Shown here piece by piece: positions 1 through 64,000 of a DNA stretch of 64,000 nucleotides. Origin of the DNA: Alphaproteobacteria bacterium (GTDB lineage: Bacteria > Pseudomonadota > Alphaproteobacteria > SP197); NCBI GenBank assembly GCA_016869675.1, contig VGDP01000011.1, positions 1 through 64,000 of the forward strand, written 5' to 3'. The notes beneath the pieces are model-generated. The model was not told where the DNA came from. It did no database searches and was given only the letters and a program-made list of their open reading frames with translations. How positions within the stretch are numbered: the stretch's first letter is position 1; each line of letters opens with the position of its first letter. Made by a program: the position numbers and the translations under genes.

Positions 1-252
1 ATCGACCGTTGCTCCACCGGCGCACACGCGCCATTCTCAACCACGGACCCTGGCCGCAAATGGATGAACGTCGGGGGGCAGGTCAGGGGCGGGTCAAACG
101 GCATCACCGGTGCCGTGGCGGACATCAAGCCGGATCTTCTGGCCATTGGGACCCACGGCCGTTCGGGCGTGGCACGGGCCATGCTCGGTAGCGTCGCCGC
201 GTCGCTTCTCGCCGCGCCTCCATGCGACATCCTCGTCGTGCGCGCCTGGTAG
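1..252 (+). CDS. Universal stress protein, C-terminal part (cut by window edge)
   Basis: The frame is open from base 1 to a TAG at 250-252. Its last 40 residues (KPDLLAIGTHGRSGV, then AMLGSVAASLL and CDILVVRAW) are the classic UspA C-terminal strand with the G-x2-G-x9-G(S) type nucleotide-binding loop. The 5' end lies outside the window. Residues before KPDLL match the family poorly, and a G6 run lies there, so a frameshift upstream is possible. Expected role: cytosolic stress-response nucleotide-binding protein. It is convergent with the molybdoenzyme gene, 25 bp away. Confidence 0.75.
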   Translation: MDRCSTGAHAPFSTTDPGRKWMNVGGQVRGGSNGITGAVADIKPDLLAIGTHGRSGVARAMLGSVAASLLAAPPCDILVVRAW

Positions 253-277
253 CCGGGTGGATCGATCCCGGCGCCGC

Positions 278-2638
278 CTAGTTTGAATCGCTCGTCTTGA
301 TCTCGGGGGCATCGAACACCCGAACCGGGAGCAGCGGGCCGGTCCACTTCTCGATCTGCACCAGGCACGTCTGCGCGCTCGGGCCCTGGGCCAGCGACGA
401 GGTGCCCTTGTCGAGCGTCAGCACGTTGGGGTTGCCGTGACGGCACAAAGCTGAGGGCTCGCCGGGCCGGTCGGGGTCGTACCACGCGCCGGTCGGCAGG
501 CGCGCGACGCCCGGGCGCACCGCGTCGCCGACCACGGCACCGGCCAGGCACTGGCCGCGATCGTTCCACAGACGCACGATGTCACCGTCCGCGATGCCGC
601 GCGCGGCCGCGTCGGCGCCGCTGATCCAGACTGGTTCGCGACCGCGCACCTTGCCGGCGCGGCTGTGGCTGCCGTTGTCGTACTGGGCGTGCAGGCGCGT
701 CGCCGGCTGGCAACTGATCAGGTGCAACGGGAAGCGCGCCGCCTTGACCGAGCCGAGCCACTCGGCTGGCTCGTACCAGGCGGGATGGCCGAGGCAATCG
801 GCGTAGCCGAAGCCGGCGATCGTCGTCGAGAAGATTTCGATGCGGCCCGAGGGTGTCTTGAGCGGGGCCGCCTCTGGGTCGGCGCGGAAATCGGCCAGCA
901 TCACCTGCAGATCGGTGCGTTCGGGCAACCGCACGAAGCCCGCGCGCCAGAACGCGTCGAAATCGGGGAGTTCGAAGCCGCTCTCGGCGGCACGCTGGCG
1001 GCCGCGATCGTAAAGATGGCGCAGCCAGCCCATCTCGTCGCGGCCTTCAGTGAACGCCCCGGCGACGCCCAGCCGCTCGGCCAGGCCGGTCAGGATGACG
1101 TGATCGTCGCGCGCCTCGCTCACCGGCGCGATCGCGCGGTGCATGGCGAACAGCGTGTCTTCGCGCGAGGAGCCGCTGAAGTCGTTGCGCTCGAAGGTGG
1201 TGGTCGCCGGCAGCACGATGTCGGCGTGGCGCGCCAAGCCGTTCCACCACGATTCGTGGACGATCACGGTCTCGGGCTTGCGCCAAGCGGCGACCAAGCG
1301 GCCGAGATCCTGGTGGTGGTGGAACGGGTTGCCGCCCGCCCAGTAGACCAGCCGGATATCCGGGAAGGTGATGCGCCGGCCGTTGTAGTCGATGGTGCGG
1401 CCCGGGCCTTCGAACATCTCGGTCACGCGCGCGACCGGGATGTAGTCGGCCACGGGGTTGCGCCCCTGGTCGAGCGAGGGCCACGACATGCGGTTGGTGT
1501 TGGCGCCGATGGCGTTCACCGCGCTGTAGCCGAAGCCGACGCCGCCGCCGGGCAGCCCGATCTGGCCGAGCATGGCGGCCAGCGTGGTGCCCATCCAGAA
1601 CGGCTGCTCGCCGTGATCGCCGCGGGTCAGCGACCAGGAGAGCGCGATGGTGGTGTGCGTCGCGGCCATGCGCCGGGCGAGTGCGCGGATGTCATCGGCC
1701 GGAATCTCGGTGATCGCGGCGGCCCAGGCGGCGTCCTTGGGCGTACCGTCTGAGGCGCCCGTCAGATAAGTCTCGAAGCGCTCGAAGCCGACGCAGTAGC
1801 GCTCGAGGAACGCGCGGTCGTGCCGGCCCTCGGCGATCAGGGTATGGGCGAGGCCGAGCATCAGTGCCACGTCGGTGTTGGGGCGCAAGGGCAGCCACGC
1901 GGCGTCGAGGAAGCCTTCGGTGTCGTCGCGCGACGGGCTGACGCAGACGAACTGAACGCCTGCCTCGGCGCAACGCTTCATGCCTTCGCGCTGGATGTGC
2001 CGGCCTGTGCCGCCCGAGCTGGTCTGGGCGTTGCGCAGCGGCAGGCCGCCGAACGCGACGACCAGCCGGCCGTGGCGCGCAATCGCTTCCCAACTCGTGT
2101 GGCCCACCAGGATGTCCTGGAACGGCCCCAGCACGTGCGGAATGATCACTTCGCCGGCGGCATAGCTGTAGGAATCGCGCGAGGCCGTGTAGCCGCCGGC
2201 CAGATTGAGCAGGCGGTGGAGCTGGCTCTGGGCGTGATGGAACCGGCCGGCGCTGGCCCAGCCGTAGCTGCCGGCGTAGATCGCCCGGTTGCCGTGCTCG
2301 CGTCGTACCCGCTCGATCTCGGCGGCCACCAGGTCGAGCGCGCGGTCCCACGGGACGGCGACGAACGGCTCGGCCCCGCGCCGGTCCCGCGCGGCGCCGG
2401 GGCCCTTGACCAGCACGCTCTCGCGCACCATGGGGTGCCGGATGCGCACCGCGTCGTCGAGCGCGCTGGGCATGCCCTGGCCGATGGGCGAAGGGTCCGG
2501 ATCGCGCGCGAACGGGCGCATGCCGACGACGCGGCCCTCAAGCGTCTCGACGCCGTAGGCACCCCAGTGGGTGACGGTGGGCGTGACGGTCAGGTCGTGG
2601 GGCATGACGGCTCGCATCGGTTTCGGACGGGGCCACAT
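278..2638 (-). CDS. Molybdopterin-dependent oxidoreductase of the DMSO/TMAO/biotin-sulfoxide reductase family
   Basis: The product is about 786 aa with a bis-MGD oxidoreductase fold. The segment SYGWASAGRFHHAQSQ at ~124-139 and the following DSYSYAAGEVIIPHV are diagnostic of the DorA/TorA/BisC branch, where the serine in YS(T/Y)AA (about residue 158 here) ligates molybdenum. No Tat signal or N-terminal [4Fe-4S] Cys motif is visible, so a cytoplasmic S-/N-oxide reductase such as biotin or methionine sulfoxide reductase is more likely than a respiratory periplasmic enzyme. The C-terminal molybdopterin-dinucleotide domain (SGADAAARGIADGDIVRLW) is intact. Start choice is uncertain: ATGs at 2638, 2614 and 2602 are in frame, and MPHDLTVTPTVTHWG (2602) fits the family best. 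Confidence 0.85.
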   Translation of the reverse strand: MWPRPKPMRAVMPHDLTVTPTVTHWGAYGVETLEGRVVGMRPFARDPDPSPIGQGMPSALDDAVRIRHPMVRESVLVKGPGAARDRRGAEPFVAVPWDRALDLVAAEIERVRREHGNRAIYAGSYGWASAGRFHHAQSQLHRLLNLAGGYTASRDSYSYAAGEVIIPHVLGPFQDILVGHTSWEAIARHGRLVVAFGGLPLRNAQTSSGGTGRHIQREGMKRCAEAGVQFVCVSPSRDDTEGFLDAAWLPLRPNTDVALMLGLAHTLIAEGRHDRAFLERYCVGFERFETYLTGASDGTPKDAAWAAAITEIPADDIRALARRMAATHTTIALSWSLTRGDHGEQPFWMGTTLAAMLGQIGLPGGGVGFGYSAVNAIGANTNRMSWPSLDQGRNPVADYIPVARVTEMFEGPGRTIDYNGRRITFPDIRLVYWAGGNPFHHHQDLGRLVAAWRKPETVIVHESWWNGLARHADIVLPATTTFERNDFSGSSREDTLFAMHRAIAPVSEARDDHVILTGLAERLGVAGAFTEGRDEMGWLRHLYDRGRQRAAESGFELPDFDAFWRAGFVRLPERTDLQVMLADFRADPEAAPLKTPSGRIEIFSTTIAGFGYADCLGHPAWYEPAEWLGSVKAARFPLHLISCQPATRLHAQYDNGSHSRAGKVRGREPVWISGADAAARGIADGDIVRLWNDRGQCLAGAVVGDAVRPGVARLPTGAWYDPDRPGEPSALCRHGNPNVLTLDKGTSSLAQGPSAQTCLVQIEKWTGPLLPVRVFDAPEIKTSDSN

Positions 2639-2732
2639 TATAGCCGAGCATCGGGCGAATCGCGAATTGGTCGCATGACTGCGCTGCGATCCCCGCTACA
2701 TTTCCGCGCTGGGCCGAGATCAACCGGACGCC

Positions 2733-4019
2733 ATGGGCGCATTACTCTTTTTCCCGACGCGGGGCTCGGGCCCGGCGGCGGATCGCGCGCTAAGGCGGCA
2801 GGGCTTCGCGGCCGGTACCACCGTCACCCATGGGGACGGGGTGCTCACCCTCTACCCGCGCCTGCTGGGAGAAGCGCCGCTTCTGGCGTGCGCCGGAGCG
2901 GGCTTCACCTCGGCGGCCACCGGTACCCTCTACTACGGTTCGGACGCGGGCGCCGCCGCGCTCGCGCGCTTGGCAGCGGATGTGCGGTCCGGAACCGTCG
3001 ATCGCGACGCGCTGTTTGGATCGTTCTGCGCCCTGGTGGCGACCGAGCGCGGGCTGGTGGCCCTAGGCGATCCCATGGGCACGTATCACGTGTTCCTGGA
3101 TCGGCGCGACGGCCGCGTGGCCACGTCGCTGCTGGCTCTGCTGGCGGAGCAACCGTCGCCGGTCGTCGACCGCCAAGCGGTCTACGAGTACGTGTTCGAC
3201 GGCGCGAGCTTCGGCGGCGCGACGCCGTTCCGCGGCATCGCGTTGCTCGACGTTACGGGGCCGGTGGTGCTGCATACCGCGACGGCGGAGAACGGTGCCG
3301 TGCCGGTCAGGATCGCGCCGCCTGCACCGGATGAGTCCCTGGCCGACGCCATCGGCGACCGGCTCGTGGCGCGCTTGCGCGCCATGGCGGGAAGCGCGCC
3401 GTGCCTCAACACGGCGATCTCGGGCGATTACGATTCGCGGCAGACCCTGGCGCTGTGTCTCGCGGTGGGCGCGACGCCCCGATTGCACGTCTACGGCCGG
3501 CCGTACGATGCGGATGTCCGCATCGCTTGGACGATCGCCGACGCGCTTGGACTCGAGGTGATGCACGCGGACAAATCCGCCGCGTCGCAGGAGCTTGGCC
3601 GCTTCGCGGAGAACGCCCTCATGTTCGATGGCACGCCGCCCGACGGCGTCGCCGACTAGGGCGCCGATCTGGCGACGCGCATCGAGGCCTTCGCCGACGG
3701 CGCGCTGGCGCTGAACGACGGTGGCGGCGAGATCTTCCGCGACTTCTACAACCTGCCCGACCGGGCCTACACGAGGCGGAAGGTGCTGGCCGCGTTCCAT
3801 CGCCAGTTCGATGCCCGCGCGCTGCCATGCGACTATGGCTTGGACATGTACCTTGGCGCCCTGGCGGCGAAGGCGCGCCGCACCGTCGGCGCCAAGGCCG
3901 AGGACCTGAGCCGCGGCGAGATCGAGCTGCTGTACGGTGCGCTGCGCTGCCGCTACTGGATGGGCCGCAACAACAGCATCAACAACCGGTTCGGGACGGT
4001 CGGCGCGCGCCCGGACTAG
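2733..4019 (+). pseudogene. Asparagine-synthase-related protein, interrupted by TAG and 3'-truncated
   Basis: An N-terminal glutaminase-like domain lacking the Cys2 nucleophile (starts MGALLFFP) is followed by an ATP-pyrophosphatase domain with SGDYDSRQ at ~231, a variant of SGGxDS. The frame stops at TAG 3657-3659 (codon 309). It continues in the same frame with unmistakable family sequence (GADLATR, LNDGGGEIFRDFYNLPDR, CRYWMGRNNSINNRFG) to a second TAG at 4017-4019. After NNRFG the expected final ~120-150 residues are missing. The locus is therefore both nonsense-mutated and truncated, ending 4 bp from the convergent PfkB remnant. The original role was probably amide or amino-sugar modification; the substrate is unknown. 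Confidence 0.75.
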
Positions 4020-4023
4020 GCGA

Positions 4024-4806
4024 TCACGACGACGACGACCACGGCACGAGGTCGGCCTCGAACGCGCCCATGTGGCCGAGCGTGGCCGCGGCGCCGGCAT
4101 CCAGCGGTGCCTCGAGCGCGCAGCCATTGGCGTGAACGCTCAGGAGCCCTGCGGCGAAGGTGTCGCCGGCGCCAGTAGTGTCGACCACGCGGGCGACGGG
4201 TACGGCGGGTCGCCGTACACGACGGGAGCCGTCGAGCGCCAGCGCGCCGGCCGGCCCGAGCGTGACGACGAAGAGCCGGCTGAGCGCGGCGCTCATGACA
4301 GCGAGCCGCTCGATCAAGGCACCGTCCGCCACGGTCAGGCCGAAGAAGCCGATGTCGAAGTGGGGCGCGTAGCGTTCCACGTAGGCGGTCGGCTCGGCCC
4401 GCGTGCCCAGGTTGCAGTAGTCCAGCGCGCACAGCCCGCCCCGGAGCGCGGCGACTACGGTGTCGAAGAAAGCGAGGATCTGGGTGAAGACGGTGGTGAT
4501 CATCACGTCCGAGCGGGCCAGCAGCGCCCGCTCGCCGTCGTCCTGACGGTGCGCCGCGAGCACGCCGGCCTCGTGGCGCACGAAGCGGCGCTCGCCCGAC
4601 GGCTCGCGGTCGATGTATTGCACCGGCGTGATGCTCTAAAGGCACGCCACGCCGGCTTCGATGCCGAACCGCTCGATGGCGGCCAACACGACGGCCGCCT
4701 CAGCGTCGTTTCCCAGCGCCGTTAGCACGCCGATGCGATCCTCGGGCGCGAAGAGCCGGCGGGCGTTTACGGCGAAGTTGAGCGAGATGCCGCCGGGCCG
4801 ATTCGG
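4024..4806 (-). pseudogene. PfkB-family carbohydrate kinase, N-terminally deleted with internal TAG
   Basis: The C-terminal signature VVDTTGAGDTFAAGLL is intact, with the catalytic Asp in GAGD, and the frame runs to a normal stop. Upstream, the same frame carries an in-frame TAG at 4636-4638 (VACL-stop-SITPVQYID), then GGISLNFAVNARRLF back to about 4806. There the sequence switches abruptly to BtpA coding in a different frame. The first ~30-40 residues of the kinase are absent. This looks like a deletion that fused btpA 5' sequence to pfkB, plus a nonsense mutation. In many bacteria BtpA/SgcQ-like genes sit next to sugar-kinase genes, so the two probably formed an operon. Confidence 0.75.
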
Positions 4807-5320
4807 CGAGGCTGCGTTCGACCGTCATGCGCGCGTACTTGACCTGGATGTCGGCGAGCACCAGGACATGCGCGGCACCGATAGATCGCCGGTACGCCAT
4901 CAGGCCGACGGGGTCGATGCGCATGGGTCCGTACTCCGGGCGTTCCATGGGATCGACGAAGTAGTCGGTGCGGATGAAGCGCGCGCCCGCGGCCAGCGCC
5001 ACGGCGAGCGACGCCTCGGGGTCGTTCAACAGGGTCTCGGTGCCGATGGCGCAGCGGCGCGCCGCGAGCACGAGTTCGCGGGTCACGCGCGTCATGCACG
5101 CCGTGGTCTCGGCCGCCGACAGGATGCGGCGCGGCCGGTCGTCCTCGTTCTCGACCAGGACGCCGTCCGCCCCGCCGGCCTCGAGCGCCGCCAGGTCGGC
5201 CAGCGCCTTGGCGATGACCGCGTCGATGCCCGGCGAGCCCTCGTAGCCGGGCAGGGCGGGCAGGTGGATGACCCCGATGACCGCCTTGGCGGCGGGAAAC
5301 AGGTCGTGGAACGTGGGCAC
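4803..5320 (-). pseudogene. BtpA/SgcQ family protein, 3'-truncated
   Basis: GTG start at 5320 preceded by GGGAGG. The first ~170 residues ([59 protein letters not shown]) are typical of BtpA, a TIM-barrel-like family of about 260-280 aa. Family similarity stops after SLAES near 4803, where PfkB sequence begins out of frame. The frame then runs on as a meaningless tail to about 4700. BtpA was named for photosystem I accumulation in cyanobacteria, but heterotroph homologues have an unknown, probably sugar-linked, role. About one third of the protein is missing. Confidence 0.7.
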
Positions 5321-5436
5321 GGGCGCCTCCCGGGCCTGAGTGGCGCACGGAGGCCCGGTTCCTGTCCAGATCGAGCCAGTGGCACGGTGCCGCCGCTTCG
5401 TGCACTCTGGCCGTCCAGGGAGCAAGGGACGCAGCC

Positions 5437-6969
<1,533 letters not shown>

Positions 6970-6983
6970 CGGGTCGGCTGACG

Positions 6984-8164
6984 GTCTTGCGGCCGCTGGA
7001 GGGCCGGGCGGGCTGGCGCGGCGCGGACTTGGTGCGCGACGAGTCGTGGATCATGCCGTGGTCGGCGGCGGACCTGGCCGATCTGGACGCGGCGCTCGAC
7101 CACGCGCGGACGCGCGGCATTGCGTGGCGCGACGTGACGCCCGCGACGTTCCCGCTCGGCCCGACCAAGGCCAAGCTCGAGCGGGTGGCGGAGGGGTTGG
7201 AGGACGGGCGCGGCGCGGTCAAGCTGACCGGCCTGCCGGTCGCGCGCTACGACGAAGATGCCTTGCGGCTGGTGTGGATGGGGCTGGCCCTCCACCTGGG
7301 CGTCGCGCGATTCCAGGATTGCCGCGGCCAGCTTATGCGCGATATCCGCGACGAGGGCGCCGGGGTCGGTGCTCGCCACGGCCAGATCACCGATCCGAAG
7401 GACGGCCAGGCGTTCATTTCGTCGAGCGCGCGCACGTACTCCAACGGCGCGCTGCGCTGGCACACGGACCGCACCGACGTGGTCGGGCTGCTGACCGCGT
7501 CCCAGGCCCGGTCCGGCGGCATCAGCAAGCGAGCATGGGTTTTTGCGAAGTTAATTAGCAATTAGAATTATTCCAGATTAGAAACACGTACTAGTTTGCA
7601 TTCTTACTAATTGATAATTTGGTTTGCAATGGCATGAAATTTGGCTAGACGATCGCCAGTTCGGTGACCGTGCACAAAGTCATGCTGGAGCGCCGGCCCG
7701 ACCTGGCCGCCTTGCTCTACCAGCCGATCTGGCGCTCGCGGCTCGGCGAGGAGCGGAGCGGCGAGACGATGATCTATCCCCTGCCGGTGTTCGGCGTGCG
7801 CGATGGTTGTTTCACCAGCCACTACTCGCGCACCTACGTGGAGGCGGCGCAGATGCTGCCGGACGCGGCGCGCATGGCGGACGCGCAATGGGAGGCGCTT
7901 GACCTGCTGGCGGCCCTGTGCGACGAACTGGGCTAAGACATGCGCCTGGCCCAGGGCGACACCCAGTTCATCAACAGCCACGTGACCTACCACGCCCGCA
8001 CGCCGTTCGCGGATGATCCGGCCTCGGGACAGGTGCGCCGGCTGCTGCGGGTCTGGCTGTGCCTGCCCGAGCGGCATCGGCCGTTGCCCGAGGATCAGGC
8101 CATGCTGTGGCGCGCCGTCGAGGCGGGCCAGTTGCGCGGCGGCATCGCCCAGGCCGATGGCTGA
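6984..8164 (+). pseudogene. TauD/TfdA-type 2-oxoglutarate dioxygenase-like gene split by AT-rich insertion and a TAA
   Basis: The first part reads LRPLEGRAGWRGADLV ... SSSARTYSNGALRWHTDRTDVVGLLTASQARSGGISK, with the HTD iron-ligand motif of gamma-butyrobetaine/TauD-like dioxygenases. At 7530 it enters ~122 bp of AT-rich DNA with stops, then resumes at 7655 with ASSVTVHKVMLERRPDLAALL in a different frame. A TAA at 7934-7936 interrupts it again before DMRLAQGDTQFINSHVTYHARTPF, which carries the distal His region. The joint GGISK-(L)-ASSV is what the uninterrupted family sequence would be. Start is uncertain: TTG at 6984 was chosen by homology start and lies soon after the pccB stop. Function lost; original substrate unknown. 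Confidence 0.75.
7530..7654. mobile_element. ~122-bp AT-rich MITE-like insertion in the TauD-like gene
   Basis: By hand count about one third G+C, against roughly 70% in flanking coding DNA. Excising about 122 bp restores the reading frame and the family sequence exactly. Both ends read inward share an imperfect order of words: CATG, TTGC, AATTA, CAATTAG (left at about 7534-7567; right as complement at about 7608-7634). This suggests a degenerate inverted-repeat, hairpin-forming element. No transposase and no clear target duplication are visible. It could instead be a foreign DNA patch of unknown origin. Confidence 0.5.
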
Positions 8165-8208
8165 AGCGGCGCTTGCGCGGCCGCCCGCGCCGCGGCGATA
8201 GTCCGACC

Positions 8209-10212
8209 ATGTTTAAGACGATCCTGATCGCCAACCGGGGCGAAATCGCCTGCCGCATCGCGCGCACCGCTCGACGCATGGGCATCCGCACCGTCGCGGT
8301 CTATTCCGAGGCCGACGCCGAGGGCCGCCATGTCCAGGAGGCCGACGAGGCAGTTCTGGTGGGCGCCGCCCAGCCGGCCAAGAGCTATCTGAACATCGCT
8401 GCCATCGTCGAGGCTGCCAAGCGCACCGGCGCCGATGCCGTACATCCGGGCTTCGGCTTCCTGTCCGAGAACGCGGCCTGCGCCAAGGCGCTGGACGACG
8501 CCGGCATCGTCTTCATCGGCCCGCCGACTGCCGCCGTCGCCGCCATGGGCGACAAGATCGAATCGAAGAAGCTGGCGCGCGATGCCGGCGTCAACGTCAT
8601 CCCCGGCCATATGGGTGTCATCGCGGACGCCGACGAGGCGGTGACGATCGCGCGCGGCATCGGCTATCCCGTCATGGTCAAGGCGGCGGCCGGCGGCGGC
8701 GGCAAGGGCATGCGCGTCGTGCGCGACGACCAGGAATGCCGCGAAGGCTTCCAGAGCGCCGCCAACGAGGCGCGCAATAGCTTCGGCGACGAGCGCTTGT
8801 TCGTCGAGAAGTTCATCGCCAAGCCGCGCCATATCGAGATCCAGGTGTTGGCCGACGGCCACGGCAACGTGGTGTACCTGGGTGAACGGGAATGCTCGAT
8901 CCAGCGCCGACACCAGAAGGTGATCGAGGAGGCGCCGAGCCCGTTCCTGGACGCCAGGACCCGCGCTGCCATGGGTGCGCAGGCGGTCGCGCTCGCCCGG
9001 CGGGTCGGCTACCGCTCGGTCGGCACGGTCGAGTTCGTCGTCGACGGGGAGCGCAACTTCTACTTCCTGGAAATGAACACGCGCCTGCAGGTCGAGCACC
9101 CGGTGACCGAGCTGGTGACCGGGCTCGACATCGTGGAACTCATGATTCGCGTGGCGAACGGCGAGACCTTGCCGTTCCGCCAGGAGGACGTGGCGCTCAA
9201 GGGCTGGGCGGTCGAGGCGCGCGTCTACGCCGAGGACCCCGAGCGCGGCTTCCTGCCGGCGACCGGGCGGCTGATCCGCTACCGCCCGCCCGAGGCCGAG
9301 CATTTGCGCATCGATGACGGCGTCTACGAAGGGGCCGAGGTGACGCCGTTCTACGACCCCATGATCGGCAAGCTGTGCGCGCGTGGCGCCAACCGGGCCG
9401 AGGCGCTGGCCCGCCTGGGTGACGCACTCGACGGTTTCGTCATCCGGGGCATGGCCAACAACCTGTCGTTCCTGTCGGCGGTGGTGCGCCATCCGCGCTT
9501 CGCAGCCGGTGACATGGACACGCTATTCATCGACAGCGAGTACGGCAAGACCTTCGACGGCGTGGCGCTCGAAGGGCCGATCGCGACCCGCCTGGTGGGC
9601 GCGGCGGCCGTGATGCAGACCGTCCTCGACCGCCGCGAGAACGCCATCGGCGATGGCCGTCTGGCCGCCAAGCCCGACGATGCAGCCCGCGCCTGGGTGG
9701 TGCGCGCGGGCGAGCGATCCTTCGACGTCGAGGTGCGTCCTGGCGGCGGTGCCTGGGACGTCACCATCGATGGCGTCGGGGCTCAGTTGGCTGGCACCTG
9801 GTCGCCAGGCGCGCCGGTGTTTCACGCCACCGTCGACGGCGTGCCCGTGGCGATCCAGGTGACGCGTCACGACGGCGGCTGGACGCTGGCCCACGCCGGT
9901 GCCTCGGCACGTGTCAAGGTGCTGCGCCGGCGCGCCGCCGAACTGCTTGCGCGCATGCCGACCAAGGCCGCGCCGGACCTGTCGCGCCTGTTGCTGTCGC
10001 CCATGCCGGGGCTGGTGGTGGCGATCCACGTAGCCGAGGGCGACGCGGTGAAGGCGGGTCAGCCGCTGGCCGTGGTCGACGCCATGAAGATGGAGAACGT
10101 GCTGCGCGCTGAGCGCGACGGGCGCGTCGGCAAGGTCCATGTGGCCCCCGGCGCCAGCCTGGCGGTCGACCAGATCATCCTCGAGTTCGCTGAAGGCGCG
10201 GCCGGCGCATGA
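8209..10212 (+). CDS. pccA: Propionyl-/acetyl-CoA carboxylase, biotin-containing alpha subunit
   Basis: 667 aa from ATG 8209 (MFKTILIANRGEIACRI). Biotin carboxylase with ATP-grasp fills residues ~1-450: KAAAGGGGKGMRVV glycine loop, FVEKFIAKPRHIEIQ, LGERECSIQRRHQK, FLEMNTRLQVEHPVTE. A BT-type linker follows at ~480-590, and a biotinyl domain ends the chain with AVVDAMKMENVL, the biotinylated lysine being about residue 627. The layout is that of PccA rather than the short AccC. It stops with an ATGA overlap into the acylphosphatase gene. It forms the holoenzyme with PccB encoded 1.2 kb upstream. Confidence 0.92.
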   Translation: MFKTILIANRGEIACRIARTARRMGIRTVAVYSEADAEGRHVQEADEAVLVGAAQPAKSYLNIAAIVEAAKRTGADAVHPGFGFLSENAACAKALDDAGIVFIGPPTAAVAAMGDKIESKKLARDAGVNVIPGHMGVIADADEAVTIARGIGYPVMVKAAAGGGGKGMRVVRDDQECREGFQSAANEARNSFGDERLFVEKFIAKPRHIEIQVLADGHGNVVYLGERECSIQRRHQKVIEEAPSPFLDARTRAAMGAQAVALARRVGYRSVGTVEFVVDGERNFYFLEMNTRLQVEHPVTELVTGLDIVELMIRVANGETLPFRQEDVALKGWAVEARVYAEDPERGFLPATGRLIRYRPPEAEHLRIDDGVYEGAEVTPFYDPMIGKLCARGANRAEALARLGDALDGFVIRGMANNLSFLSAVVRHPRFAAGDMDTLFIDSEYGKTFDGVALEGPIATRLVGAAAVMQTVLDRRENAIGDGRLAAKPDDAARAWVVRAGERSFDVEVRPGGGAWDVTIDGVGAQLAGTWSPGAPVFHATVDGVPVAIQVTRHDGGWTLAHAGASARVKVLRRRAAELLARMPTKAAPDLSRLLLSPMPGLVVAIHVAEGDAVKAGQPLAVVDAMKMENVLRAERDGRVGKVHVAPGASLAVDQIILEFAEGAAGA

Positions 10213-10505
10213 CCGAGACGGGCGGGCGCAAGGCCGTCCGGCTCGTGATCCGGGGCCGCGTCCAAGGCGTGTGGTTCCGGGCGTGGACCGTCGAGCAGGC
10301 GCGCGACCTCGGGCTCGACGGCTGGGTGCGCAACCGCGCCGACGGCGCGGTCGAGGCCGCGGTGGCCGGGCCGACCGACAAGGTCGATCGCCTGGTCGTG
10401 CTGGCGCGGCGCGGCCCACCGCTCGCCAAGGTGAGCGCGGTGTCCGTGGAGCCCGAGACGAACCCGATTGACCCAGGCTTCAGCCAACGCCCAGCCGCTC
10501 GCTAG
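10209..10505 (+). CDS. acyP: Acylphosphatase
   Basis: 98 aa with the family core VIRGRVQGVWFRAWT (catalytic Arg in the phosphate loop) and LDGWVRNRADGAVEAAVAG (catalytic Asn in WVRN). It hydrolyses carboxyl-phosphate bonds in the cytosol. The ATG overlaps the pccA stop by 4 bp, so it is probably translationally coupled. The C-terminal ~15 residues (TNPIDPGFSQRPAAR) extend past the conserved fold and overlap the convergent dehydrogenase gene. Confidence 0.9.
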   Translation: MTETGGRKAVRLVIRGRVQGVWFRAWTVEQARDLGLDGWVRNRADGAVEAAVAGPTDKVDRLVVLARRGPPLAKVSAVSVEPETNPIDPGFSQRPAAR

Positions 10506-11460
10506 GCGGAACGACGACGTTGCGCAGGGGCTGGCCGGCCATCCAGCGTTCCAGATTGTCGGCGAACAGATCGGCGAAGCGCGTCGCCCAACCGATCACC
10601 TGGTCGGAGCAGTGGGGAGTGATCAGCACGCGCGGGCACGACCAAAGCGGGCTTGTCGGCGGCAGGGGCTCGGTCTCGAACACGTCGAGATAGGCCGCGC
10701 GCAGGCGGCCCGCCGCCAGCGCGGCGGCCAGCGCGGTTTCGTCGATCACGGCGCCGCGCGACGTGTTGATCAGCATGGCGTCGGCCTTCATGGCGGCGAG
10801 CGCTGGGCCGTCTATCAGGTGCCGCGTCGCGGGGCCGAGGCGCACGTGCAGGCTGACCACGTCGGCCTTGGGCAACAGGTCGGGCAGGGCGGCAAGGTCG
10901 TGCATGGCGTCGACCGAGGGATGCGGCGCCGCGCTCGAGCGCACGCCGAGCACGCGCATGCTGAAGGCCTTGGCGAGGTCAGCCACGCGGCCGCCGATCG
11001 CGCCGACGCCGACCACCAGCAGCGTCTGGTCGCGCAGCGGCCTGAAATCGGCCGAACGCCAGGCCCGCGTCGGTTGCATATCGCGGTAGGCGAACAACCC
11101 GGCGTTCAAGGACGCTATGGCCGCCATCACGGTCTCAGCCAGGAACGGCGCCAGCACGCCGACCGAGTTGGTCACCGTGACGCGGGCCGGGTCCCACGGC
11201 AGCAGGTGTTCGTAGCCAGACCCGCCCACGTGCACCCAGCGCACTGACGGGCAGGTGACGGTCGCGTGATGGTTGGGGCCGGCGAAGGTGCTCGTCTTGT
11301 AGACGAGCACCACATCGGGCTCTTCGGCGGCGAGCCGCGCCGGCAGGACGTCCAGATTGCCGACGACCGAGATGGAAAGGCGGGGAAAGCGGGCCCGCAG
11401 GGCTGGGGCGATGGCCTCCGGCTGGTCGTAGACGACCATGACGCGGGGCGGCGGGGTCAC
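10480..11460 (-). CDS. D-isomer-specific 2-hydroxyacid dehydrogenase (glyoxylate/hydroxypyruvate reductase type)
   Basis: About 326 aa. A Rossmann NAD(P)-binding segment LLVVGVGAIGGRVADLAKAF lies at ~140, and the catalytic set is INTSRGAVIDE (Arg), FETEPL (Glu) and ITPHCSD (His). The N-terminal half has the GGSGYEHL substrate loop, and LAETVMAAI is typical of the GhrA/GyaR branch. GTG 11460, 4 bp after the lipB stop, or ATG 11439 are possible starts; both are downstream of lipB, implying cotranscription. The physiological 2-oxoacid is not determinable from sequence. Confidence 0.87.
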   Translation of the reverse strand: MTPPPRVMVVYDQPEAIAPALRARFPRLSISVVGNLDVLPARLAAEEPDVVLVYKTSTFAGPNHHATVTCPSVRWVHVGGSGYEHLLPWDPARVTVTNSVGVLAPFLAETVMAAIASLNAGLFAYRDMQPTRAWRSADFRPLRDQTLLVVGVGAIGGRVADLAKAFSMRVLGVRSSAAPHPSVDAMHDLAALPDLLPKADVVSLHVRLGPATRHLIDGPALAAMKADAMLINTSRGAVIDETALAAALAAGRLRAAYLDVFETEPLPPTSPLWSCPRVLITPHCSDQVIGWATRFADLFADNLERWMAGQPLRNVVVPPSERLGVG

Positions 11461-11464
11461 GGTG

Positions 11465-12130
11465 TCAGCCGAAGATCGCGGGGAAGGTACAGGCCAGGGC
11501 GTCGTCGGCTTCGGCCATGGTCGTAGGGCGGCCCAGGTCGGCCAGGGACGTGACGCTATGGTCGGCAATGCCGCACGGCACGATGCCACGGTAGTGCCCG
11601 AGGTCCGGCGCCACGTTCAGCGCCACACCGTGGTAGCTGACCCAGCGGCGCACGCGCACGCCGATGGCCGCGATCTTGGCCTCGCTGGCGCCCTTGGCGA
11701 CCCAGATGCCGACGCGGCCTTCGCGGCGGAACGCCTCGACGCCGAGGCGCGCCAGGGTGGCGATCAGCCAGGCCTCCAGATCGTGCACATAGCTGCGCAG
11801 GTCGCGCCCGCGCGCTTCCAGGTCGAGCATGACGTAGGCCACGCGCTGCCCGGGGCCGTGGTACGTGTAGCGTCCGCCGCGCCCGGTGCGGTGCACGGGC
11901 AGCAGGTCCGGGTTCAGGAGTTCGATCGCGTCGGCGCTGGTGCCGGCGGTGTAGAGCGGCGGGTGCTCGACCAGCCAGACGAGTTCCTGAGCGGAGCCGG
12001 TGCGGATCGCGGCGGCGCGTGCCTCCATGGTGGTGACGGCGTCGCCGTAGGCCACCAACCCTTCGGCGGTCCGCCATTCCGGCGGTTGACGCGGGCCGGT
12101 GCGAAGCTCCGACGTGGCCAGTTGCGGCAT
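11465..12130 (-). CDS. lipB: Octanoyl-[acyl carrier protein]:protein N-octanoyltransferase
   Basis: 221 aa from ATG 12128-12130. Diagnostic motifs are [28 protein letters not shown], the [23 protein letters not shown] block and GIVPCGI with the catalytic cysteine. The enzyme transfers octanoate from ACP to lipoyl domains (PDH, OGDH, GcvH). The long open extension upstream of 12130 runs antisense through the tRNA-Leu gene and is not coding. Confidence 0.95.
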
Positions 12131-12170
12131 GGTCCGGGATTTGTTATCCGAGGCGCCTGCCCGAGATCGT

Positions 12171-12257
12171 GCGGTCGTGGCGGAACTGGCAGACGCGCAG
12201 CGTTGAGGTCGCTGTTCCCGAAAGGGAGTGGAAGTTCGAGTCTTCTCGACCGCACCA
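12171..12257 (+). tRNA. tRNA-Leu (anticodon GAG)
   Basis: 87 nt including encoded CCA. Acceptor GCGGTCG pairs with CGACCGC. The anticodon stem CAGCG/CGCTG encloses the loop TTGAGGT, giving anticodon GAG. A long variable arm (TTCCCGAAAGGGAG) marks a class II tRNA. T-arm GGAAG-TTCGAGT-CTTCT folds correctly. It reads CUC/CUU codons. It sits head-to-head with lipB and just before maeB; no integrase is adjacent. Confidence 0.96.
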
Positions 12258-12326
12258 CATGCTTGCAGGCCCGTCGGCTCCCACCCGGGCGCCGACCATC
12301 GCCGATGGTGCACCCGAGCGCGTGAC

Positions 12327-12332
12327 TATACT
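12327..12332 (+). promoter_or_regulatory. Possible -10 box (TATACT) for maeB
   Basis: TATACT lies 31 bp before the maeB ATG, in the only intergenic space between tRNA-Leu and maeB. No convincing -35 hexamer is seen at the standard spacing. An AGGAGG ribosome-binding site stands about 7 bases before ATG 12364. Confidence 0.3.
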
Positions 12333-12363
12333 GCGCCGCGCGTGGTGGCGGTAGGAGGCGTCG

Positions 12364-14676
12364 ATGGCCGAGGACGTGAAGCAAGCGGCGCTCGAATACC
12401 ACCGGCGGCCCAAGCCCGGAAAACTCGGCATCCACCCGACCAAGCCGCTTGCCAACCAGCGCGACCTGGCGCTCGCCTACTCGCCCGGCGTGGCCGCGGC
12501 GTGCGACGCCATCGTCGCCGACCCGGCCGCCGCCTACGACGTCACCATCAAGGCCAACCTGGTGGCGGTGGTGACCAACGGCACGGCCGTGCTGGGTCTC
12601 GGGCCGATCGGGCCGCTGGCCGCCAAGCCCGTGATGGAGGGCAAGGCGGTCCTGTTCAAGAAGTTCGCCAACATCGACGTCTTCGACCTGGAGGTGGACG
12701 AGCACGATCCCGACCGATTCGTCGATCACGTCGCGGCCATGGCGCCCACCTTCGGCGCGATCAACCTGGAGGACATTAAGGCGCCCGAGTGCTTCGAGAT
12801 CGAACGCAAGCTGCAGGAACGGCTGAACATCCCGGTGTTCCATGACGACCAGCACGGCACCGCGATCTGCGTGGGCGCGGCCGTGCTCAACGGCTTGCGC
12901 GTCGTCGGCAAGGCGATCGACAAGGTCAAGCTGGTCACCTCGGGCGCGGGCGCCGCCGGGCTCGCCTGCCTCAACCTGCTGCTGGAACTGGGCCTCCGGC
13001 GCGAGAACGTCATCGTCACCGACAAGTTCGGTGTCGTCTACCGGGGCCGCATCGAGGAGATGGACCCGCACAAGGCCGCCTTCGCCCGCGACACGCTCGC
13101 GCGCACCCTGGCGGAGGCGATCCAGGGCGCCGACGTGTTCCTCGGCCTGTCGGCGTGCGGAGTGCTCAAGGCCGCCATGGTGAAGACCATGGCCGAGAAG
13201 CCGCTGATCCTGGCGCTCGCCAACCCGGTGCCAGAGATCATGCCCGACGAGGCGCGCGCCGCGCGGCCCGACGCTATCATCGCCACGGGGCGGTCGGACT
13301 TCCCGAACCAGGTCAACAACGTCCTCTGCTTTCCATTTATCTTCCGTGGCGCGCTGGACGTGGGCGCGACGTGCGTCAACACGGCCATGAAGCTGGCCTG
13401 CGTGCGCGCCATCGCCGATCTGACCATCGCCGAGGTGTCGGACGTGGTCGCTGCGGCGTACGGCGGCTCGCGCCTGAAGTTCGGTCCTGACTACATCCTG
13501 CCCAAGCCGTTCGACCCGCGCCTCATCGTGCACGTGCCGCCGGCCGTGGCCGAGGCAGCCATGGCCAGCGGCGTCGCCACGCGCCCGCTGGCCAGCCTGG
13601 ACGCCTACAAGGAGGAAATGACGCGGCTCGCGTTCCGCACCGGCCACGTCATGCGCTCGATCTTCGGGCGCGCCAAGGCGAACCCCAAGCGGGTGGTCTA
13701 CGCCGAGGGCGAGGAACCGCGCGTGCTACAGGCGGTGCAGACCGCGGTCGACGAAGGTTTCGTCGTGCCCGTGCTGATCGGGCGCCGCCGCGTGGTGGCC
13801 GCGCGTATCGGCAAGCTGGGGCTGCGGCTGAAACCGGGGGTGTCTTTCGAATTGTGCGATCCCGAGGACGACCCCCGCTACAAGCAGTACTGGAAGCTCT
13901 ACCATTCGATCATGCAACGCCGGGGCGTGACCCAGGCCAAGGCGCGCGCCATCGTACACACCGACCCCACGGTCATTGCGGCGCTGATGGTCCGGCGCGG
14001 CGAGGCCGACGCCATGATCGCCGGCCCGGTCGGCTCGTTCCCCGAGCATCTGGAGGATGTGCTCGATGTGATCGGGCTGGAGCCGGGCGTGCGCCACGCC
14101 GCGGCCATGAAGCTGATGCTGCTCGACAAGGGCACGATCTTCCTGGCCGACACCAACGTGACCTACGACCCCGACGCCGACGAGATCGCCGACGTCACGG
14201 TGCGCGCGGCCGAGGTTGTGCGCCGCTTCGGCATCGAGCCGAAGGTCGCTCTGCTGTCCCATTCGACGTTCGGCAGCCACGACACACCCTCGGCGCTCAA
14301 GATGCGCGCGGCGCTGACCGCGATCCGCGCGCGCGAGCCCGCGCTCGAGATCGACGGCGAGATGGACGGCGATGCGGCGCTCAACCCGGCGATCCGCGAG
14401 GAACTGTTGCCATCCTCCACGCTCTCGGGCACGGCCAACCTGCTGATCGCGCCGTCGCTGGATGCTGCCTCGATCGCGTTCACGCTGATCCGCCAACTCG
14501 GCAACGGCCTGACGGTCGGCCCGATGCTGCTGGGCGTCGCGGCGGCGGCGTACGTGGCGAAGCCCCCGGTCACGGTGCGCGGCATCCTGAACCTCAGCGC
14601 CTTCGCGGTCGTCGACGCCCAGGTGCGCGCCACGACGCCGTCACCGAAGCCGAAGCGCCGTGCCAGGGCCCACTGA
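12364..14676 (+). CDS. maeB: NADP-dependent malic enzyme with C-terminal phosphotransacetylase-like domain
   Basis: 770 aa, the full hybrid MaeB length. The malic enzyme part (~1-430) carries [29 protein letters not shown] (metal/malate site), the [15 protein letters not shown] nucleotide fold and SDFPNQVNN. The PTA-like part (~435-760) has [43 protein letters not shown] and LNPAIRE; in characterised MaeB proteins this part is regulatory (acetyl-CoA sensing) rather than catalytic. It decarboxylates malate to pyruvate, yielding NADPH. ATG follows AGGAGG. Its 3' end overlaps the mgtE frame. Confidence 0.95.
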
Positions 14677-16060
14677 CGGCGCGGCCACCTGGCGGCCGCG
14701 CGGCCGCGCCGGCGAGCGCGCCGCGCTCGACAACGCGCTCGTGCGCGATGTCGAGGCGGCCATCGCGACCGGGGACATGGCGGCCATCGCGGCCCTGGTC
14801 GAGGGGCTGCACGAAGCCGACCGCGCCGACCTCTTGGAACAGGTTTCGCCCGATCAGCGAGCGTTCCTGGTCGAGCAGTGGCGCGAGGGCTTCGACGCCG
14901 AGATCCTGCCCTACCTCGACGAGCAGGTGCGCGACGAGGTCGTCCGCCTGCTGCCGCGCGAGACGCTGATCCGCGCGGTCGGCGAGCTCGAGACCGACGA
15001 CGCCGTCTACGTCATCGAAGGCCTAGCGCCGGACGAACGGCAAGAGTTGCTTGACGCCCTTCCGGCGCCCGAGCGCGCGGTGCTGCAGGAAGGCCTGACG
15101 TTCGAGGAGGAATCGGCCGGCCGGCTGATGCGGCGCGAGGTGGTGACGGCGCCGGCCTACTGGTCGGTCGGCCACGTGATCGACTATCTGCGCGCGGCGG
15201 CCGACGACCTGCCGGAGGAGTTCTACGACGTCTTCGTCGTCGACCCGCAGCGCCGCCCCGTCGGCACCGTCTCGCTGGCTAAACTGATCCGCACCCACCG
15301 CCCGGCCATCGTGCGCGACATCATGGACGCCGAGCCTCACCTGGTGCGGCTCGACATGGACCAGGAGGAAGTCGCCTACCTGTTCAGCCAGTACGGCCTG
15401 ACCTCGGCCGCCGTGGTCGATGGCGCCGGGCGGCTGGTCGGCGTGATCACCCACGACGACGTGACCGAGGTCATCGAGGAGGAAGCCGAGGAGGACATCC
15501 TGCACTTGGGCGGCGTCGGCGACACCGACTTCCGCGATCCCGTGGTGCGCACGGCGCGCAAGCGTTTCGTCTGGCTGTTCTGCAACCTGGGTACGGCGCT
15601 GGCGGCGTCGTTCGTCATCGGGCTTTTCCACCACGCGATCGCCGAGATTGTGGCGCTCGCCGCTCTCATGCCGATCGTGGCGGCGATCGGCGGCAACGCC
15701 GGGACCCAGGCCATGACGGTGGCGGTGCGCGCGCTCGCCACCCGCGATCTCACGCCGGCCAACGCCACGGCCACGTTGCGCAAGGAATTGGGCGTCGCGC
15801 TGATCAACGGCGGTCTCTGCGCCTTGCTCATGGGCGTCATCACCTGGGGTCGGTTCCACGATTGGCAGCTCGCTGGCGTGATGGCCGCCGCCATGGTCGC
15901 CAATCTGCTGATGGCCGGGCTGGCCGGCGCCCTGACGCCGATCATGCTGACGCGTCTGGGCATCGACCCGGCACCCGCCTCGGGCGTGTTCGTCACCGCC
16001 GTGACCGACATCGTCGGGTTCTTCGCCTTCCTCGGCCTGGCCACCCTGCTGTTGTTGTGA
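14660..16060 (+). CDS. mgtE: Magnesium transporter MgtE
   Basis: About 466 aa. The N-terminal superhelical MgtE_N domain (~25-135, LLPRETLIRAVGELETDDAVYVIEGL) is followed by two CBS domains (~150-270, with ITHDDVTEVIEEEAEEDI acidic Mg-sensing residues) and a five-helix membrane domain (~300-466; IGGNAGTQAM is the conserved pore motif). The GTG at 14660 overlaps maeB by 17 bp; GTG codons further in (about 14740) are alternatives because residues 1-25 are not conserved. It is a cytoplasmic-gated Mg2+ channel of the inner membrane. Confidence 0.92.
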   Translation: MPGPTDGAATWRPRGRAGERAALDNALVRDVEAAIATGDMAAIAALVEGLHEADRADLLEQVSPDQRAFLVEQWREGFDAEILPYLDEQVRDEVVRLLPRETLIRAVGELETDDAVYVIEGLAPDERQELLDALPAPERAVLQEGLTFEEESAGRLMRREVVTAPAYWSVGHVIDYLRAAADDLPEEFYDVFVVDPQRRPVGTVSLAKLIRTHRPAIVRDIMDAEPHLVRLDMDQEEVAYLFSQYGLTSAAVVDGAGRLVGVITHDDVTEVIEEEAEEDILHLGGVGDTDFRDPVVRTARKRFVWLFCNLGTALAASFVIGLFHHAIAEIVALAALMPIVAAIGGNAGTQAMTVAVRALATRDLTPANATATLRKELGVALINGGLCALLMGVITWGRFHDWQLAGVMAAAMVANLLMAGLAGALTPIMLTRLGIDPAPASGVFVTAVTDIVGFFAFLGLATLLLL

Positions 16061-16073
16061 TGTGGAGCCCGCG

Positions 16074-16553
16074 ATGAGCACGCCGCCCCCAGCCTGGGTG
16101 CGCTTTCGGCACCAGCCGGTGGACCCCCACTATGCGAAGCGCATGACCGTCGAGGACGGAAAGGGGCGCGCGCTCGGCGTGCTGGGCGTGACCATGGACG
16201 GATTCGGCCCCGGCTGGTGCCAACTGCGTCTGCCGTTTCGCGTTGAGGTCACCAACGAGGCCGGCATCATGCACGGCGGCATGATCGGGTTCCTGGCGGA
16301 CGACGCGGCGGGCTTCGCCGCGTTCTCCCTGCTGCCCGAGGGTCAATCGCCCCGCACCATCGAGTAAAAGATCAACTTCTTGGCCCCGGTCACCGGTGGC
16401 GCGCTGGTCGCGCGCGCCCAGGTCGTGCGTTCGGGCCGCAGCGTCGCCGTGATCGAGGTTGCGCTAGCCCAGGTGGACGATGGTCCGGAGCGGGCCGTCG
16501 CCGTCGCGCTGGTGACCATGATGCACTTGGTCGAGCGCTCGGCCGCCGGCTGA
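16074..16553 (+). pseudogene. PaaI-type hotdog thioesterase with in-frame TAA
   Basis: The 160-codon frame has the PaaI/DUF4442 signature NEAGIMHGGMIGFLADDAAGFAAFS at ~63-87. TAA 16365-16367 (codon 98) falls in RTIE-stop-KINFLAPVTGG, where relatives have E(Y/F)KINFLAP; a single TAC-to-TAA change would explain it. The second half is intact to TGA 16551. It sits 13 bp after mgtE. Expected role was hydrolysis of aryl- or acyl-CoA; the protein is now cut inside the fold. Confidence 0.85.
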
Positions 16554-16557
16554 GCGC

Positions 16558-17512
16558 CTATTGGGGCGCGGGCAGCAGGACGCCTTCAAGGACGTCCACA
16601 ATCGTGCGCTTGGAGTCGTCGATCAGGTAGACCTCGTCGTCCACCAGCAGAAGCTCGGCGTCCTGCCACAGCGACCCCAGCGCGGCCAGCCGGTCGGCCG
16701 GCAAGAGTTCGCCCAACCCCTGGGGCAGTTCGTCGTCCTCGCTTTCGGGTCCGCCATAGAGCACGCGGGCGCTGGCCGGCAGGCCATCGAAGGCGCGCTC
16801 GCAGCTCGACGGCTTGGGCTGCCGGCCGGGCTGCGTGTCGGGCAGCCAGACCCGGCACTTGCCGGGTGGCGGCATGAACTCCGGGGGGATGCCTTCGATG
16901 TAGCCGCTGCCGCGCCGGCGCAGAGCCTGCTGGCGCAGCTTCGCGGCTCCCTTGCCGAGCGATTCGTCTTAGGTTGGATTGCCGCTCTCCTCGACGGTCG
17001 CCTCGGAGTGCCGCTTGCTCTGCACCGTCAGGCGCTTGACCTCCTGTTTGGTCGCCTCGCGCGCCGTGGCGTAGTAGCCGCGGATCACGTTCTCCTGGAC
17101 GGCCTCGAACAGCCGGCGCGCCGCGTCGCCGTAGACCAGCCGCGCGCCGGCGGGCACGTCGAGCGCCACGCTGGCGCAATCGGTGGGTGGCGGCTGGTGG
17201 CCGGGCGGCGTGTCGGGCAGCCAGACGCGGCATAGGCCCGGCGGCGGCAAGTGGCCCGGCTGGATGCCCTGGACCCAGCCCTTCTTCTTACCCTTGCCCT
17301 TGGCCTTCGACTTGCCCTGGGCGGTCTGCCCGGCGTCGTCCCCGTCTGGCGACGCGCGCTGGGCCTCGTAGTACTCGCGGATGAGACGCTTCTTGATCTC
17401 GTCGAAGATCGCCTCGACGACCGCATCGCCGCCCTGGGCGACGTCCGTTTTCTGGGGCTAGGGTAGCGACCGGAGCGAGAGCAAGGAGGGCGATGGTTAG
17501 GATCCTCAACAC
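16558..17512 (-). pseudogene. Secreted protein with duplicated PPPGxCRVWLPDTxPGxQP...C motif; frameshift and TAA
   Basis: GTG 17512 begins a signal peptide (VLRILTIALLALAPVATLA). Near 17440-17458 the coding frame changes, and GDAVVEAIFDEIKKRLIREYYE continues, followed by a Lys/Gly-rich stretch and the first motif copy (PPPGLCRVWLPDTPPGHQP, then PTDC). A helical segment (RRLFEAVQENVIRGYYATAREATKQEVKRL) ends at TAA 16969-16971. The same frame resumes with DESLGKGAAKLRQQA and a second motif copy (PPPGKCRVWLPDTQPGRQP, then SSC). I do not recognise a characterised family. The repeated Cys-Trp-Cys units suggest a small disulfide-linked periplasmic module. Confidence 0.65.
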
Positions 17513-17550
17513 GGCTGCCTCTCTGGGCCTCGGTCGTCTAAGATGACCGT

Positions 17551-18723
17551 GTGATCCGTAACGACTTCCCATCCCTGCGCTTCGACCTGGGCGAGACCGC
17601 CGACATGGTACGCGACTCGGTGCGTTCCTTCGCCGCCGCCGAGATCGCGCCGCGCGCGGCCGCGATCGACCGGGACAACGCGTTTCCCATGGATCTGTGG
17701 CGCAAGTTGGGCGACCTGGGGATCCTCGGCATTACGGTCGAGCCCGAGTGGGGCGGTGCCGGGCTCGGCTACCGCGAGCATGTCGTCGCCATGGAGGAGC
17801 TGAGCCGCGCCTCGGCCGCGATCGCGCTCAGCTACGGCGCGCATTCGAACCTGTGCGTCAACCAGCTCCGGCGCTTGGGCACGGATGACCAGAAGCAGCG
17901 CTACCTGCCCGGACTGATCGACGGCAGCCGCATCGGAGCCCTGGCCATGAGCGAGGCGGGCGCCGGGTCCGACGTGGTCGGCATGAAGTTGCGCGCGGCG
18001 CGCAAGGGCGACCGCTGGGTGCTGGATGGCACCAAGATGTGGATCACCAACGGCCCCGACGCGGACGTGCTGGTGGTCTACGCCAAGACCGATCCGGACG
18101 CCGGCAAGCACGGCATCAGCGCCTTCCTGATCGAGAAGGGGTTCAGGGGCTTCGGTGCCTCGCCCAAGCTCGACAAGCTCGGCATGCGCGGCTCGAACAC
18201 GGCCGAGCTGGTGTTCGAGGGCTGCGAGGTCCCGGCCGAGAACCTGCTGGGCGAGGAGGGCGGTGGCGTCAAGGTGCTGATGAGCGGGCTCGACTACGAG
18301 CGTGCGGTGCTGGCCGGCGGGCCGCTGGGAATCATGCAGGCGTGCCTTGACGTGGTGGTGCCCTACGTCCACGACCGCAGGCAGTTCGGCCGGCCGATCG
18401 GCGAGTTCCAGCTGATCCAGGGCAAGCTGGCCGACATGTACACGACGCTCGGCTACTGCCGGTCCTACGTCTATGCGGTGGCCGCCGCGTGCGACCGGGG
18501 CGAGGTGACGCGCAAGGACGCGGCGGGCGCGATCCTGGTCGCCGCCGAACGGGCGACCTGGATGGCGCTCGAGGCGATCCAGTGCCTGGGCGGCAACGGC
18601 TACATCAACGACTATCCCACTGGCCGTCTGCTGCGCGACGCCAAGCTCTACGAGATCGGCGCCGGTACGTCGGAGATCCGCCGCATGCTGATCGGCCGTG
18701 AACTGTTCGAGGAGACGCGGTGA
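17551..18723 (+). CDS. ivd: Isovaleryl-CoA dehydrogenase-type acyl-CoA dehydrogenase
   Basis: 390 aa. ACAD signatures are [38 protein letters not shown] and [35 protein letters not shown]. The catalytic Glu lies in [11 protein letters not shown] at about residue 250, the position characteristic of isovaleryl-CoA dehydrogenase rather than of short-chain ACADs. It oxidises isovaleryl-CoA in leucine degradation with FAD, passing electrons to ETF. GTG start. Its TGA overlaps the GTG of the thiolase gene. Methylcrotonyl-CoA carboxylase and HMG-CoA lyase are not in the window, so the leucine assignment rests on sequence type. Confidence 0.88.
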
Positions 18724-19904
18724 AGCCTTCTGACATCGTCGTCGTCGGCGCGAAGCGGACTCCGATCGGCGGGTTCCAGGGTGCGCTGAAGGACGTGGCC
18801 GCGCCGGCGCTGGGCGGCGCGGCGATCCGCGCCGCGTTGGCGGACGCCGGCGTGTCCGGCGTGACGGTCGGCGAAGTGCTCATGGGCTGCGTGCTGCCGG
18901 CCGGGCTCGGCCAGGCGCCGGCGCGCCAGGCGGCGCTGGCCGGCGGCATTCCCGAGGCGATCGGCGCCACCACGATCAACAAGATGTGCGGCAGCGGCAT
19001 GAAGGCCGTGATGCTGGGCCACGACCTGATCCGCGCCGGCTCGGCCGAGGTGGTCGTGGCCGGCGGGCTCGAAAGCATGTCGAACGCACCCTACCTGCTG
19101 GACCGCGCGCGCGCCGGCTACCGCATGGGCCACGGCCGGGTGATCGACCACATGTTCCTCGACGGGCTGGAGGACGCGTACGACAAGGGCCGCCTGATGG
19201 GCACCTTCGCCGAGGACACGGCCGAGGCCTACCAGTTCACTCGCGAGGAGCAGGACGCCTTCGCCGTCGAATCGCTCGTACGCGCCCGCCGGGCCAACGA
19301 GGACGGCACGTTCGCCGCGGAGACCGCGCCCGTGACGGTCAAGGGCCGCAAGGGCGAGGCGGTCGTGACGCGCGACGAGCAGCCGTTCGCCGCCGATCTA
19401 GCGCGGATTTCGTCGCTCAAGCCCGCGTTCCGCGACGGCGGCACGGTGACCGCCGCCAACGCGTCGTCGATCTCGGACGGCGCCGCCGCGCTGGTGCTGA
19501 CGGACATGGCGACGGCCGAGAAGCGGGACCTGCGGATGCGTGCGCGCATCGTCGGCCACGCCACACACGCCCAGGCGCCGGCCTGGTTCACCACGGCGCC
19601 CATCGGGACGATCCGGTCGCTGCTTGACCGGGTGGGGTGGCGCGCGGCCGACATTGACCTGTGGGAGATCAACGAGGCGTTCGCGGTGGTGACCATGGCG
19701 GCGATGCGCGATCTCGACCTGCCCCACGACCGGGTCAACGTCAACGGCGGCGCCTGCGCGCTCGGCCACCCGATCGGCGCCTCGGGCGCCCGCATTCTCG
19801 TCACCCTGCTGGCCGCCATGGAACGGGCGGACGCGCGTCGCGGCGTCGCCGCGCTGTGCATCGGTGGGGGCGAAGCCACAGCCCTAGCCCTAGAAAGGAC
19901 CTGA
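18720..19904 (+). CDS. Acetyl-CoA C-acetyltransferase (thiolase)
   Basis: 394 aa. Nucleophilic Cys is in [10 protein letters not shown] (about residue 90), the conserved His in [13 protein letters not shown] and the second Cys in [19 protein letters not shown] is also present. Length and motifs match biosynthetic/degradative thiolase II (AtoB/PhaA). It overlaps ivd by 4 bp (GTGA), so the two are coupled. It interconverts acetoacetyl-CoA and acetyl-CoA, the last step expected after leucine/ketone-body breakdown. Confidence 0.92.
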
Positions 19905-19905
19905 C

Positions 19906-20286
19906 ATGCGACGCTTGATCTCCTCCGGCTCCAGCTTCGAGGCCGTCGCCGGCTACAGCCGCGCGGTCGTGGATGGCGATTGGGTGTGGTTGTCGGGCAC
20001 CACGGGCATGAACTACGCCAAAGGCACGATCGCGGACGACGTGGCCGAGCAGACGCACCAGACGTTCCGCAACATCGACCGGGCGCTGGCCGCGGCGGGC
20101 TCCTCGCTCGCCGACGTGGTGCGCGTGTTCCTGATAATCACCAAGCAGGAGTACTTCAAGGTCGTGGCGCCGATCATGGGGCAATACTTCGGCGGCATCC
20201 GGCCGGCCTCGACGGGCATCGTCACCGAGTTGGTCGACCCGCGCATAAAGGTGGAGATCGAGGTCACGGCCAAGCGCCGGGTCTAG
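19906..20286 (+). CDS. RidA/YjgF/UK114-family protein
   Basis: 126 aa with the trimeric RidA fold: YSRAVVDGDWVWLSGTTG, then QTHQTFRNIDRALAAAGSSLADVVRVFLIITKQEYF and RPASTGIVTELVDPRIKVEIEVTA. It lies 1 bp after the thiolase stop, in the ivd operon. Canonical RidA deaminates reactive enamines using an Arg in the motif R(P)A; here IRPASTGI keeps that Arg. The operon context suggests a role tied to acyl-CoA or amino-acid catabolism, which is inference. Confidence 0.85.
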   Translation: MRRLISSGSSFEAVAGYSRAVVDGDWVWLSGTTGMNYAKGTIADDVAEQTHQTFRNIDRALAAAGSSLADVVRVFLIITKQEYFKVVAPIMGQYFGGIRPASTGIVTELVDPRIKVEIEVTAKRRV

Positions 20287-20290
20287 CGTC

Positions 20291-20878
20291 GTGCCGGGGA
20301 CGATCGATTTCTACTTCGACTTCTCGTCGCCTTACGGCTACTTCGCGAGCCTCGGGGTCGACGCCCTGGCCGCGCGCCACGGCCGCACGGCCGTCTGGCG
20401 GCCGATCCTGCTGGGCGTCGTGTTCAAGAGCACGGGCCAATCGCCGCTGCTTAACCAGCCGCTGCGCGGGCCCTACGCCCGGCACGACCTGGAGCGGACC
20501 GCGCGGCGGCTGGGTGTGCCCTACCGGCTGCCCGAGCCGTTCCCGGTCAACGCCATGGCGGCGAGCCGCGCGTTCTACTGGCTGCGGGACCGCGACCCGG
20601 CCGCTGCCCTGGCTTTCGCGCGGCGTATCTTCGCGGCGGTCTTCGTCGACGGGCGCGACATCGGCCCGCCGGCGGCGGTAATCGACTTGGCCGGTGTCGA
20701 GGGCCTGGCCGCCGCGCTGGAGGACCCGGCGGTCAAGGATCGCCTGCGCCGCGAGGTCGAGGCCGCGATGGAACGGGGCGTGTTCGGTTCGCCCACGATC
20801 GCCGTGGACGGCGAGCCGTTCTGGGGCTTTGACCGCTTCGCCGATGTCGAGCGGTGGCTCGCCACCGGCGGCTGGTAA
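20291..20878 (+). CDS. 2-hydroxychromene-2-carboxylate isomerase family (DsbA/GST-kappa fold)
   Basis: 195 aa. It starts GTIDFYFDFSSPYGYFAS, the DFxSPY(S/G)Y motif of HCCA isomerases and kappa GSTs, where Ser activates glutathione. The C-terminal RGVFGSPTIAVDGEPFWGFDR matches the cis-Pro loop and F(W)G(x)DR. GTG start 4 bp after the ridA stop places it last in the ivd-thiolase-ridA operon. It is glutathione dependent; the natural substrate is unknown and may not be chromene carboxylates. Confidence 0.85.
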   Translation: MPGTIDFYFDFSSPYGYFASLGVDALAARHGRTAVWRPILLGVVFKSTGQSPLLNQPLRGPYARHDLERTARRLGVPYRLPEPFPVNAMAASRAFYWLRDRDPAAALAFARRIFAAVFVDGRDIGPPAAVIDLAGVEGLAAALEDPAVKDRLRREVEAAMERGVFGSPTIAVDGEPFWGFDRFADVERWLATGGW

Positions 20879-20893
20879 GTTCCGGTTCGACGA

Positions 20894-21960
20894 TCAGGCG
20901 CTGCTGGTCGGCGCCGCAGCCACGCCGCCGCTTGGGTTGGCCAGATACTCGAAGAACAGGCTGAACAGCTCGCGTTCGGTCGTGATGTCGAGCCGGTCGT
21001 AGAGCCGGCGCCGGTGATTCTTGACGGTGCCGCGTCCGATGCCCAGGGCCTTGGCGATGGCCCCGGTGGGATACCCCGCGATTATCAGGCGCGAGATCTG
21101 GGTCTCGCGTGGCGTCAGCTTGCCCTTCGCGAACGTCTTAAAGACCTTGTCGAAGTCGATGGGTGTCTGCGCGGGTGCCCGGGGCTCGAGCACAAGCATG
21201 GTTCCGTCCGGCGCCAGCAGGGAATCGTGGCTCAAGGATTTGACGAAGAGCGCGCCGTCGCTGGTGGTGACCTGATCCTTGTTTGCTATGGCAAGTGCCA
21301 GCGCCATCGGATCCCGCAGCTCGGGATGGGTGAGCGTTGCGTCCTGCCAGGCTGGCGAGGCGAACATCACTCGCCGGCTCCGGTCGAGCACGACCAGGGC
21401 GCGATTGGTCTCGGGCGCGTCGCGGCCGTAGCGCAGGTCGGAAACTGTGTGCGCGATGTGGGCATCGTGCAGACCCAGGAACAACGGATACCAGCGCTCC
21501 ATCCGTTCGATGATCTGCGTGCTGAACCGTTTTTCGCGAATCTCCAGATAAAGCGCGATGACGGTCTGAGCAATCGACGGCAGGTACATGCCTATGATGT
21601 CCGCCATCTCGACGAGGGGGAAAACTCTGTGAAGTACGTGCTCTTGGCGTCAGAGGGGCGCATGGCGGCGCTCAGCGTCAAGACGCCGCCTTCGCCGGCA
21701 TCGCGCCACCAGCAAAAGAACGGATCGAAGCGGTAGTGGCCCTGCATGTAGCGTTCGATGATGGCCTTCGAAAAGCCCTCAGAATAGAGGAAGTCAGGTG
21801 GCGCATAGCGCGACCAACGAACAATGGTGACAGCGTCCCATGGCCCAAGAATCTTGAAGGTCTCCAACAGCTTCCGATGGAACTGATCGGTGCCGATGGA
21901 GCGCGCCGCGTTGCCCAGAAGGCGACCCAATGGCTCGTCAAGGGCCTCTTTGGTCCTCAT
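20894..21960 (-). pseudogene. LuxR-type transcriptional regulator, frameshifted
   Basis: ATG 21960 with GGGAGA upstream. The N-terminal sensor part (KEALDEPLGRLLGNAARSIGTDQFHRKLLETFKIL...) runs to AKSTYFTEF at 21625. A one-base slip in the run TTTTCCCCC (21616-21624, complement) then shifts the frame; the next frame reads PLVEMADIIGMYLPSIAQTVIALYLEIREKRF. The C-terminal HTH (GKLTPRETQISRLIIAGYPTGAIAKALGIGRGTVKNHRRRLYDRL) is a clean LuxR/FixJ-type domain. Without the slip the product is about 355 aa. The sensor domain is not one of the AHL-binding type I recognise. A homopolymer sequencing error is possible. Confidence 0.75.
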
Positions 21961-21968
21961 CACGGGTC

Positions 21969-22008
21969 TCCCTGTACGCGACTTGTTTTCCCTGTACGCG
22001 ACTTGTTT
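21969..22008. repeat. Perfect 20-bp tandem repeat upstream of the LuxR-type gene
   Basis: The unit tccctgtacgcgacttgttt occurs twice back to back with no mismatch (21969-21988 and 21989-22008). It begins 9 bp upstream of the regulator ATG and ends at the stop of the EamA transporter gene. The spacing of 20 bp, about two helical turns, would put two protein-binding sites on the same DNA face. It may be an operator for the regulator itself or simple slippage duplication. Confidence 0.7.
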
Positions 22009-22918
22009 AATGCGTATGCGCCTTCGGGTCCAGATCGTTTCGACTGCCACCGGCCCACAGGATGTCGACGACCCCGGCGGCGATCACTAGCGCCCCGCCG
22101 ATCGCTTCCCGGGCGCCGAACGGCTCATCGGTCAGCAGCGCCGCCGAGGCCGCGCCGACCACGGCCTCGACCATCAGAAGAATCCCGACGCGCCCGGGGC
22201 TCAGCCGTTGCGAGCCATAGATTATCAGCCACATGGACGGCAGGATGAAGCCGACCGAGATGGCGAACATCACGGGCATGCCGGCGACGACCTGGGCGGT
22301 CATGGGCGGCGCCAGCGTCAGCGCGGCCGCCCCCAGCGCCAGGAGCGAGCCGCCCAGGAAGTACGAGAACAGCGCGTCCGGCAACGGGCTTGCTCCTTCC
22401 CGACGCAGGCGCACGGATGCTCCGGCCCACACCATGCCGCTGACCAGACCGAGCCAGTCTCCCAGGTTGTGTGGCACCGGAAAAGCGCCCTTGAAGCCCA
22501 GGATCACGACCAGGCCCGCGATGCCCATGACAATGGTCAGTAGCCGAGGCGGCGTGATGGGTTCGCCGAGCACCAGGCGCCCGAGTAGCGTGCTCCAAAG
22601 CGGCGTCAGATAGAACAGCAGCAAGGCCCGCACCACGTCGGTGTAGAGCAGGCTGTTGCTGTAGAGCACCCAGGCGCCGCCCGTGAACAGACCGGTGATT
22701 AGGACCGTCGCGTCACGCCGCCGATAGCGTGCGAGCCGACGTGCCATGAAGGGCGCCATCGCAATGACCGCCGGCGCGAACACGGCGACCGTGGCCCATG
22801 GCCCGCTGACCCCATCGGCTTCGACGGCGCGCAGGGGCAGCCAGAACAGGCCCCAGCCGATGCTGGCGAGAACGATGCCCAAGCTGGGCAGGAGATCGGC
22901 GTGGCGGCGCGCGAACAC
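22007..22918 (-). CDS. EamA/DMT-superfamily transporter
   Basis: About 303 aa from GTG 22918 (VFARRHADLLPSLGIVLASIGWG). Ten hydrophobic segments form two EamA repeats: GLFWLPLRAVEADGV, LYTDVVRALLLFYLTPLWSTLLGRLVLGEPITPPRL in the first, and LIIYGSQRLSPGRVGILLMVEAVVGAASAALLTDEPFGAREAIGGALVIAAGVV in the second. It is an inner-membrane exporter or importer of small metabolites with unknown substrate. It lies directly upstream of the LuxR-type gene on the same strand, so the two may be cotranscribed. Confidence 0.85.
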   Translation of the reverse strand: MFARRHADLLPSLGIVLASIGWGLFWLPLRAVEADGVSGPWATVAVFAPAVIAMAPFMARRLARYRRRDATVLITGLFTGGAWVLYSNSLLYTDVVRALLLFYLTPLWSTLLGRLVLGEPITPPRLLTIVMGIAGLVVILGFKGAFPVPHNLGDWLGLVSGMVWAGASVRLRREGASPLPDALFSYFLGGSLLALGAAALTLAPPMTAQVVAGMPVMFAISVGFILPSMWLIIYGSQRLSPGRVGILLMVEAVVGAASAALLTDEPFGAREAIGGALVIAAGVVDILWAGGSRNDLDPKAHTH

Positions 22919-23036
22919 GGCTGGACCTGGCTCGGGCAATAGACGTAGGAGTGTGCCGGCGGGGGGGTATCGCGCGCAACGGATGCTCGTGCGGCGGCCG
23001 GTGCCTGGGTTAACGTCCTGGGAGAGGAGGACGACC

Positions 23037-24680
23037 ATGGCCATTGGCGCGCGGACCAGGCGTTTCGAGGATGCACGGTTCTTGGCGGGAGCCGGGCGCT
23101 ACGTTGACGACCTGCGCGAACCCCAGGCGTTGCACGCCGTCTTCATGCGCAGCCAGCATGCCCATGCCGTCATCCGTTCGATCGACCCGAACCCGGCGCT
23201 GGCCGTCGACGGTGTCGTCGCCGTGCTGACCGGCGAGGACTGGCGACGCGCTGGCGGCGGCGCGTTGCCCTGCATCTGGGCGGTGACGTCGAGCGACGGC
23301 ACGCCCATGCGGGGCGCGACGCGGCCGGTCTTCGCGGTCGATCGCGTCCGGCATGTCGGCGACACGGTCGCCGTGGTGGTCGCGGAAAGCGCCGCCTTGA
23401 CCCTCGACGGCGCCGAGGCCTTGGCGATCGACTATGGGCTGGAGCCGGCGGCGGGGGGGGGCGTGCCGCCATCGCACCCGGGGCGCCGCACGTGCACGGC
23501 GATGCACCGGGCAATCTGGCGTTCGACTGGTCGATCGGCGACCGTGCCAAGGTCGAAGCCTCACGGGCGCACGCCGACCGTGTCGTCACCGCTTCCCTGC
23601 CGATCGCGCGTATCACCCATCTTCCGATCGAGCCGCGCGCGGTGCTGGGCCGCTACGATCCGTTCGACGACGGCTACACCCTGTGGTCGACGGCCCAGAT
23701 GCCGCACCTAGTGCGCCGGCTTCTGGCGGAATCCTCGCTCAAGGTGGCCGAGCATCGCCTGCGCGTGATCGCGCCCGACGTGGGCGGCGGATTCGGTTAG
23801 AAGCGGCAGTCATTCCCACGGCCAGGGCCACGCCACGATCTATCGCCAGATCGTCGCCGAACGCCTGGGCTGCGCCATGGACGCGGTCGAGATCGTCTTC
23901 GGAGACACTGCCCAAGTCGCCGAGGGCGGTGGCACCTATGGCTCGCGCTCGATCACGGTGGTGGGGGCCGCGATCTCGATAGCGCTCGACCGGGTCGTCG
24001 AGAAGGCTCGTCGACTCGCGGCCCACAAGCTCGAATGCGCCGACCGCGACGTGGTGTTCGAGGCAGGGAGGGTCACCGTCGCCGGCACCAACCGCGCGGT
24101 CACGTTCGGGGCCATCGCTGACGCGGCGCATCGTGGCCATGACGTGCCCGACGGCTTCGAGCCGGGGCTCAACACCGCGGCAAGCTTCGACCCGGACGAG
24201 TTCAACTACCCCGCGGGGGCGCACCTGTGCACCGTCGATGTCGACCGCGAGACAGGGCAAGTGCGTGTCCTGAGTTACGCCGCCGTCGACGATGTTGGGC
24301 GCGCGATTAACCCCATGATCGTCGAAGGCCAGATCCACGGCGTCGTCGTCCAGGGATTGGGCCAGGCGCTAAGCGAGCGCATCGTCTGGGACCCGGAAAC
24401 CGGCCATCTCCTGACCGGACCGATGCTCGATTACGGCGCACCGCGCGCGGACGAGGTGCCGTCGTTCGACCTCGCGCTGGTCGAATTCCCATCGCTGCGC
24501 AATCCCTTGGGTGTCAAGGGCGCCGGCGAAAGCGGCACCATCGCGGCGACCGTCGCGGCCGTGAACGCCGTGCTCGACGCTCTGACGCCGCTGGGTGTCA
24601 CGGCGATCGACCCGCCGTTGACGCCGGAAAGGGTTTGGCGAGCGATCGCGGCGGCGAAGGGACGCTTCAGCTCAGATTGA
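23037..24680 (+). pseudogene. CoxL/XdhA-type molybdenum hydroxylase large subunit, three lesions
   Basis: ATG 23037 with a strong GGGAGAGGAGG site. It reads RRFEDARFLAGAGRYVDDL (family N-terminus). It is frameshifted at a G9 run (23453-23461), continuing as APHVHGDAPGNLAFDWSIGD. It then has TAG at 23798-23800 in the molybdopterin motif VGGGFG-stop-K, and near 23806 jumps to the distal SHSHGQGHATIYRQI in another frame. About 220-240 codons of the middle are missing. The C-terminal part is intact (YGSRSITVVG, LGVKGAGESGTIA with the catalytic Glu of KGAGE). No FAD or [2Fe-2S] subunit gene is adjacent. It is non-functional. Confidence 0.85.
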
Positions 24681-25494
24681 CGCGCATATGCTCGCGCGCC
24701 ACGAAGGCGCCGATCCAATGGGCGCGGGCCCGGCTTTCCAGGCCTTCCATGAACATGTCCTCGTGGTCGGGGTCGTGGTGGAAAATCGCCAGGCTCTTGG
24801 CGTTGGCGGCCTGGCACAAGCGGACGCCTTCCTCCCACGTGGAGTGACCCCAGCCGATCTTCATGGGGAATTCCCGATCGGTGTAGGTCGAATCGTAGAT
24901 CACCAGATCGGCGCCCTCGATCAGGGCCAGGATATGCTGGTTTGGACGTCCGACCTCATGTTCGGTGTCCGTGATATAGCACATTGATTTACCATTATAT
25001 TCAATACGATATCCTGTCGCATTGTCAGGATGGTTTAGTGGACATGTGCGTACCTTCACGGCGTCGCCCTCGCCCAAATGGAAGGTATCGCCGGCGTCGA
25101 AATCGGCGTACGTCATCTTGGCCTTCATGGCGTCCAACGGCACCGGGAAGTAGGGGTTGTTCATCTGGCCGGCGAACACGTCCTTGATCTGGCCGCCCTT
25201 GAGGTGCCCCGCCATGAGGTGGAACGAGCGTTCCGGCCGGAAGGCCGGCGAAAAGAAGGGGAAACCGTTGATGTGATCCCAGTGGGTGTGGGACAGCAGG
25301 ATGGTGGCGTGCATGACGTTCTTGCGCAACAGCCAGTGACCCAGGTTGCGGATCCCGGTGCCCGCATCCAGAATGATGCGGTCGCCGCCGCAGGCGACCT
25401 CGATGCAACTTGTGTTGCCGCCGAAGGCGATGTGGTTCGGTGACGGGCACGCGATGCTCCCCCGTACGCCCCAGAACTTGAGCTTGAACGTCAT
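24667..25494 (-). CDS. MBL-fold metallo-hydrolase
   Basis: 275 aa from ATG 25494. N-terminal KLKFWGVRGSIACPSP...FGGNTSCIEV and the metal site LLSHTHWDHINGFPFF (HxHxDH) are followed by NHPDNATGYRIEYNGKSMCYITDTEH and DLVIYDSTYTD, which supply further His/Asp ligands. It resembles the PhnP/phosphodiesterase-like branch, often found near cyclic-nucleotide signalling genes. A Crp-type palindrome lies about 106 bp upstream, and the Crp-family gene is next on the same strand. Substrate unknown; a cyclic or nucleotide phosphodiester is a reasonable guess from context only. Confidence 0.85.
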   Translation of the reverse strand: MTFKLKFWGVRGSIACPSPNHIAFGGNTSCIEVACGGDRIILDAGTGIRNLGHWLLRKNVMHATILLSHTHWDHINGFPFFSPAFRPERSFHLMAGHLKGGQIKDVFAGQMNNPYFPVPLDAMKAKMTYADFDAGDTFHLGEGDAVKVRTCPLNHPDNATGYRIEYNGKSMCYITDTEHEVGRPNQHILALIEGADLVIYDSTYTDREFPMKIGWGHSTWEEGVRLCQAANAKSLAIFHHDPDHEDMFMEGLESRARAHWIGAFVAREHMRVNLS

Positions 25495-25599
25495 CGACCC
25501 CCCCCCGATGGGCGCGCCGCGCCGTGTCCCGGCACGTATGCGCGCCTTGGCGCCTGCTGGGCCTCCATCGAGCACGCGAGCACGGCGCGCGATGGCGAA

Positions 25600-25619
25600 G
25601 GTGTGATCGCCGTCACACC
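25600..25619. promoter_or_regulatory. Crp-type operator GGTGTGA-N6-TCACACC
   Basis: GGTGTGATCGCCGTCACACC has perfect 7-bp arms around a 6-bp centre and contains the TGTGA-N6-TCACA core of enterobacterial CRP sites. It lies between the Crp-family gene stop and the metallo-hydrolase start, so it would regulate the latter. Confidence 0.6.
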
Positions 25620-25633
25620 CAAGGCGCGTAGCC

Positions 25634-26350
25634 TCAACGCGCCATGTCGCCGCGGCCTTCCTCGAGGCGCGAGGCGAGTTTCTTGAGACGGGCCGTGTCG
25701 ACGATGTAGAGCGCCTTGTCGCGCCGCTCCACAATCGACGCCGCGGTCAACTGGCTGATGACCCGGGCAACCGTCTCGCGCGTGGTGGAGGCGCGCGAGG
25801 CGATGTCCTTGTGGGCCGGAACGGAGAAGATGGCCAGCGCGTCCGTCCCCGCGGGGTCGAGCCGACCCATGCGGATCAGCTCCACATAGACGCGCTGCAC
25901 AGCACCCAGGGTGCTGAGATCCATGATGCGGTCGTCGCAGATGCGGATGATGCGCGCCATGCGCCGCATGACTTCGATGGCGACGTCGGGGTAGTCGCGC
26001 AGCAACGCGATGAACGATTGGGGCGGAATGGTCGCGAGCAGGCACTTTTCGGTCGCGACCACGCTGGACGAGCGGGCCTGGCCGTCGATCGCCGCCAGCT
26101 CGCCGAAGAAGCCACCCTGTGGAATGTTGGCGTACAAAATCTCGGACCCCCACAGCGAGAAGTTCACGACCCGCACACTGCCCTCGACCACGAACAGCAC
26201 GTCGCAGTTCTCGTCGTCGCGGTCGATGATCTGCTCGTTGACGCAATAGCGTCGCCGCCGAAACTACTTTTCCAGACGTTCGAGAGCGTCGGCGTTTAGA
26301 CTATCCAACAGGCGCACGCCTTTGAGGCTGGGCGCAGCCTGTGTCACCAT
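25634..26350 (-). pseudogene. Crp/Fnr-family regulator with TAG at codon 29
   Basis: ATG 26350 with GGGAG upstream. The frame reads MVTQAAPSLKGVRLLDSL...RLEK, then TAG 26264-26266. It continues unchanged with FRRRRYCVNEQIIDRDDDENCDVLFVVEGSVRV (cNMP-binding beta-roll), GGFFGELAAIDGQARSSSVVA (phosphate-binding cassette FGELAAIDGxxRS), and a C-terminal winged helix with DIASRASTTRETVARVISQL. The RETVxR triad equals the CRP residues that read TGTGA. Restart at GTG 26200 would lose the first beta strands. If the stop is real the regulator is dead; reading through gives 238 aa. Confidence 0.8.
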
Positions 26351-26518
26351 TGAAACTCCCTCGCCAGCGCTTGGCCCCTCGCGGCCGGCCTTGACTGCAA
26401 TTTTTAACCCGAGTCGGGCCGCCGAGAAAGAGATACGTGCGCACAACCGGGTGCGGGATCGGCTTTTCCCTTCCGGGCGACCGGCTTATCGTGCGCCGTC
26501 GGGAGCGGGGAGACGGTC

Positions 26519-29500
26519 ATGGCGGCGCGACGGAGCGAGCCTGGTTCACCCTTCGTGGTGGCGACCCCCGCGCCTCCGGCGAACGGACTCCGGCGCGCCA
26601 TGCGGGCGCTCTATCGCGCCGACGAGACCGCCTGCGTCGAGCGCTTGCTGGGCGAGGCGGCGTTCGACTCGGCGCAGAGCCGGGCGATCGAGGACCGGGC
26701 GGCGACCTTCGTCGAACACATGCGCGAGCGGCGCCGTGGCGCCAGCGGGCTCGACGCCTTCCTGCAGGCCTACGACCTGACCAGTCAGGAAGGTGTCGTG
26801 CTGATGTGCCTGGCCGAGGCTCTGTTGCGCATCCCCGACGCCGAGACCAAGGACAAGCTGATCCGCGACAAGATCTCGCTGGCCGACTGGGAGCGCCACG
26901 TGGGATCGAGCTCGTCGCTGTTCGTCAACGCCTCGACCTGGGGCCTGATGCTGACCGGGCGCATCGTCGGGCTCAAGCGCGACGACACGGATGACCTGGG
27001 CGGTTGGCTCGGCGGTCTGATCGCCAGGAGCGGCGAGCCGATCATCCGCCAGGCCATGCTGCAGGCCATGCGCATCCTGGGTCGCCAGTTCGTGCTGGGT
27101 CGCACGATCGAGGAGGCGCTCGAGCGGGCCGTGCTCAACGAGCGTATCGGCTATCGCCACTCCTACGACATGCTGGGCGAATCGGCGCGCACCATGCCCG
27201 ACGCCGACCGCTACCTGGTGGCCTATGGCGACGCGATCGCGGCGATCGGCCAGGCGGCGACCGGTGACGATCTGTTCGCCAAGCCGTCGATCTCGGTCAA
27301 GCTTTCGGCGCTGCACCCGCGCTACGAGGTCGCCCAAACGCGCCGCGTCCTGCTCGAACTGGTGCCACGCCTGCGCGGCCTGGCGATCGCGGCGCGCGAC
27401 GCCGGGATCGGCCTGACGGTGGATGCCGAAGAGGCCGTGCGGCTCGATCTCTCGCTCGACGTGATCGAAGGCGTGGCCGCCGACCGTGGCCTGGCCGGCT
27501 GGGACGGCCTGGGGCTCGCGGTCCAGGCGTACCAGAAGCGCGCGCCCGCCGTGATCGACTGGCTGGTCGACATGGCGACGCGGCACAAGCGGCGGCTGCC
27601 TGTCCGCCTGGTCAAAGGCGCGTACTGGGACACCGAGATCAAGCGCACCCAGGAGGGCGGCTTCGACGGCTATCCGGCCTACACGCGCAAGGCGTCCACC
27701 GACGTCGCGTACCTGGCGTGCGCCCGGCGCATGCTCGCGGCCGGCGAACGGCTCTACCCGCAATTCGCCACGCACAACGCCCACACCGTGGCGGCGATTC
27801 TCTCGCTGGCGGACACGCGAAAGGACTACGAGTTCCAGCGCCTGCACGGCATGGGCGAGGCGCTTTACGAGATGATCGTCGGGCCGAAACAACTCGACCG
27901 GCCGTGCCGGGTCTACGCGCCGGTCGGCAGCCACGAGGAACTGCTCGCCTACCTGGTGCGCCGGCTGCTCGAGAACGGTGCCAACACCTCGTTCGTCAAC
28001 CGCATCGTGGACGAGGCGCTGCCGATCGCCGAGATCGTTGCCGACCCGGTCGCGGGCGTTCGCGCCTTGGCCGCCAAGCCGCATCCGCGCATCCCGCTGC
28101 CGAGTGACCTGTTCGGCACCGAGCGGCGCAACAGTCAGGGTTTGGACTTGACCGACGTGGACGCGACGGCGGCGTTGGCCGAGGCCATGGCGGCCTCGAC
28201 GGCCGTGCCGTGGACGGCGGCGCCCATCGTCGAAGGGAAGGCACGGCCCGGCGCGGAGCGCGCCGTGACCGATCCGGCCGACCGGCGCCACCAGGTGGGC
28301 ACGGTCGTCGAAGCGGACGGCGGCGCGGTCGCGTCCGCCGTCGAGGCGGCGGTGCGCGCCCAGCCGGCATGGGACGCGACGCCAGCCGGCGAGCGCGCGG
28401 CGTGTCTGCGTCGCGCCGCCGACTTTCTGGAAGCCCGCATGCCCTCGGCCATGGCGCTGCTGGTGCGCGAGGCTGGCCGTACCCTGCCGGACGCGCTGTC
28501 CGAGGTGCGCGAGGCGGTCGACTTCTGCCGCTACTACGCGTGCCGCGCCGAGGCCGAGTTCACCGAGCCGATGGCCTTGCCCGGTCCCACGGGTGAGGCG
28601 AACCGCATGGCCCTGGCCGGACGCGGCGTGTTCGCGACGATCGCGCCGTGGAACTTCCCGCTGGCGATCTTCATGGGGCAGACGGCGGCGGCGCTGGCCG
28701 CCGGCAACGCCGTGATCGCCAAGCCGGCCGAGCAGACGCCGTTGACCGGCGCCTTCGCCGTGCGCCTGCTGCACGAGGCGGGCGTGCCGGCGGGCGCGCT
28801 GGCGCTGCTGCCGGGCGATGGGCCGACGGTCGGCGCGCGCTTGGTCGCGGATCCGCGCGTGGGCGGCGTCGCGTTCACCGGCTCGACCGAGGTGGCGCGC
28901 GCGATCAACCGTTCGCTCGCGGCGCGCGACGGGCCCATCCCGGTGCTGATCGCCGAGACCGGCGGCCAGAACGCCATGATCGTCGATTCGAGTGCGCTGG
29001 CCGAACAGGTGGTCGGCGACGCGATCCTCTCGGCGTTCAACAGTGCCGGCCAGCGCTGCTCGGCGCTGCGCGTGATGTTCGTGCAGGACGACGCGGCGCC
29101 GAAGGTGCTGGCCATGTTGGCCGGCGCCATGGCCGAGCTGACCGTCGGCGATCCGGGCCTGCTGGCCACGGACATCGGGCCCGTCATCGACGAGGACGCG
29201 CGCGCTGGACTGCTCGCGCACAAGCGCGCCATGAACAATGTCGGGCGCCTTATCCAGGAGGTCGAGCTTGATGAGCCCTGCGCCTACGGCACGTTCGTCG
29301 CGCCGGCGGCCTATGAGATCGAGCGCATGGATGTGCTGGCGCGCGAGGTGTTCGGCCCGATCCTGCACGTCGTGCGCTTCGACCAGGACCATCTCGATCA
29401 GGTGATCGACGCGATCAACGCCACCGGCTACGGCCTGACGCTCGGCGTGCACAGCCGCATCGACGCCACGGTTTGGCGGGTGCGGGAACGGGCGCGCGTC

Positions 29501-29698
29501 GGCAACCTTTACGTCAACCGCAACATGGTCGGTGCCGTGGTCGGCGTGCAGCCGTTCGGCGGCGAGGGGCTGTCGGGCACGGGGCCGAAGGCGGGTGGGC
29601 CGCACTACCTGCACCGCTTCGCCACCGAACGCACCATGTCCACCGACACTACGGCCGCCGGTGGCAACGCGGCGCTCCTGTCCATCGAGGAGACCTGA
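26519..29698 (+). CDS. putA: Bifunctional proline dehydrogenase / delta-1-pyrroline-5-carboxylate dehydrogenase
   Basis: 1059 aa. The proline dehydrogenase barrel (~60-480) has KPSISVKLSALHPRYEVAQ, RLVKGAYWDTEIKR, FATHNAHTVAAI and RRLLENGANTSFVNR. The P5C dehydrogenase (~545-1040) has APWNFPLAIFMGQ, FTGSTEVAR, AETGGQNAMI (Glu) and NSAGQRCSALRV with nucleophile Cys at about 847. There is no N-terminal ribbon-helix-helix domain, so this is a short, non-autoregulatory PutA. It converts proline to glutamate through channelled P5C, FAD- and NAD-dependent. Divergent from the Crp-type gene across 168 bp in which I see no clear promoter. Confidence 0.96.
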   Translation: MAARRSEPGSPFVVATPAPPANGLRRAMRALYRADETACVERLLGEAAFDSAQSRAIEDRAATFVEHMRERRRGASGLDAFLQAYDLTSQEGVVLMCLAEALLRIPDAETKDKLIRDKISLADWERHVGSSSSLFVNASTWGLMLTGRIVGLKRDDTDDLGGWLGGLIARSGEPIIRQAMLQAMRILGRQFVLGRTIEEALERAVLNERIGYRHSYDMLGESARTMPDADRYLVAYGDAIAAIGQAATGDDLFAKPSISVKLSALHPRYEVAQTRRVLLELVPRLRGLAIAARDAGIGLTVDAEEAVRLDLSLDVIEGVAADRGLAGWDGLGLAVQAYQKRAPAVIDWLVDMATRHKRRLPVRLVKGAYWDTEIKRTQEGGFDGYPAYTRKASTDVAYLACARRMLAAGERLYPQFATHNAHTVAAILSLADTRKDYEFQRLHGMGEALYEMIVGPKQLDRPCRVYAPVGSHEELLAYLVRRLLENGANTSFVNRIVDEALPIAEIVADPVAGVRALAAKPHPRIPLPSDLFGTERRNSQGLDLTDVDATAALAEAMAASTAVPWTAAPIVEGKARPGAERAVTDPADRRHQVGTVVEADGGAVASAVEAAVRAQPAWDATPAGERAACLRRAADFLEARMPSAMALLVREAGRTLPDALSEVREAVDFCRYYACRAEAEFTEPMALPGPTGEANRMALAGRGVFATIAPWNFPLAIFMGQTAAALAAGNAVIAKPAEQTPLTGAFAVRLLHEAGVPAGALALLPGDGPTVGARLVADPRVGGVAFTGSTEVARAINRSLAARDGPIPVLIAETGGQNAMIVDSSALAEQVVGDAILSAFNSAGQRCSALRVMFVQDDAAPKVLAMLAGAMAELTVGDPGLLATDIGPVIDEDARAGLLAHKRAMNNVGRLIQEVELDEPCAYGTFVAPAAYEIERMDVLAREVFGPILHVVRFDQDHLDQVIDAINATGYGLTLGVHSRIDATVWRVRERARVGNLYVNRNMVGAVVGVQPFGGEGLSGTGPKAGGPHYLHRFATERTMSTDTTAAGGNAALLSIEET

Positions 29699-29700
29699 CG

Positions 29701-30498
29701 ATGCTCGCCCGTGCCGCCATCGAAGCCGCCGCCCGCTCGATCGTCGAGGCTCGTGCCAGCCTGCGGCCGATCGGCCGATGGCCCGAACCGCACCAGCCGC
29801 GCGACGAGGCCGACGGCTATGCCATCCAGGAGGCGGTGCACACGCTGCTGGCCGAGCGCACCGGGCGCGGCCTCGGCGGCTACAAGATCGGTTGCACCAC
29901 GCCCACCATGCAGCGCCAGGTCGGCGTCGATCACCCGTGCTACGGCGGCGTGCAAGCAGCGTCGATCGTGGCCGGGCCGGCCGATTGGAACTTCGGTGCG
30001 AACCGTTTGGTCGGCGTGGAGTGCGAGATCGCGGTGCGCATCGGCCGTGGCCTGGGGCCCGAGCACGCGCCGTTCAGTCGCGACTCGGTCGCCGGCCATG
30101 TCAGCGCGTGCATGGCCTCGGCCGAGATCGTCGAGGACCGCTACGTCGACAGGTTGGAGGTCGGCGCGGCCGTGCTGATCGCCGACGATTTCTTCAACGC
30201 CGGCGTGGTGCTGGGGCCGGAGCGGCGTGACTGGCGCAGCCTGGACTTGCGCGCCCTCGGCGGGCGCACGCTGGTCGATGGCCGATCGCGCGGCGAAGGG
30301 CACGGTGCCGATGTGCTCGGCCACCCTCTGGAAGCGTTGGCGTGGATCGCCACGGCGCTGGCGCGCCGCGGCCGGGGTCTCGCCCCAGGGATGATCGTTT
30401 CGCTCGGCAGCATGGTCGCCGCGCAGCGCATGGTGCGCGGCAAAACCGCGATCGTCGCCGTCGATGGCTTGGGCGAGGCGCGCGTGCGCTTTCCCTGA
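29701..30498 (+). CDS. 2-keto-4-pentenoate hydratase / fumarylacetoacetate-hydrolase-superfamily protein
   Basis: 265 aa from ATG 29701, 2 bp after putA. Motifs GYKIGCTTPTMQRQVGVDHPCYG, GVECEIAVRIGR (metal-binding E-x-E), ASAEIVEDRY and GMIVSLGSMVAAQRMVRG match MhpD-like hydratases. These hydrate 2-oxopent-4-enoate or decarboxylate/hydrate related 2-oxoacids. Coupling to putA is unusual for MhpD, so the true substrate may differ. Confidence 0.85.
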   Translation: MLARAAIEAAARSIVEARASLRPIGRWPEPHQPRDEADGYAIQEAVHTLLAERTGRGLGGYKIGCTTPTMQRQVGVDHPCYGGVQAASIVAGPADWNFGANRLVGVECEIAVRIGRGLGPEHAPFSRDSVAGHVSACMASAEIVEDRYVDRLEVGAAVLIADDFFNAGVVLGPERRDWRSLDLRALGGRTLVDGRSRGEGHGADVLGHPLEALAWIATALARRGRGLAPGMIVSLGSMVAAQRMVRGKTAIVAVDGLGEARVRFP

Positions 30499-30559
30499 GG
30501 CATCGCCTCGATTGTGATATTCTCTCCGTCAACAAAGAACGTACAGGGGGAGTTGATCT

Positions 30560-31432
30560 GTGAGAACAGTCCTATGCGCCGTCAGCGACGGCGAAGCGGC
30601 CCGTTCAGCCCTGACCACCGCCTATCTGATCGCCAGTCGTGGCGACGGCCATATCGAGGCGTTCTATCCCGGCATGGGGTCGCCCATGATCATCACCGGC
30701 GGGTTCGGCGGTGGCATGGGCGGCGGCGGGGTCGTGCCGACTGAACTCGTCGCCGGACTCGAGCGCGAGGAACAGCAGCGGCGCGAGCGCGCGCGCAGCC
30801 AGTTCACGTCGTTCATGAATGAGAAGTGTGCCGTCATCGAACCCGTCGACCCCGGGTCCAAGGGTGTGTCCGCCTCGTGGTACGAGAACGCCGCCATGCA
30901 GGCGAGCGAGGTGGTCGGCAGCTACGGCCGTGTGTTCGACGTGATCTGTGTCAGCAGGCCGCGCCGCGACGACGCGGCGCTGTCGCTCGCCTTCGTCGAG
31001 GCGGCATTGTTCGAGAGCGGCCGACCCGTGATCTTGGCGCCGCCCGAGCCGCCGGCGACGATCAGCCGGGTCGTCGTCATCGCCTGGAACGCCAGCACCG
31101 AGACCGCGCGAACGCTGGCGTTGGGCATGCCGTTGGTCGGCGACGTGGAGCGTGCGATCGTGCTGACGGTCAAGGGCGGCGGGGTCAACGGCCCGCTTGG
31201 CGAGGACGCGGCACGCAACCTGCGCTGCCACGGCATCAAGGCCGAGGCAGTCGAGGTTGATGTCGGCGGGCTCCCGGTCGGCGAGGCGATCCTGCAGCAC
31301 TGCAAGGAGGTCGGCGCCGACCTGCTGATCAAGGGCGCCTACACCCAGAGCCGGCTCAAGCAAATGATCTTTGGTGGCGCGACGCAGCATATCCTGACGT
31401 CGGCGGAACTGCCGGTCATCATGGCGCATTAG
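30560..31432 (+). CDS. Universal stress protein (two-domain)
   Basis: 290 aa from GTG 30560 with a GGGGGAG ribosome-binding site. The C-terminal half (VVVIAWNASTETARTL, ADLLIKGAYTQSRLKQMIFGGATQHILTSAELPVIMAH) is a canonical UspA strand-loop. The N-terminal half begins VLCAVSDGEAARSAL and contains a glycine-rich insertion (GGFGGGMGGGGV) at ~47-58. It is a cytosolic ATP-binding stress protein. A 61-bp gap precedes it, so it may have its own promoter. Confidence 0.87.
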   Translation: MRTVLCAVSDGEAARSALTTAYLIASRGDGHIEAFYPGMGSPMIITGGFGGGMGGGGVVPTELVAGLEREEQQRRERARSQFTSFMNEKCAVIEPVDPGSKGVSASWYENAAMQASEVVGSYGRVFDVICVSRPRRDDAALSLAFVEAALFESGRPVILAPPEPPATISRVVVIAWNASTETARTLALGMPLVGDVERAIVLTVKGGGVNGPLGEDAARNLRCHGIKAEAVEVDVGGLPVGEAILQHCKEVGADLLIKGAYTQSRLKQMIFGGATQHILTSAELPVIMAH

Positions 31433-31447
31433 GTGCGAATCAAGGAG

Positions 31448-31738
31448 ATGAGCATTAATCGATGGTTATCGCTGGCGTTCGATCGGCGAAGGCTGTTCGT
31501 CGGATGCGCGGTCGGGGCCCTTGGCGTGACTAGCCAGGCACGAGGGTTCTCCGTCGTCGACGCTCCTGTCGATGTACGGAATGCTTACGCTCTTGGCCCG
31601 TGCTCGGGTGGCGAGGATCACGCGGCCCTGCTGGACGAAGCACTCGCGGCGCTGCACGGAGTGGATCAGGCAGCGAGGGATCAGGTTGCTTTGGCCTGGG
31701 CATGCCCGATCTGCGGCTGCCGCGCTTCGGTCGATTGA
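31448..31738 (+). CDS. Small Tat-exported protein ending in ACPICGC
   Basis: About 96 aa from ATG 31448 (GTG 31433 is in frame too; an AAGGAG directly abuts the ATG, so the start is unclear). DRRRLFVGCAVGALGVTSQARG is a twin-arginine signal. The mature part is acidic, with a terminal CPICGCRA motif able to bind a metal or form a disulfide. It overlaps the DUF1007 gene that follows, and the nickel/cobalt transporter comes next. The context suggests a metal-trafficking role. No characterised family recognised. Confidence 0.6.
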   Translation: MSINRWLSLAFDRRRLFVGCAVGALGVTSQARGFSVVDAPVDVRNAYALGPCSGGEDHAALLDEALAALHGVDQAARDQVALAWACPICGCRASVD

Positions 31739-32334
31739 CTCGTCTTCGTGCGGTCGGGCTCGGGCTGGCGGCGGCGGTCGGGCTGAACGGAAGCGCCGCC
31801 GCTCACCCCCATGTCTGGGTGACGAACGGGCTGGTCTTGGTGGTGGAGGGCGGGGCGGTCACGCGCCTGCGCCATGCCTGGACGTTCGACGAGTTTTTCT
31901 CCGAATCGATCATCGGCCAGTACGACGCCGACGGCAGCGATACCTTGACCGGTGACGAGATCACGGCCGTGCATGATGGCGCCTTCGTGTCCGTGGCCGA
32001 TTTCGGCTACTTCACCCGCGTGCGGATCGGCGCGGCCGACGTGGCTTTCGGCCCGGTCGAGGCATTCACCGCGTCGGTCGAGAACGGCGTCCTGGTCTAC
32101 CAGTTCGACCTGCCGCTGGTGGAGCCGATCGCGCCCGGGACCGAGGTCACGATCGGGGTCTATGACGTGGAGTACTACGTCGAGTTCATGCCCACCGAGC
32201 TCGGTGTCACGATCGAAGGCGCGGCCGAGGGCGCGTGCGATACCGACCTGTTCGAGGACGAGGCGAATGCCATTTACTTCGGCATGGTGGCGCCCTTCAC
32301 CGTGCGCGTGACCTGCGCGGCCGAGGGCAGTTGA
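31702..32334 (+). CDS. DUF1007 family periplasmic protein
   Basis: About 210 aa from ATG 31702 (MPDLRLPRFGRLTRL), with signal peptide AVGLGLAAAVGLNGSAAA before HPHVWVT, the conserved mature N-terminus (potential metal ligands His-Pro-His). Typical DUF1007 segments include AWTFDEFFSESIIGQYDADG and YDVEYYVEF. DUF1007 genes commonly precede NicO/RcnA-like transporters, as here with a 4-bp gap. Function not established; a periplasmic nickel/cobalt-binding partner is the usual suggestion. Confidence 0.85.
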   Translation: MPDLRLPRFGRLTRLRAVGLGLAAAVGLNGSAAAHPHVWVTNGLVLVVEGGAVTRLRHAWTFDEFFSESIIGQYDADGSDTLTGDEITAVHDGAFVSVADFGYFTRVRIGAADVAFGPVEAFTASVENGVLVYQFDLPLVEPIAPGTEVTIGVYDVEYYVEFMPTELGVTIEGAAEGACDTDLFEDEANAIYFGMVAPFTVRVTCAAEGS

Positions 32335-32338
32335 GCGC

Positions 32339-33187
32339 ATGCGCCTGGCGCTCGCGGCCCTGGTCATGGCTGTACTGTGGCGTGTGCCCACGGCTCGGGC
32401 GGCCACGGCCGCCGACGCGGGTTGGTTCGCCACGCTGTTGCGCCAGTTCGTCGTGCTGCAGGGCGACATCAACAGAGCCCTGACCCAAGGCGTCGCCAAC
32501 CTGCGCCAGGGCGAGATGAGCGGAGCGGTCGTTACCGCGCTCGGCATCGGTCTGCTGTACGGCGTCGCGCACGCGCTGGGGCCCGGCCATGGCAAGTGGG
32601 TGGTGGCCACCTATTTCCTGGGCCGCGACGCGCGCCCCTGGCGCGGTGTGCTCATGGGCTGCCGCATCGCGTTCGTGCATGTGATCATGGCGGTGGTCGC
32701 CGTGGTGGCGTTCGATGCCATGGCGCGTTCGGTCTTCGGTCCGGTGCCCGCGGAGCTGCCGTACGTCCGTGGCGTCAGCTACGGTCTGATCGCCTTGCTC
32801 GGGGTCATCCTGCTCGCAGGCCGGCTGCGCGGCGCGCGTGGCGGGAGGCACGATCACGACCACGGTGACGGCGGCGACGACCATCATCATCATCGCGATG
32901 AAGGCTGGGCCGCCTTCGCGGTGGGCCTGGTGCCGTGCAGCGGCGCGGTCGTCGTGTTGGCCTACGCCCTGGCCAACGACATCCTAGTGGCTGGCCTCGC
33001 TGTCGTCGCGGCGATCGGCGTCGGCATGGCGGCGACCATGTCCGGCCTCGGCCTCGTGTGTGTCCTGTCGCGGCGCGCCATCACGAACCTGGGGCAGGGT
33101 CAGGGGCGACTCTTGCGCGCTCTCGACACCGCAGGGCCGGCGGCGATGATCCTGGTCGGCCTGGCGCTGCTCGCGACCCTAGCGTAG
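32339..33187 (+). CDS. NicO-family nickel/cobalt transporter
   Basis: 282 aa. After a signal-like N-terminus come six hydrophobic segments. The family signature GVAHALGPGHGKWVVATYFLG (HxLGPGHGK) and GLVPCSGAVVVLAYAL are present. A cytosolic His/Asp-rich loop at ~165-185 (HDHDHGDGGDDHHHH) is a probable metal buffer. Inner-membrane Ni2+/Co2+ transport, direction uncertain. Its TAG overlaps the 3' end of convergent hutD by 9 bp. Confidence 0.9.
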   Translation: MRLALAALVMAVLWRVPTARAATAADAGWFATLLRQFVVLQGDINRALTQGVANLRQGEMSGAVVTALGIGLLYGVAHALGPGHGKWVVATYFLGRDARPWRGVLMGCRIAFVHVIMAVVAVVAFDAMARSVFGPVPAELPYVRGVSYGLIALLGVILLAGRLRGARGGRHDHDHGDGGDDHHHHRDEGWAAFAVGLVPCSGAVVVLAYALANDILVAGLAVVAAIGVGMAATMSGLGLVCVLSRRAITNLGQGQGRLLRALDTAGPAAMILVGLALLATLA

Positions 33188-33739
33188 AGCGAGCGTCACG
33201 AGGGCCAAGGTGGCGTCGCCTTGCAGCACGGCGGCGGTACCGGGGTCAACGATCGCCGTATCCCACGGTTCCAGACCGGTTTCCGGCGCGAGGATCGCCC
33301 GGCCGTCTAGAACGACGACGGCGCGGGTTTCCACAGCCGGCGCCAGGTCGAGCGGTGCGCTGACCGTGATGATATCGACGGTCGTTCGGTGGGTGGCGCG
33401 GTCGACCATCACGTTGAAGTCGTGGATCGGGCCATCGATCAGGTCGCAATGGACGCAGGCCTCGCCGGCGAAGGCGAACGGTTCGTGCGGCCGCGCGAAG
33501 CGATGGGCCACGCCATCCACGTCGAGCACCATGCCGCCGCCGTCCAGCACCATGATGACGCGGTCGTAGCCGTCGAACGTCGAGAACGGCCCTGCCTGCG
33601 TTACGGACGCGATGCTAAGGCGCCAGGCGAAGCGTCCGGGTGCGGCGCCGGGGCACACGGCGATCTCCCGCGTTGTTCCGCCACCGTTGCGCCAGGGCAT
33701 GACACGATGATCGGCACGGCGCGCGACCGCGACGGTCAT
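33179..33739 (-). CDS. HutD/Ves family protein
   Basis: 186 aa. The cupin-like HutD fold starts with MPWRNGGGTTREIAV and has FAWRLSIASVTQAGPFSTFDGYDRVIMVLDGGGMVL, followed by HDFNVMVDR. The ATG overlaps the stop of the Rieske gene (ATGA), so it ends a four-gene operon. HutD proteins are linked to histidine utilisation in pseudomonads, but no hut gene is here. Confidence 0.88.
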   Translation of the reverse strand: MTVAVARRADHRVMPWRNGGGTTREIAVCPGAAPGRFAWRLSIASVTQAGPFSTFDGYDRVIMVLDGGGMVLDVDGVAHRFARPHEPFAFAGEACVHCDLIDGPIHDFNVMVDRATHRTTVDIITVSAPLDLAPAVETRAVVVLDGRAILAPETGLEPWDTAIVDPGTAAVLQGDATLALVTLALR

Positions 33740-34869
33740 GCGGCCTTGAGCCGTCGGGCCAAGTAGCGGGCGAAGTCGTTGATCTCGCGCTCGAGCCACG
33801 AGAGCCGTCCGGTGATCGCCAACGGCGCGTTGGAGTTGGCGTAGACCGACTCGACCACAGTTCGGTCCTCGCCGTTGACCTTGTCGAAGAAGGCAACCAG
33901 GTTGGCGACACTGCTTTCGCGGTCGGTGAGGGTCGCGTGGACCTCGGGGGCGTAGGAGATACCGAAGCGCACGTGCACCTCGCCGACACCCTTGGGGCGC
34001 AACGACAGGTACCAAAAATGATCGGGCCCCAGGACGTACATGTGGCTCGGAAACACGGTGGGCATCACCGTGGTGTAGCGCTGGGCGCCTTCGAGCCGAT
34101 GGTTGTCAGGGTGCGCGCGGCCGTAGGTGGCGCCCTCGATCTTCTCGAACGTCTGGTAGGTGAAGCCGTCGTGGATCGCGTTCGGATAGCGCGTGCTGTC
34201 CACCGGCATCCACGCGCCGACCGTGGCGCGATGGGTCACCGGCAGGTGATAGCCTTCCATGAAGTTCTCGGTCAGCACCTTCCAGTTGGTCGCCCAGATG
34301 TGGTCCTGCGCCGCGACCGGGATGTAGTTCTCCATCTGGTAGGGCGCGACGAGAGGGTCGAGCGCCTCCAACTGGGTCGCTACGCTGGGTGCCTCGGCGT
34401 TGAGCGTCACGTAGATCCAGCCGTGCCAAACCTCGGTGCGGATCTCGGGCAGCGCCAGGTCCCGAGCGCGGAAGTTCGGGGCGTCTTTCATATGCGGCAC
34501 GGCGACGACGCGGCCACGCAGATCGTAGGTCCAGGCGTGGTAGGGGCAGGTGAACTTGCGCGCGCAGCCGCGGCCCTCGGCCAGGCGCATCATGCGGTGC
34601 AGGCAGACGTTGGAGAACGAGCGGATCACACCGTCGTCGCCGCGCACCACAACGATCGGCTGATCGTCGATGGCGAAGGTCAGATAGTCACCCGGCTTCG
34701 GGATCTCGTTGGCCGATCCGGCGCACAGCCAGTCCCGCTTGAAGATGCGTTCGCGCTCGAGCGCGTGGAGCGTCTCATCGCGATAGGCGGCCGGCGGTAG
34801 AGCCAACGCCGATTCGGGCGGCGTGGCGGCGCGGGCGGCGATGGCGGCGATCAGAGCTTCGGTCGTCAT
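33736..34869 (-). CDS. Rieske non-heme iron oxygenase, alpha subunit
   Basis: 377 aa from ATG 34869. The Rieske [2Fe-2S] site is NVCLHRMM...KFTCPYHAW (CxH-x15-17-CxxH) at ~88-112. The mononuclear iron ligands are in TENFMEGYHLPVTH. The family is the quaternary-ammonium type (GbcA, carnitine or stachydrine monooxygenase), which needs only an alpha subunit plus a separate reductase; no reductase gene is present nearby. It lies 26 bp downstream of an Fe-ADH gene and overlaps hutD. Substrate unknown; N-demethylation of a betaine is plausible, with formaldehyde as by-product. Confidence 0.88.
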   Translation of the reverse strand: MTTEALIAAIAARAATPPESALALPPAAYRDETLHALERERIFKRDWLCAGSANEIPKPGDYLTFAIDDQPIVVVRGDDGVIRSFSNVCLHRMMRLAEGRGCARKFTCPYHAWTYDLRGRVVAVPHMKDAPNFRARDLALPEIRTEVWHGWIYVTLNAEAPSVATQLEALDPLVAPYQMENYIPVAAQDHIWATNWKVLTENFMEGYHLPVTHRATVGAWMPVDSTRYPNAIHDGFTYQTFEKIEGATYGRAHPDNHRLEGAQRYTTVMPTVFPSHMYVLGPDHFWYLSLRPKGVGEVHVRFGISYAPEVHATLTDRESSVANLVAFFDKVNGEDRTVVESVYANSNAPLAITGRLSWLEREINDFARYLARRLKAA

Positions 34870-34895
34870 GGAGACCCCGTGGTCGCGGCGAACCG

Positions 34896-36068
34896 CTACG
34901 TTAGCACGGCATCGCCACCGCGGATCGTGGCGACGAGCAGGTGGCGCACGGCGTCGGCATCCAGCGGCCGCGGGTTGGTCAGCATGTTGCCATCCGCCAT
35001 GACGCGCGGGACCAGGGCATCGACATGGTCGTCCTCGACACCGAGCGCGGCGAGCGTCGCGGGGATGCCGAGGTCCCGCCGGAACGCCTGGACCCAGGCC
35101 AGGAAGGCCGGCAGAGAGGGGTCGGACAGTCCGAGGAAACGGGCCAGGCGCGTCGCCTTCTCGGCGATCGCGTTGCCGTGGGAAGCCAGGACATAGGGCA
35201 TGACCACGGCGTTGGTCAGGCCGTGCTGGGTGTCCAGCAGGGCGCCGACCGCGTGGCTGATGCCGTGCATCGCGCCCAGGCCCTTGCGGAACGCCACCGC
35301 GCCCATGGATGCCGCAACCAGCATGTAGCCCCGCGCGTCCAGATCGCGACCGTTCTCGACGGCGCGGGGCAGCCAGTCCTTCACCAGGCGCGTACCCATC
35401 ATGGCGATGCCGTCGGAGAACGGGTCGAACTCGGGCGCGAACAGCGCTTCGAGGCAGTGGCTCAGGGCGTCCATGCCGGTCCACGCGGTCAGGTGCGCCG
35501 GCAAGCCGACGCTGAGCGCAGGGTCGGCGATGACCAGCCGGGGCGCCATCGCCGGGTGGGCGACGATGCGTTTGACCCGTGTGGCGGTGTCGGTGATGAC
35601 CGCCCCACCTTCCATCTCCGAGCCCGTGCCCGCAGTGGTCGGCACGGTGATGATCGGCGGCGCCGGCACCGGCGCGGTGCTGGGCGTGAAATCGGGCCGC
35701 CACTCGTAGGCCCAGATCGGCTCGGCCGCGTGCGCCATCAGGGCGATCGTCTTGCCGGCATCCAGTGCCGAGCCGCCGCCCCAGGGTATGACGCCGTCGT
35801 GCCGCCCTTCGCGCAGAACGGCCGCGCCGGCGGCGACGGCGCTGTCGGTGGGGTTGGCCGCCAGGCCCGCGAACACCGTGGCCGTCAGGCCCTGGCGCGC
35901 CAGCGCCACAACCGCGTCGTCGATCGTGCCGGTCGCAACGATGCCGGGATCGCTGACGATCAACGGTCGGGTCATGCCGAGTTCGCGGCACGCGACGCCC
36001 AGGTCGCCGATGCGGCCGGCGCCGAAGCGGACCGGCCGCGGGAAATGCCAGATGCCGTCCAGCACCAT
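34896..36068 (-). CDS. Iron-containing alcohol dehydrogenase (copy 1)
   Basis: 390 aa. Fe-ADH motifs: WGGGSALDAGKTIAL (NAD-binding GGGSxxD), VPTTAGTGSEME, and metal ligands in TAWTGMDALSHCLEA and GAMHGISHAVGALLDTQHG (D, H, H, H). Paralogue of the next gene upstream, 8 bp away. It oxidises or reduces an unknown primary alcohol/aldehyde. Confidence 0.92.
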   Translation of the reverse strand: MVLDGIWHFPRPVRFGAGRIGDLGVACRELGMTRPLIVSDPGIVATGTIDDAVVALARQGLTATVFAGLAANPTDSAVAAGAAVLREGRHDGVIPWGGGSALDAGKTIALMAHAAEPIWAYEWRPDFTPSTAPVPAPPIITVPTTAGTGSEMEGGAVITDTATRVKRIVAHPAMAPRLVIADPALSVGLPAHLTAWTGMDALSHCLEALFAPEFDPFSDGIAMMGTRLVKDWLPRAVENGRDLDARGYMLVAASMGAVAFRKGLGAMHGISHAVGALLDTQHGLTNAVVMPYVLASHGNAIAEKATRLARFLGLSDPSLPAFLAWVQAFRRDLGIPATLAALGVEDDHVDALVPRVMADGNMLTNPRPLDADAVRHLLVATIRGGDAVLT

Positions 36069-36076
36069 GAGGCGCG

Positions 36077-37258
36077 TCAGGCCAGGCGGCCTTCGGCGGC
36101 GTTGCGGAACAGCGTGGCCAGCTTGGCTTCGTCGAGCGGCACCGGGTTCGAGGGTGCCGAGGGGTCACGGGCCGCCTCGGGGGCGATGCGGCCGGCGTGC
36201 TCGGCCCCGACACCCAGGTCCTTCAGGGTATGCTCGATGCCGATGGTCTGGCGCAGCTCGAGCACCCAGTCGATCACGGCGGCGCCGTTCGCCTTGGGCA
36301 GCCCGATGTAGCGGGCCAGCGCCGTCATCTTGTCCTCGATCGCCGCCCGGTTGAACGCCAGCACGTAGGGCATGACCACGGCGTTGGTGCGCCCGTGGTG
36401 CGTGTCGAAATGGGCGCCGATCGGGTGGGACAGGGCGTGCATGGCGCCCAGGCCCTTCTGGAACGCAGTCGCGCCCATGGTCGAGGCGACCATCATGTAC
36501 GAACGCGCCGCCACGTCATTGCCGTCCTTCACCGCCGCCGGCAGCCAGTCCCGGATCAGGCGCATGCCTTCCAGCGCGATGCCCTCGGCCATCGGGTGGA
36601 AGCCGGGGGCACAGTAGGCCTCCAGGTTGTGTGACAGCGCGTCCATGCCGGTCGCCGCGGTCAACCCGGCGGGCAGCCCGACGGTCAGCTCAGGGTCATC
36701 GATCACGATAGCCGGCTGCATCCGCGCGTGGAAGATCAGCTTCTTCACGTGGTCGCGCTCGTCGGTGATGACCGAGACTCGCCCCACCTCGGACCCCGTG
36801 CCCGACGTGGTCGGCACGGCGACGCACGGCGCCATGCCGGCGACGTTGACCCGGGTGTACCAGTCCTCGCGGTCCTCGAAGTCCCACAGCGGCCGGGTCT
36901 GGCCGACCATGAGCGCGATGGCCTTGGCGACGTCGAGCGCACTGCCGCCGCCGAACGCGATCACGCCGTCGGCCTTGTGGGCGCGGAAGGCGGCAACGCC
37001 GTCGTCGACGTTCTTGCCGACCGGGTTGGGCTTGACGTCGGCGAAGACGACCGTGGGCAGCCCTGCCTTCGTATTGCGCGCCGCCGCCTGATCCACCATA
37101 AGCAGCTTGGCCAGACCCGGATCGGTCACCAGCAAGGGCCGCGTCATGCCGAGCGCGCGGCACGCATCGGGCAGTTCCGCGATACGGCCGGGACCGAAGC
37201 GCACCGCCGTGGGGTAGTTCCAGTTGCCGCGCAGGGTCTTGAGATCGATCGTCGCCAT
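36077..37258 (-). CDS. Iron-containing alcohol dehydrogenase (copy 2)
   Basis: 393 aa with AFGGGSALDVAKAIAL, VPTTSGTGSEVGRVSVI, ATGMDALSHNLEAYC and GAMHALSHPIGAHFDTHHG. It heads the operon Fe-ADH, Fe-ADH, Rieske oxygenase, HutD (complement). The two copies share architecture but differ substantially, e.g. HNLEAYCAPGFHP against HCLEALFAPEFDP. They therefore look like an old duplication with distinct substrates rather than a recent copy. Confidence 0.92.
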   Translation of the reverse strand: MATIDLKTLRGNWNYPTAVRFGPGRIAELPDACRALGMTRPLLVTDPGLAKLLMVDQAAARNTKAGLPTVVFADVKPNPVGKNVDDGVAAFRAHKADGVIAFGGGSALDVAKAIALMVGQTRPLWDFEDREDWYTRVNVAGMAPCVAVPTTSGTGSEVGRVSVITDERDHVKKLIFHARMQPAIVIDDPELTVGLPAGLTAATGMDALSHNLEAYCAPGFHPMAEGIALEGMRLIRDWLPAAVKDGNDVAARSYMMVASTMGATAFQKGLGAMHALSHPIGAHFDTHHGRTNAVVMPYVLAFNRAAIEDKMTALARYIGLPKANGAAVIDWVLELRQTIGIEHTLKDLGVGAEHAGRIAPEAARDPSAPSNPVPLDEAKLATLFRNAAEGRLA

Positions 37259-37380
37259 GATGGGTCCTCGTCAGTCTCGAGCGCGTCTCGGCTGCTCGCA
37301 TCCCACACCGGCTCTACGCGGTCAAGGTCGCGGGTGTTCTGCTATGGTCGCCGGGACGGACGGGGTGGCAACACCGCACC

Positions 37381-37738
37381 ATGGATAGGCAAGGCACCTG
37401 GAGCTGGTGGTCGCCGCGGCCGCCGCGGCCCTGGCCGGGGCGGCCCTGGCGGACGCCCGTGGGGCACTACGTCATCGAGGAAAAGACCCGCAAGACGGTC
37501 TTTCACGGCTGGCTCGGCCTTTCGTACCCTAACGCCGAGGATCGCGCGCGCGGCCGCGCTGGGTGTTTAGCCCGGCGGGCGGATCGCGATCCACGGCATG
37601 CCCGAGGGCTGGGGTCCGGAAGGGCCCGGGGTGCCCATGATCGACTGGACCAATGGCTGCATTGCCCTGACCAACCACGACCTGGACGAGCTCTGGACCC
37701 TGGTGCGCGAGGGTACGGTCGTGGAGATCCGGCCATGA
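37381..37738 (+). pseudogene. L,D-transpeptidase (YkuD/ErfK), truncated, frameshifted, with TAG
   Basis: The recognisable sequence begins TPVGHYVIEEKTRKTVFHGWLGLSYPNAEDRARGRA. It shifts frame around 37545-37560 and then reads LGV-stop-PGGRIAIHGMPEGWG with TAG 37568-37570 (relatives have S or D there). It ends intact with IDWTNGCIALTNHDLDELWTLV, containing the catalytic Cys of (S/N)GCI. The N-terminal beta strands before TPxGxY are missing, and a signal-like Leu/Ala stretch (LELVVAAAAAALAGAALA) sits in another frame at ~37399. Dead gene. Confidence 0.8.
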
Positions 37739-37840
37739 CCTGGCGCGTTGATCCATTTCAAGGCCGGACGCTGACGGCGGATGCCATGGTCGCGCCTCGT
37801 GGGGCCCGTCGTGCCCCGGACACCAGACGAGGAGGAGACG

Positions 37841-38131
37841 ATGTTGGGTCGTATCGCGCGGTTCGCTACGGTCGCCGCGCTCGGCGCCGCCACGGCGCTG
37901 GGTGCCTGCGCCAGCCAGAGCGAGCTCGAGAACTACGCGGTCAAGTCGTAGCTAGAATCGTACGCCACGAAGGCGGATCTCGAAGCGCTGCGGGCCGAGC
38001 TGATGGCCGAATTGGCCAAGGTCCAGGCCGACGCGGCGGCATCGCGCGCGGCAGCCGAGCAGGCGGCGGCGGATGCCGCGGCCGCGGCCGAGAAGGCCGA
38101 CGCGATCTTCCAGAAGTCGCGGCAGAAGTAG
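37841..38131 (+). pseudogene. Lpp-like alanine-zipper outer-membrane lipoprotein with TAG at codon 37
   Basis: A GAGGAG site precedes ATG 37841. The lipobox ALGAC puts the lipidated Cys near residue 23. Heptad coiled coil follows: ELENYAVKS-stop-LESYATKADLEALRAELMAELAKVQADAAASRAAAEQ, then an Ala-rich zipper ending IFQKSRQK with a C-terminal Lys able to be cross-linked to peptidoglycan. TAG 37949-37951 is one change from CAG (Gln). Read through it is 96 aa, close to Lpp/OprI proteins. Flanked by two L,D-transpeptidase genes, the enzymes that make such cross-links. Confidence 0.75.
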
Positions 38132-38192
38132 CGCTTCGCTGTCGGCTCCCGCCGGTCGCGGCCGGCGGGCGCCGGTAAGGGAGGCTTCGACC

Positions 38193-39101
38193 GTGTGGCA
38201 GGGCCGCGCCACGCGGCGCGCGGTGTTGGCTGGCATGGGGGCAAGCGTCCTCGCGCATTCCCGTCCAGGTGCCCAGGACGTCGCGGCCGACGACATCGTC
38301 GGCGCGCTCGATTTCCATGTCACTGCCAAGGGCGAGTCGATGCTCGACCTGGCGCGGCACAAGGACCTCGGCTTCCTGGAGCTGATGGCGGCCGACCCGG
38401 ACGTGGACCCGTGGGTGCCGGTGCCCGGCACGCCGGTGCTCTTGCCTACGGCCCATATCCTGCCGGCGGCGCCGCGCCGGGGGATGGTCGTGAATTTGGC
38501 GGAGTTGCGGCTCTATGCGTTCCTGGCAGACGGCATCGTCACGCACCCCATCGGGGTCGGGCGGACCGGCTACACGACACCGACGGGAACGACCTCGATC
38601 GTCCGCAAGCAAGAGAAGCCCTCGTGGTTCCCGACCGAGACCACGCGGGCCGACGATCCGACCTTGCCGGCCGTTGCTCCCCCCCCAGGTCCCGACAACC
38701 CGCTCGGCGACTACGCGCTTTATCTCGGCCGGCCCTCCTTCCTGGTCCACGGCACCAACAAGCCCTGGGGCGTCGGGTGCATGGTCAGCCGAGGGTGCAT
38801 ACGGCTCTATCTCGAGGACATCGCCGCGCTGTACCCGTGCATTCCCGTGGGCACGGCCGTCACCGTGGTCGCGCAGGCGGTCAAGCTGGGTCGGAAGGAT
38901 GGTGCCATGTTCATCGAGGCGCACCCGACGCGCGCCCAGTTGCTGGAGCTTGCCCGACGTGACCACTTTACGCCCTACCCGGTGCCCGACGTGCGCGCCA
39001 TGGTCGAGGACTTCGCGGGCGCCGACAGCCATCGCCTGCGCTGGCCGGTGATCGCGACGGCCTTGGCGGAGCGGCGCGGTTACCCGGTTCGCGTCGACTA
39101 G
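38193..39101 (+). CDS. L,D-transpeptidase (YkuD domain), Tat-exported
   Basis: 302 aa from GTG 38193 with AGGGAGG upstream. A twin-arginine signal (ATRRAVLAGMGASVLA) is followed by a LysM-like N-domain (HVTAKGESMLDLARHKDLGFLELMAADP) and the YkuD catalytic domain with FLVHGTNKPWGVGCMVSRGCIRLY (His and nucleophilic Cys in SRGCIRL). It acts in the periplasm on meso-DAP peptidoglycan stems, 3-3 cross-links or lipoprotein attachment. It is the intact survivor of the Lpp/LDT module and is followed by a terminator. Confidence 0.92.
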   Translation: MWQGRATRRAVLAGMGASVLAHSRPGAQDVAADDIVGALDFHVTAKGESMLDLARHKDLGFLELMAADPDVDPWVPVPGTPVLLPTAHILPAAPRRGMVVNLAELRLYAFLADGIVTHPIGVGRTGYTTPTGTTSIVRKQEKPSWFPTETTRADDPTLPAVAPPPGPDNPLGDYALYLGRPSFLVHGTNKPWGVGCMVSRGCIRLYLEDIAALYPCIPVGTAVTVVAQAVKLGRKDGAMFIEAHPTRAQLLELARRDHFTPYPVPDVRAMVEDFAGADSHRLRWPVIATALAERRGYPVRVD

Positions 39102-39110
39102 GAAAGTGAA

Positions 39111-39147
39111 CGGGCCCCGCGATCCTCGCGGGGCCCGCCCGTGTTTT
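39111..39147. terminator. Strong hairpin terminator between L,D-transpeptidase and permease genes
   Basis: Stem CGGGCCCCGCGA/TCGCGGGGCCCG with loop TCC (39111-39137), followed by CCCGTGTTTT. A 12-bp G+C-rich stem plus short T-run fits an intrinsic terminator for the + strand gene. It probably also helps end the convergent permease transcript. Confidence 0.8.
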
Positions 39148-39158
39148 GCCCGGCCGAT

Positions 39159-40673
39159 CTAATTCGAGCGGTGCTGCATGGCGAACTCCTCCTCCGGCGA
39201 GCGGATGAGGCGATGCCGGCCGATCAGCGCGAACCAGACAATGCCGACGGCGTACCAGATGGCCGCGCCATAGACGCCGTTGCGGTACACCGGATCCTGG
39301 AGCTGGTAGTACAGCGTCAGCAGCGCGATCACGATGGTGACGCACGCGCCGGCGATCCCCAGTGGCGAGCGGTAGGGCCGCTCGATGTTGGGCAACCGGA
39401 TAGGTAGCATGATGAGCGACAGCGCCTGCAGCGCGTAGCTGATCATGGCACCAAAGACCGCCATGTTCAGCAGCGTGCCGCCGATGATCACGCCGGCGTC
39501 CGCGCCCTTCCACAACAGCACGATGAGCATGAGCAGGAAGCCGACGGCCGCGCCGCAGATCAGCGCGACGTGTGGCACCTTGTGGGTCCCCGACGTCACG
39601 GACATCACGGTCGGGAAGTACCCGGCGCGCGACTGCGAATAAACCTGCCGGCCCATGGCGTAGATGATCGTGTGCAGACTTGCGATCAGCCCGATCACGG
39701 CCAGCAGCGCGAGCACGTTGGCGGCCTCGCGTCCGTAGATCGCCCGGAACCCGTCGAGCAAGGGTTCGCTCGACCTGCCCAGGAAGAACGCGCCCGTGGC
39801 CGAGCCGTCCTCGGCGGCCACCGGGATGCCGGGGTTGAGGAACGTGATCATGGTCGCCGAGAAAACCAGGGTCGCGATGCCAAGCAGGATGCCCTTGGGC
39901 ATGTCCTTCTTCGGGTCGTGCGTTTCCTCGGCGGCCAGGGGAAGCTGCTCGATGGCCAGGAACAGCCACACCGCGAAGGGCAGGGCGGCGAGAACGCCGC
40001 CGACGCCGAGCGGCAGCAGCGATCCGCCGCCTTCGGGTGGCTCGACCAGCGCACCCGTTGCCGGATCGACCCCGATGTTCAGGGCGAAACGGTTGGAGTC
40101 AAAGTAGGGGATGGCGCTGACCCAGAAGATCACCAGCACCAGCAGCGCCAAGAGCGTGACGATCACGGACACCCGGAACGACAGCTCGACACCCAGCAGG
40201 TTCAAGGTCAAGAACACTGCGTGGGCGATCGCCCACCAAACCGGCTGGAACTCGGTGCCCGTGCCGAAGATGCCACCCAGATACGCGCCTACGAAGAACG
40301 TGACGACCGCGGGTGTCACCACGTACTCGATGTTCTCGGCCAAGCCCATGACGTAGCCGCCCTATGGGCCCATGGCGCTGCGGGCGAACGAATGGGCCGC
40401 GCCCGTGTGTGGCAGCGCTGGCGACATCTCGGCGAGGCAGAAGCACAGGCAGATGTACATGACGGCGATGATGACGGCGGCGATCGCCAAGCCGCCCCAG
40501 CCGCCGACGCCGATGCCGAAGTTCCAACCCGAGAAGTGGCCGGAGATGACGGCACCGACACCCAGCGCCCACAACGAGCCGATGCCGGCGTAGCGGCGCA
40601 GGCTTCGCTTCTCGAAATAATCCTTGCCGACGGTCGTGTACGCCACGTCGCCCACGGACTCCTTTTCCGCCAT
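39159..40673 (-). pseudogene. Ethanolamine permease-type APC transporter with Trp-to-TAG
   Basis: ATG 40673 starts MAEKESVGDVAYTTVGKDYFEKRSLRRYAG. TAG 40362-40364 interrupts AHSFARSAMGP-stop-GGYVMGLAENIEYVVTPAVV, where ethanolamine permeases have GPWGG; one TGG-to-TAG change suffices. The remaining ~396 residues, with about nine further membrane helices, are intact to 39159. Without the stop it would be ~504 aa. No ethanolamine ammonia-lyase genes are in view, so the substrate may be another amine. Confidence 0.85.
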
Positions 40674-40831
40674 AAACGAGCCCCCATGTCTGAGATCGCC
40701 GACAGACCCTCCACCACGCCGGCGCCGGCTCCTTTGGAACCGATGGGCGACCCTTCCCCAATCCAGGACCCTTGGGAAGGGCCTTGTTGAGTGTCTCGGA
40801 ATGGGGCATTTACAGCCCTTTGGGAGAGGTC

Positions 40832-41722
40832 ATGTCGGCGAGGCGCCTGATCATCGACTGTGATCCCGGCAAGGATGACGCGGTCGCGATCTGGCTGGCG
40901 GCGGCCTCGCCGGAACTCGCGATCGACCGGGTCATAGCCGTGGGCGGCAACGTCGGGCTCGCGCGCACCAGCGCCAACGCGCGCGCCGTGCTCGACATCA
41001 TCGGCCGGACCACCATTCCCGTGTTCGCCGGTTGCGACCGTCCGCTGCTGCGCGTGCTCGAAACCGCGCCGCACGTTCACGGCGAAAGCGGCATCGACGG
41101 GGCAGACTTGCCGGCGTCTGCGACACCCGTCGCACTGGGGCGCGGGGCCGTGGCCCTGGTCGAGGCGGTGATGGCCGCCGATGCGCCCATCACTGTCGCG
41201 GCCCTTGGCCCCCTGACCAACTTGGCTGTCGCCATGACGCTCGAACCGGGGCTCGCCGCGCGGATCGAACGTCTCGTGATCATGGGCGGCGGCTTCCGCA
41301 AGGCCAACATGACGCCGTTTGCCGAGTTCAACATCTATGTCGATCCGCACGCGGCGGCGATCGTGCTGGGTTCGGGCGCGCCAATCACCCTGGTGCCGCT
41401 GGACGTCACCCGGGAGGTTCTGGCGACCGTCCCGTGGCTCGACAGGTTGGCTGTCATGCCTGGTCCGGCGCCGCGCGCCACGGCGGGCATGTACCGCATC
41501 TCGCCCGATCTGGCGCTGCACGACCCGTGCGTCGTGGCGTGGCTGCTGCGGCCCAACCTGTTCGCCGGCCGGCGGGCACGCGTCGAGGTCGTGACCGACG
41601 ATGGGCCGGAGATCGGCCGCACCCTGATGCAGGAGGGTGGAGAGCCGGGGATCGACGTTCTGCTCGAGGTCGACGCCGATGGCGTGCGCGACCTGATCGC
41701 CCGGCGCCTCGAGTCCCTTTGA
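40832..41722 (+). CDS. Inosine-uridine preferring nucleoside hydrolase family
   Basis: About 296 aa from ATG 40832, preceded by GGGAGAGG. The N-terminal LIIDCDPGKDDAVAIWLA is the DxDxxxDD calcium/ribose site; IMGGGFRKANMTPFAEFNIYVDP is the second conserved block. It hydrolyses N-glycosidic bonds of ribonucleosides in the cytosol. First gene of a + strand run with GST and hydantoinase, divergent from the broken permease. The longer upstream frame (to 40772) lacks a ribosome-binding site. Confidence 0.9.
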   Translation: MSARRLIIDCDPGKDDAVAIWLAAASPELAIDRVIAVGGNVGLARTSANARAVLDIIGRTTIPVFAGCDRPLLRVLETAPHVHGESGIDGADLPASATPVALGRGAVALVEAVMAADAPITVAALGPLTNLAVAMTLEPGLAARIERLVIMGGGFRKANMTPFAEFNIYVDPHAAAIVLGSGAPITLVPLDVTREVLATVPWLDRLAVMPGPAPRATAGMYRISPDLALHDPCVVAWLLRPNLFAGRRARVEVVTDDGPEIGRTLMQEGGEPGIDVLLEVDADGVRDLIARRLESL

Positions 41723-41744
41723 ATCAAGGCGGAGGAGATCGACG

Positions 41745-42368
41745 GTGTACACACTCTATTGGGCGCCGGGTTCCGCGGCCTTCGCGCCCCACGTCCTGCT
41801 CGAGGAGATCGGCGCGCCCTACAGGCTCGTGCCGGTGGACATCAGCCGGGATAAACCGCGCGACCCGGAATACCTGGAGATCAACCCCAACGGTGCCGTG
41901 CCAACCCTGATCGTCGACGGGCGCGTCGTCTACGAGGCCGCGGCGATCTGCCTATGGCTGAACGACCGCCATCCCGAGGCGGGCATGGCGCCACCGCCCG
42001 GCGATCCGGCGCGCGCGCACTACTACCAATGGCTGGTCTACATGGCCGACACACTGCAGCCAGCGTTCCAGACCAACTACTATCCCGGCCGGTTCTGCAA
42101 GGACGAGCGTGCGTTTCCGGCGGTCAAGGCGCGCGCCGCCGAACGGCTGGCGGAGATCTGGGGCCGGCTGGACGCGGCGCTCGACCCTGGCCCGTGGATG
42201 CTCGGCGATCGCCTCAGCATCTGCGACCATTACATCGCCATGCTGTCGACCTGGTTTGAGCCCCAGCACAAGGCGACGATCAGGATCCCCCGAGTCGAGC
42301 GGCTGTTCGCCCATCTCGCCGAACGCCCGGCGGTGGCGCGCACGCTCGCCCAGCACGACATGGCCTAG
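41745..42368 (+). CDS. Glutathione S-transferase family protein
   Basis: 207 aa from GTG 41745. Thioredoxin-like N-domain (YTLYWAPGSAAFAPHVLLEEIG, VPTLIVDGRVVYEAAAICLWL with the glutathione-contacting E-A/S motif) and an all-helical C-domain (GPWMLGDRLSICDHYIAML, N-capping/D motif). It sits between nucleoside hydrolase and hydantoinase with 22-bp and 4-bp gaps, so probably the same transcript. Substrate unknown. Confidence 0.88.
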   Translation: MYTLYWAPGSAAFAPHVLLEEIGAPYRLVPVDISRDKPRDPEYLEINPNGAVPTLIVDGRVVYEAAAICLWLNDRHPEAGMAPPPGDPARAHYYQWLVYMADTLQPAFQTNYYPGRFCKDERAFPAVKARAAERLAEIWGRLDAALDPGPWMLGDRLSICDHYIAMLSTWFEPQHKATIRIPRVERLFAHLAERPAVARTLAQHDMA

Positions 42369-42372
42369 GGCG

Positions 42373-43779
42373 ATGGCTCGGCTGGACTTGAAGATCGCGG
42401 GCGGCACCGTCGCCACCAGCGCCGATGGGTTCCGCGCCGACATCGGCGTGCGCGGCGGGCGCATTGTGGCGCTGGGCGACGATCTGCCGCCGGCCGAGGA
42501 GACCATCGACGCGCGCGGCAAGCTGGCGGTGCCGGGCGGCGTGGACGGCCATTGCCACATGGACCAGCAACCGTGGGAGGGGCGCGAGACCGCCGATGAC
42601 TTCCGCAGCGGCACCATTTCGGCGGCGTGCGGCGGCACCACGACGGTCATCCCCTTCGCCATGCAGTTGCGCGGGCAGTCGCTCAGCGCCATCGTCGCGG
42701 ACTATCACGAGCGGGCACGGCTTAAGGCCGTGGTCGACTACGCCTTCCACCTGATTGTCGGCGATCCCACGGCGCAGGTCCTGGGGCAGGAGCTGCCGCC
42801 GCTCATGGCCGAGGGCTGCACCTCGATCAAGATCTACCTGACCTACGACCTGCTGGTGCTGTCGGACCGCCAGGTTCTGGAGGTGCTGGACTTCGCCCGG
42901 CGCGAGGGCGCGGTGGTCATGGTCCACGCGGAGAACGACGACTGCATCCGCTGGCTGACCGATCGTTTGGTCGCCACAGGCAAGACAGCGTTCAAGTATC
43001 ACGGCATCGCGCACAGCGTGGCTGGGGAGCGCGAGGCGACCCATCGGGCGATCACGCTGGCCGAGGTCGCCGAGGTGCCGGTCCTGATCGCCCATGTCTC
43101 GACGGGCGCCGCCGCGGCCCAGATCCGCGCGGCCCAGGCGCGCGGTCTCAAGGTCATGGCCGAGACGTGCCCGCAGTACCTGTTCCTGACGGCCGACCAC
43201 ATGGACACCCACGACATGGAGGGCACCAAGTACGTGTGCACGCCGCCGCCGCGCACGGTCGCCGACCAGGGGCACATCTGGCGCGCGCTGGCCGATGGCA
43301 CGTTCCAGGTCTTCTCGTCCGACCATTCGCCGTGGCGCTACGCCGACAAGATCAGCGGCGGTCCCGCGACCCCGTTTCACAAGGTGCCGAACGGCGTGCC
43401 AGGCATCGAAACGCGGCTGCCCCTCTTGTATTCGGAGGGCGTCGGCACGGGCCGGCTGTCGTTGCAGAAGTTCGTCGCGCTCGGCGCGACCAACCCGGCG
43501 CGCATATACGGCCTCTACCCGCGCAAGGGGACCATCGCCGTCGGTTCCGACGCCGACCTGGTGGTGTGGGACACCGAGCGCCGGGTGACGATCACCAACG
43601 CTATGCTGCATAACGCCACGGACTACACGGCGTATGAGGGCATGACCGTCACCGGCTGGCCGATCCTGACGCTTTCGCGCGGCGAGGTCGTATGGCGCGA
43701 CGGCGAAGTCCTGGGGCGGCCGGGGCGCGGCCAGTTCCTGCCGTGCGCCCGCGCCGAGGGGTACCGCCCGGCCGCTTGA
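42373..43779 (+). CDS. D-hydantoinase/dihydropyrimidinase
   Basis: 468 aa. Binuclear metal site: GGVDGHCHMDQQ (HxH), carboxylated Lys in CTSIKIYLTYD, MVHAEN, LIAHVSTG and FSSDHSPW (Asp). The TCPQYL and NPARIYGLYPRKGTIAVGSDADLVVWD motifs are typical. It opens dihydropyrimidine or 5-substituted hydantoin rings. The metal HxH reads HCHMD rather than the commoner HTHLD. With nucleoside hydrolase upstream it suggests a pyrimidine/nucleoside catabolic set. Confidence 0.92.
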   Translation: MARLDLKIAGGTVATSADGFRADIGVRGGRIVALGDDLPPAEETIDARGKLAVPGGVDGHCHMDQQPWEGRETADDFRSGTISAACGGTTTVIPFAMQLRGQSLSAIVADYHERARLKAVVDYAFHLIVGDPTAQVLGQELPPLMAEGCTSIKIYLTYDLLVLSDRQVLEVLDFARREGAVVMVHAENDDCIRWLTDRLVATGKTAFKYHGIAHSVAGEREATHRAITLAEVAEVPVLIAHVSTGAAAAQIRAAQARGLKVMAETCPQYLFLTADHMDTHDMEGTKYVCTPPPRTVADQGHIWRALADGTFQVFSSDHSPWRYADKISGGPATPFHKVPNGVPGIETRLPLLYSEGVGTGRLSLQKFVALGATNPARIYGLYPRKGTIAVGSDADLVVWDTERRVTITNAMLHNATDYTAYEGMTVTGWPILTLSRGEVVWRDGEVLGRPGRGQFLPCARAEGYRPAA

Positions 43780-43798
43780 CCGCGCTACGAGTCCCGGC

Positions 43799-45523
43799 TC
43801 AGTTGTCGTTCGGCCCGACCAGCAGGGCGCCCGACAGGGAGTTCACGACCAACCACTCGCCCGTTTGCTGGGCGTAGAGGTTCTGCACCACCAGGCGCAG
43901 TCGGGTGGCGCCGACATCGATATCCAACGTCAGCCGCCGCGAAGCGCCATCGGGCAGCATCGCGTCACGCGCCGCGAGCGCCAGCGGCACCAGGTCATGC
44001 GTCGCGATCGCGGCCCCGGCCTTGGCTTCCAGGACGCTCTGGCGCAGGGTCAGGGCGATCGTCGTGCCGTCGACGGTTAGGGTCTGCGTGCCGCCTTCAT
44101 AGAGCGACAATGTTGACGAGTAGTCGAAGCCGCGGATTTCGGTGGCTTCGTCGGCGCGCGCCCAATACGCGATCGAACCCGGGTCCTCCCATTCGGCGAT
44201 GTAGCGAACGCCCATGGCGGCCAGCGCGTCGTTCCACGTTTCCGGGGGTGTGGCGAACCAGGGAAGGACCGCGTCGCGCTTGCCCGTGTCGTAGAGATAC
44301 GCGATGACCGAGCCGATGCGCGGGGCGGTTGCCCGGTCGGGCTCGGTGGCCACCGGGGCGACACGACCCTCGACCAGGATCCCGGATTGGGCCAGCAGAT
44401 CGCGCAGGATGCCGACCTGGCTGCGCTCCGAGACCGCTATGGCGCCCCACGGCCCGAACGAGCCGAGCAGCATGGCGCCGCACAGAATTGCGGGAAACAG
44501 CGCCAGGCGTTGCGCCGGCCACAGCAGGCCGTGCGCGGTCAGCACCAGCAACCAGAAGGTCAGGAACGCCAGCGTGTAGCGCATCTCGGTAACGCCGTAC
44601 GCCGCGATGCGCACCCAAACCGCGTAGGCCAGCACCAGGGCCGGGGCCAGCAGCAGGCGAAAGAGGTTGCGGTGGAACAACCGGACCCAGCTCGCTCCGG
44701 TCGTGCGCAGCGGAAACGCCAGATAGTGGGCGGCCGCCGCTATCACGGCGCAGCCGCCGACCATCGGTGCGATCTCGCCTGACGGCAGCTCGGCCGTGGC
44801 GATGATGCGCGCGATGTAGAGGTAGAGGATGACCAGATAGACGGCGACCACCGGAACCAGCACCCACGTGATCAACAGGGTGACCAAATGACCCGAGTCG
44901 TGGCGTTCCGCTGTCGCCATCGGTGGCGCGAGTGCGAACGCGACCAGGGGCCAGACCAGGGTCAGGCAGATCATCCACACATGACCGTACAGCTCGCCCG
45001 GCACGTCCGTGCCAAGCAGCGTGTCCATGGCGCCGAAGGCGAGCGTCAGGCCGAGGCCGAGGGCCAGCGCGATCACGAACGCGATCAGCGAACCGATCCA
45101 CGCGCCCTGGTTGAACGACCAAAAGGCGTCACCGTCACCGCGCCCGGCGAAGGGCAGGGTCGAGGCGAGCAACACAACGCCTGGCGCCAGCATTAGGGCA
45201 CCCAAGCTGTTCTCGATCGGCAGGGTGTAGACGCGGGCGGCCAGCGCGGCCGCCAGGGCGCCGACCAAGGCCAGGTGTTTGATCGTCGAGGCACCGGTGC
45301 GCTCGGCCCACAGCCGCCCAGCCACGGCGACGAACAGAGCGAGCAGGAGCAGGCACAACGCACGACTGACCTCGTCCGACATGGCGAAGGGCACGTGCGT
45401 CTGGGTGACCAGCGCCAGCAAGGTGGCGGCCAGCGCGCACGCGGCGGGCAGCGGAAAGCGTGACGCCACGTGAAGCAGGCCCGCCGGAACAAGCGCCCAG
45501 GGCGCACGCGAGGCTTCAGTCAT
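43799..45523 (-). CDS. DUF4153 multi-pass membrane protein
   Basis: 574 aa. About 12 hydrophobic segments fill the first ~360 residues (e.g. LLITWVLVPVVAVYLVILYLYIARII at ~220, ELPSGEIAPMVGG loop). A ~200-residue soluble C-terminal part follows (LRDLLAQSGILVEGRVAP, GFDYSSTLSLYEGG), probably periplasmic. The pattern matches DUF4153, a family with no established function. Divergent from the VWA gene. Confidence 0.78.
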   Translation of the reverse strand: MTEASRAPWALVPAGLLHVASRFPLPAACALAATLLALVTQTHVPFAMSDEVSRALCLLLLALFVAVAGRLWAERTGASTIKHLALVGALAAALAARVYTLPIENSLGALMLAPGVVLLASTLPFAGRGDGDAFWSFNQGAWIGSLIAFVIALALGLGLTLAFGAMDTLLGTDVPGELYGHVWMICLTLVWPLVAFALAPPMATAERHDSGHLVTLLITWVLVPVVAVYLVILYLYIARIIATAELPSGEIAPMVGGCAVIAAAAHYLAFPLRTTGASWVRLFHRNLFRLLLAPALVLAYAVWVRIAAYGVTEMRYTLAFLTFWLLVLTAHGLLWPAQRLALFPAILCGAMLLGSFGPWGAIAVSERSQVGILRDLLAQSGILVEGRVAPVATEPDRATAPRIGSVIAYLYDTGKRDAVLPWFATPPETWNDALAAMGVRYIAEWEDPGSIAYWARADEATEIRGFDYSSTLSLYEGGTQTLTVDGTTIALTLRQSVLEAKAGAAIATHDLVPLALAARDAMLPDGASRRLTLDIDVGATRLRLVVQNLYAQQTGEWLVVNSLSGALLVGPNDN

Positions 45524-45647
45524 CGCACCATCCTCTCCGGCGCGCCGACGCGCCGCGTTCGATCAGCCGTTGCCCAGACGGGGCGGCGTCGCCACATTAC
45601 AACCCAGGGTGCCCAACAGGGCCGGGGCGACGAGGAGCCCGAGCGAC

Positions 45648-46391
45648 GTGACCCAGTCCGACAAGCCGGTTCCCAGTGCCCGGCGTCGCGCCGACGTGGA
45701 CGCCTTCATCGGCGCCATGGCGCGGCTGCCCACGCCCAGGGTGACAGGACGTGGCCGGCTGTTGTTCGCCATCGACGCAACCGCCAGCCGGCAGCCGACA
45801 TGGGACCGCGCCTGCCGACTGCAGGCCGAGATGTTCCTGGTCGCGCGCGATCTCGGTGGGCTGGAGGTTCAGCTCGCCTACTACCGCAGCTTCGCCGAAT
45901 TCGAGGTGACCCGCTGGGTCGCCGAGCCAGAGGCCCTGGTGCGTGCCATGACCGCTGTGCGCTGTCTGGGCGGCGAGACACAGATTTCGCGGATCCTGGC
46001 TCACGCCCGGGCCGAACGGGCGCGTGGGCGGGTCGATGCCATCGTCTTCGTCGGCGATTGCATGGAGGAGGATGCCGACCGTTTGTGCCGTGCGGCCGGC
46101 GAGCTGGGCTTGCTCGGGGTCCCGTTGTTCATCTTCCACGAGGGTGGGGAGACGGTGGCGGCCGCCACGTTTCGCCAGATGGCCAAGGCATCGGGCGGTG
46201 CCTACTGCCCGTTCGACGCGGCCAGCGCCGACCAGTTGCGCGATCTCTTGCGAGCGATCGCCGTCTATGCCGCTGGTGGGCGCGCCGCGCTTGAGTCGCA
46301 CGCCCGTGGGGCGGCGGGCGCCGCAAGCACCGTGCTCGCACAGCTCCGCCGGCTCGGTCCGCCGCGCGAAGGATCGCCCGATCGGCGATGA
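45648..46391 (+). CDS. VWA-domain protein with degenerate MIDAS
   Basis: About 247 aa from GTG 45648 (GAGGAG upstream; a TTG at 45570 is also in frame). The VWA fold starts [25 protein letters not shown] and has [27 protein letters not shown] and [12 protein letters not shown]. The first metal-site motif reads DATAS instead of DxSxS, so metal binding may be altered. No signal peptide. Its stop overlaps the ATG of the membrane J-protein gene, implying a functional pair. Confidence 0.82.
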
Positions 46392-47083
46392 CATACCTGC
46401 TGCTTGGTCTGGGCGTCCTGGTACTCGCGGTCGCGGTTGCGACTCAGTTCCAGAAAGCGAATCCACGCGCGCTGGCCAAGTGGCTGCGCCGCGCGGGCGC
46501 TGCGGCGGCCCTGGCGCTGGCCGTCTACCTGATCGTCAGCGGCCGTTTCGCCCACGCGCTGCCGGCTTTGATCGGCGGCGCCCTGCTGCTCGGGCGCCTG
46601 CGCGGGTTGGGCCACCGCCTCGGCGGGGCGTCATCGTCCGGACGGGGCGGGCGGACGTCGGAGGTCGTGACGTCGCATCTGCGCGCCTGGCTCGATCACG
46701 ACAGCGGCGAGGTCACGGGAACCGTGCTGCGCGGCGCATTCGCCAGCCGCACGTTGGTTGAGCTACGCGAGGACGACCTGGTCGCGCTTCACGCCGAATG
46801 CCTGCGCGAGGACGAGGAAGCGGCCCGTCTGGTCGAGGCCTATCTCGACCGGGGCCCGTACGGCGCGACGTGGCGCGCGCGACGTGGCGCCCAGGACACG
46901 GGCGGCGGGCCCATGACGGCCGAGGAGGCACGGCGCATTCTGGGAGTCGCGCCCGAGGCGAGCCCCGAGGCGATCCGCGACGCCCATCGCAAGCTGATGA
47001 TGGCCAACCACCCCGATCGCGGCGGATCGGTTTACCTCGCGGCGAAGATCAACCAGGCGCGGGACGTCTTGCTCGGGTCGTAA
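46388..47083 (+). CDS. Membrane-anchored DnaJ-domain protein (TIM14/DjlA-like)
   Basis: 231 aa. Two N-terminal membrane helices ([45 protein letters not shown]) and an acidic middle are followed by a C-terminal J domain at ~178-231 ([35 protein letters not shown]) with the HPD motif that stimulates Hsp70. It would recruit DnaK to the inner membrane. Coupled to the VWA gene by an ATGA overlap. Confidence 0.87.
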
Positions 47084-47189
47084 CGGTCTGGTCATGGTTC
47101 GGCGACACCCTGCGGGACATTTGCTATGGTGCGCCCGCGTCGGTCCTGGGTGACGGCGCGGGCCTGGCGGACAGTTTCGGACAGGGGCG

Positions 47190-48056
47190 ATGCAGCGTAT
47201 TCGCAAGGCGGTGTTCCCGGTGGGCGGGCTTGGCACGCGGTTCCTGCCGGCGACCAAGGCCATGCCGAAGGAGATGCTGACGGTCGTCGACAAGCCCTTG
47301 ATTCAGCACGCGGTCGAGGAAGCCCAGGCCGCCGGGATCGAGCAGTTCATCTTCGTCACGGGGCGCAACAAGTCGCCGATCGAGGATCACTTCGACTACT
47401 CCTTCGAACTCGAGCAGATACTGGTCGAGCGCGAGAAGCTGAAGGAGCTGGCCTCGCTGCGGTCGTGGGTGCCCGGCGTTGGCCGCGTCGCCTACACGCG
47501 CCAGCAGCAGGCGAAGGGTCTGGGCCACGCCGTGTGGTGCGCTCGTGATCTGGTCGGCGACGAGCCGTTCGCGGTCGTGCTGGCCGACGATCTTGTGCTG
47601 TCCGGCACGCCGTGCCTGCGTCAGTTGATCGACGTGCACGAACGCACCGGCGGCAACGTGGTCGCCATCATGGAGGTGCCGCGTGCCGAGACGTGCCGTT
47701 ACGGCGTCCTGGCGGTCGGGGATGACGATGGGCGGCTCGCAAAGGTGACCAGCTTGGTCGAGAAGCCGGCGCCGGACGAGGCACCCTCGACGCTTTCGAT
47801 CATCGGACGCTACGTCCTGCTGCCCCAGGTGTTCGCGCACCTCGAGCGCCAGGCCCCCAGCGCGGGCGACGAGATCCAGCTTACGGATTCGCTCGCACGC
47901 ATGATTGGCACCGCGCCGTTCCATGGCCTGCGCTTCGAAGGTACGCGGTTCGATTGTGGCACCAAGATCGGGTTTCTCAAGGCCAACGTCGCGTTCGCCA
48001 TGACCCGCCCCGAAATCGCCGAGGAGCTCGGCGATTTCCTGAAGTCGATCGTGTGA
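47190..48056 (+). CDS. galU: UTP-glucose-1-phosphate uridylyltransferase
   Basis: 288 aa. The nucleotidyltransferase start GGLGTRFLPATKAMPKEMLTVVDKPLI and FAVVLADDLVLS, SLVEKPAPDEAPS and RFDCGTKIGFLKA are GalU signatures. It makes UDP-glucose for exopolysaccharide and glycan synthesis. First of the galU-ugd-pmm set, 19 bp before ugd. Confidence 0.95.
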   Translation: MQRIRKAVFPVGGLGTRFLPATKAMPKEMLTVVDKPLIQHAVEEAQAAGIEQFIFVTGRNKSPIEDHFDYSFELEQILVEREKLKELASLRSWVPGVGRVAYTRQQQAKGLGHAVWCARDLVGDEPFAVVLADDLVLSGTPCLRQLIDVHERTGGNVVAIMEVPRAETCRYGVLAVGDDDGRLAKVTSLVEKPAPDEAPSTLSIIGRYVLLPQVFAHLERQAPSAGDEIQLTDSLARMIGTAPFHGLRFEGTRFDCGTKIGFLKANVAFAMTRPEIAEELGDFLKSIV

Positions 48057-48075
48057 AGGGCGTCGAGGGCACGGC

Positions 48076-49419
48076 ATGCGCATCGCCATCGTAGGCACCG
48101 GCTACGTCGGCCTGGTTTCCGGGGCTTGCTTCTCGGAGTTCGGCGTCGATGTCGTGTGTCTCGACACCGACCAGCACAAGATCGATGCCTTGCGCGCCGG
48201 CCGCATTCCGATCTTCGAGCCCGGCCTCGAGGACCTAGTCGCGCGCAACACCGCGGCGGGACGCCTTCGTTTCTCGACCAGCACGGCCGATGCCGTTCCA
48301 GGCGCGGATGCCGTGTTCATCGCCGTGGGCACACCCAGCCGGCGCGGCGATGGCCACGCCGACGTGTCCTACGTGCTGGCGGCGGCGCGCGACGTCGCCC
48401 AGGTGCTCGACGGGCCCTCGGTCATCGTCACCAAGTCGACCGTGCCGGTGGGGACCGGCAGCGAGGTCGAGGCGATCGTGCGGGCTTTGCGCCCCGGACT
48501 CGACATCGACGTCGCGTCGAACCCCGAGTTCCTGCGCGAAGGCGCGGCGATCAACGACTTTATGCGCCCGGATCGCGTCGTCATCGGCACGTCCTCGGCG
48601 CGCGCGCGGGACGTGCTGAAGGTGCTCTACCGGCCTTTGTTCCTGATCGAGACGCCATTCGTCTTCACCGACCGCGAGACCGCCGAGCTGATTAAGTACG
48701 CTTCGAACGGCTTCCTGGCCACGAAGATCACCTTCATCAACGAGATCGCCGACCTGTGCGAACGGGTCGGCGCGGACGTGCACGACGTCGCGCGCGGTAT
48801 CGGGCTCGATGGCCGCATCGGTCGCAAGTTCCTCCACCCCGGGCCGGGCTACGGCGGCAGCTGCTTCCCGAAGGACACCCGCGCGCTGGTCGAGACGGCG
48901 CATCAGCACGGCACGCCCCTGCGCATCGTCGAGGCGGTGATCGACGTCAACGATCGGCGCAAGCACGCCATGGCCCAGCGCGTAGTCGACGCGTGCGGCG
49001 GCTCGGTCCGCGGCAAGACCGTCGCCGTGCTCGGGCTGACGTTCAAGCCCAACACCGACGACATGCGCGAGGCTCCTAGCCTGGCGATCGTACCGGACCT
49101 GCAGGCGGCGGGGGCGACGGTGCGCGCCTTCGATCCCGAAGGCATGGCCGAGGCGCGCAAGGTACTCGCGGGCGTCACCTACTGCTCCGACGCCTACGAC
49201 GCGATGCAGGGCGCCGATTGCCTAGTCATCGTCACCGAATGGAACGAGTTCCGCAGTCTGGATCTGGCGCGGGCCCGGTCGCTGCTGCGCGCGCCCGTCT
49301 TTGTCGACCTGCGCAATGTGTACGACCCGGCGACCTTGCGCGCCGCCGGTTTCCACTATGTCGGAATTGGCCGTGGCAAGGGTCTTGCCGAGGATTCGAA
49401 GCAGGAGGCGACGTCGTGA
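48076..49419 (+). CDS. ugd: UDP-glucose 6-dehydrogenase
   Basis: 447 aa. N-terminal Rossmann MRIAIVGTGYVGLVSGACFSEFG, the conserved SNPEFLREG, KYASNGFLATKITFINE, catalytic Cys at about 263 in GPGYGGSCFPKD, and C-terminal GLTFKPNTDDMREAPSL. It oxidises UDP-glucose to UDP-glucuronate with two NAD+. Its TGA overlaps the GTG of the phosphohexomutase gene. Confidence 0.95.
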   Translation: MRIAIVGTGYVGLVSGACFSEFGVDVVCLDTDQHKIDALRAGRIPIFEPGLEDLVARNTAAGRLRFSTSTADAVPGADAVFIAVGTPSRRGDGHADVSYVLAAARDVAQVLDGPSVIVTKSTVPVGTGSEVEAIVRALRPGLDIDVASNPEFLREGAAINDFMRPDRVVIGTSSARARDVLKVLYRPLFLIETPFVFTDRETAELIKYASNGFLATKITFINEIADLCERVGADVHDVARGIGLDGRIGRKFLHPGPGYGGSCFPKDTRALVETAHQHGTPLRIVEAVIDVNDRRKHAMAQRVVDACGGSVRGKTVAVLGLTFKPNTDDMREAPSLAIVPDLQAAGATVRAFDPEGMAEARKVLAGVTYCSDAYDAMQGADCLVIVTEWNEFRSLDLARARSLLRAPVFVDLRNVYDPATLRAAGFHYVGIGRGKGLAEDSKQEATS

Positions 49420-50801
49420 GCGGGCACGCGTTTCATCGCTCGATCCTGCGCGAGTACGACATCCGAGGTGTGGTCGGGCAGACGCTGTTCCCGAAGGATT
49501 CGGGCGCGATCGGCCGCGCCTATGGCACGATCGCGCGCCGCGCCGGCGCGGCCGGCCCCGTGTGCGTCGGGCGGGACGGTCGGCTTAGTTCGCCCGAACT
49601 GCACGGGGCGCTGGTCGAGGGCTTGCGGGCCAGCGGCGTCGACGTGATCGATGTCGGGTTCGGGCCGACGCCGATGCTGTACTTCGCGGTCTACGAGACG
49701 GGCGCGGCGGGCGGCGTGATGGTGACCGGCTCGCACAACCCGCCCGAGCACAACGGCTTCAAGATGATGCTCGGCCACGAATCCTTCTTCGGCGACCGCA
49801 TCCGTGAACTGGGCGCCGTCGCGGCCGCGGGCGACTTCACGTCAGGCCGAGGCGGGCTGACGTCGCGTTCGGTCATGGGCGCCTACGTCGTGCGCTTGGC
49901 ACAGGAGTACCCAGCGAGCGCGCGCGGTCTAGCGGTCGGCTGGGACGCCGGCAACGGCGCCATGGGCGAGGCCATGGCGGCACTGACCGCCCGCCTGCCC
50001 GGACGCCACGTGCTGCTGAACGCCACCATCGACGGTCGCTTCCCGAGCCATCACCCCGATCCGACGGTGCCCGAGAACTTGGCGGAGTTGATCGCGGCCG
50101 TGCGCCGCGACCGACTCGATTTGGGCATCGCCTTCGACGGCGACGGCGACCGCATCGGGGTGGTCGATGGCGAAGGCACCATTCTGTGGGGCGATCAACT
50201 CCTGGCGCTGCTCGCGCGCGACGTGCTGGCGCGGCACCCGGGTGCGACCATCATCGCCGACGTCAAGGCGAGCCAGACCCTGTTCGACGAGGTGGCGCGG
50301 CTGGGCGGTCGGCCGCTCATGTGGCGGACCGGTCATTCCCTGATCAAGTCCAAAATGGCCGAGACCAGGGCGCCGCTCGCCGGCGAGATGAGCGGCCACA
50401 TCTTCTTCGCCGACGGCTATTACGGTTTCGACGACGCGTTGTTCGCGGCCGTGCGCCTGCTGCGCACCGTCATCGCCGAAGGGACTTCGCTCAGCGATCT
50501 GCGCCGATCGCTGCCCACGGCGGTCAACACGCCCGAACTGCGCTTCGAGTGTGGCGAGGAACGCAAGTTCACCCTGGTCGACGAGGTCGCCAGGCGCCTG
50601 GCCGCGCGCGGCGCCGACGTGATCACGGTCGATGGGGTTCGGGTACGCACGGCGGACGGCTGGTGGCTGCTGCGTGCCTCAAACACCCAGGCCATCGTCG
50701 TTGCGCGGTGCGAGGCATTCGACACGGCGGCCCTGGACCGGGTGAAGGCGGCCCTGGCCGCGGAACTCGAGGCGAGCGGCTTCCCGGTGGGCGATTTCTA
50801 G
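49416..50801 (+). CDS. Phosphomannomutase/phosphoglucomutase
   Basis: 461 aa from GTG 49416. Phosphoserine loop VMVTGSHNPPEHNGFK (Ser about 106), metal loop GIAFDGDGDRIGVVD, sugar loop GEMSGHIFF and phosphate loop RASNTQAIVVARCE. It is an AlgC/ManB-type enzyme interconverting hexose-1- and -6-phosphates, supplying glucose-1-P to GalU. A GC-rich inverted repeat without a T-run (~50801-50816) follows. Confidence 0.93.
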   Translation: MSGHAFHRSILREYDIRGVVGQTLFPKDSGAIGRAYGTIARRAGAAGPVCVGRDGRLSSPELHGALVEGLRASGVDVIDVGFGPTPMLYFAVYETGAAGGVMVTGSHNPPEHNGFKMMLGHESFFGDRIRELGAVAAAGDFTSGRGGLTSRSVMGAYVVRLAQEYPASARGLAVGWDAGNGAMGEAMAALTARLPGRHVLLNATIDGRFPSHHPDPTVPENLAELIAAVRRDRLDLGIAFDGDGDRIGVVDGEGTILWGDQLLALLARDVLARHPGATIIADVKASQTLFDEVARLGGRPLMWRTGHSLIKSKMAETRAPLAGEMSGHIFFADGYYGFDDALFAAVRLLRTVIAEGTSLSDLRRSLPTAVNTPELRFECGEERKFTLVDEVARRLAARGADVITVDGVRVRTADGWWLLRASNTQAIVVARCEAFDTAALDRVKAALAAELEASGFPVGDF

Positions 50802-50916
50802 GCCCGCCGCGGGCCCGTGCGGCACGTGCCGTCCGGAACCTTGAGCGTTTGTTAACCGAGCGCTCCCCATCCTGGGGGCCGCGATAGCGCCACGTCGTCG
50901 CGGCAGGAGCGCGGAC

Positions 50917-52609
50917 ATGCTCGGGCTTGGAAAGCAGAACAGGGTCGCCAAGGATGAACGCGATCGTTTCGTCGGGTTCGCGTTCGCTGCCGCCGACACT
51001 CTTATCGAACTGGACCACGACCGGCGCGTGCGCGAGGTCATGGGAGTCGCGCCGTACGGCAAGGCACAGGATCTGTTGGGCCGTGACTTCATCGACCTGC
51101 TGCGTGAAGGGGATCGCGCGGTCGCCGCCGCCGCCCTGGTCGCCGCCAAGCGCGGTGATCGCGTCCGCCCCCTTCCGGATTGCCTTCGCCGATGGCAACG
51201 GACCCAGCGTGGCGCTGACCCTATCGGGCTGGTGTTTGCCGGACCTCGGTGGTCGGTATTTCCTCGCGTTGCGCGACGACAACGGGCCCGTCGCCGAGCC
51301 AGACCAGGCTTCGGACGCGGAGACCGGACTGCCGACTGGCGCTGGCTTCCGCGGCGCGGTGGCGCAGGCGCTGGCAAGGGGCGGCACGACCGGTACCATG
51401 ACGCTCGTCGATCTCGACGGGTTGAACGCCGTCTGCGACCGCCTTGAGGCGGAAGAGACCGTGGTCCTCATGGAGCGCATCGGAACCACGCTCCGCTCGT
51501 CGGCGATCGATGGTTCCCTTGTCGGGCGCACCAGCGAGCAAGGCTTCGGCTTGGTTCACGACGCAAGCCTCGACGCGGATCACCTTGCGCAGGCCCTGGG
51601 TGAACTGATCCTTGCCGCCGACCCGAGCGCCGAAGGCGTGCGCGTTCGCCGCGGCTCGGTTGTCCTGGACGGTGGCGCCGTGACCAGCGAGGAAGCCGAG
51701 GAGGCGGTGCTCTACGCCATTCGCAAGTTTGGCGAATCGAAGCACGGCACCGTCCAGCTCGGAACCATGTCCGAATGCTGCGCGTCCATGGCGCGCGAGC
51801 ATGTGCAGCGCCTCGCACGGTTCAAGCGAACGGTCTCCAGCGACGAGTTCAGCACTGTCGTGCAGCCGATCGTCGAGATCAGCACGGGCGCCATCAAGCA
51901 CTTCGAGCTGCTGAGCCGGTTCGGCCGCGCGGACGAAGGCTCGCCTCAGACGGTGATCGCCTTCGCCGAGGACGTTGGTGTGATCTGCGACTTCGACCTG
52001 CGCGTCATCGCGCGGTCATTGCTCGCGATCGACGAGGCCGATCAGGCCGGCAGTCGGCAATTGAACCTGGCCGTGAACCTGTCGATGTGCTCGGTCGAGC
52101 ACCTTGACTTTATCGAGGCTGTCGACCAGCTTTTCGCCGGACGACCGGAGACACGGTCTCACATCATCTTCGAGATCACCGAGACGGCCCGCATCGAAGA
52201 TACGCGGGCCGCCAACAATGCCGTCCAGGCCTTGCGCCGCGCGGGCCACAAGGTCTGCCTCGATGACTTCGGCGCCGCCGCGTCGTCGTTCCAGTACCTC
52301 AAGGCCCTCGAGGTCGATGCCATCAAGATTGATGGCGCGTATGTGACGCGGGCGCTCGGCAGTCGCGGCAACCGCGCGTTCCTTAAGGCCATGGTGGGGT
52401 TCTGCCTCGAGATGGACGTGGAGGTGGTCGGCGAGATGGTCGAGGACGAGAACACCGCGCGCTTCCTCGACAACTGCGGCATCCGCTGTGGCCAGGGGTT
52501 CTACTTCGGCCGCCCGCAATCACTCGGCACGTACCTCGCGCGGGCGAGGGGCGTGTCCCTTCGTAAGGCCGTCCATCGTCAAAGCCGACGTATCCTCACG
52601 GTCGACTAA
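50917..52609 (+). pseudogene. PAS-like/degenerate-GGDEF/EAL protein with one-base frameshift
   Basis: ATG 50917 with AGGAG. The N-terminal ~85 residues (RFVGFAFAAADTLIELDHDRRVREVMG, a PAS-like sensor) break at a C5 run (51168-51172). Removing one C gives ...GDRVRPFRIAFADGNGPSVALTLSG in one frame to the end. A GGDEF-like domain lacks the signature (GRTSEQGFGLV). The EAL domain has HFELLSRF, LAVNLSM, FEITETA, CLDDFGAA, DAIKIDGAYV, GEMVEDE and QGFYFG, so most c-di-GMP phosphodiesterase ligands remain. Real mutation or homopolymer error cannot be separated from sequence alone. Confidence 0.78.
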
Positions 52610-52626
52610 GAAGCGCCTGGGTCGCG

Positions 52627-53250
52627 CTACATGCCGGTCGCGACCGCGACCTCGTGGGTGCCATCCCAGATCATCTGCCCCGCGACGTACGCCACGATCA
52701 GCAGGCCGACATAAGCGATCCAGTGATGGCGTATCAGGAGCCGCGCGATGTAGTTGGCGGCGACGGCCATGAGCGCGATCGACAGAGCCAGGCCGAACAC
52801 CAGGATCCACACGTGATCGCGGGCGGCGCCCGCGACCGCGAGCACGTTGTCGAGCGACATGGACACGTCGGCGACCACGATCATCGTCAGGGCCTGGCGG
52901 AATGTCTTGATGGGCCGAGGCTGCGCCGCGCCCGACGTCTCGGTGTCCGACAGCGTGTGGGAACCCGCGCGCAACTCGCGCCACATCTTCCAGCACACCC
53001 AAAGCAACAGCAGGCCGCCGGCCAGGGTCAGTCCGACGATCTGGAGTAGCTGCACCGTGACGGCCGCGAAGGTGATGCGCAGAAGCGTCGCGGCGATAAT
53101 GCCGATGGCGATCGCCCGGCGCCGGAGCTCGACTGGCAAGCCCGCGGCGGCCAAGCCGATGATGATGGCGTTGTCGCCCGACATGACGATGTCGATAGCG
53201 ACGATGCTCAGGAACGCTTGAATCTCTTGCGGTGAGAAGAAGTCGAACAA
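52627..53250 (-). CDS. TerC-family (YjbE-type) integral membrane protein
   Basis: 207 aa from TTG 53250 (FDFFSPQEIQAFLSIVAIDIVMSGDNAIIIGLAA). Two conserved acidic membrane motifs, MSGDNA at ~23 and VSMSLDNVLAVAG at ~128, mark TerC/YjbE proteins, implicated in Mn2+/metal export or metalation of exported enzymes. Seven hydrophobic segments. Start codon TTG is inferred from family N-terminus. A Crp-type palindrome lies about 107 bp upstream. I see no yybP-ykoY-like manganese riboswitch. Confidence 0.85.
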   Translation of the reverse strand: MFDFFSPQEIQAFLSIVAIDIVMSGDNAIIIGLAAAGLPVELRRRAIAIGIIAATLLRITFAAVTVQLLQIVGLTLAGGLLLLWVCWKMWRELRAGSHTLSDTETSGAAQPRPIKTFRQALTMIVVADVSMSLDNVLAVAGAARDHVWILVFGLALSIALMAVAANYIARLLIRHHWIAYVGLLIVAYVAGQMIWDGTHEVAVATGM

Positions 53251-53356
53251 GGCGGCAACCCCGGCGGCGGTCGAACCATATAGGGGCCGCGCGCGGGCCG
53301 GGCAAGCTCCGATGGACGCGATCTGCGGGCCGGCCGCACGCGCCGAAGTCCCCCCC

Positions 53357-53372
53357 TGTGATGGCCATCACA
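53357..53372. promoter_or_regulatory. Perfect Crp-type palindrome TGTGATGGCCATCACA
   Basis: A fully symmetrical 16-bp palindrome with the TGTGA-N6-TCACA consensus, in the noncoding stretch upstream of the TerC-family gene. It shares the core with the site at 25600-25619. Confidence 0.6.
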
Positions 53373-53429
53373 TGGTGCCCCAAGGCCTATGTGTGGGACC
53401 GTCGGGTACCGAGGCCGTTGGCATGATTA

Positions 53430-53909
53430 ATGAAAGATGGACGTCAAACTCGTCCCGTCGATCCACGCAGGCGAGGCGACGCGGGGAAGCCAACGATGGT
53501 CGCACGTCAAGACCCACCGGGGGGCCCTAAGCCTCATGTGGTTACGCCCGCCTTTGGGCGCCACGCGCGGTCGTCCTTGGGACTTGGTATCACGGACTCG
53601 GCGGGGGACCCCGGTCCAGACCCGGCGGCGCTGCGCGTCGTCCCGCTGTCCCTGCCTTCGACGGGTGGGCGAAACGAACGGCGCGAATCGCCCTTGCTGA
53701 TGAATGTTCCGCCGGCGCTGGACAAGCGTCTCGAGGCGCCGCGACGCGAGATTCATCGGCGTCTGGCGGACGTCATCACGAACGACCTGACGTCCATGCC
53801 GAAGATGGAGCTCGAGGCCGAGATCGCGACGGTCACCTCGGAGCTGGCGCGACAACTCAACCTCGAGCTGAACGCCACCGAGGAAAACCGCCTGCGCCCG
53901 AGGCCGTGA
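53430..53909 (+). pseudogene. Fragment resembling the N-terminus of a CpaF/TadA pilus ATPase
   Basis: In the open frame 53430-53909 the last ~65 residues (LDKRLEAPRREIHRRLADVIT, MPKMELEAEIATVTSELARQLNLELNATEENRL) resemble the helical N-terminal domain of CpaF-type secretion ATPases (xxIHRxLxDxI...LNxxExxxL). The expected hexameric ATPase core is absent; the sequence ends at TGA 53909. The upstream part (53430-53690) has no recognisable homology and may not be coding. No other tad/cpa genes are near. Confidence 0.4.
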
Positions 53910-54035
53910 TCGCGGCCGTCTCGACAGCCGCGTGGAAGAGCGCTTCGACGGCCGCGATCTCGACGGTCTTGGCCAACGGGCAGGTTCTAAACTAACTTAA
54001 GGAGTGGTTCCGTCCTCGGGGGCTGGTTATCGCAG

Positions 54036-54063
54036 TGAGCTGCTGCCGGTTCCGTGGACACAC
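54036..54063. mobile_element. Terminal inverted repeat of an IS3-family element
   Basis: The sequence from tgagctgctgccggttcc to the tggacaca end resembles IS3-group terminal repeats, which typically end in TGTCCAC-type sequence. It lies 3 bp beyond the stop of the transposase fragment, as expected for an IS right end. The other IS end is not found, so only a remnant remains. Confidence 0.5.
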
Positions 54064-54066
54064 AGT

Positions 54067-54185
54067 TAAGCTTGCATGGCCTGCTTCTCGAAGTCCACGG
54101 GACTGATGTATCCGACGGTCGAGTGCCGCCTCGTCGGATTGTAGAAGCACTCGATGTATTCGAACACATCGGCCCGCGCGTCGTC
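54067..54185 (-). pseudogene. IS3-family transposase (OrfB), last ~35 residues
   Basis: DARADVFEYIECFYNPTRRHSTVGYISPVDFEKQAMQA is the characteristic C-terminus of IS3-group integrase-type transposases (YIExFYNxxRRHSxLGYxSPxxFE). The similarity stops near 54185, where acetyltransferase sequence on the other strand begins. The frame continues but is unrelated. Catalytic DDE residues are missing. Confidence 0.75.
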
Positions 54186-54419
54186 AAGGGCGGCGCCGAG
54201 ATCAAGCGGTTGTTTGTTCGCCCGCAGGTCCGCGGCCAGGGCGTGTGCGGCGCCCTGGTCGATGTCATCCTCGCGGCGGCACGCGCCGCCGGTCATTGCC
54301 GTATCGTGCTCGAGACCCACGTATCCATGACCGCCGCGGCGGCGCTCTACCTGGCTCGCGGCGTCGTGCCAGGGCCGTGGAACGCCGCTGGCGTCCGCAA
54401 CATGGCCCTCGATGCCTAG
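54186..54419 (+). pseudogene. GNAT acetyltransferase, 5'-truncated at the IS remnant
   Basis: GGAEIKRLFVRPQVRGQGVCGALVDVILAAARAAGHCRIVLETH is the acetyl-CoA-binding motif A (RxxGxG/A) of GNAT proteins, followed by AAALYLARGVV and a natural stop at 54419. The preceding half of the domain is missing, replaced by IS3 DNA. Probably inactivated by the insertion and later deletion. Confidence 0.75.
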
Positions 54420-54425
54420 ATTCGG

Positions 54426-55403
54426 CTAGCTCCGGAGCAGGACCTTGCCGCGACGGCCCGGGCCGTTGGCGTGGGCGAGAGCCGCCTGGACGTCAGCCAA
54501 GTCATAGACCGCGTCGACCGGGCAGGTGAGAGTGCCGTCGGCCACCAGAGGCAGGGCACGATCGGCGGCGGCGGTGCGCCGGGCGACCGTCGCCGAGCGG
54601 ATCCAGGCGTCGAGCCAGAAGCCGGCGATCGTGGCGCCCTTGGCGATCAGCCAGCCGGGGTGGACCTCGATGGGCCGGCCGTCGAGGACGCCATGCACGA
54701 TCATGGTGCCGCCCGGCCCTAGGACCTTGGCGAGCAGGGTGCCCGTCGCGCCGCCGACCGCGTCGAGCGCAACCCGCGCGCCGCCGCCCGTGACCACGCG
54801 CAATCGTTCCTCGATGTCGGCATCTTCGGTCGCCAGCGCGTGTTCGACCCCGGCGGCGGCGAGCTCCACCGCCTGCTCCGGTCGGCGGACCAGGTCGACA
54901 ATGCGCCAGCCGGAGCGCACTGCGATCGCGCGCAGCAGACCTGCGAAGCTCGACCCTGCCGCGCTCTGCACGACCCAGCCAGGGGTTGCACCGGCCGTGG
55001 CCGCGTCGAACACGAGGGTCGCGGCCAAAGGTCCGGCGATGAACTGCGCCGCCTGGGCGTCATCCAGGTTCGCCGGCATGGACTGAACGTCGGCGGCCGG
55101 CACGGTCACGAACTCCTGCCAGGTGCCACGCACACGCCAGAACACGACGCGGCAGCCGATCGCCGGCGCCGTCACGCCGGGGCCGAGGGCAACGACCTCG
55201 CCGACGCCTTCGACGCCCGGTACGGCGGGCAGGGTGGGTCGGGTCCCATAGCGGCCCTGAATGTAAAGCCGGTCGGCCGGGTTGATCGGGCGCAGGCGCA
55301 TTCGGACCAGAACCTCGCCCGGCGCGGCGACGGGCTCGGGCAGGTTCGCCAACTGGAGAACGTCAGCCGGTCCGCCGAAGCGGTCGAACATCAAAGCCCG
55401 CAT
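54426..55403 (-). CDS. Zinc-independent quinone oxidoreductase-type MDR protein
   Basis: 325 aa. MDR fold with MRALMFDRFGGPADVLQL, RPINPADRLYIQGRYG, PAVPGVEGVGEVVALG and the NADPH-binding VVQSAAGSSFAGLLRAIA (AAGSxxG, typical of QOR/trans-2-enoyl reductases). The structural and catalytic zinc Cys clusters are absent. Last gene of an operon with metY and the CoA-binding gene (5-bp gap). Confidence 0.88.
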   Translation of the reverse strand: MRALMFDRFGGPADVLQLANLPEPVAAPGEVLVRMRLRPINPADRLYIQGRYGTRPTLPAVPGVEGVGEVVALGPGVTAPAIGCRVVFWRVRGTWQEFVTVPAADVQSMPANLDDAQAAQFIAGPLAATLVFDAATAGATPGWVVQSAAGSSFAGLLRAIAVRSGWRIVDLVRRPEQAVELAAAGVEHALATEDADIEERLRVVTGGGARVALDAVGGATGTLLAKVLGPGGTMIVHGVLDGRPIEVHPGWLIAKGATIAGFWLDAWIRSATVARRTAAADRALPLVADGTLTCPVDAVYDLADVQAALAHANGPGRRGKVLLRS

Positions 55404-55408
55404 CGGTC

Positions 55409-56695
55409 TCAGCCGCGCGCCAAGGCTTGGTCCAGGTCGGCGATCAGGTCCGCGGCAGTCTCCAGACCGATCGACAGGCGCACCGCGTCGTTGCCGGCGC
55501 CCGCCGCTGTGCGCTGCTCATCCGTAAGCTGCCGGTGCGTCGTCGAGGCCGGGTGGATGATCAGGCTGCGCGTGTCGCCCACGTTGGCCAGGTGGGAGAA
55601 CAGCTCGACCGCTTCAACGACGCTGACGCCCGCGTCGAACCCGCCCTTGAGCCCGAAGGTGAAGACTGCGCCCGCGCCCTTGGGCAGGTACTTGCGCGCG
55701 AGCGCGTGGTAGCGGCTAGACGGCAGGCCGGCGTAAGAGACCCAAGCGACCTTCGGGTGGCGTTCGAGATGACTCGCGACCGCCAGGGCGTTCTCGCAGT
55801 GTCGCGCCATGCGCAGTGGCAGGGTCTCGATACCCTGTAACACCAGGAACGCGTTCATCGGCGCCAACGCCGGGCCAAAATCCCTCAGCGCCACCGCGCG
55901 CGCCCGCATGGTGAAACCGAAGTCGCCGAACGTCTCGGCGAAGGTCAGGCCGTGGTACGCCGGGTCCGGCTGGGTCATGGCCGGGAAGCGGCCCGAGGCG
56001 AACCAGTCGAAGCGGCCCGACTCCACCACCACGCCGGCCAGCGCGTTGCCGTGGCCACCCAGGAACTTGGTGGCGGAATGGATCACGATGTCCGCGCCCC
56101 AGTCGATCGGGTTGCACAGGTACGGGCTGGCCAAGGTGTTGTCGACGATCAGCGGCACGCGCCGCGCCCGCGCCAGCGGCGCGAGCGGCTCCAGATCGAC
56201 GACCACGCCGCCCGGGTTGGCCAGGCTTTCCACGAAGATCGCCTTGCCATCCGCGCCCAGGGCGCGGTCGACCGCCTCCACGTCGTTGGGGTCGGCGAAC
56301 CGGCAATGCCAGCCGAGCTTGGGAAAGCTCTTGGCGAACTGGGTGACCGATCCGCCATACAAATTGGGCGCGGCTACGAAGCTGTCGCCCGGTTCCAGCA
56401 GGGTGAAGAACGCCAGGAACTGCGCGGCATGACCGCTCGCGGCGGCGATGGCGGCACGCCCGCCCTCGAGGCTGGCGACCCGCTCCTCGAGCACGGCGAC
56501 CGTCGGGTTCGTGATGCGCGAGTAGATGTAGCCGAAGCTCTGCAGGTTGAAGAGCGAGGCCGCGTGGTCCGCGTCGTCGAACACGTAGGACGTGGTCTGG
56601 TAGATGGGCGTCGAGCGGGCGCCGGTCGCTGCGTCGGGCCGGGCGCCGGCGTGGATCGCGCGCGTCTCGAAGCCAGGCTTGGGTCGCTCGGTCAT
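55409..56695 (-). CDS. metY: O-acetylhomoserine sulfhydrylase (aminocarboxypropyltransferase)
   Basis: 428 aa. Cys/Met-metabolism PLP enzyme: FETRAIHAGARPD, PIYQTTSYVFDDADHAASLF, YSRITNPTVAVLEERVASLEGG and the PLP lysine in DIVIHSATKFLGGHGNALAG. Length and the AAFTHLxxxGD-like VELFSHLANVGDTRSLIIHPASTTH block fit MetY, not MetB. It uses sulfide and O-acetylhomoserine to make homocysteine. ATGA overlap with the upstream CoA-binding gene. Confidence 0.93.
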   Translation of the reverse strand: MTERPKPGFETRAIHAGARPDAATGARSTPIYQTTSYVFDDADHAASLFNLQSFGYIYSRITNPTVAVLEERVASLEGGRAAIAAASGHAAQFLAFFTLLEPGDSFVAAPNLYGGSVTQFAKSFPKLGWHCRFADPNDVEAVDRALGADGKAIFVESLANPGGVVVDLEPLAPLARARRVPLIVDNTLASPYLCNPIDWGADIVIHSATKFLGGHGNALAGVVVESGRFDWFASGRFPAMTQPDPAYHGLTFAETFGDFGFTMRARAVALRDFGPALAPMNAFLVLQGIETLPLRMARHCENALAVASHLERHPKVAWVSYAGLPSSRYHALARKYLPKGAGAVFTFGLKGGFDAGVSVVEAVELFSHLANVGDTRSLIIHPASTTHRQLTDEQRTAAGAGNDAVRLSIGLETAADLIADLDQALARG

Positions 56696-57189
56696 GGCGC
56701 GCGCAACCTCTTGGCCGTGACGATGCCGGAGTTGACACCGCTCCACGACAGCTCGCCCGACAGGCGGCCGTACTCGATCTTCGGGCAACGGTTCATGATG
56801 ACCACCAGACCGGCGGCCTCGGCGCCGGCCGCCGCCGCGTCGTCGCGCACGCCGAGCTGCATCCAGATGGTCGAGATGCCTTTGGCGTCCTTCAAGCGGA
56901 TGGCCTCGTCCACGATCGGGCCGACCTGGTCGGAGGCGCGGAAGATGTCGACCATGTCGAAGCGGTCCGGCACGTCGCCGAGGCCGGCGTGGACCGTCTC
57001 GCCGTGGATCGTCTGGCCGGCGGCGACCGGGTTGACCGGGATCACGCGGTAGCCCTTTGCTTGGAGATACTTCATGGCGAAGTTGCTGGGCCGTACCCAA
57101 GTGGGGCTGGCGCCGACCATGGCGATGACGCGGCAACGGCGCAGCACGTCGCGGATCAACGAGTCGGGGTAGTGGTCGTGGTCGATCAT
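56692..57189 (-). CDS. CoA-binding (YccU-type) protein
   Basis: 165 aa from ATG 57189 (MIDHDHYPDSLIRDVLRRC). Rossmann CoA-binding motif VIAMVGASPTWVRPSNFAMKYLQAKGYRVIPVNP and the C-terminal MNRCPKIEYGRL are characteristic of the YccU/CoA_binding_2 family. It precedes metY with ATGA overlap, a recurrent partnership in alphaproteobacteria as I recall it. Function undefined. Confidence 0.9.
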   Translation of the reverse strand: MIDHDHYPDSLIRDVLRRCRVIAMVGASPTWVRPSNFAMKYLQAKGYRVIPVNPVAAGQTIHGETVHAGLGDVPDRFDMVDIFRASDQVGPIVDEAIRLKDAKGISTIWMQLGVRDDAAAAGAEAAGLVVIMNRCPKIEYGRLSGELSWSGVNSGIVTAKRLRAP

Positions 57190-57232
57190 GGCGCGGAGCA
57201 TGGCCGATCGGTGACGTGAACCCAAGCGTGGA

Positions 57233-59943
57233 ATGGTGAAAAGAAGGGATCCGAGGTTGGCTTCGTCATCACCCCAGTACATCGGCCGCACCTGGCACGC
57301 CATGGATGCGCCGGAGGTTCTCCGCGTGCTCGGGTCGTCGGAAGGAGGCCTTTCGGACGAGGAGGCGGCGGGTCGGCTCGCTGCCCTTGGCGACAATCGC
57401 CTGCCCGAGGCAAGGCGGCGCGGCGCGCTCGTCCGGTTCCTCGTCCAGTTCAACAACCTGCTCATCTATGCCTTGCTGGCTTCCGCGGCCATGTCGCTTG
57501 GTCTGGGCCATGTCTCGGATGCCTGCTTCATCCTGGCCGTGGTCCTGCTGAACGCCGTGATCGGTTTCATCCAGGGGGGCCGTGCCGAGAGGGCCCTCGA
57601 TGCGATTCGGGGGATGGTCGATCCGCGTGCCACCGTATCGCGCGGCGGCCGGCGCCTTGGCATCGCGGCTGATGCGGTCGTCCCCGGCGACATGGTGCTC
57701 ATTAAGGCCGGTGATCGCGTACCCGCCGATCTACGCCTCGTGCACGCCCGAGGACTGCGTGTCGACGAGGCCGCGCTGACCGGCGAATCCGTTCCGGTCG
57801 AGAAGATGACGGAGGCCACCGCCGCAGACACCGCATTAAGCGACCGCAAGTCGATGGCATTCTCGGGCACGCTGGTGGTCGCGGGCCAGGGAAGGGACGT
57901 TGTCGTCGCGTCCGGAGCCCTTACCGAGCTTGGCCGCGTCGGCGCCCTGCTGCGCACGGTCGAAAGCCTCAAGACACCCCTCATTCTTCAGATGGACCGT
58001 CTGGCGCTTCATCTGACCGTGGCGATCCTTGCGGTGTCGGCTCTTTCGTTTGTGTTCGCGGTGACCCTGCGCGGTTACGCGCTCGAGGACGCGTTCATGA
58101 TCGTCGTCGGCTTGGCGGTGGCGGCGATCCCCGAGGGATTGCCGGCGATCCTGACGATTACCCTGGCCATCGGCGTGCGGCGCATGGCCACGCGCCACGC
58201 CATCATCCGCCGTCTGCCCGCGGTCGAGACCCTGGGCGCTGTGTCGGTGATCTGCTCGGACAAGACAGGCACCCTGACGCGCAACGAGATGGCGGCGCGC
58301 GCGCTGGTCAAGGCGGATGGGTCCGCGTTCGTACCCTCGGAGACGGGGAGCGCCACGGGCGCGGGCCCGAGGACTCCCGAGTTCGAGGCGCTGCTACGGA
58401 CGGCCGTTCTGTGCAATGACGCCGAGATCCACGTCGTGAGCGGTGTCGAGCGCATCGAAAGTGATCCCATGGAGGGAGCGCTTGTGCGTCTCGGCCGGCA
58501 ATACGGTGTCGATCCGGTTGGCCTGCGCGCGCGCATGCACCGGCTGGACGAGATTCCCTTCGACGCTGCACATCGTTTCATGGCGACGCTCCATGCGGGG
58601 CTCGGCACCGACGGCGCTCTCGCCCAGATCAAGGGCGCGCCCGAACAGGTGATCGAGATGTGCTCGGGCGAAAGTTCGGCCGAGACCACGCTACCGATCG
58701 AGCGTTCCACATGGCATGGGCGAGCGACATCGCTAGCGTCCGAAGGGTACCGGGTCCTCGCGTTCGCTTCCAAGCGTGTGCCGCGCACTGATCGGCTGAC
58801 GTTCGATGACGTCCGGTCGGGTGAGACTATCGATGGACTGGTCGGGTTCATCGACCCGCCGCGCCCCGAGGGCTTAGATGTGATCGCCGAATGCCGCCGT
58901 GCCGGCGTCGGTGTGGTGATGATCACCGGCGACCACGCCGAGACCGTGCGTGCCATCGCCCGGCAGCTCGGTCTTGGGGACAAGGTTCAGGTTCTTACGG
59001 GTCGGGATGTCGACGCGTTGGATGCAGCGGGCTTGCGGGCGGCGTTGACCGACGCGGCTGTGTTCGCCCGAACGTCGCCCGAGCACGAGCTACGGCTGGT
59101 CGAGACTTTGCAGGCCGACGGTCTGACCGTTGCCATGACGGGCGATGGCGTCAACGATGCACCGGCCCTGAAGCGCGCCGATATCGGCGTCGCCATGGGG
59201 CGCAAGGGCACCGGGGCCGCCAAGGAGGCGTCCGACATGGTGCTCGCCGACGACAATTTCAGTTCCATCGTCGCCGCGGTGCGCGAGGGGCGAACGGTCT
59301 ACGACAACATCAGGAAGGTTGTTGCCTGGACCCTGCCGACGAATGGCGGCGAGGCCCTGGGCATCCTGACGGCACTGGCCTTGGGTTTGGCCTTGCCGGT
59401 GACGCCAATCCAGATTCTGTGGATCAACATGGTGACGGCGGTGACGCTCGGGCTGGCGCTTGCCTTCGAACCGACCGAGCCGGCCGCCATGTCGCGCCCA
59501 CCGCGACGGCGCGACGGCCCGATCCTTGCCGCCATGCTCGTCTGGCGGGTCGCGTTCTCTCCGTGTTGGTCGTCATCTTCACGTTCCTGGTCCACGCCTG
59601 GGCGTTGGGCTACGGCAAGGACGTGGCGTTCGCCCGGACCATGGTTGTCAACGCCATCGCCGTCATGGAGATCGCGTACCTGTTCAGCGTGCGTTACGAA
59701 CATGGGACCTCGCTGACGCTGCGAGGCGTCCGGGGTACGCCGGCCGTTCTCGTGTCGGTCGCCCTGGTCCTGATCGCTCAGGCGGCGTTCACCTACCTGC
59801 CGCCGATGAACGACCTGTTCGAATCGCGTCCCGTGGACGCGCAGGGCGCGCTGGTCGTCCTCGCCGCTGGAGTCGGTCTGCTTCTCGTGGTCGAGACGGA
59901 GAAGGCACTGCGTCGGAAACTGATCGGACGCGGCGCTTCCTAG
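57233..59943 (+). pseudogene. P2A-type cation-transporting ATPase, single-base deletion in the C-terminal membrane domain
   Basis: The frame reads RTWHAMDAPEVLRVLGSSEGGLSDEEA (P2A N-terminus), LTGESVPVEKM (actuator TGES), AAIPEGLPAI (M4 ion site), CSDKTGTLTRNEM (phosphorylated Asp) and MTGDGVNDAPALKRADIGVAMG. In M7, MLVWRVAF at ~59556 shifts frame; the next frame gives [21 protein letters not shown] to TAG 59943. Restored length ~904 aa. Calcium or a broad P2A cation is likely. Without the last four helices transport would fail. Confidence 0.85.
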
Positions 59944-60725
59944 GACCCGGTCCACACCGGCGGGCGCTTGGCGAGAAACGCGTCGATGCCTTCCTCGGCG
60001 TCGCGCGCCATCATATTGCGGACCATGACCTCGCTGGCATAGGCGTAGGCGTCCTCGAGCGACATCTCGGCCTGGCGGTAGAACGCGTCCTTGCCGATCG
60101 CCAGTGTCAGCGGCGACTTGCCGGCGATACGAGCCGCCAGCGTGGTGACCGTGTCATCCAACGCGCCGGGTGCGACCGCGCGGTTGATCAGACCATGGGC
60201 GAGCGCCTGGGCTGCGTCGATCGGCTCGCCGGTCAGCAGCATCGCCATGGCGTGCTTGCGCGGCACCGCGCGGCTGAGCGCGACCATGGGGGTCGAACAG
60301 AACAGGCCGATGTTGACCCCCGGGGTCGCGAAACGGGCGGTCTCGGCGGCCACGGCCAGATCACAGCTCGCCACCAGTTGGCAGCCGGCGGCGGTCGCCA
60401 TGGCGTGGACCTTGGCGATGACCGGCTTGGGCAGGTGCACGATGGTCGTCATCAAGCGGCTGCACACGGCGAACGTCCGCTCGTAGAACGCGCGGCCGGG
60501 GTTGCCGCGCAGCTCCTTCAGGTCATGACCGGCGCAGAAGGCCGGCCCATTGGCGGCGATGACAACGACCCTGACGTTCGGGTCCCGCGCCGCGCCATCC
60601 AGTGCGTCCTTGAGCGCGGCCATCAGATCCAGCGACAGGCTGTTTCGTGCCGGGACCCGGTTGAGGGTCAGGGTGGCGATCCCGTCCCGTGCGTCCGCCA
60701 GCAGGATCGGTTCGTTAGGGGTCAT
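59940..60725 (-). CDS. Enoyl-CoA hydratase/isomerase family protein
   Basis: 261 aa. Crotonase fold with [24 protein letters not shown], oxyanion segments [18 protein letters not shown] and [18 protein letters not shown]. The usual catalytic Glu pair positions read differently (AAGCQL in place of GGGCEL), so it may not be a classic hydratase; human ECHDC3-like proteins share this pattern. 4-bp convergent overlap with the ATPase gene. Confidence 0.88.
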
Positions 60726-60806
60726 GGTATCCTCCGCTTCGCCGCCAGCATGATGGGGGCTCGCCGGGGCTGCTACAAGCCGGGCTTGTTCTGGAATTCC
60801 AGCCGG

Positions 60807-60834
60807 TTGACAGTCGCCGGGGAATGCGCATACT
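60807..60834 (+). promoter_or_regulatory. Sigma-70-type promoter for rplM-rpsI
   Basis: TTGACA (60807-60812), 16-bp spacer, CATACT (60829-60834). Perfect -35 and a 4/6 -10, about 66 bp before the rplM ATG, in the only intergenic region upstream of the ribosomal operon. The leader of ~60 nt could carry ribosomal-protein autoregulation, but no conserved structure is evident. Confidence 0.6.
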
Positions 60835-60899
60835 GCGCGCCTTCGCCGGCGCCGGAGACAAAGGCGCCGCGCGGTTTTGCGCTTTCATTCGTGAGCATC

Positions 60900-61364
60900 A
60901 TGGGAACCTACACCGCCAAGGCCGCGGACATCGTCAAGAAGTGGTACATCGTGGACGCCCAGGACCTGGTTCTCGGGCGGCTCGCGGCCAGCATCGCGAT
61001 GATCCTGCGCGGCAAGCACAAGACGACCTACACGCCGCACCTGGACTGCGGCGACAACGTGGTCGTCGTCAACGCCGAGAAGGTGCGCGTCACCGGCAAG
61101 AAGCTGGCCGACAAGGTGTTCTACTGGCACACCGGCTACGCGGGCGGCATCAAGGGCCGCACCATGGGCGAGACGCTCGGTGGCAAGTACCCCGAGCGCG
61201 CGATCATCAAGGCGGTCGAGCGCATGGTTCCGCGTGGTCCCCTGGGCCGCCAGCAGATGCGCAACCTGAAGGTGTATGCTGGTCCTGAGCATCCACATGC
61301 TGCCCAACAGCCCGAAACGCTGGACATCGGATCGCGCAACGCCAAGAACAAGAGGGCGCATTGA
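60900..61364 (+). CDS. rplM: 50S ribosomal protein L13
   Basis: 154 aa. Hallmark L13 segments are [63 protein letters not shown] and [24 protein letters not shown]. It assembles early on 23S rRNA. Its stop overlaps the rpsI start (TGATG), the universal rplM-rpsI operon. Confidence 0.98.
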
Positions 61365-61843
61365 TGGCGACGATCGGCGAGCATTTCACCCTGGTCAAGC
61401 ACACGGGCTCCTCGGCGGCCGAGCCGGCGCTGACGCCCGAACCGAAGCGCGATGCGCGCGGCCGAGCCTACGCGACCGGCCGACGCAAGGACGCCGTGGC
61501 GCGGGTCTGGATCAAGCCGGGCAGCGGTCGGTTCCAGATCAACGGCCGTGACGAGCGCACCTATTTCGCGCGCCCCGTGCTGCGCATGCTGATCAGCCAG
61601 CCGTTCACGGCGGTCAAGCGCGAAGGCCAATACGACGTCATGTGCACCGTGACCGGCGGCGGGCTTTCGGGCCAGGCGGGCGCGGTCCGGCACGGCATCA
61701 GCCGCGCGCTCACTCTGTTCGAGCCGGCGTTGCGCGGCCCGCTCAAGGCCGGCGGCTTCCTGACCCGTGATTCGCGCGCGGTCGAGCGCAAGAAGTACGG
61801 CAAAGCGAAGGCACGCCGCAGCTTCCAGTTCTCGAAGCGCTAG
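61364..61843 (+). CDS. rpsI: 30S ribosomal protein S9
   Basis: 159 aa from ATG 61364. An N-terminal extension of ~35 residues precedes the S9 core [40 protein letters not shown] and the C-terminal [19 protein letters not shown] tail that reaches the P-site tRNA. The extension is common in alphaproteobacterial S9. Confidence 0.98.
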
Positions 61844-61903
61844 CGTTCGCGCCGGCGCAACCCGCGCCTGACCCAGCGACAGGCCGGGCAGGAGGGGACC
61901 GCG

Positions 61904-63034
61904 ATGGCGACCACGAACCGACGACTCCGCTGCGCCATCCTCGGCACCAGCGGCTACACGGGCGCCGAGCTGGTGCGCATCCTGGCGCGTCATCCGGGCG
62001 CCGAGATCGCGGTACTGACCGCCGACCGCAGCGCTGGCCAGCCGGTGGAGCGGGTGTTCCCCCATCTCGGCGGGCTCGGCTTGCCCGACATGATTGCCAT
62101 CGAGGACGTCGAGTGGCCCGGCCTCGACATCGACCTGGTGTTCTGCGCCTTGCCCCACGGAACGACGCAGGAAGTGGTCGCCGGGCTGCTCCACCGCACC
62201 GGCCATGACCTGGTCGACGAGATGCTGCGCGAGGACCGCGGCGATCTGGCGTCCGGCGTGCCCGGGGCGGTCAAGGTGATCGATCTTTCGGCGGATTTCC
62301 GGCTGGCCGATGTGGACGCCTACAAGCAGTGGTACGGCCACGAGCATCGCGCGCCCGGTCTGCAGGCCGAGGCGGTCTATGGACTCACCGAGTTGGAACG
62401 CGAGCGCGTCGCCGGCGCGCGACTGGTTGCCAACCCGGGCTGCTACCCCACGGCGGCGGTGCTGCCCCTCGTGCCCCTGATCGAGCGCGGCCTGATCGTC
62501 GCCGACGACATCATCATCGACGCCAAGTCGGGCGTCAGCGGCGCGGGACGCGCGGCGAAGGAGGCCTCGCTGTTCGCCGAGGTGTCCGAGGGCATCCATC
62601 CCTATGGCATCGCCAGTCATCGCCACGCGCCCGAGATCGAACAGACGCTCAGCCGGGCCGCCGGCCGGGCCGTGACCGTGAACTTCACGCCCCATCTCAT
62701 GCCCATGAACCGCGGCATCCTGTCCACGACCTATGTGCGCCTGGACGAGGGACGCGACGCCACGCATCTGCGCGCCACGCTGCTCGAGCGTTACGAGAAC
62801 GAGCCGTTCGTGCGAATCTTTCCCGATGGCCAGGTTCCGGCGACGCGCTTCGTACGCGGCTCCAACGACTGCATCATCAACGTGTTCGACGACCGGATCA
62901 CCGGGCGTGCGATCATCGTGTCGGCGATCGACAACCTGGTGAAGGGCGCGGCGGGACAGGCGGTGCAGAACATGAACGTGATGTATGGCCTGAGCGAGAC
63001 CGCTGGGCTCGGGCACGTTCCCCTGTTCCCATGA
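61904..63034 (+). CDS. argC: N-acetyl-gamma-glutamyl-phosphate reductase
   Basis: 376 aa. NADP fold CAILGTSGYTGAELVRIL, catalytic Cys at about 180 in NPGCYPTA, KSGVSGAGR, and HRHAPEIEQ. Third step of arginine synthesis. Between LPHGTTQEVVAGLL and VKVIDLSADFRL there is an extra ~20-residue stretch (HRTGHDLVDEMLREDRGDLASGVPG) not usual in the family, which accounts for the greater length (most are ~350 aa). A GGAGGG site precedes the ATG. It overlaps the carbonic anhydrase gene (ATGA). Confidence 0.95.
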   Translation: MATTNRRLRCAILGTSGYTGAELVRILARHPGAEIAVLTADRSAGQPVERVFPHLGGLGLPDMIAIEDVEWPGLDIDLVFCALPHGTTQEVVAGLLHRTGHDLVDEMLREDRGDLASGVPGAVKVIDLSADFRLADVDAYKQWYGHEHRAPGLQAEAVYGLTELERERVAGARLVANPGCYPTAAVLPLVPLIERGLIVADDIIIDAKSGVSGAGRAAKEASLFAEVSEGIHPYGIASHRHAPEIEQTLSRAAGRAVTVNFTPHLMPMNRGILSTTYVRLDEGRDATHLRATLLERYENEPFVRIFPDGQVPATRFVRGSNDCIINVFDDRITGRAIIVSAIDNLVKGAAGQAVQNMNVMYGLSETAGLGHVPLFP

Positions 63035-63579
63035 GCCAGGCCATGAAGGGCGTCATCGTAGTTCCGTTCGCAGGACACACGCCCCGCGTGGCGCCGGACG
63101 CCTTCGTGGCGCCGGGCGTCGTCCTGGTCGGCGACGTCGAAATCGCGAGCCAGGCGAATGTCTGGTTCGGCTGCGTGCTGCGCGGCGATGTAGGTCCCAT
63201 CCGCGTGGGTGCCCGCACCAACATCCAGGACCTGACCATGGTCCACGTGGACAGCCGTACCTACCCGACCCTGATCGGTGCCGACGTGACGATCGGCCAC
63301 AAGGTGCTGTTGCACGCCTGCGTGCTCGAGGACGGCTCGTTCGTCGGCATGGGCGCGACCGTGATGGACGGCGCGGTCGTCGAAGGCGGCGCCATGGTCG
63401 CGGCGGGGGCCCTGGTCACACCCAACAAGCGGCTCCGCAAGGGGGAACTTTGGGGCGGTTCACCCGCGCGGCTCTTGCGCGAGCTCCGTCCCGCCGATCT
63501 GGCGAACTTCGGCCGCACGGTCGAGCACTACGCCGAGAAGGGCGCCGACTACGCGCGCATCATCGCCGCCCAGGCGTGA
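63031..63579 (+). CDS. Gamma-carbonic anhydrase family protein
   Basis: 182 aa left-handed beta-helix: hexapeptide repeats from APGVVLVGDVEIASQANVWFGCVLRGDVGPIRVGARTNIQD. Three zinc-ligand histidines occur as MVHVDS and IGHKVLLHAC. The C-terminal helix is ELWGGSPARLLREL. It is a YrdA/PaaY-like trimer. Coupled to argC by an ATGA overlap; CO2 hydration is possible but many members act on CoA thioesters or are uncharacterised. Confidence 0.92.
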   Translation: MSQAMKGVIVVPFAGHTPRVAPDAFVAPGVVLVGDVEIASQANVWFGCVLRGDVGPIRVGARTNIQDLTMVHVDSRTYPTLIGADVTIGHKVLLHACVLEDGSFVGMGATVMDGAVVEGGAMVAAGALVTPNKRLRKGELWGGSPARLLRELRPADLANFGRTVEHYAEKGADYARIIAAQA

Positions 63580-63586
63580 GTCGCCG

Positions 63587-64000
63587 ATGGGTCGGGCTGG
63601 CGCGCACGACCTGCCGGCCCTGTCCGGGTTGCGCGCGGCCGCCGCGACGGCCGTCCTCGCCCTGCACATGGACCAGGCGTTCGCGAGCCTGGATCTCGGC
63701 TGGTTCGCCCGGCCCATCGAGTTGGGATACCTGGGCGTCGATCTCTTCTTCCTGCTCAGCGGCTTCGTCCTGACCCATGTCTATGGGGCCGCTCTGGCAT
63801 GCGTCCGTCCGCGCGCCTACGCCACGTTCCTGGCTATCGCATTGCCCGGCTCTATCCGGTTCACGTTGCCGTGCTCGCCCTCCTTGTCGTCATGGTCGGG
63901 GTGGCACGGGCTGGCGAAATACCGCTCAACAACCCTGAATCGTGGCGGCTTGTCGATCTCGCCTGGAATCTTCTTCTGGTCCACGCCTGGGGTTTCGCCG
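63587..64000 (+). pseudogene. Acyltransferase-3 family (OafA-like) gene, frameshifted and cut by window end
   Basis: ATG 63587. PALSGLRAAAATAVLALHMD and GYLGVDLFFLLSGFVLTHVYG are the first two helices and catalytic-His region of membrane O-acyltransferases (usual H(x)xF). Near 63836 one base is missing: the frame in use ends as nonsense, whereas the adjacent frame gives RIARLYPVHVAVLALLVVMVGVARAG, then NLLLVHAWGFA to the window end. It would acylate exopolysaccharide or lipid-linked sugars. The rest lies outside. Confidence 0.75.

Follow-up and report, generated by a model that had tools for sequence, protein, structure and literature searches.

How a short AT-rich segment comes to lie within a coding sequence of a high-G+C genome, and whether it behaves as a mobile element, are the questions raised by a locus in the window studied here (the window is the whole stretch of DNA that was analysed, 64,000 nucleotides long). 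The features needed to address them are the following.

6978 to 7530, + strand: 5' half of a pseudogene, from tblastn alignment to nine relatives' loci (L003-L011); the 5' boundary is provisional
7531 to 7652, no strand assigned: AT-rich insertion of 122 bp, from composition and the gapless alignment of nine relatives that do not carry it; boundaries ± about 2 bases
7543 to 7629, + strand: imperfect palindrome of 87 bp, centred near 7586, with 43-nt arms and no indels
7653 to 8164, + strand: 3' half of the pseudogene, from tblastn to the same loci, with a weak Pfam TauD match in its last part
7934 to 7936, + strand: second lesion, an in-frame TAA in place of the Tyr or Phe codon of the nine relatives

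An AT-rich insertion in a dioxygenase pseudogene

The interrupted gene is of the TauD/TfdA dioxygenase type, lies on the + strand (about 6978-8164) and has 92% G+C at third codon positions; the Pfam TauD match (PF02668) in its 3' half has an E value of 1.6e-4, below the curated cut-off. The insert has a G+C content of 33.6%, compared with a window mean of 69%, which bears out the AT-rich island within a high-G+C coding sequence described in an earlier note on this DNA. The 120-bp minimum of the 64-kb window falls at 7534-7653 (32.5%), and the runner-up has 43%. That runner-up patch (24927-25064, 46% G+C) lies within a metallo-beta-lactamase-like coding sequence whose frame is intact, and is a possible codon-usage anomaly.

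Reading through the gene with the insert removed yields SGGISK-L-ASSVTVHKVM. The product can be aligned gaplessly across the site with the nine relatives' loci, to which it is 50-55% identical over some 350 residues (tblastn, E from 1e-92 to 1e-119). In one relative (G001), DNA matches stop at query position 524 and start again at 688, the intervening stretch being shorter by 122 bases. The site is thus uninterrupted in all nine relatives compared, and this gapless alignment indicates a pure insertion of 122 bp into a gene of ancestral length, with no target codon or base lost; it confirms the earlier proposal that excision of about 122 bp restores GGISK-L-ASSV. The range first given, 7530-7654, had the right site and was one or two bases too wide on each side, the insertion point being ambiguous by 1-2 bases; the insertion is placed after 7530 because this yields Leu, matching several relatives. 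No word of at least 4 bp is common to the two junctions as a target-site duplication, and the repeats of 1-3 bp are of the size expected by chance. The trinucleotide CGA is present at both ends of the insert (7530-7532 and 7650-7652), and was rejected as a target duplication since the ancestral gene would then have been out of register by two bases, a shift that the relatives do not show.

The splitting of a dioxygenase gene is therefore upheld, and to it is added the in-frame TAA at 7934-7936, absent from the earlier note, which makes the gene a pseudogene. Apart from the insert, the frame is kept over about 355 codons with this single stop, and the two lesions in an otherwise alignable sequence suggest a pseudogene of fairly recent date. 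The adjacent genes on either side retain extended open reading frames of 510 and 717 codons, so a general sequence error or poor sequence quality is an unlikely cause. The insert itself, whose length is not divisible by 3, has stop codons in all three forward frames.

The palindrome and its folding

Inward-reading inverted words had been described as forming an imperfect hairpin, and they do so around one centre near 7586. In the ungapped pairing of the arms, 28 of the 43 positions are Watson-Crick pairs, 4 are G-U (on the + strand) and 11 are mismatches, none of them A-C. The palindrome is subterminal, set 12 bp inside the left junction and 23 bp inside the right. Compared with its own reverse complement, the 122-bp insert reaches a best score of 26, against 12.6 +/- 2.9 for dinucleotide shuffles, of which 1 in 1000 reaches 26; under stricter mismatch penalties, 211 of 1000 shuffles equal its self-complementarity, which is then not unusual. 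The two scoring schemes differ because the symmetry is long and imperfect, as opposed to short and exact. A covariance model made from the insert matched its own opposite strand (E 3e-4).

As + strand RNA, the core (which was picked after inspection) folds at -20.9 kcal/mol, compared with -11.4 +/- 2.7 for shuffles, none of 500 reaching it; the DNA fold with flanks (z -0.89) and the RNA fold of the whole insert (z -1.30 for the + strand, -0.14 for the - strand) are not significant. The hairpin is thus a matter of sequence symmetry more than of a very stable fold.

Decay of the element at its present site is unlikely. About one third of the arm positions are mismatched (11 of 43 unpaired, or 15 if G-U is not counted), while the host gene can be aligned over its full length with a single stop; had the arms once been identical and decayed where they now stand, much heavier damage to that gene would be expected. 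The imperfections therefore probably predate the insertion.

Searches for other copies

A search for further copies in the genome and its relatives had been suggested, and none was found. No second copy was detected in the same genome, nor any copy in 15 further genomes from its family (the whole sample of the order), by blastn or by the covariance model. Across 385 genomes of the class, blastn returned no credible copy; four weak matches of 27-31 bp, all in AT-rich genomes, were taken as chance and rejected as copies. The plasmids, phages and E. coli genomes searched had no match to the insert, and exact and degenerate patterns gave only chance matches in viral and genome contigs. The matches of the covariance model, built from the insert alone, consist of the insert, its opposite strand and one weak match (L043, E 0.11). 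No Rfam match to the insert was obtained up to E = 1, no promoters or terminators were found in it, and blastn of the 122 bp revealed no insertion sequence in the same genome with closely matching ends. The earlier note had counted the absence of other copies, combined with an assembly join, against its own proposal; the absence of copies is what was found.

Other AT-rich stretches in the genome

The description of the composition as unlike anything else holds for the window, whereas the genome contains other AT-rich islands, which were checked by a pattern search and in a 400-kb sample; those examined are mostly intergenic. One lies in serS (contig C22 of G000, about 16818-17140; L050 2319-2641), as a 315-bp in-frame AT-rich insertion with a core of about 31% G+C, flanked by 8-bp direct repeats GACCAAGA (L050 2319 and 2634). 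None of the 38 relatives with a SerS match carries it, blastn detects no resemblance between it and the 122-bp insert, and neither Pfam nor PHROG gives a significant match for its product. A single-copy stretch of about 400 bp with 30% G+C (L047 2003-2425, at the end of contig C62 of G000) seems to comprise the terminal part of a foreign gene together with non-coding DNA. A region with nearly no G or C (L076 14941-20000, contig C2 of G000) most likely represents masked sequence (N) in the stored genome. The search for a Ku gene in this genome found none.

Origin of the insertion

The best single account, which is put forward tentatively, is that of a solitary, orphan MITE-like insertion, palindromic and AT-rich, of foreign or mobile origin. 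It is favoured by the clean insertion relative to nine relatives and by a palindrome beyond chance; by the length of 122 bp, the A+T richness and the stem-loop, which fit published prokaryotic MITEs (PMC10969869; PMC2229807); and by the forward-frame stops, the second stop in the host gene and the long open frames of the neighbours. It is weakened by the lack of a second copy in the genome and 15 family genomes and of a target-site duplication, by the non-terminal position of the palindrome, by the failure to identify a parent insertion sequence and by the non-significant flanked fold. According to this proposal, a short palindromic AT-rich element would have entered the TauD-like dioxygenase gene with no loss of target bases, presumably by transposition in trans; a target duplication may never have been present or may since have been lost, and the imperfections of the arms would be older than the event. 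The insertion would have broken a dispensable gene, which would also have acquired a nonsense mutation. At present the insert is probably of no use to the cell: each of the three forward frames contains a stop that ends translation, and a hairpin would form in its transcript. It is quite improbable that it represents a new small palindromic mobile element, one that would be rarely sampled, would insert exactly and without target duplication in high-G+C genomes and would keep a + strand RNA hairpin by means of G-U pairs.

Ranking close behind the MITE-like account, and a possible explanation in its own right, is the capture by end joining, at a double-strand break, of a random AT-rich fragment, of phage origin or from a different organism, the palindrome having come along with it. 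The single copy and the lack of both target duplication and terminal repeats agree with capture, as does the presence in this genome's serS of another AT-rich insertion, single-copy and unrelated. However, a source sequence was not found in genomes of the family or class, phages, plasmids, E. coli or viral contigs, the classical bacterial end-joining route is missing with the Ku gene, the loss of zero target bases is unusual for end joining, and capture leaves the palindrome unexplained. An assembly or binning artefact, by which a short contaminant sequence was joined into the contig, is unlikely and only a minor possibility: the assembly is in 97 pieces and the segment has no match and an abrupt change of composition, but a false join rarely gives re-entry into the gene exact to the base, and the independent in-gene stop is what is expected of a real pseudogene. 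Least probable of all, to the point of being very hard to credit, is that the insert is a small intron or a translational bypass, removed or skipped in expression so that the gene still works. The exact restoration of the frame would suit it, and the hairpin pairs better on the coding strand (4 G-U, no A-C mismatches); against it are the second in-frame TAA downstream, which makes a spliced or bypassed insert unlikely, the lack of an Rfam match and hence of any known intron family, and junctions where inspection by eye revealed no matching take-off and landing codons.

The insert is most likely an orphan miniature mobile element or a captured foreign fragment in a dead gene, and as a find it is modest, not startling. 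It provides a well-bounded, short foreign AT-rich insertion in a genome of 69% G+C, with a clear empty site in relatives. Taken alone the insert changes little; together with the serS insertion it raises the question of the route by which AT-rich pieces enter a genome where no Ku gene was detected.

Comparison with known elements

Several families of short palindromic sequences resemble the insert to different degrees. ERIC/IRU elements measure about 127 bp. They are like the insert in size and in being imperfect palindromes; the insert, however, has no match in the collection of E. coli genomes, a species that carries ERIC. Among known structured RNAs and self-splicing introns, no Rfam model matched the insert. 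Rickettsia palindromic elements (RPE), of 105-146 bp, are found inside genes and read in frame (PMC2229807). The insert shares with them the size range, the palindrome and the location within a protein gene. RPE within genes occur in multiple copies and are translated as part of the reading frame, whereas the insert is solitary, and its 122 bp, not a multiple of 3, contain stops in every coding-strand frame.

Prokaryotic MITEs are short and AT-rich; their inverted repeats are terminal and about 4-30 bp long, their transcripts form stem-loops, and direct repeats flank the younger copies (PMC10969869). The MITE reading of the earlier note stands as regards the insertion, the gene interruption, the AT-richness and the imperfect inverted repeat; it does not as regards copies, target duplication and terminal repeats. 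The insert differs from MITEs in that it is single in its genome, with none in the family, has only chance repeats of 1-3 bp in place of a target-site duplication (a trait often lost with age), and carries a real palindrome that lies 12 and 23 bp inside the junctions, and in that no parent insertion sequence was found for it. It nevertheless resembles a MITE insertion, a short palindrome that breaks a gene: at 122 bp it is well within the size of up to about 500 bp, and, like QMITE2 and MITEAba12, it is short, AT-rich, non-coding, palindromic and inserted in a gene.
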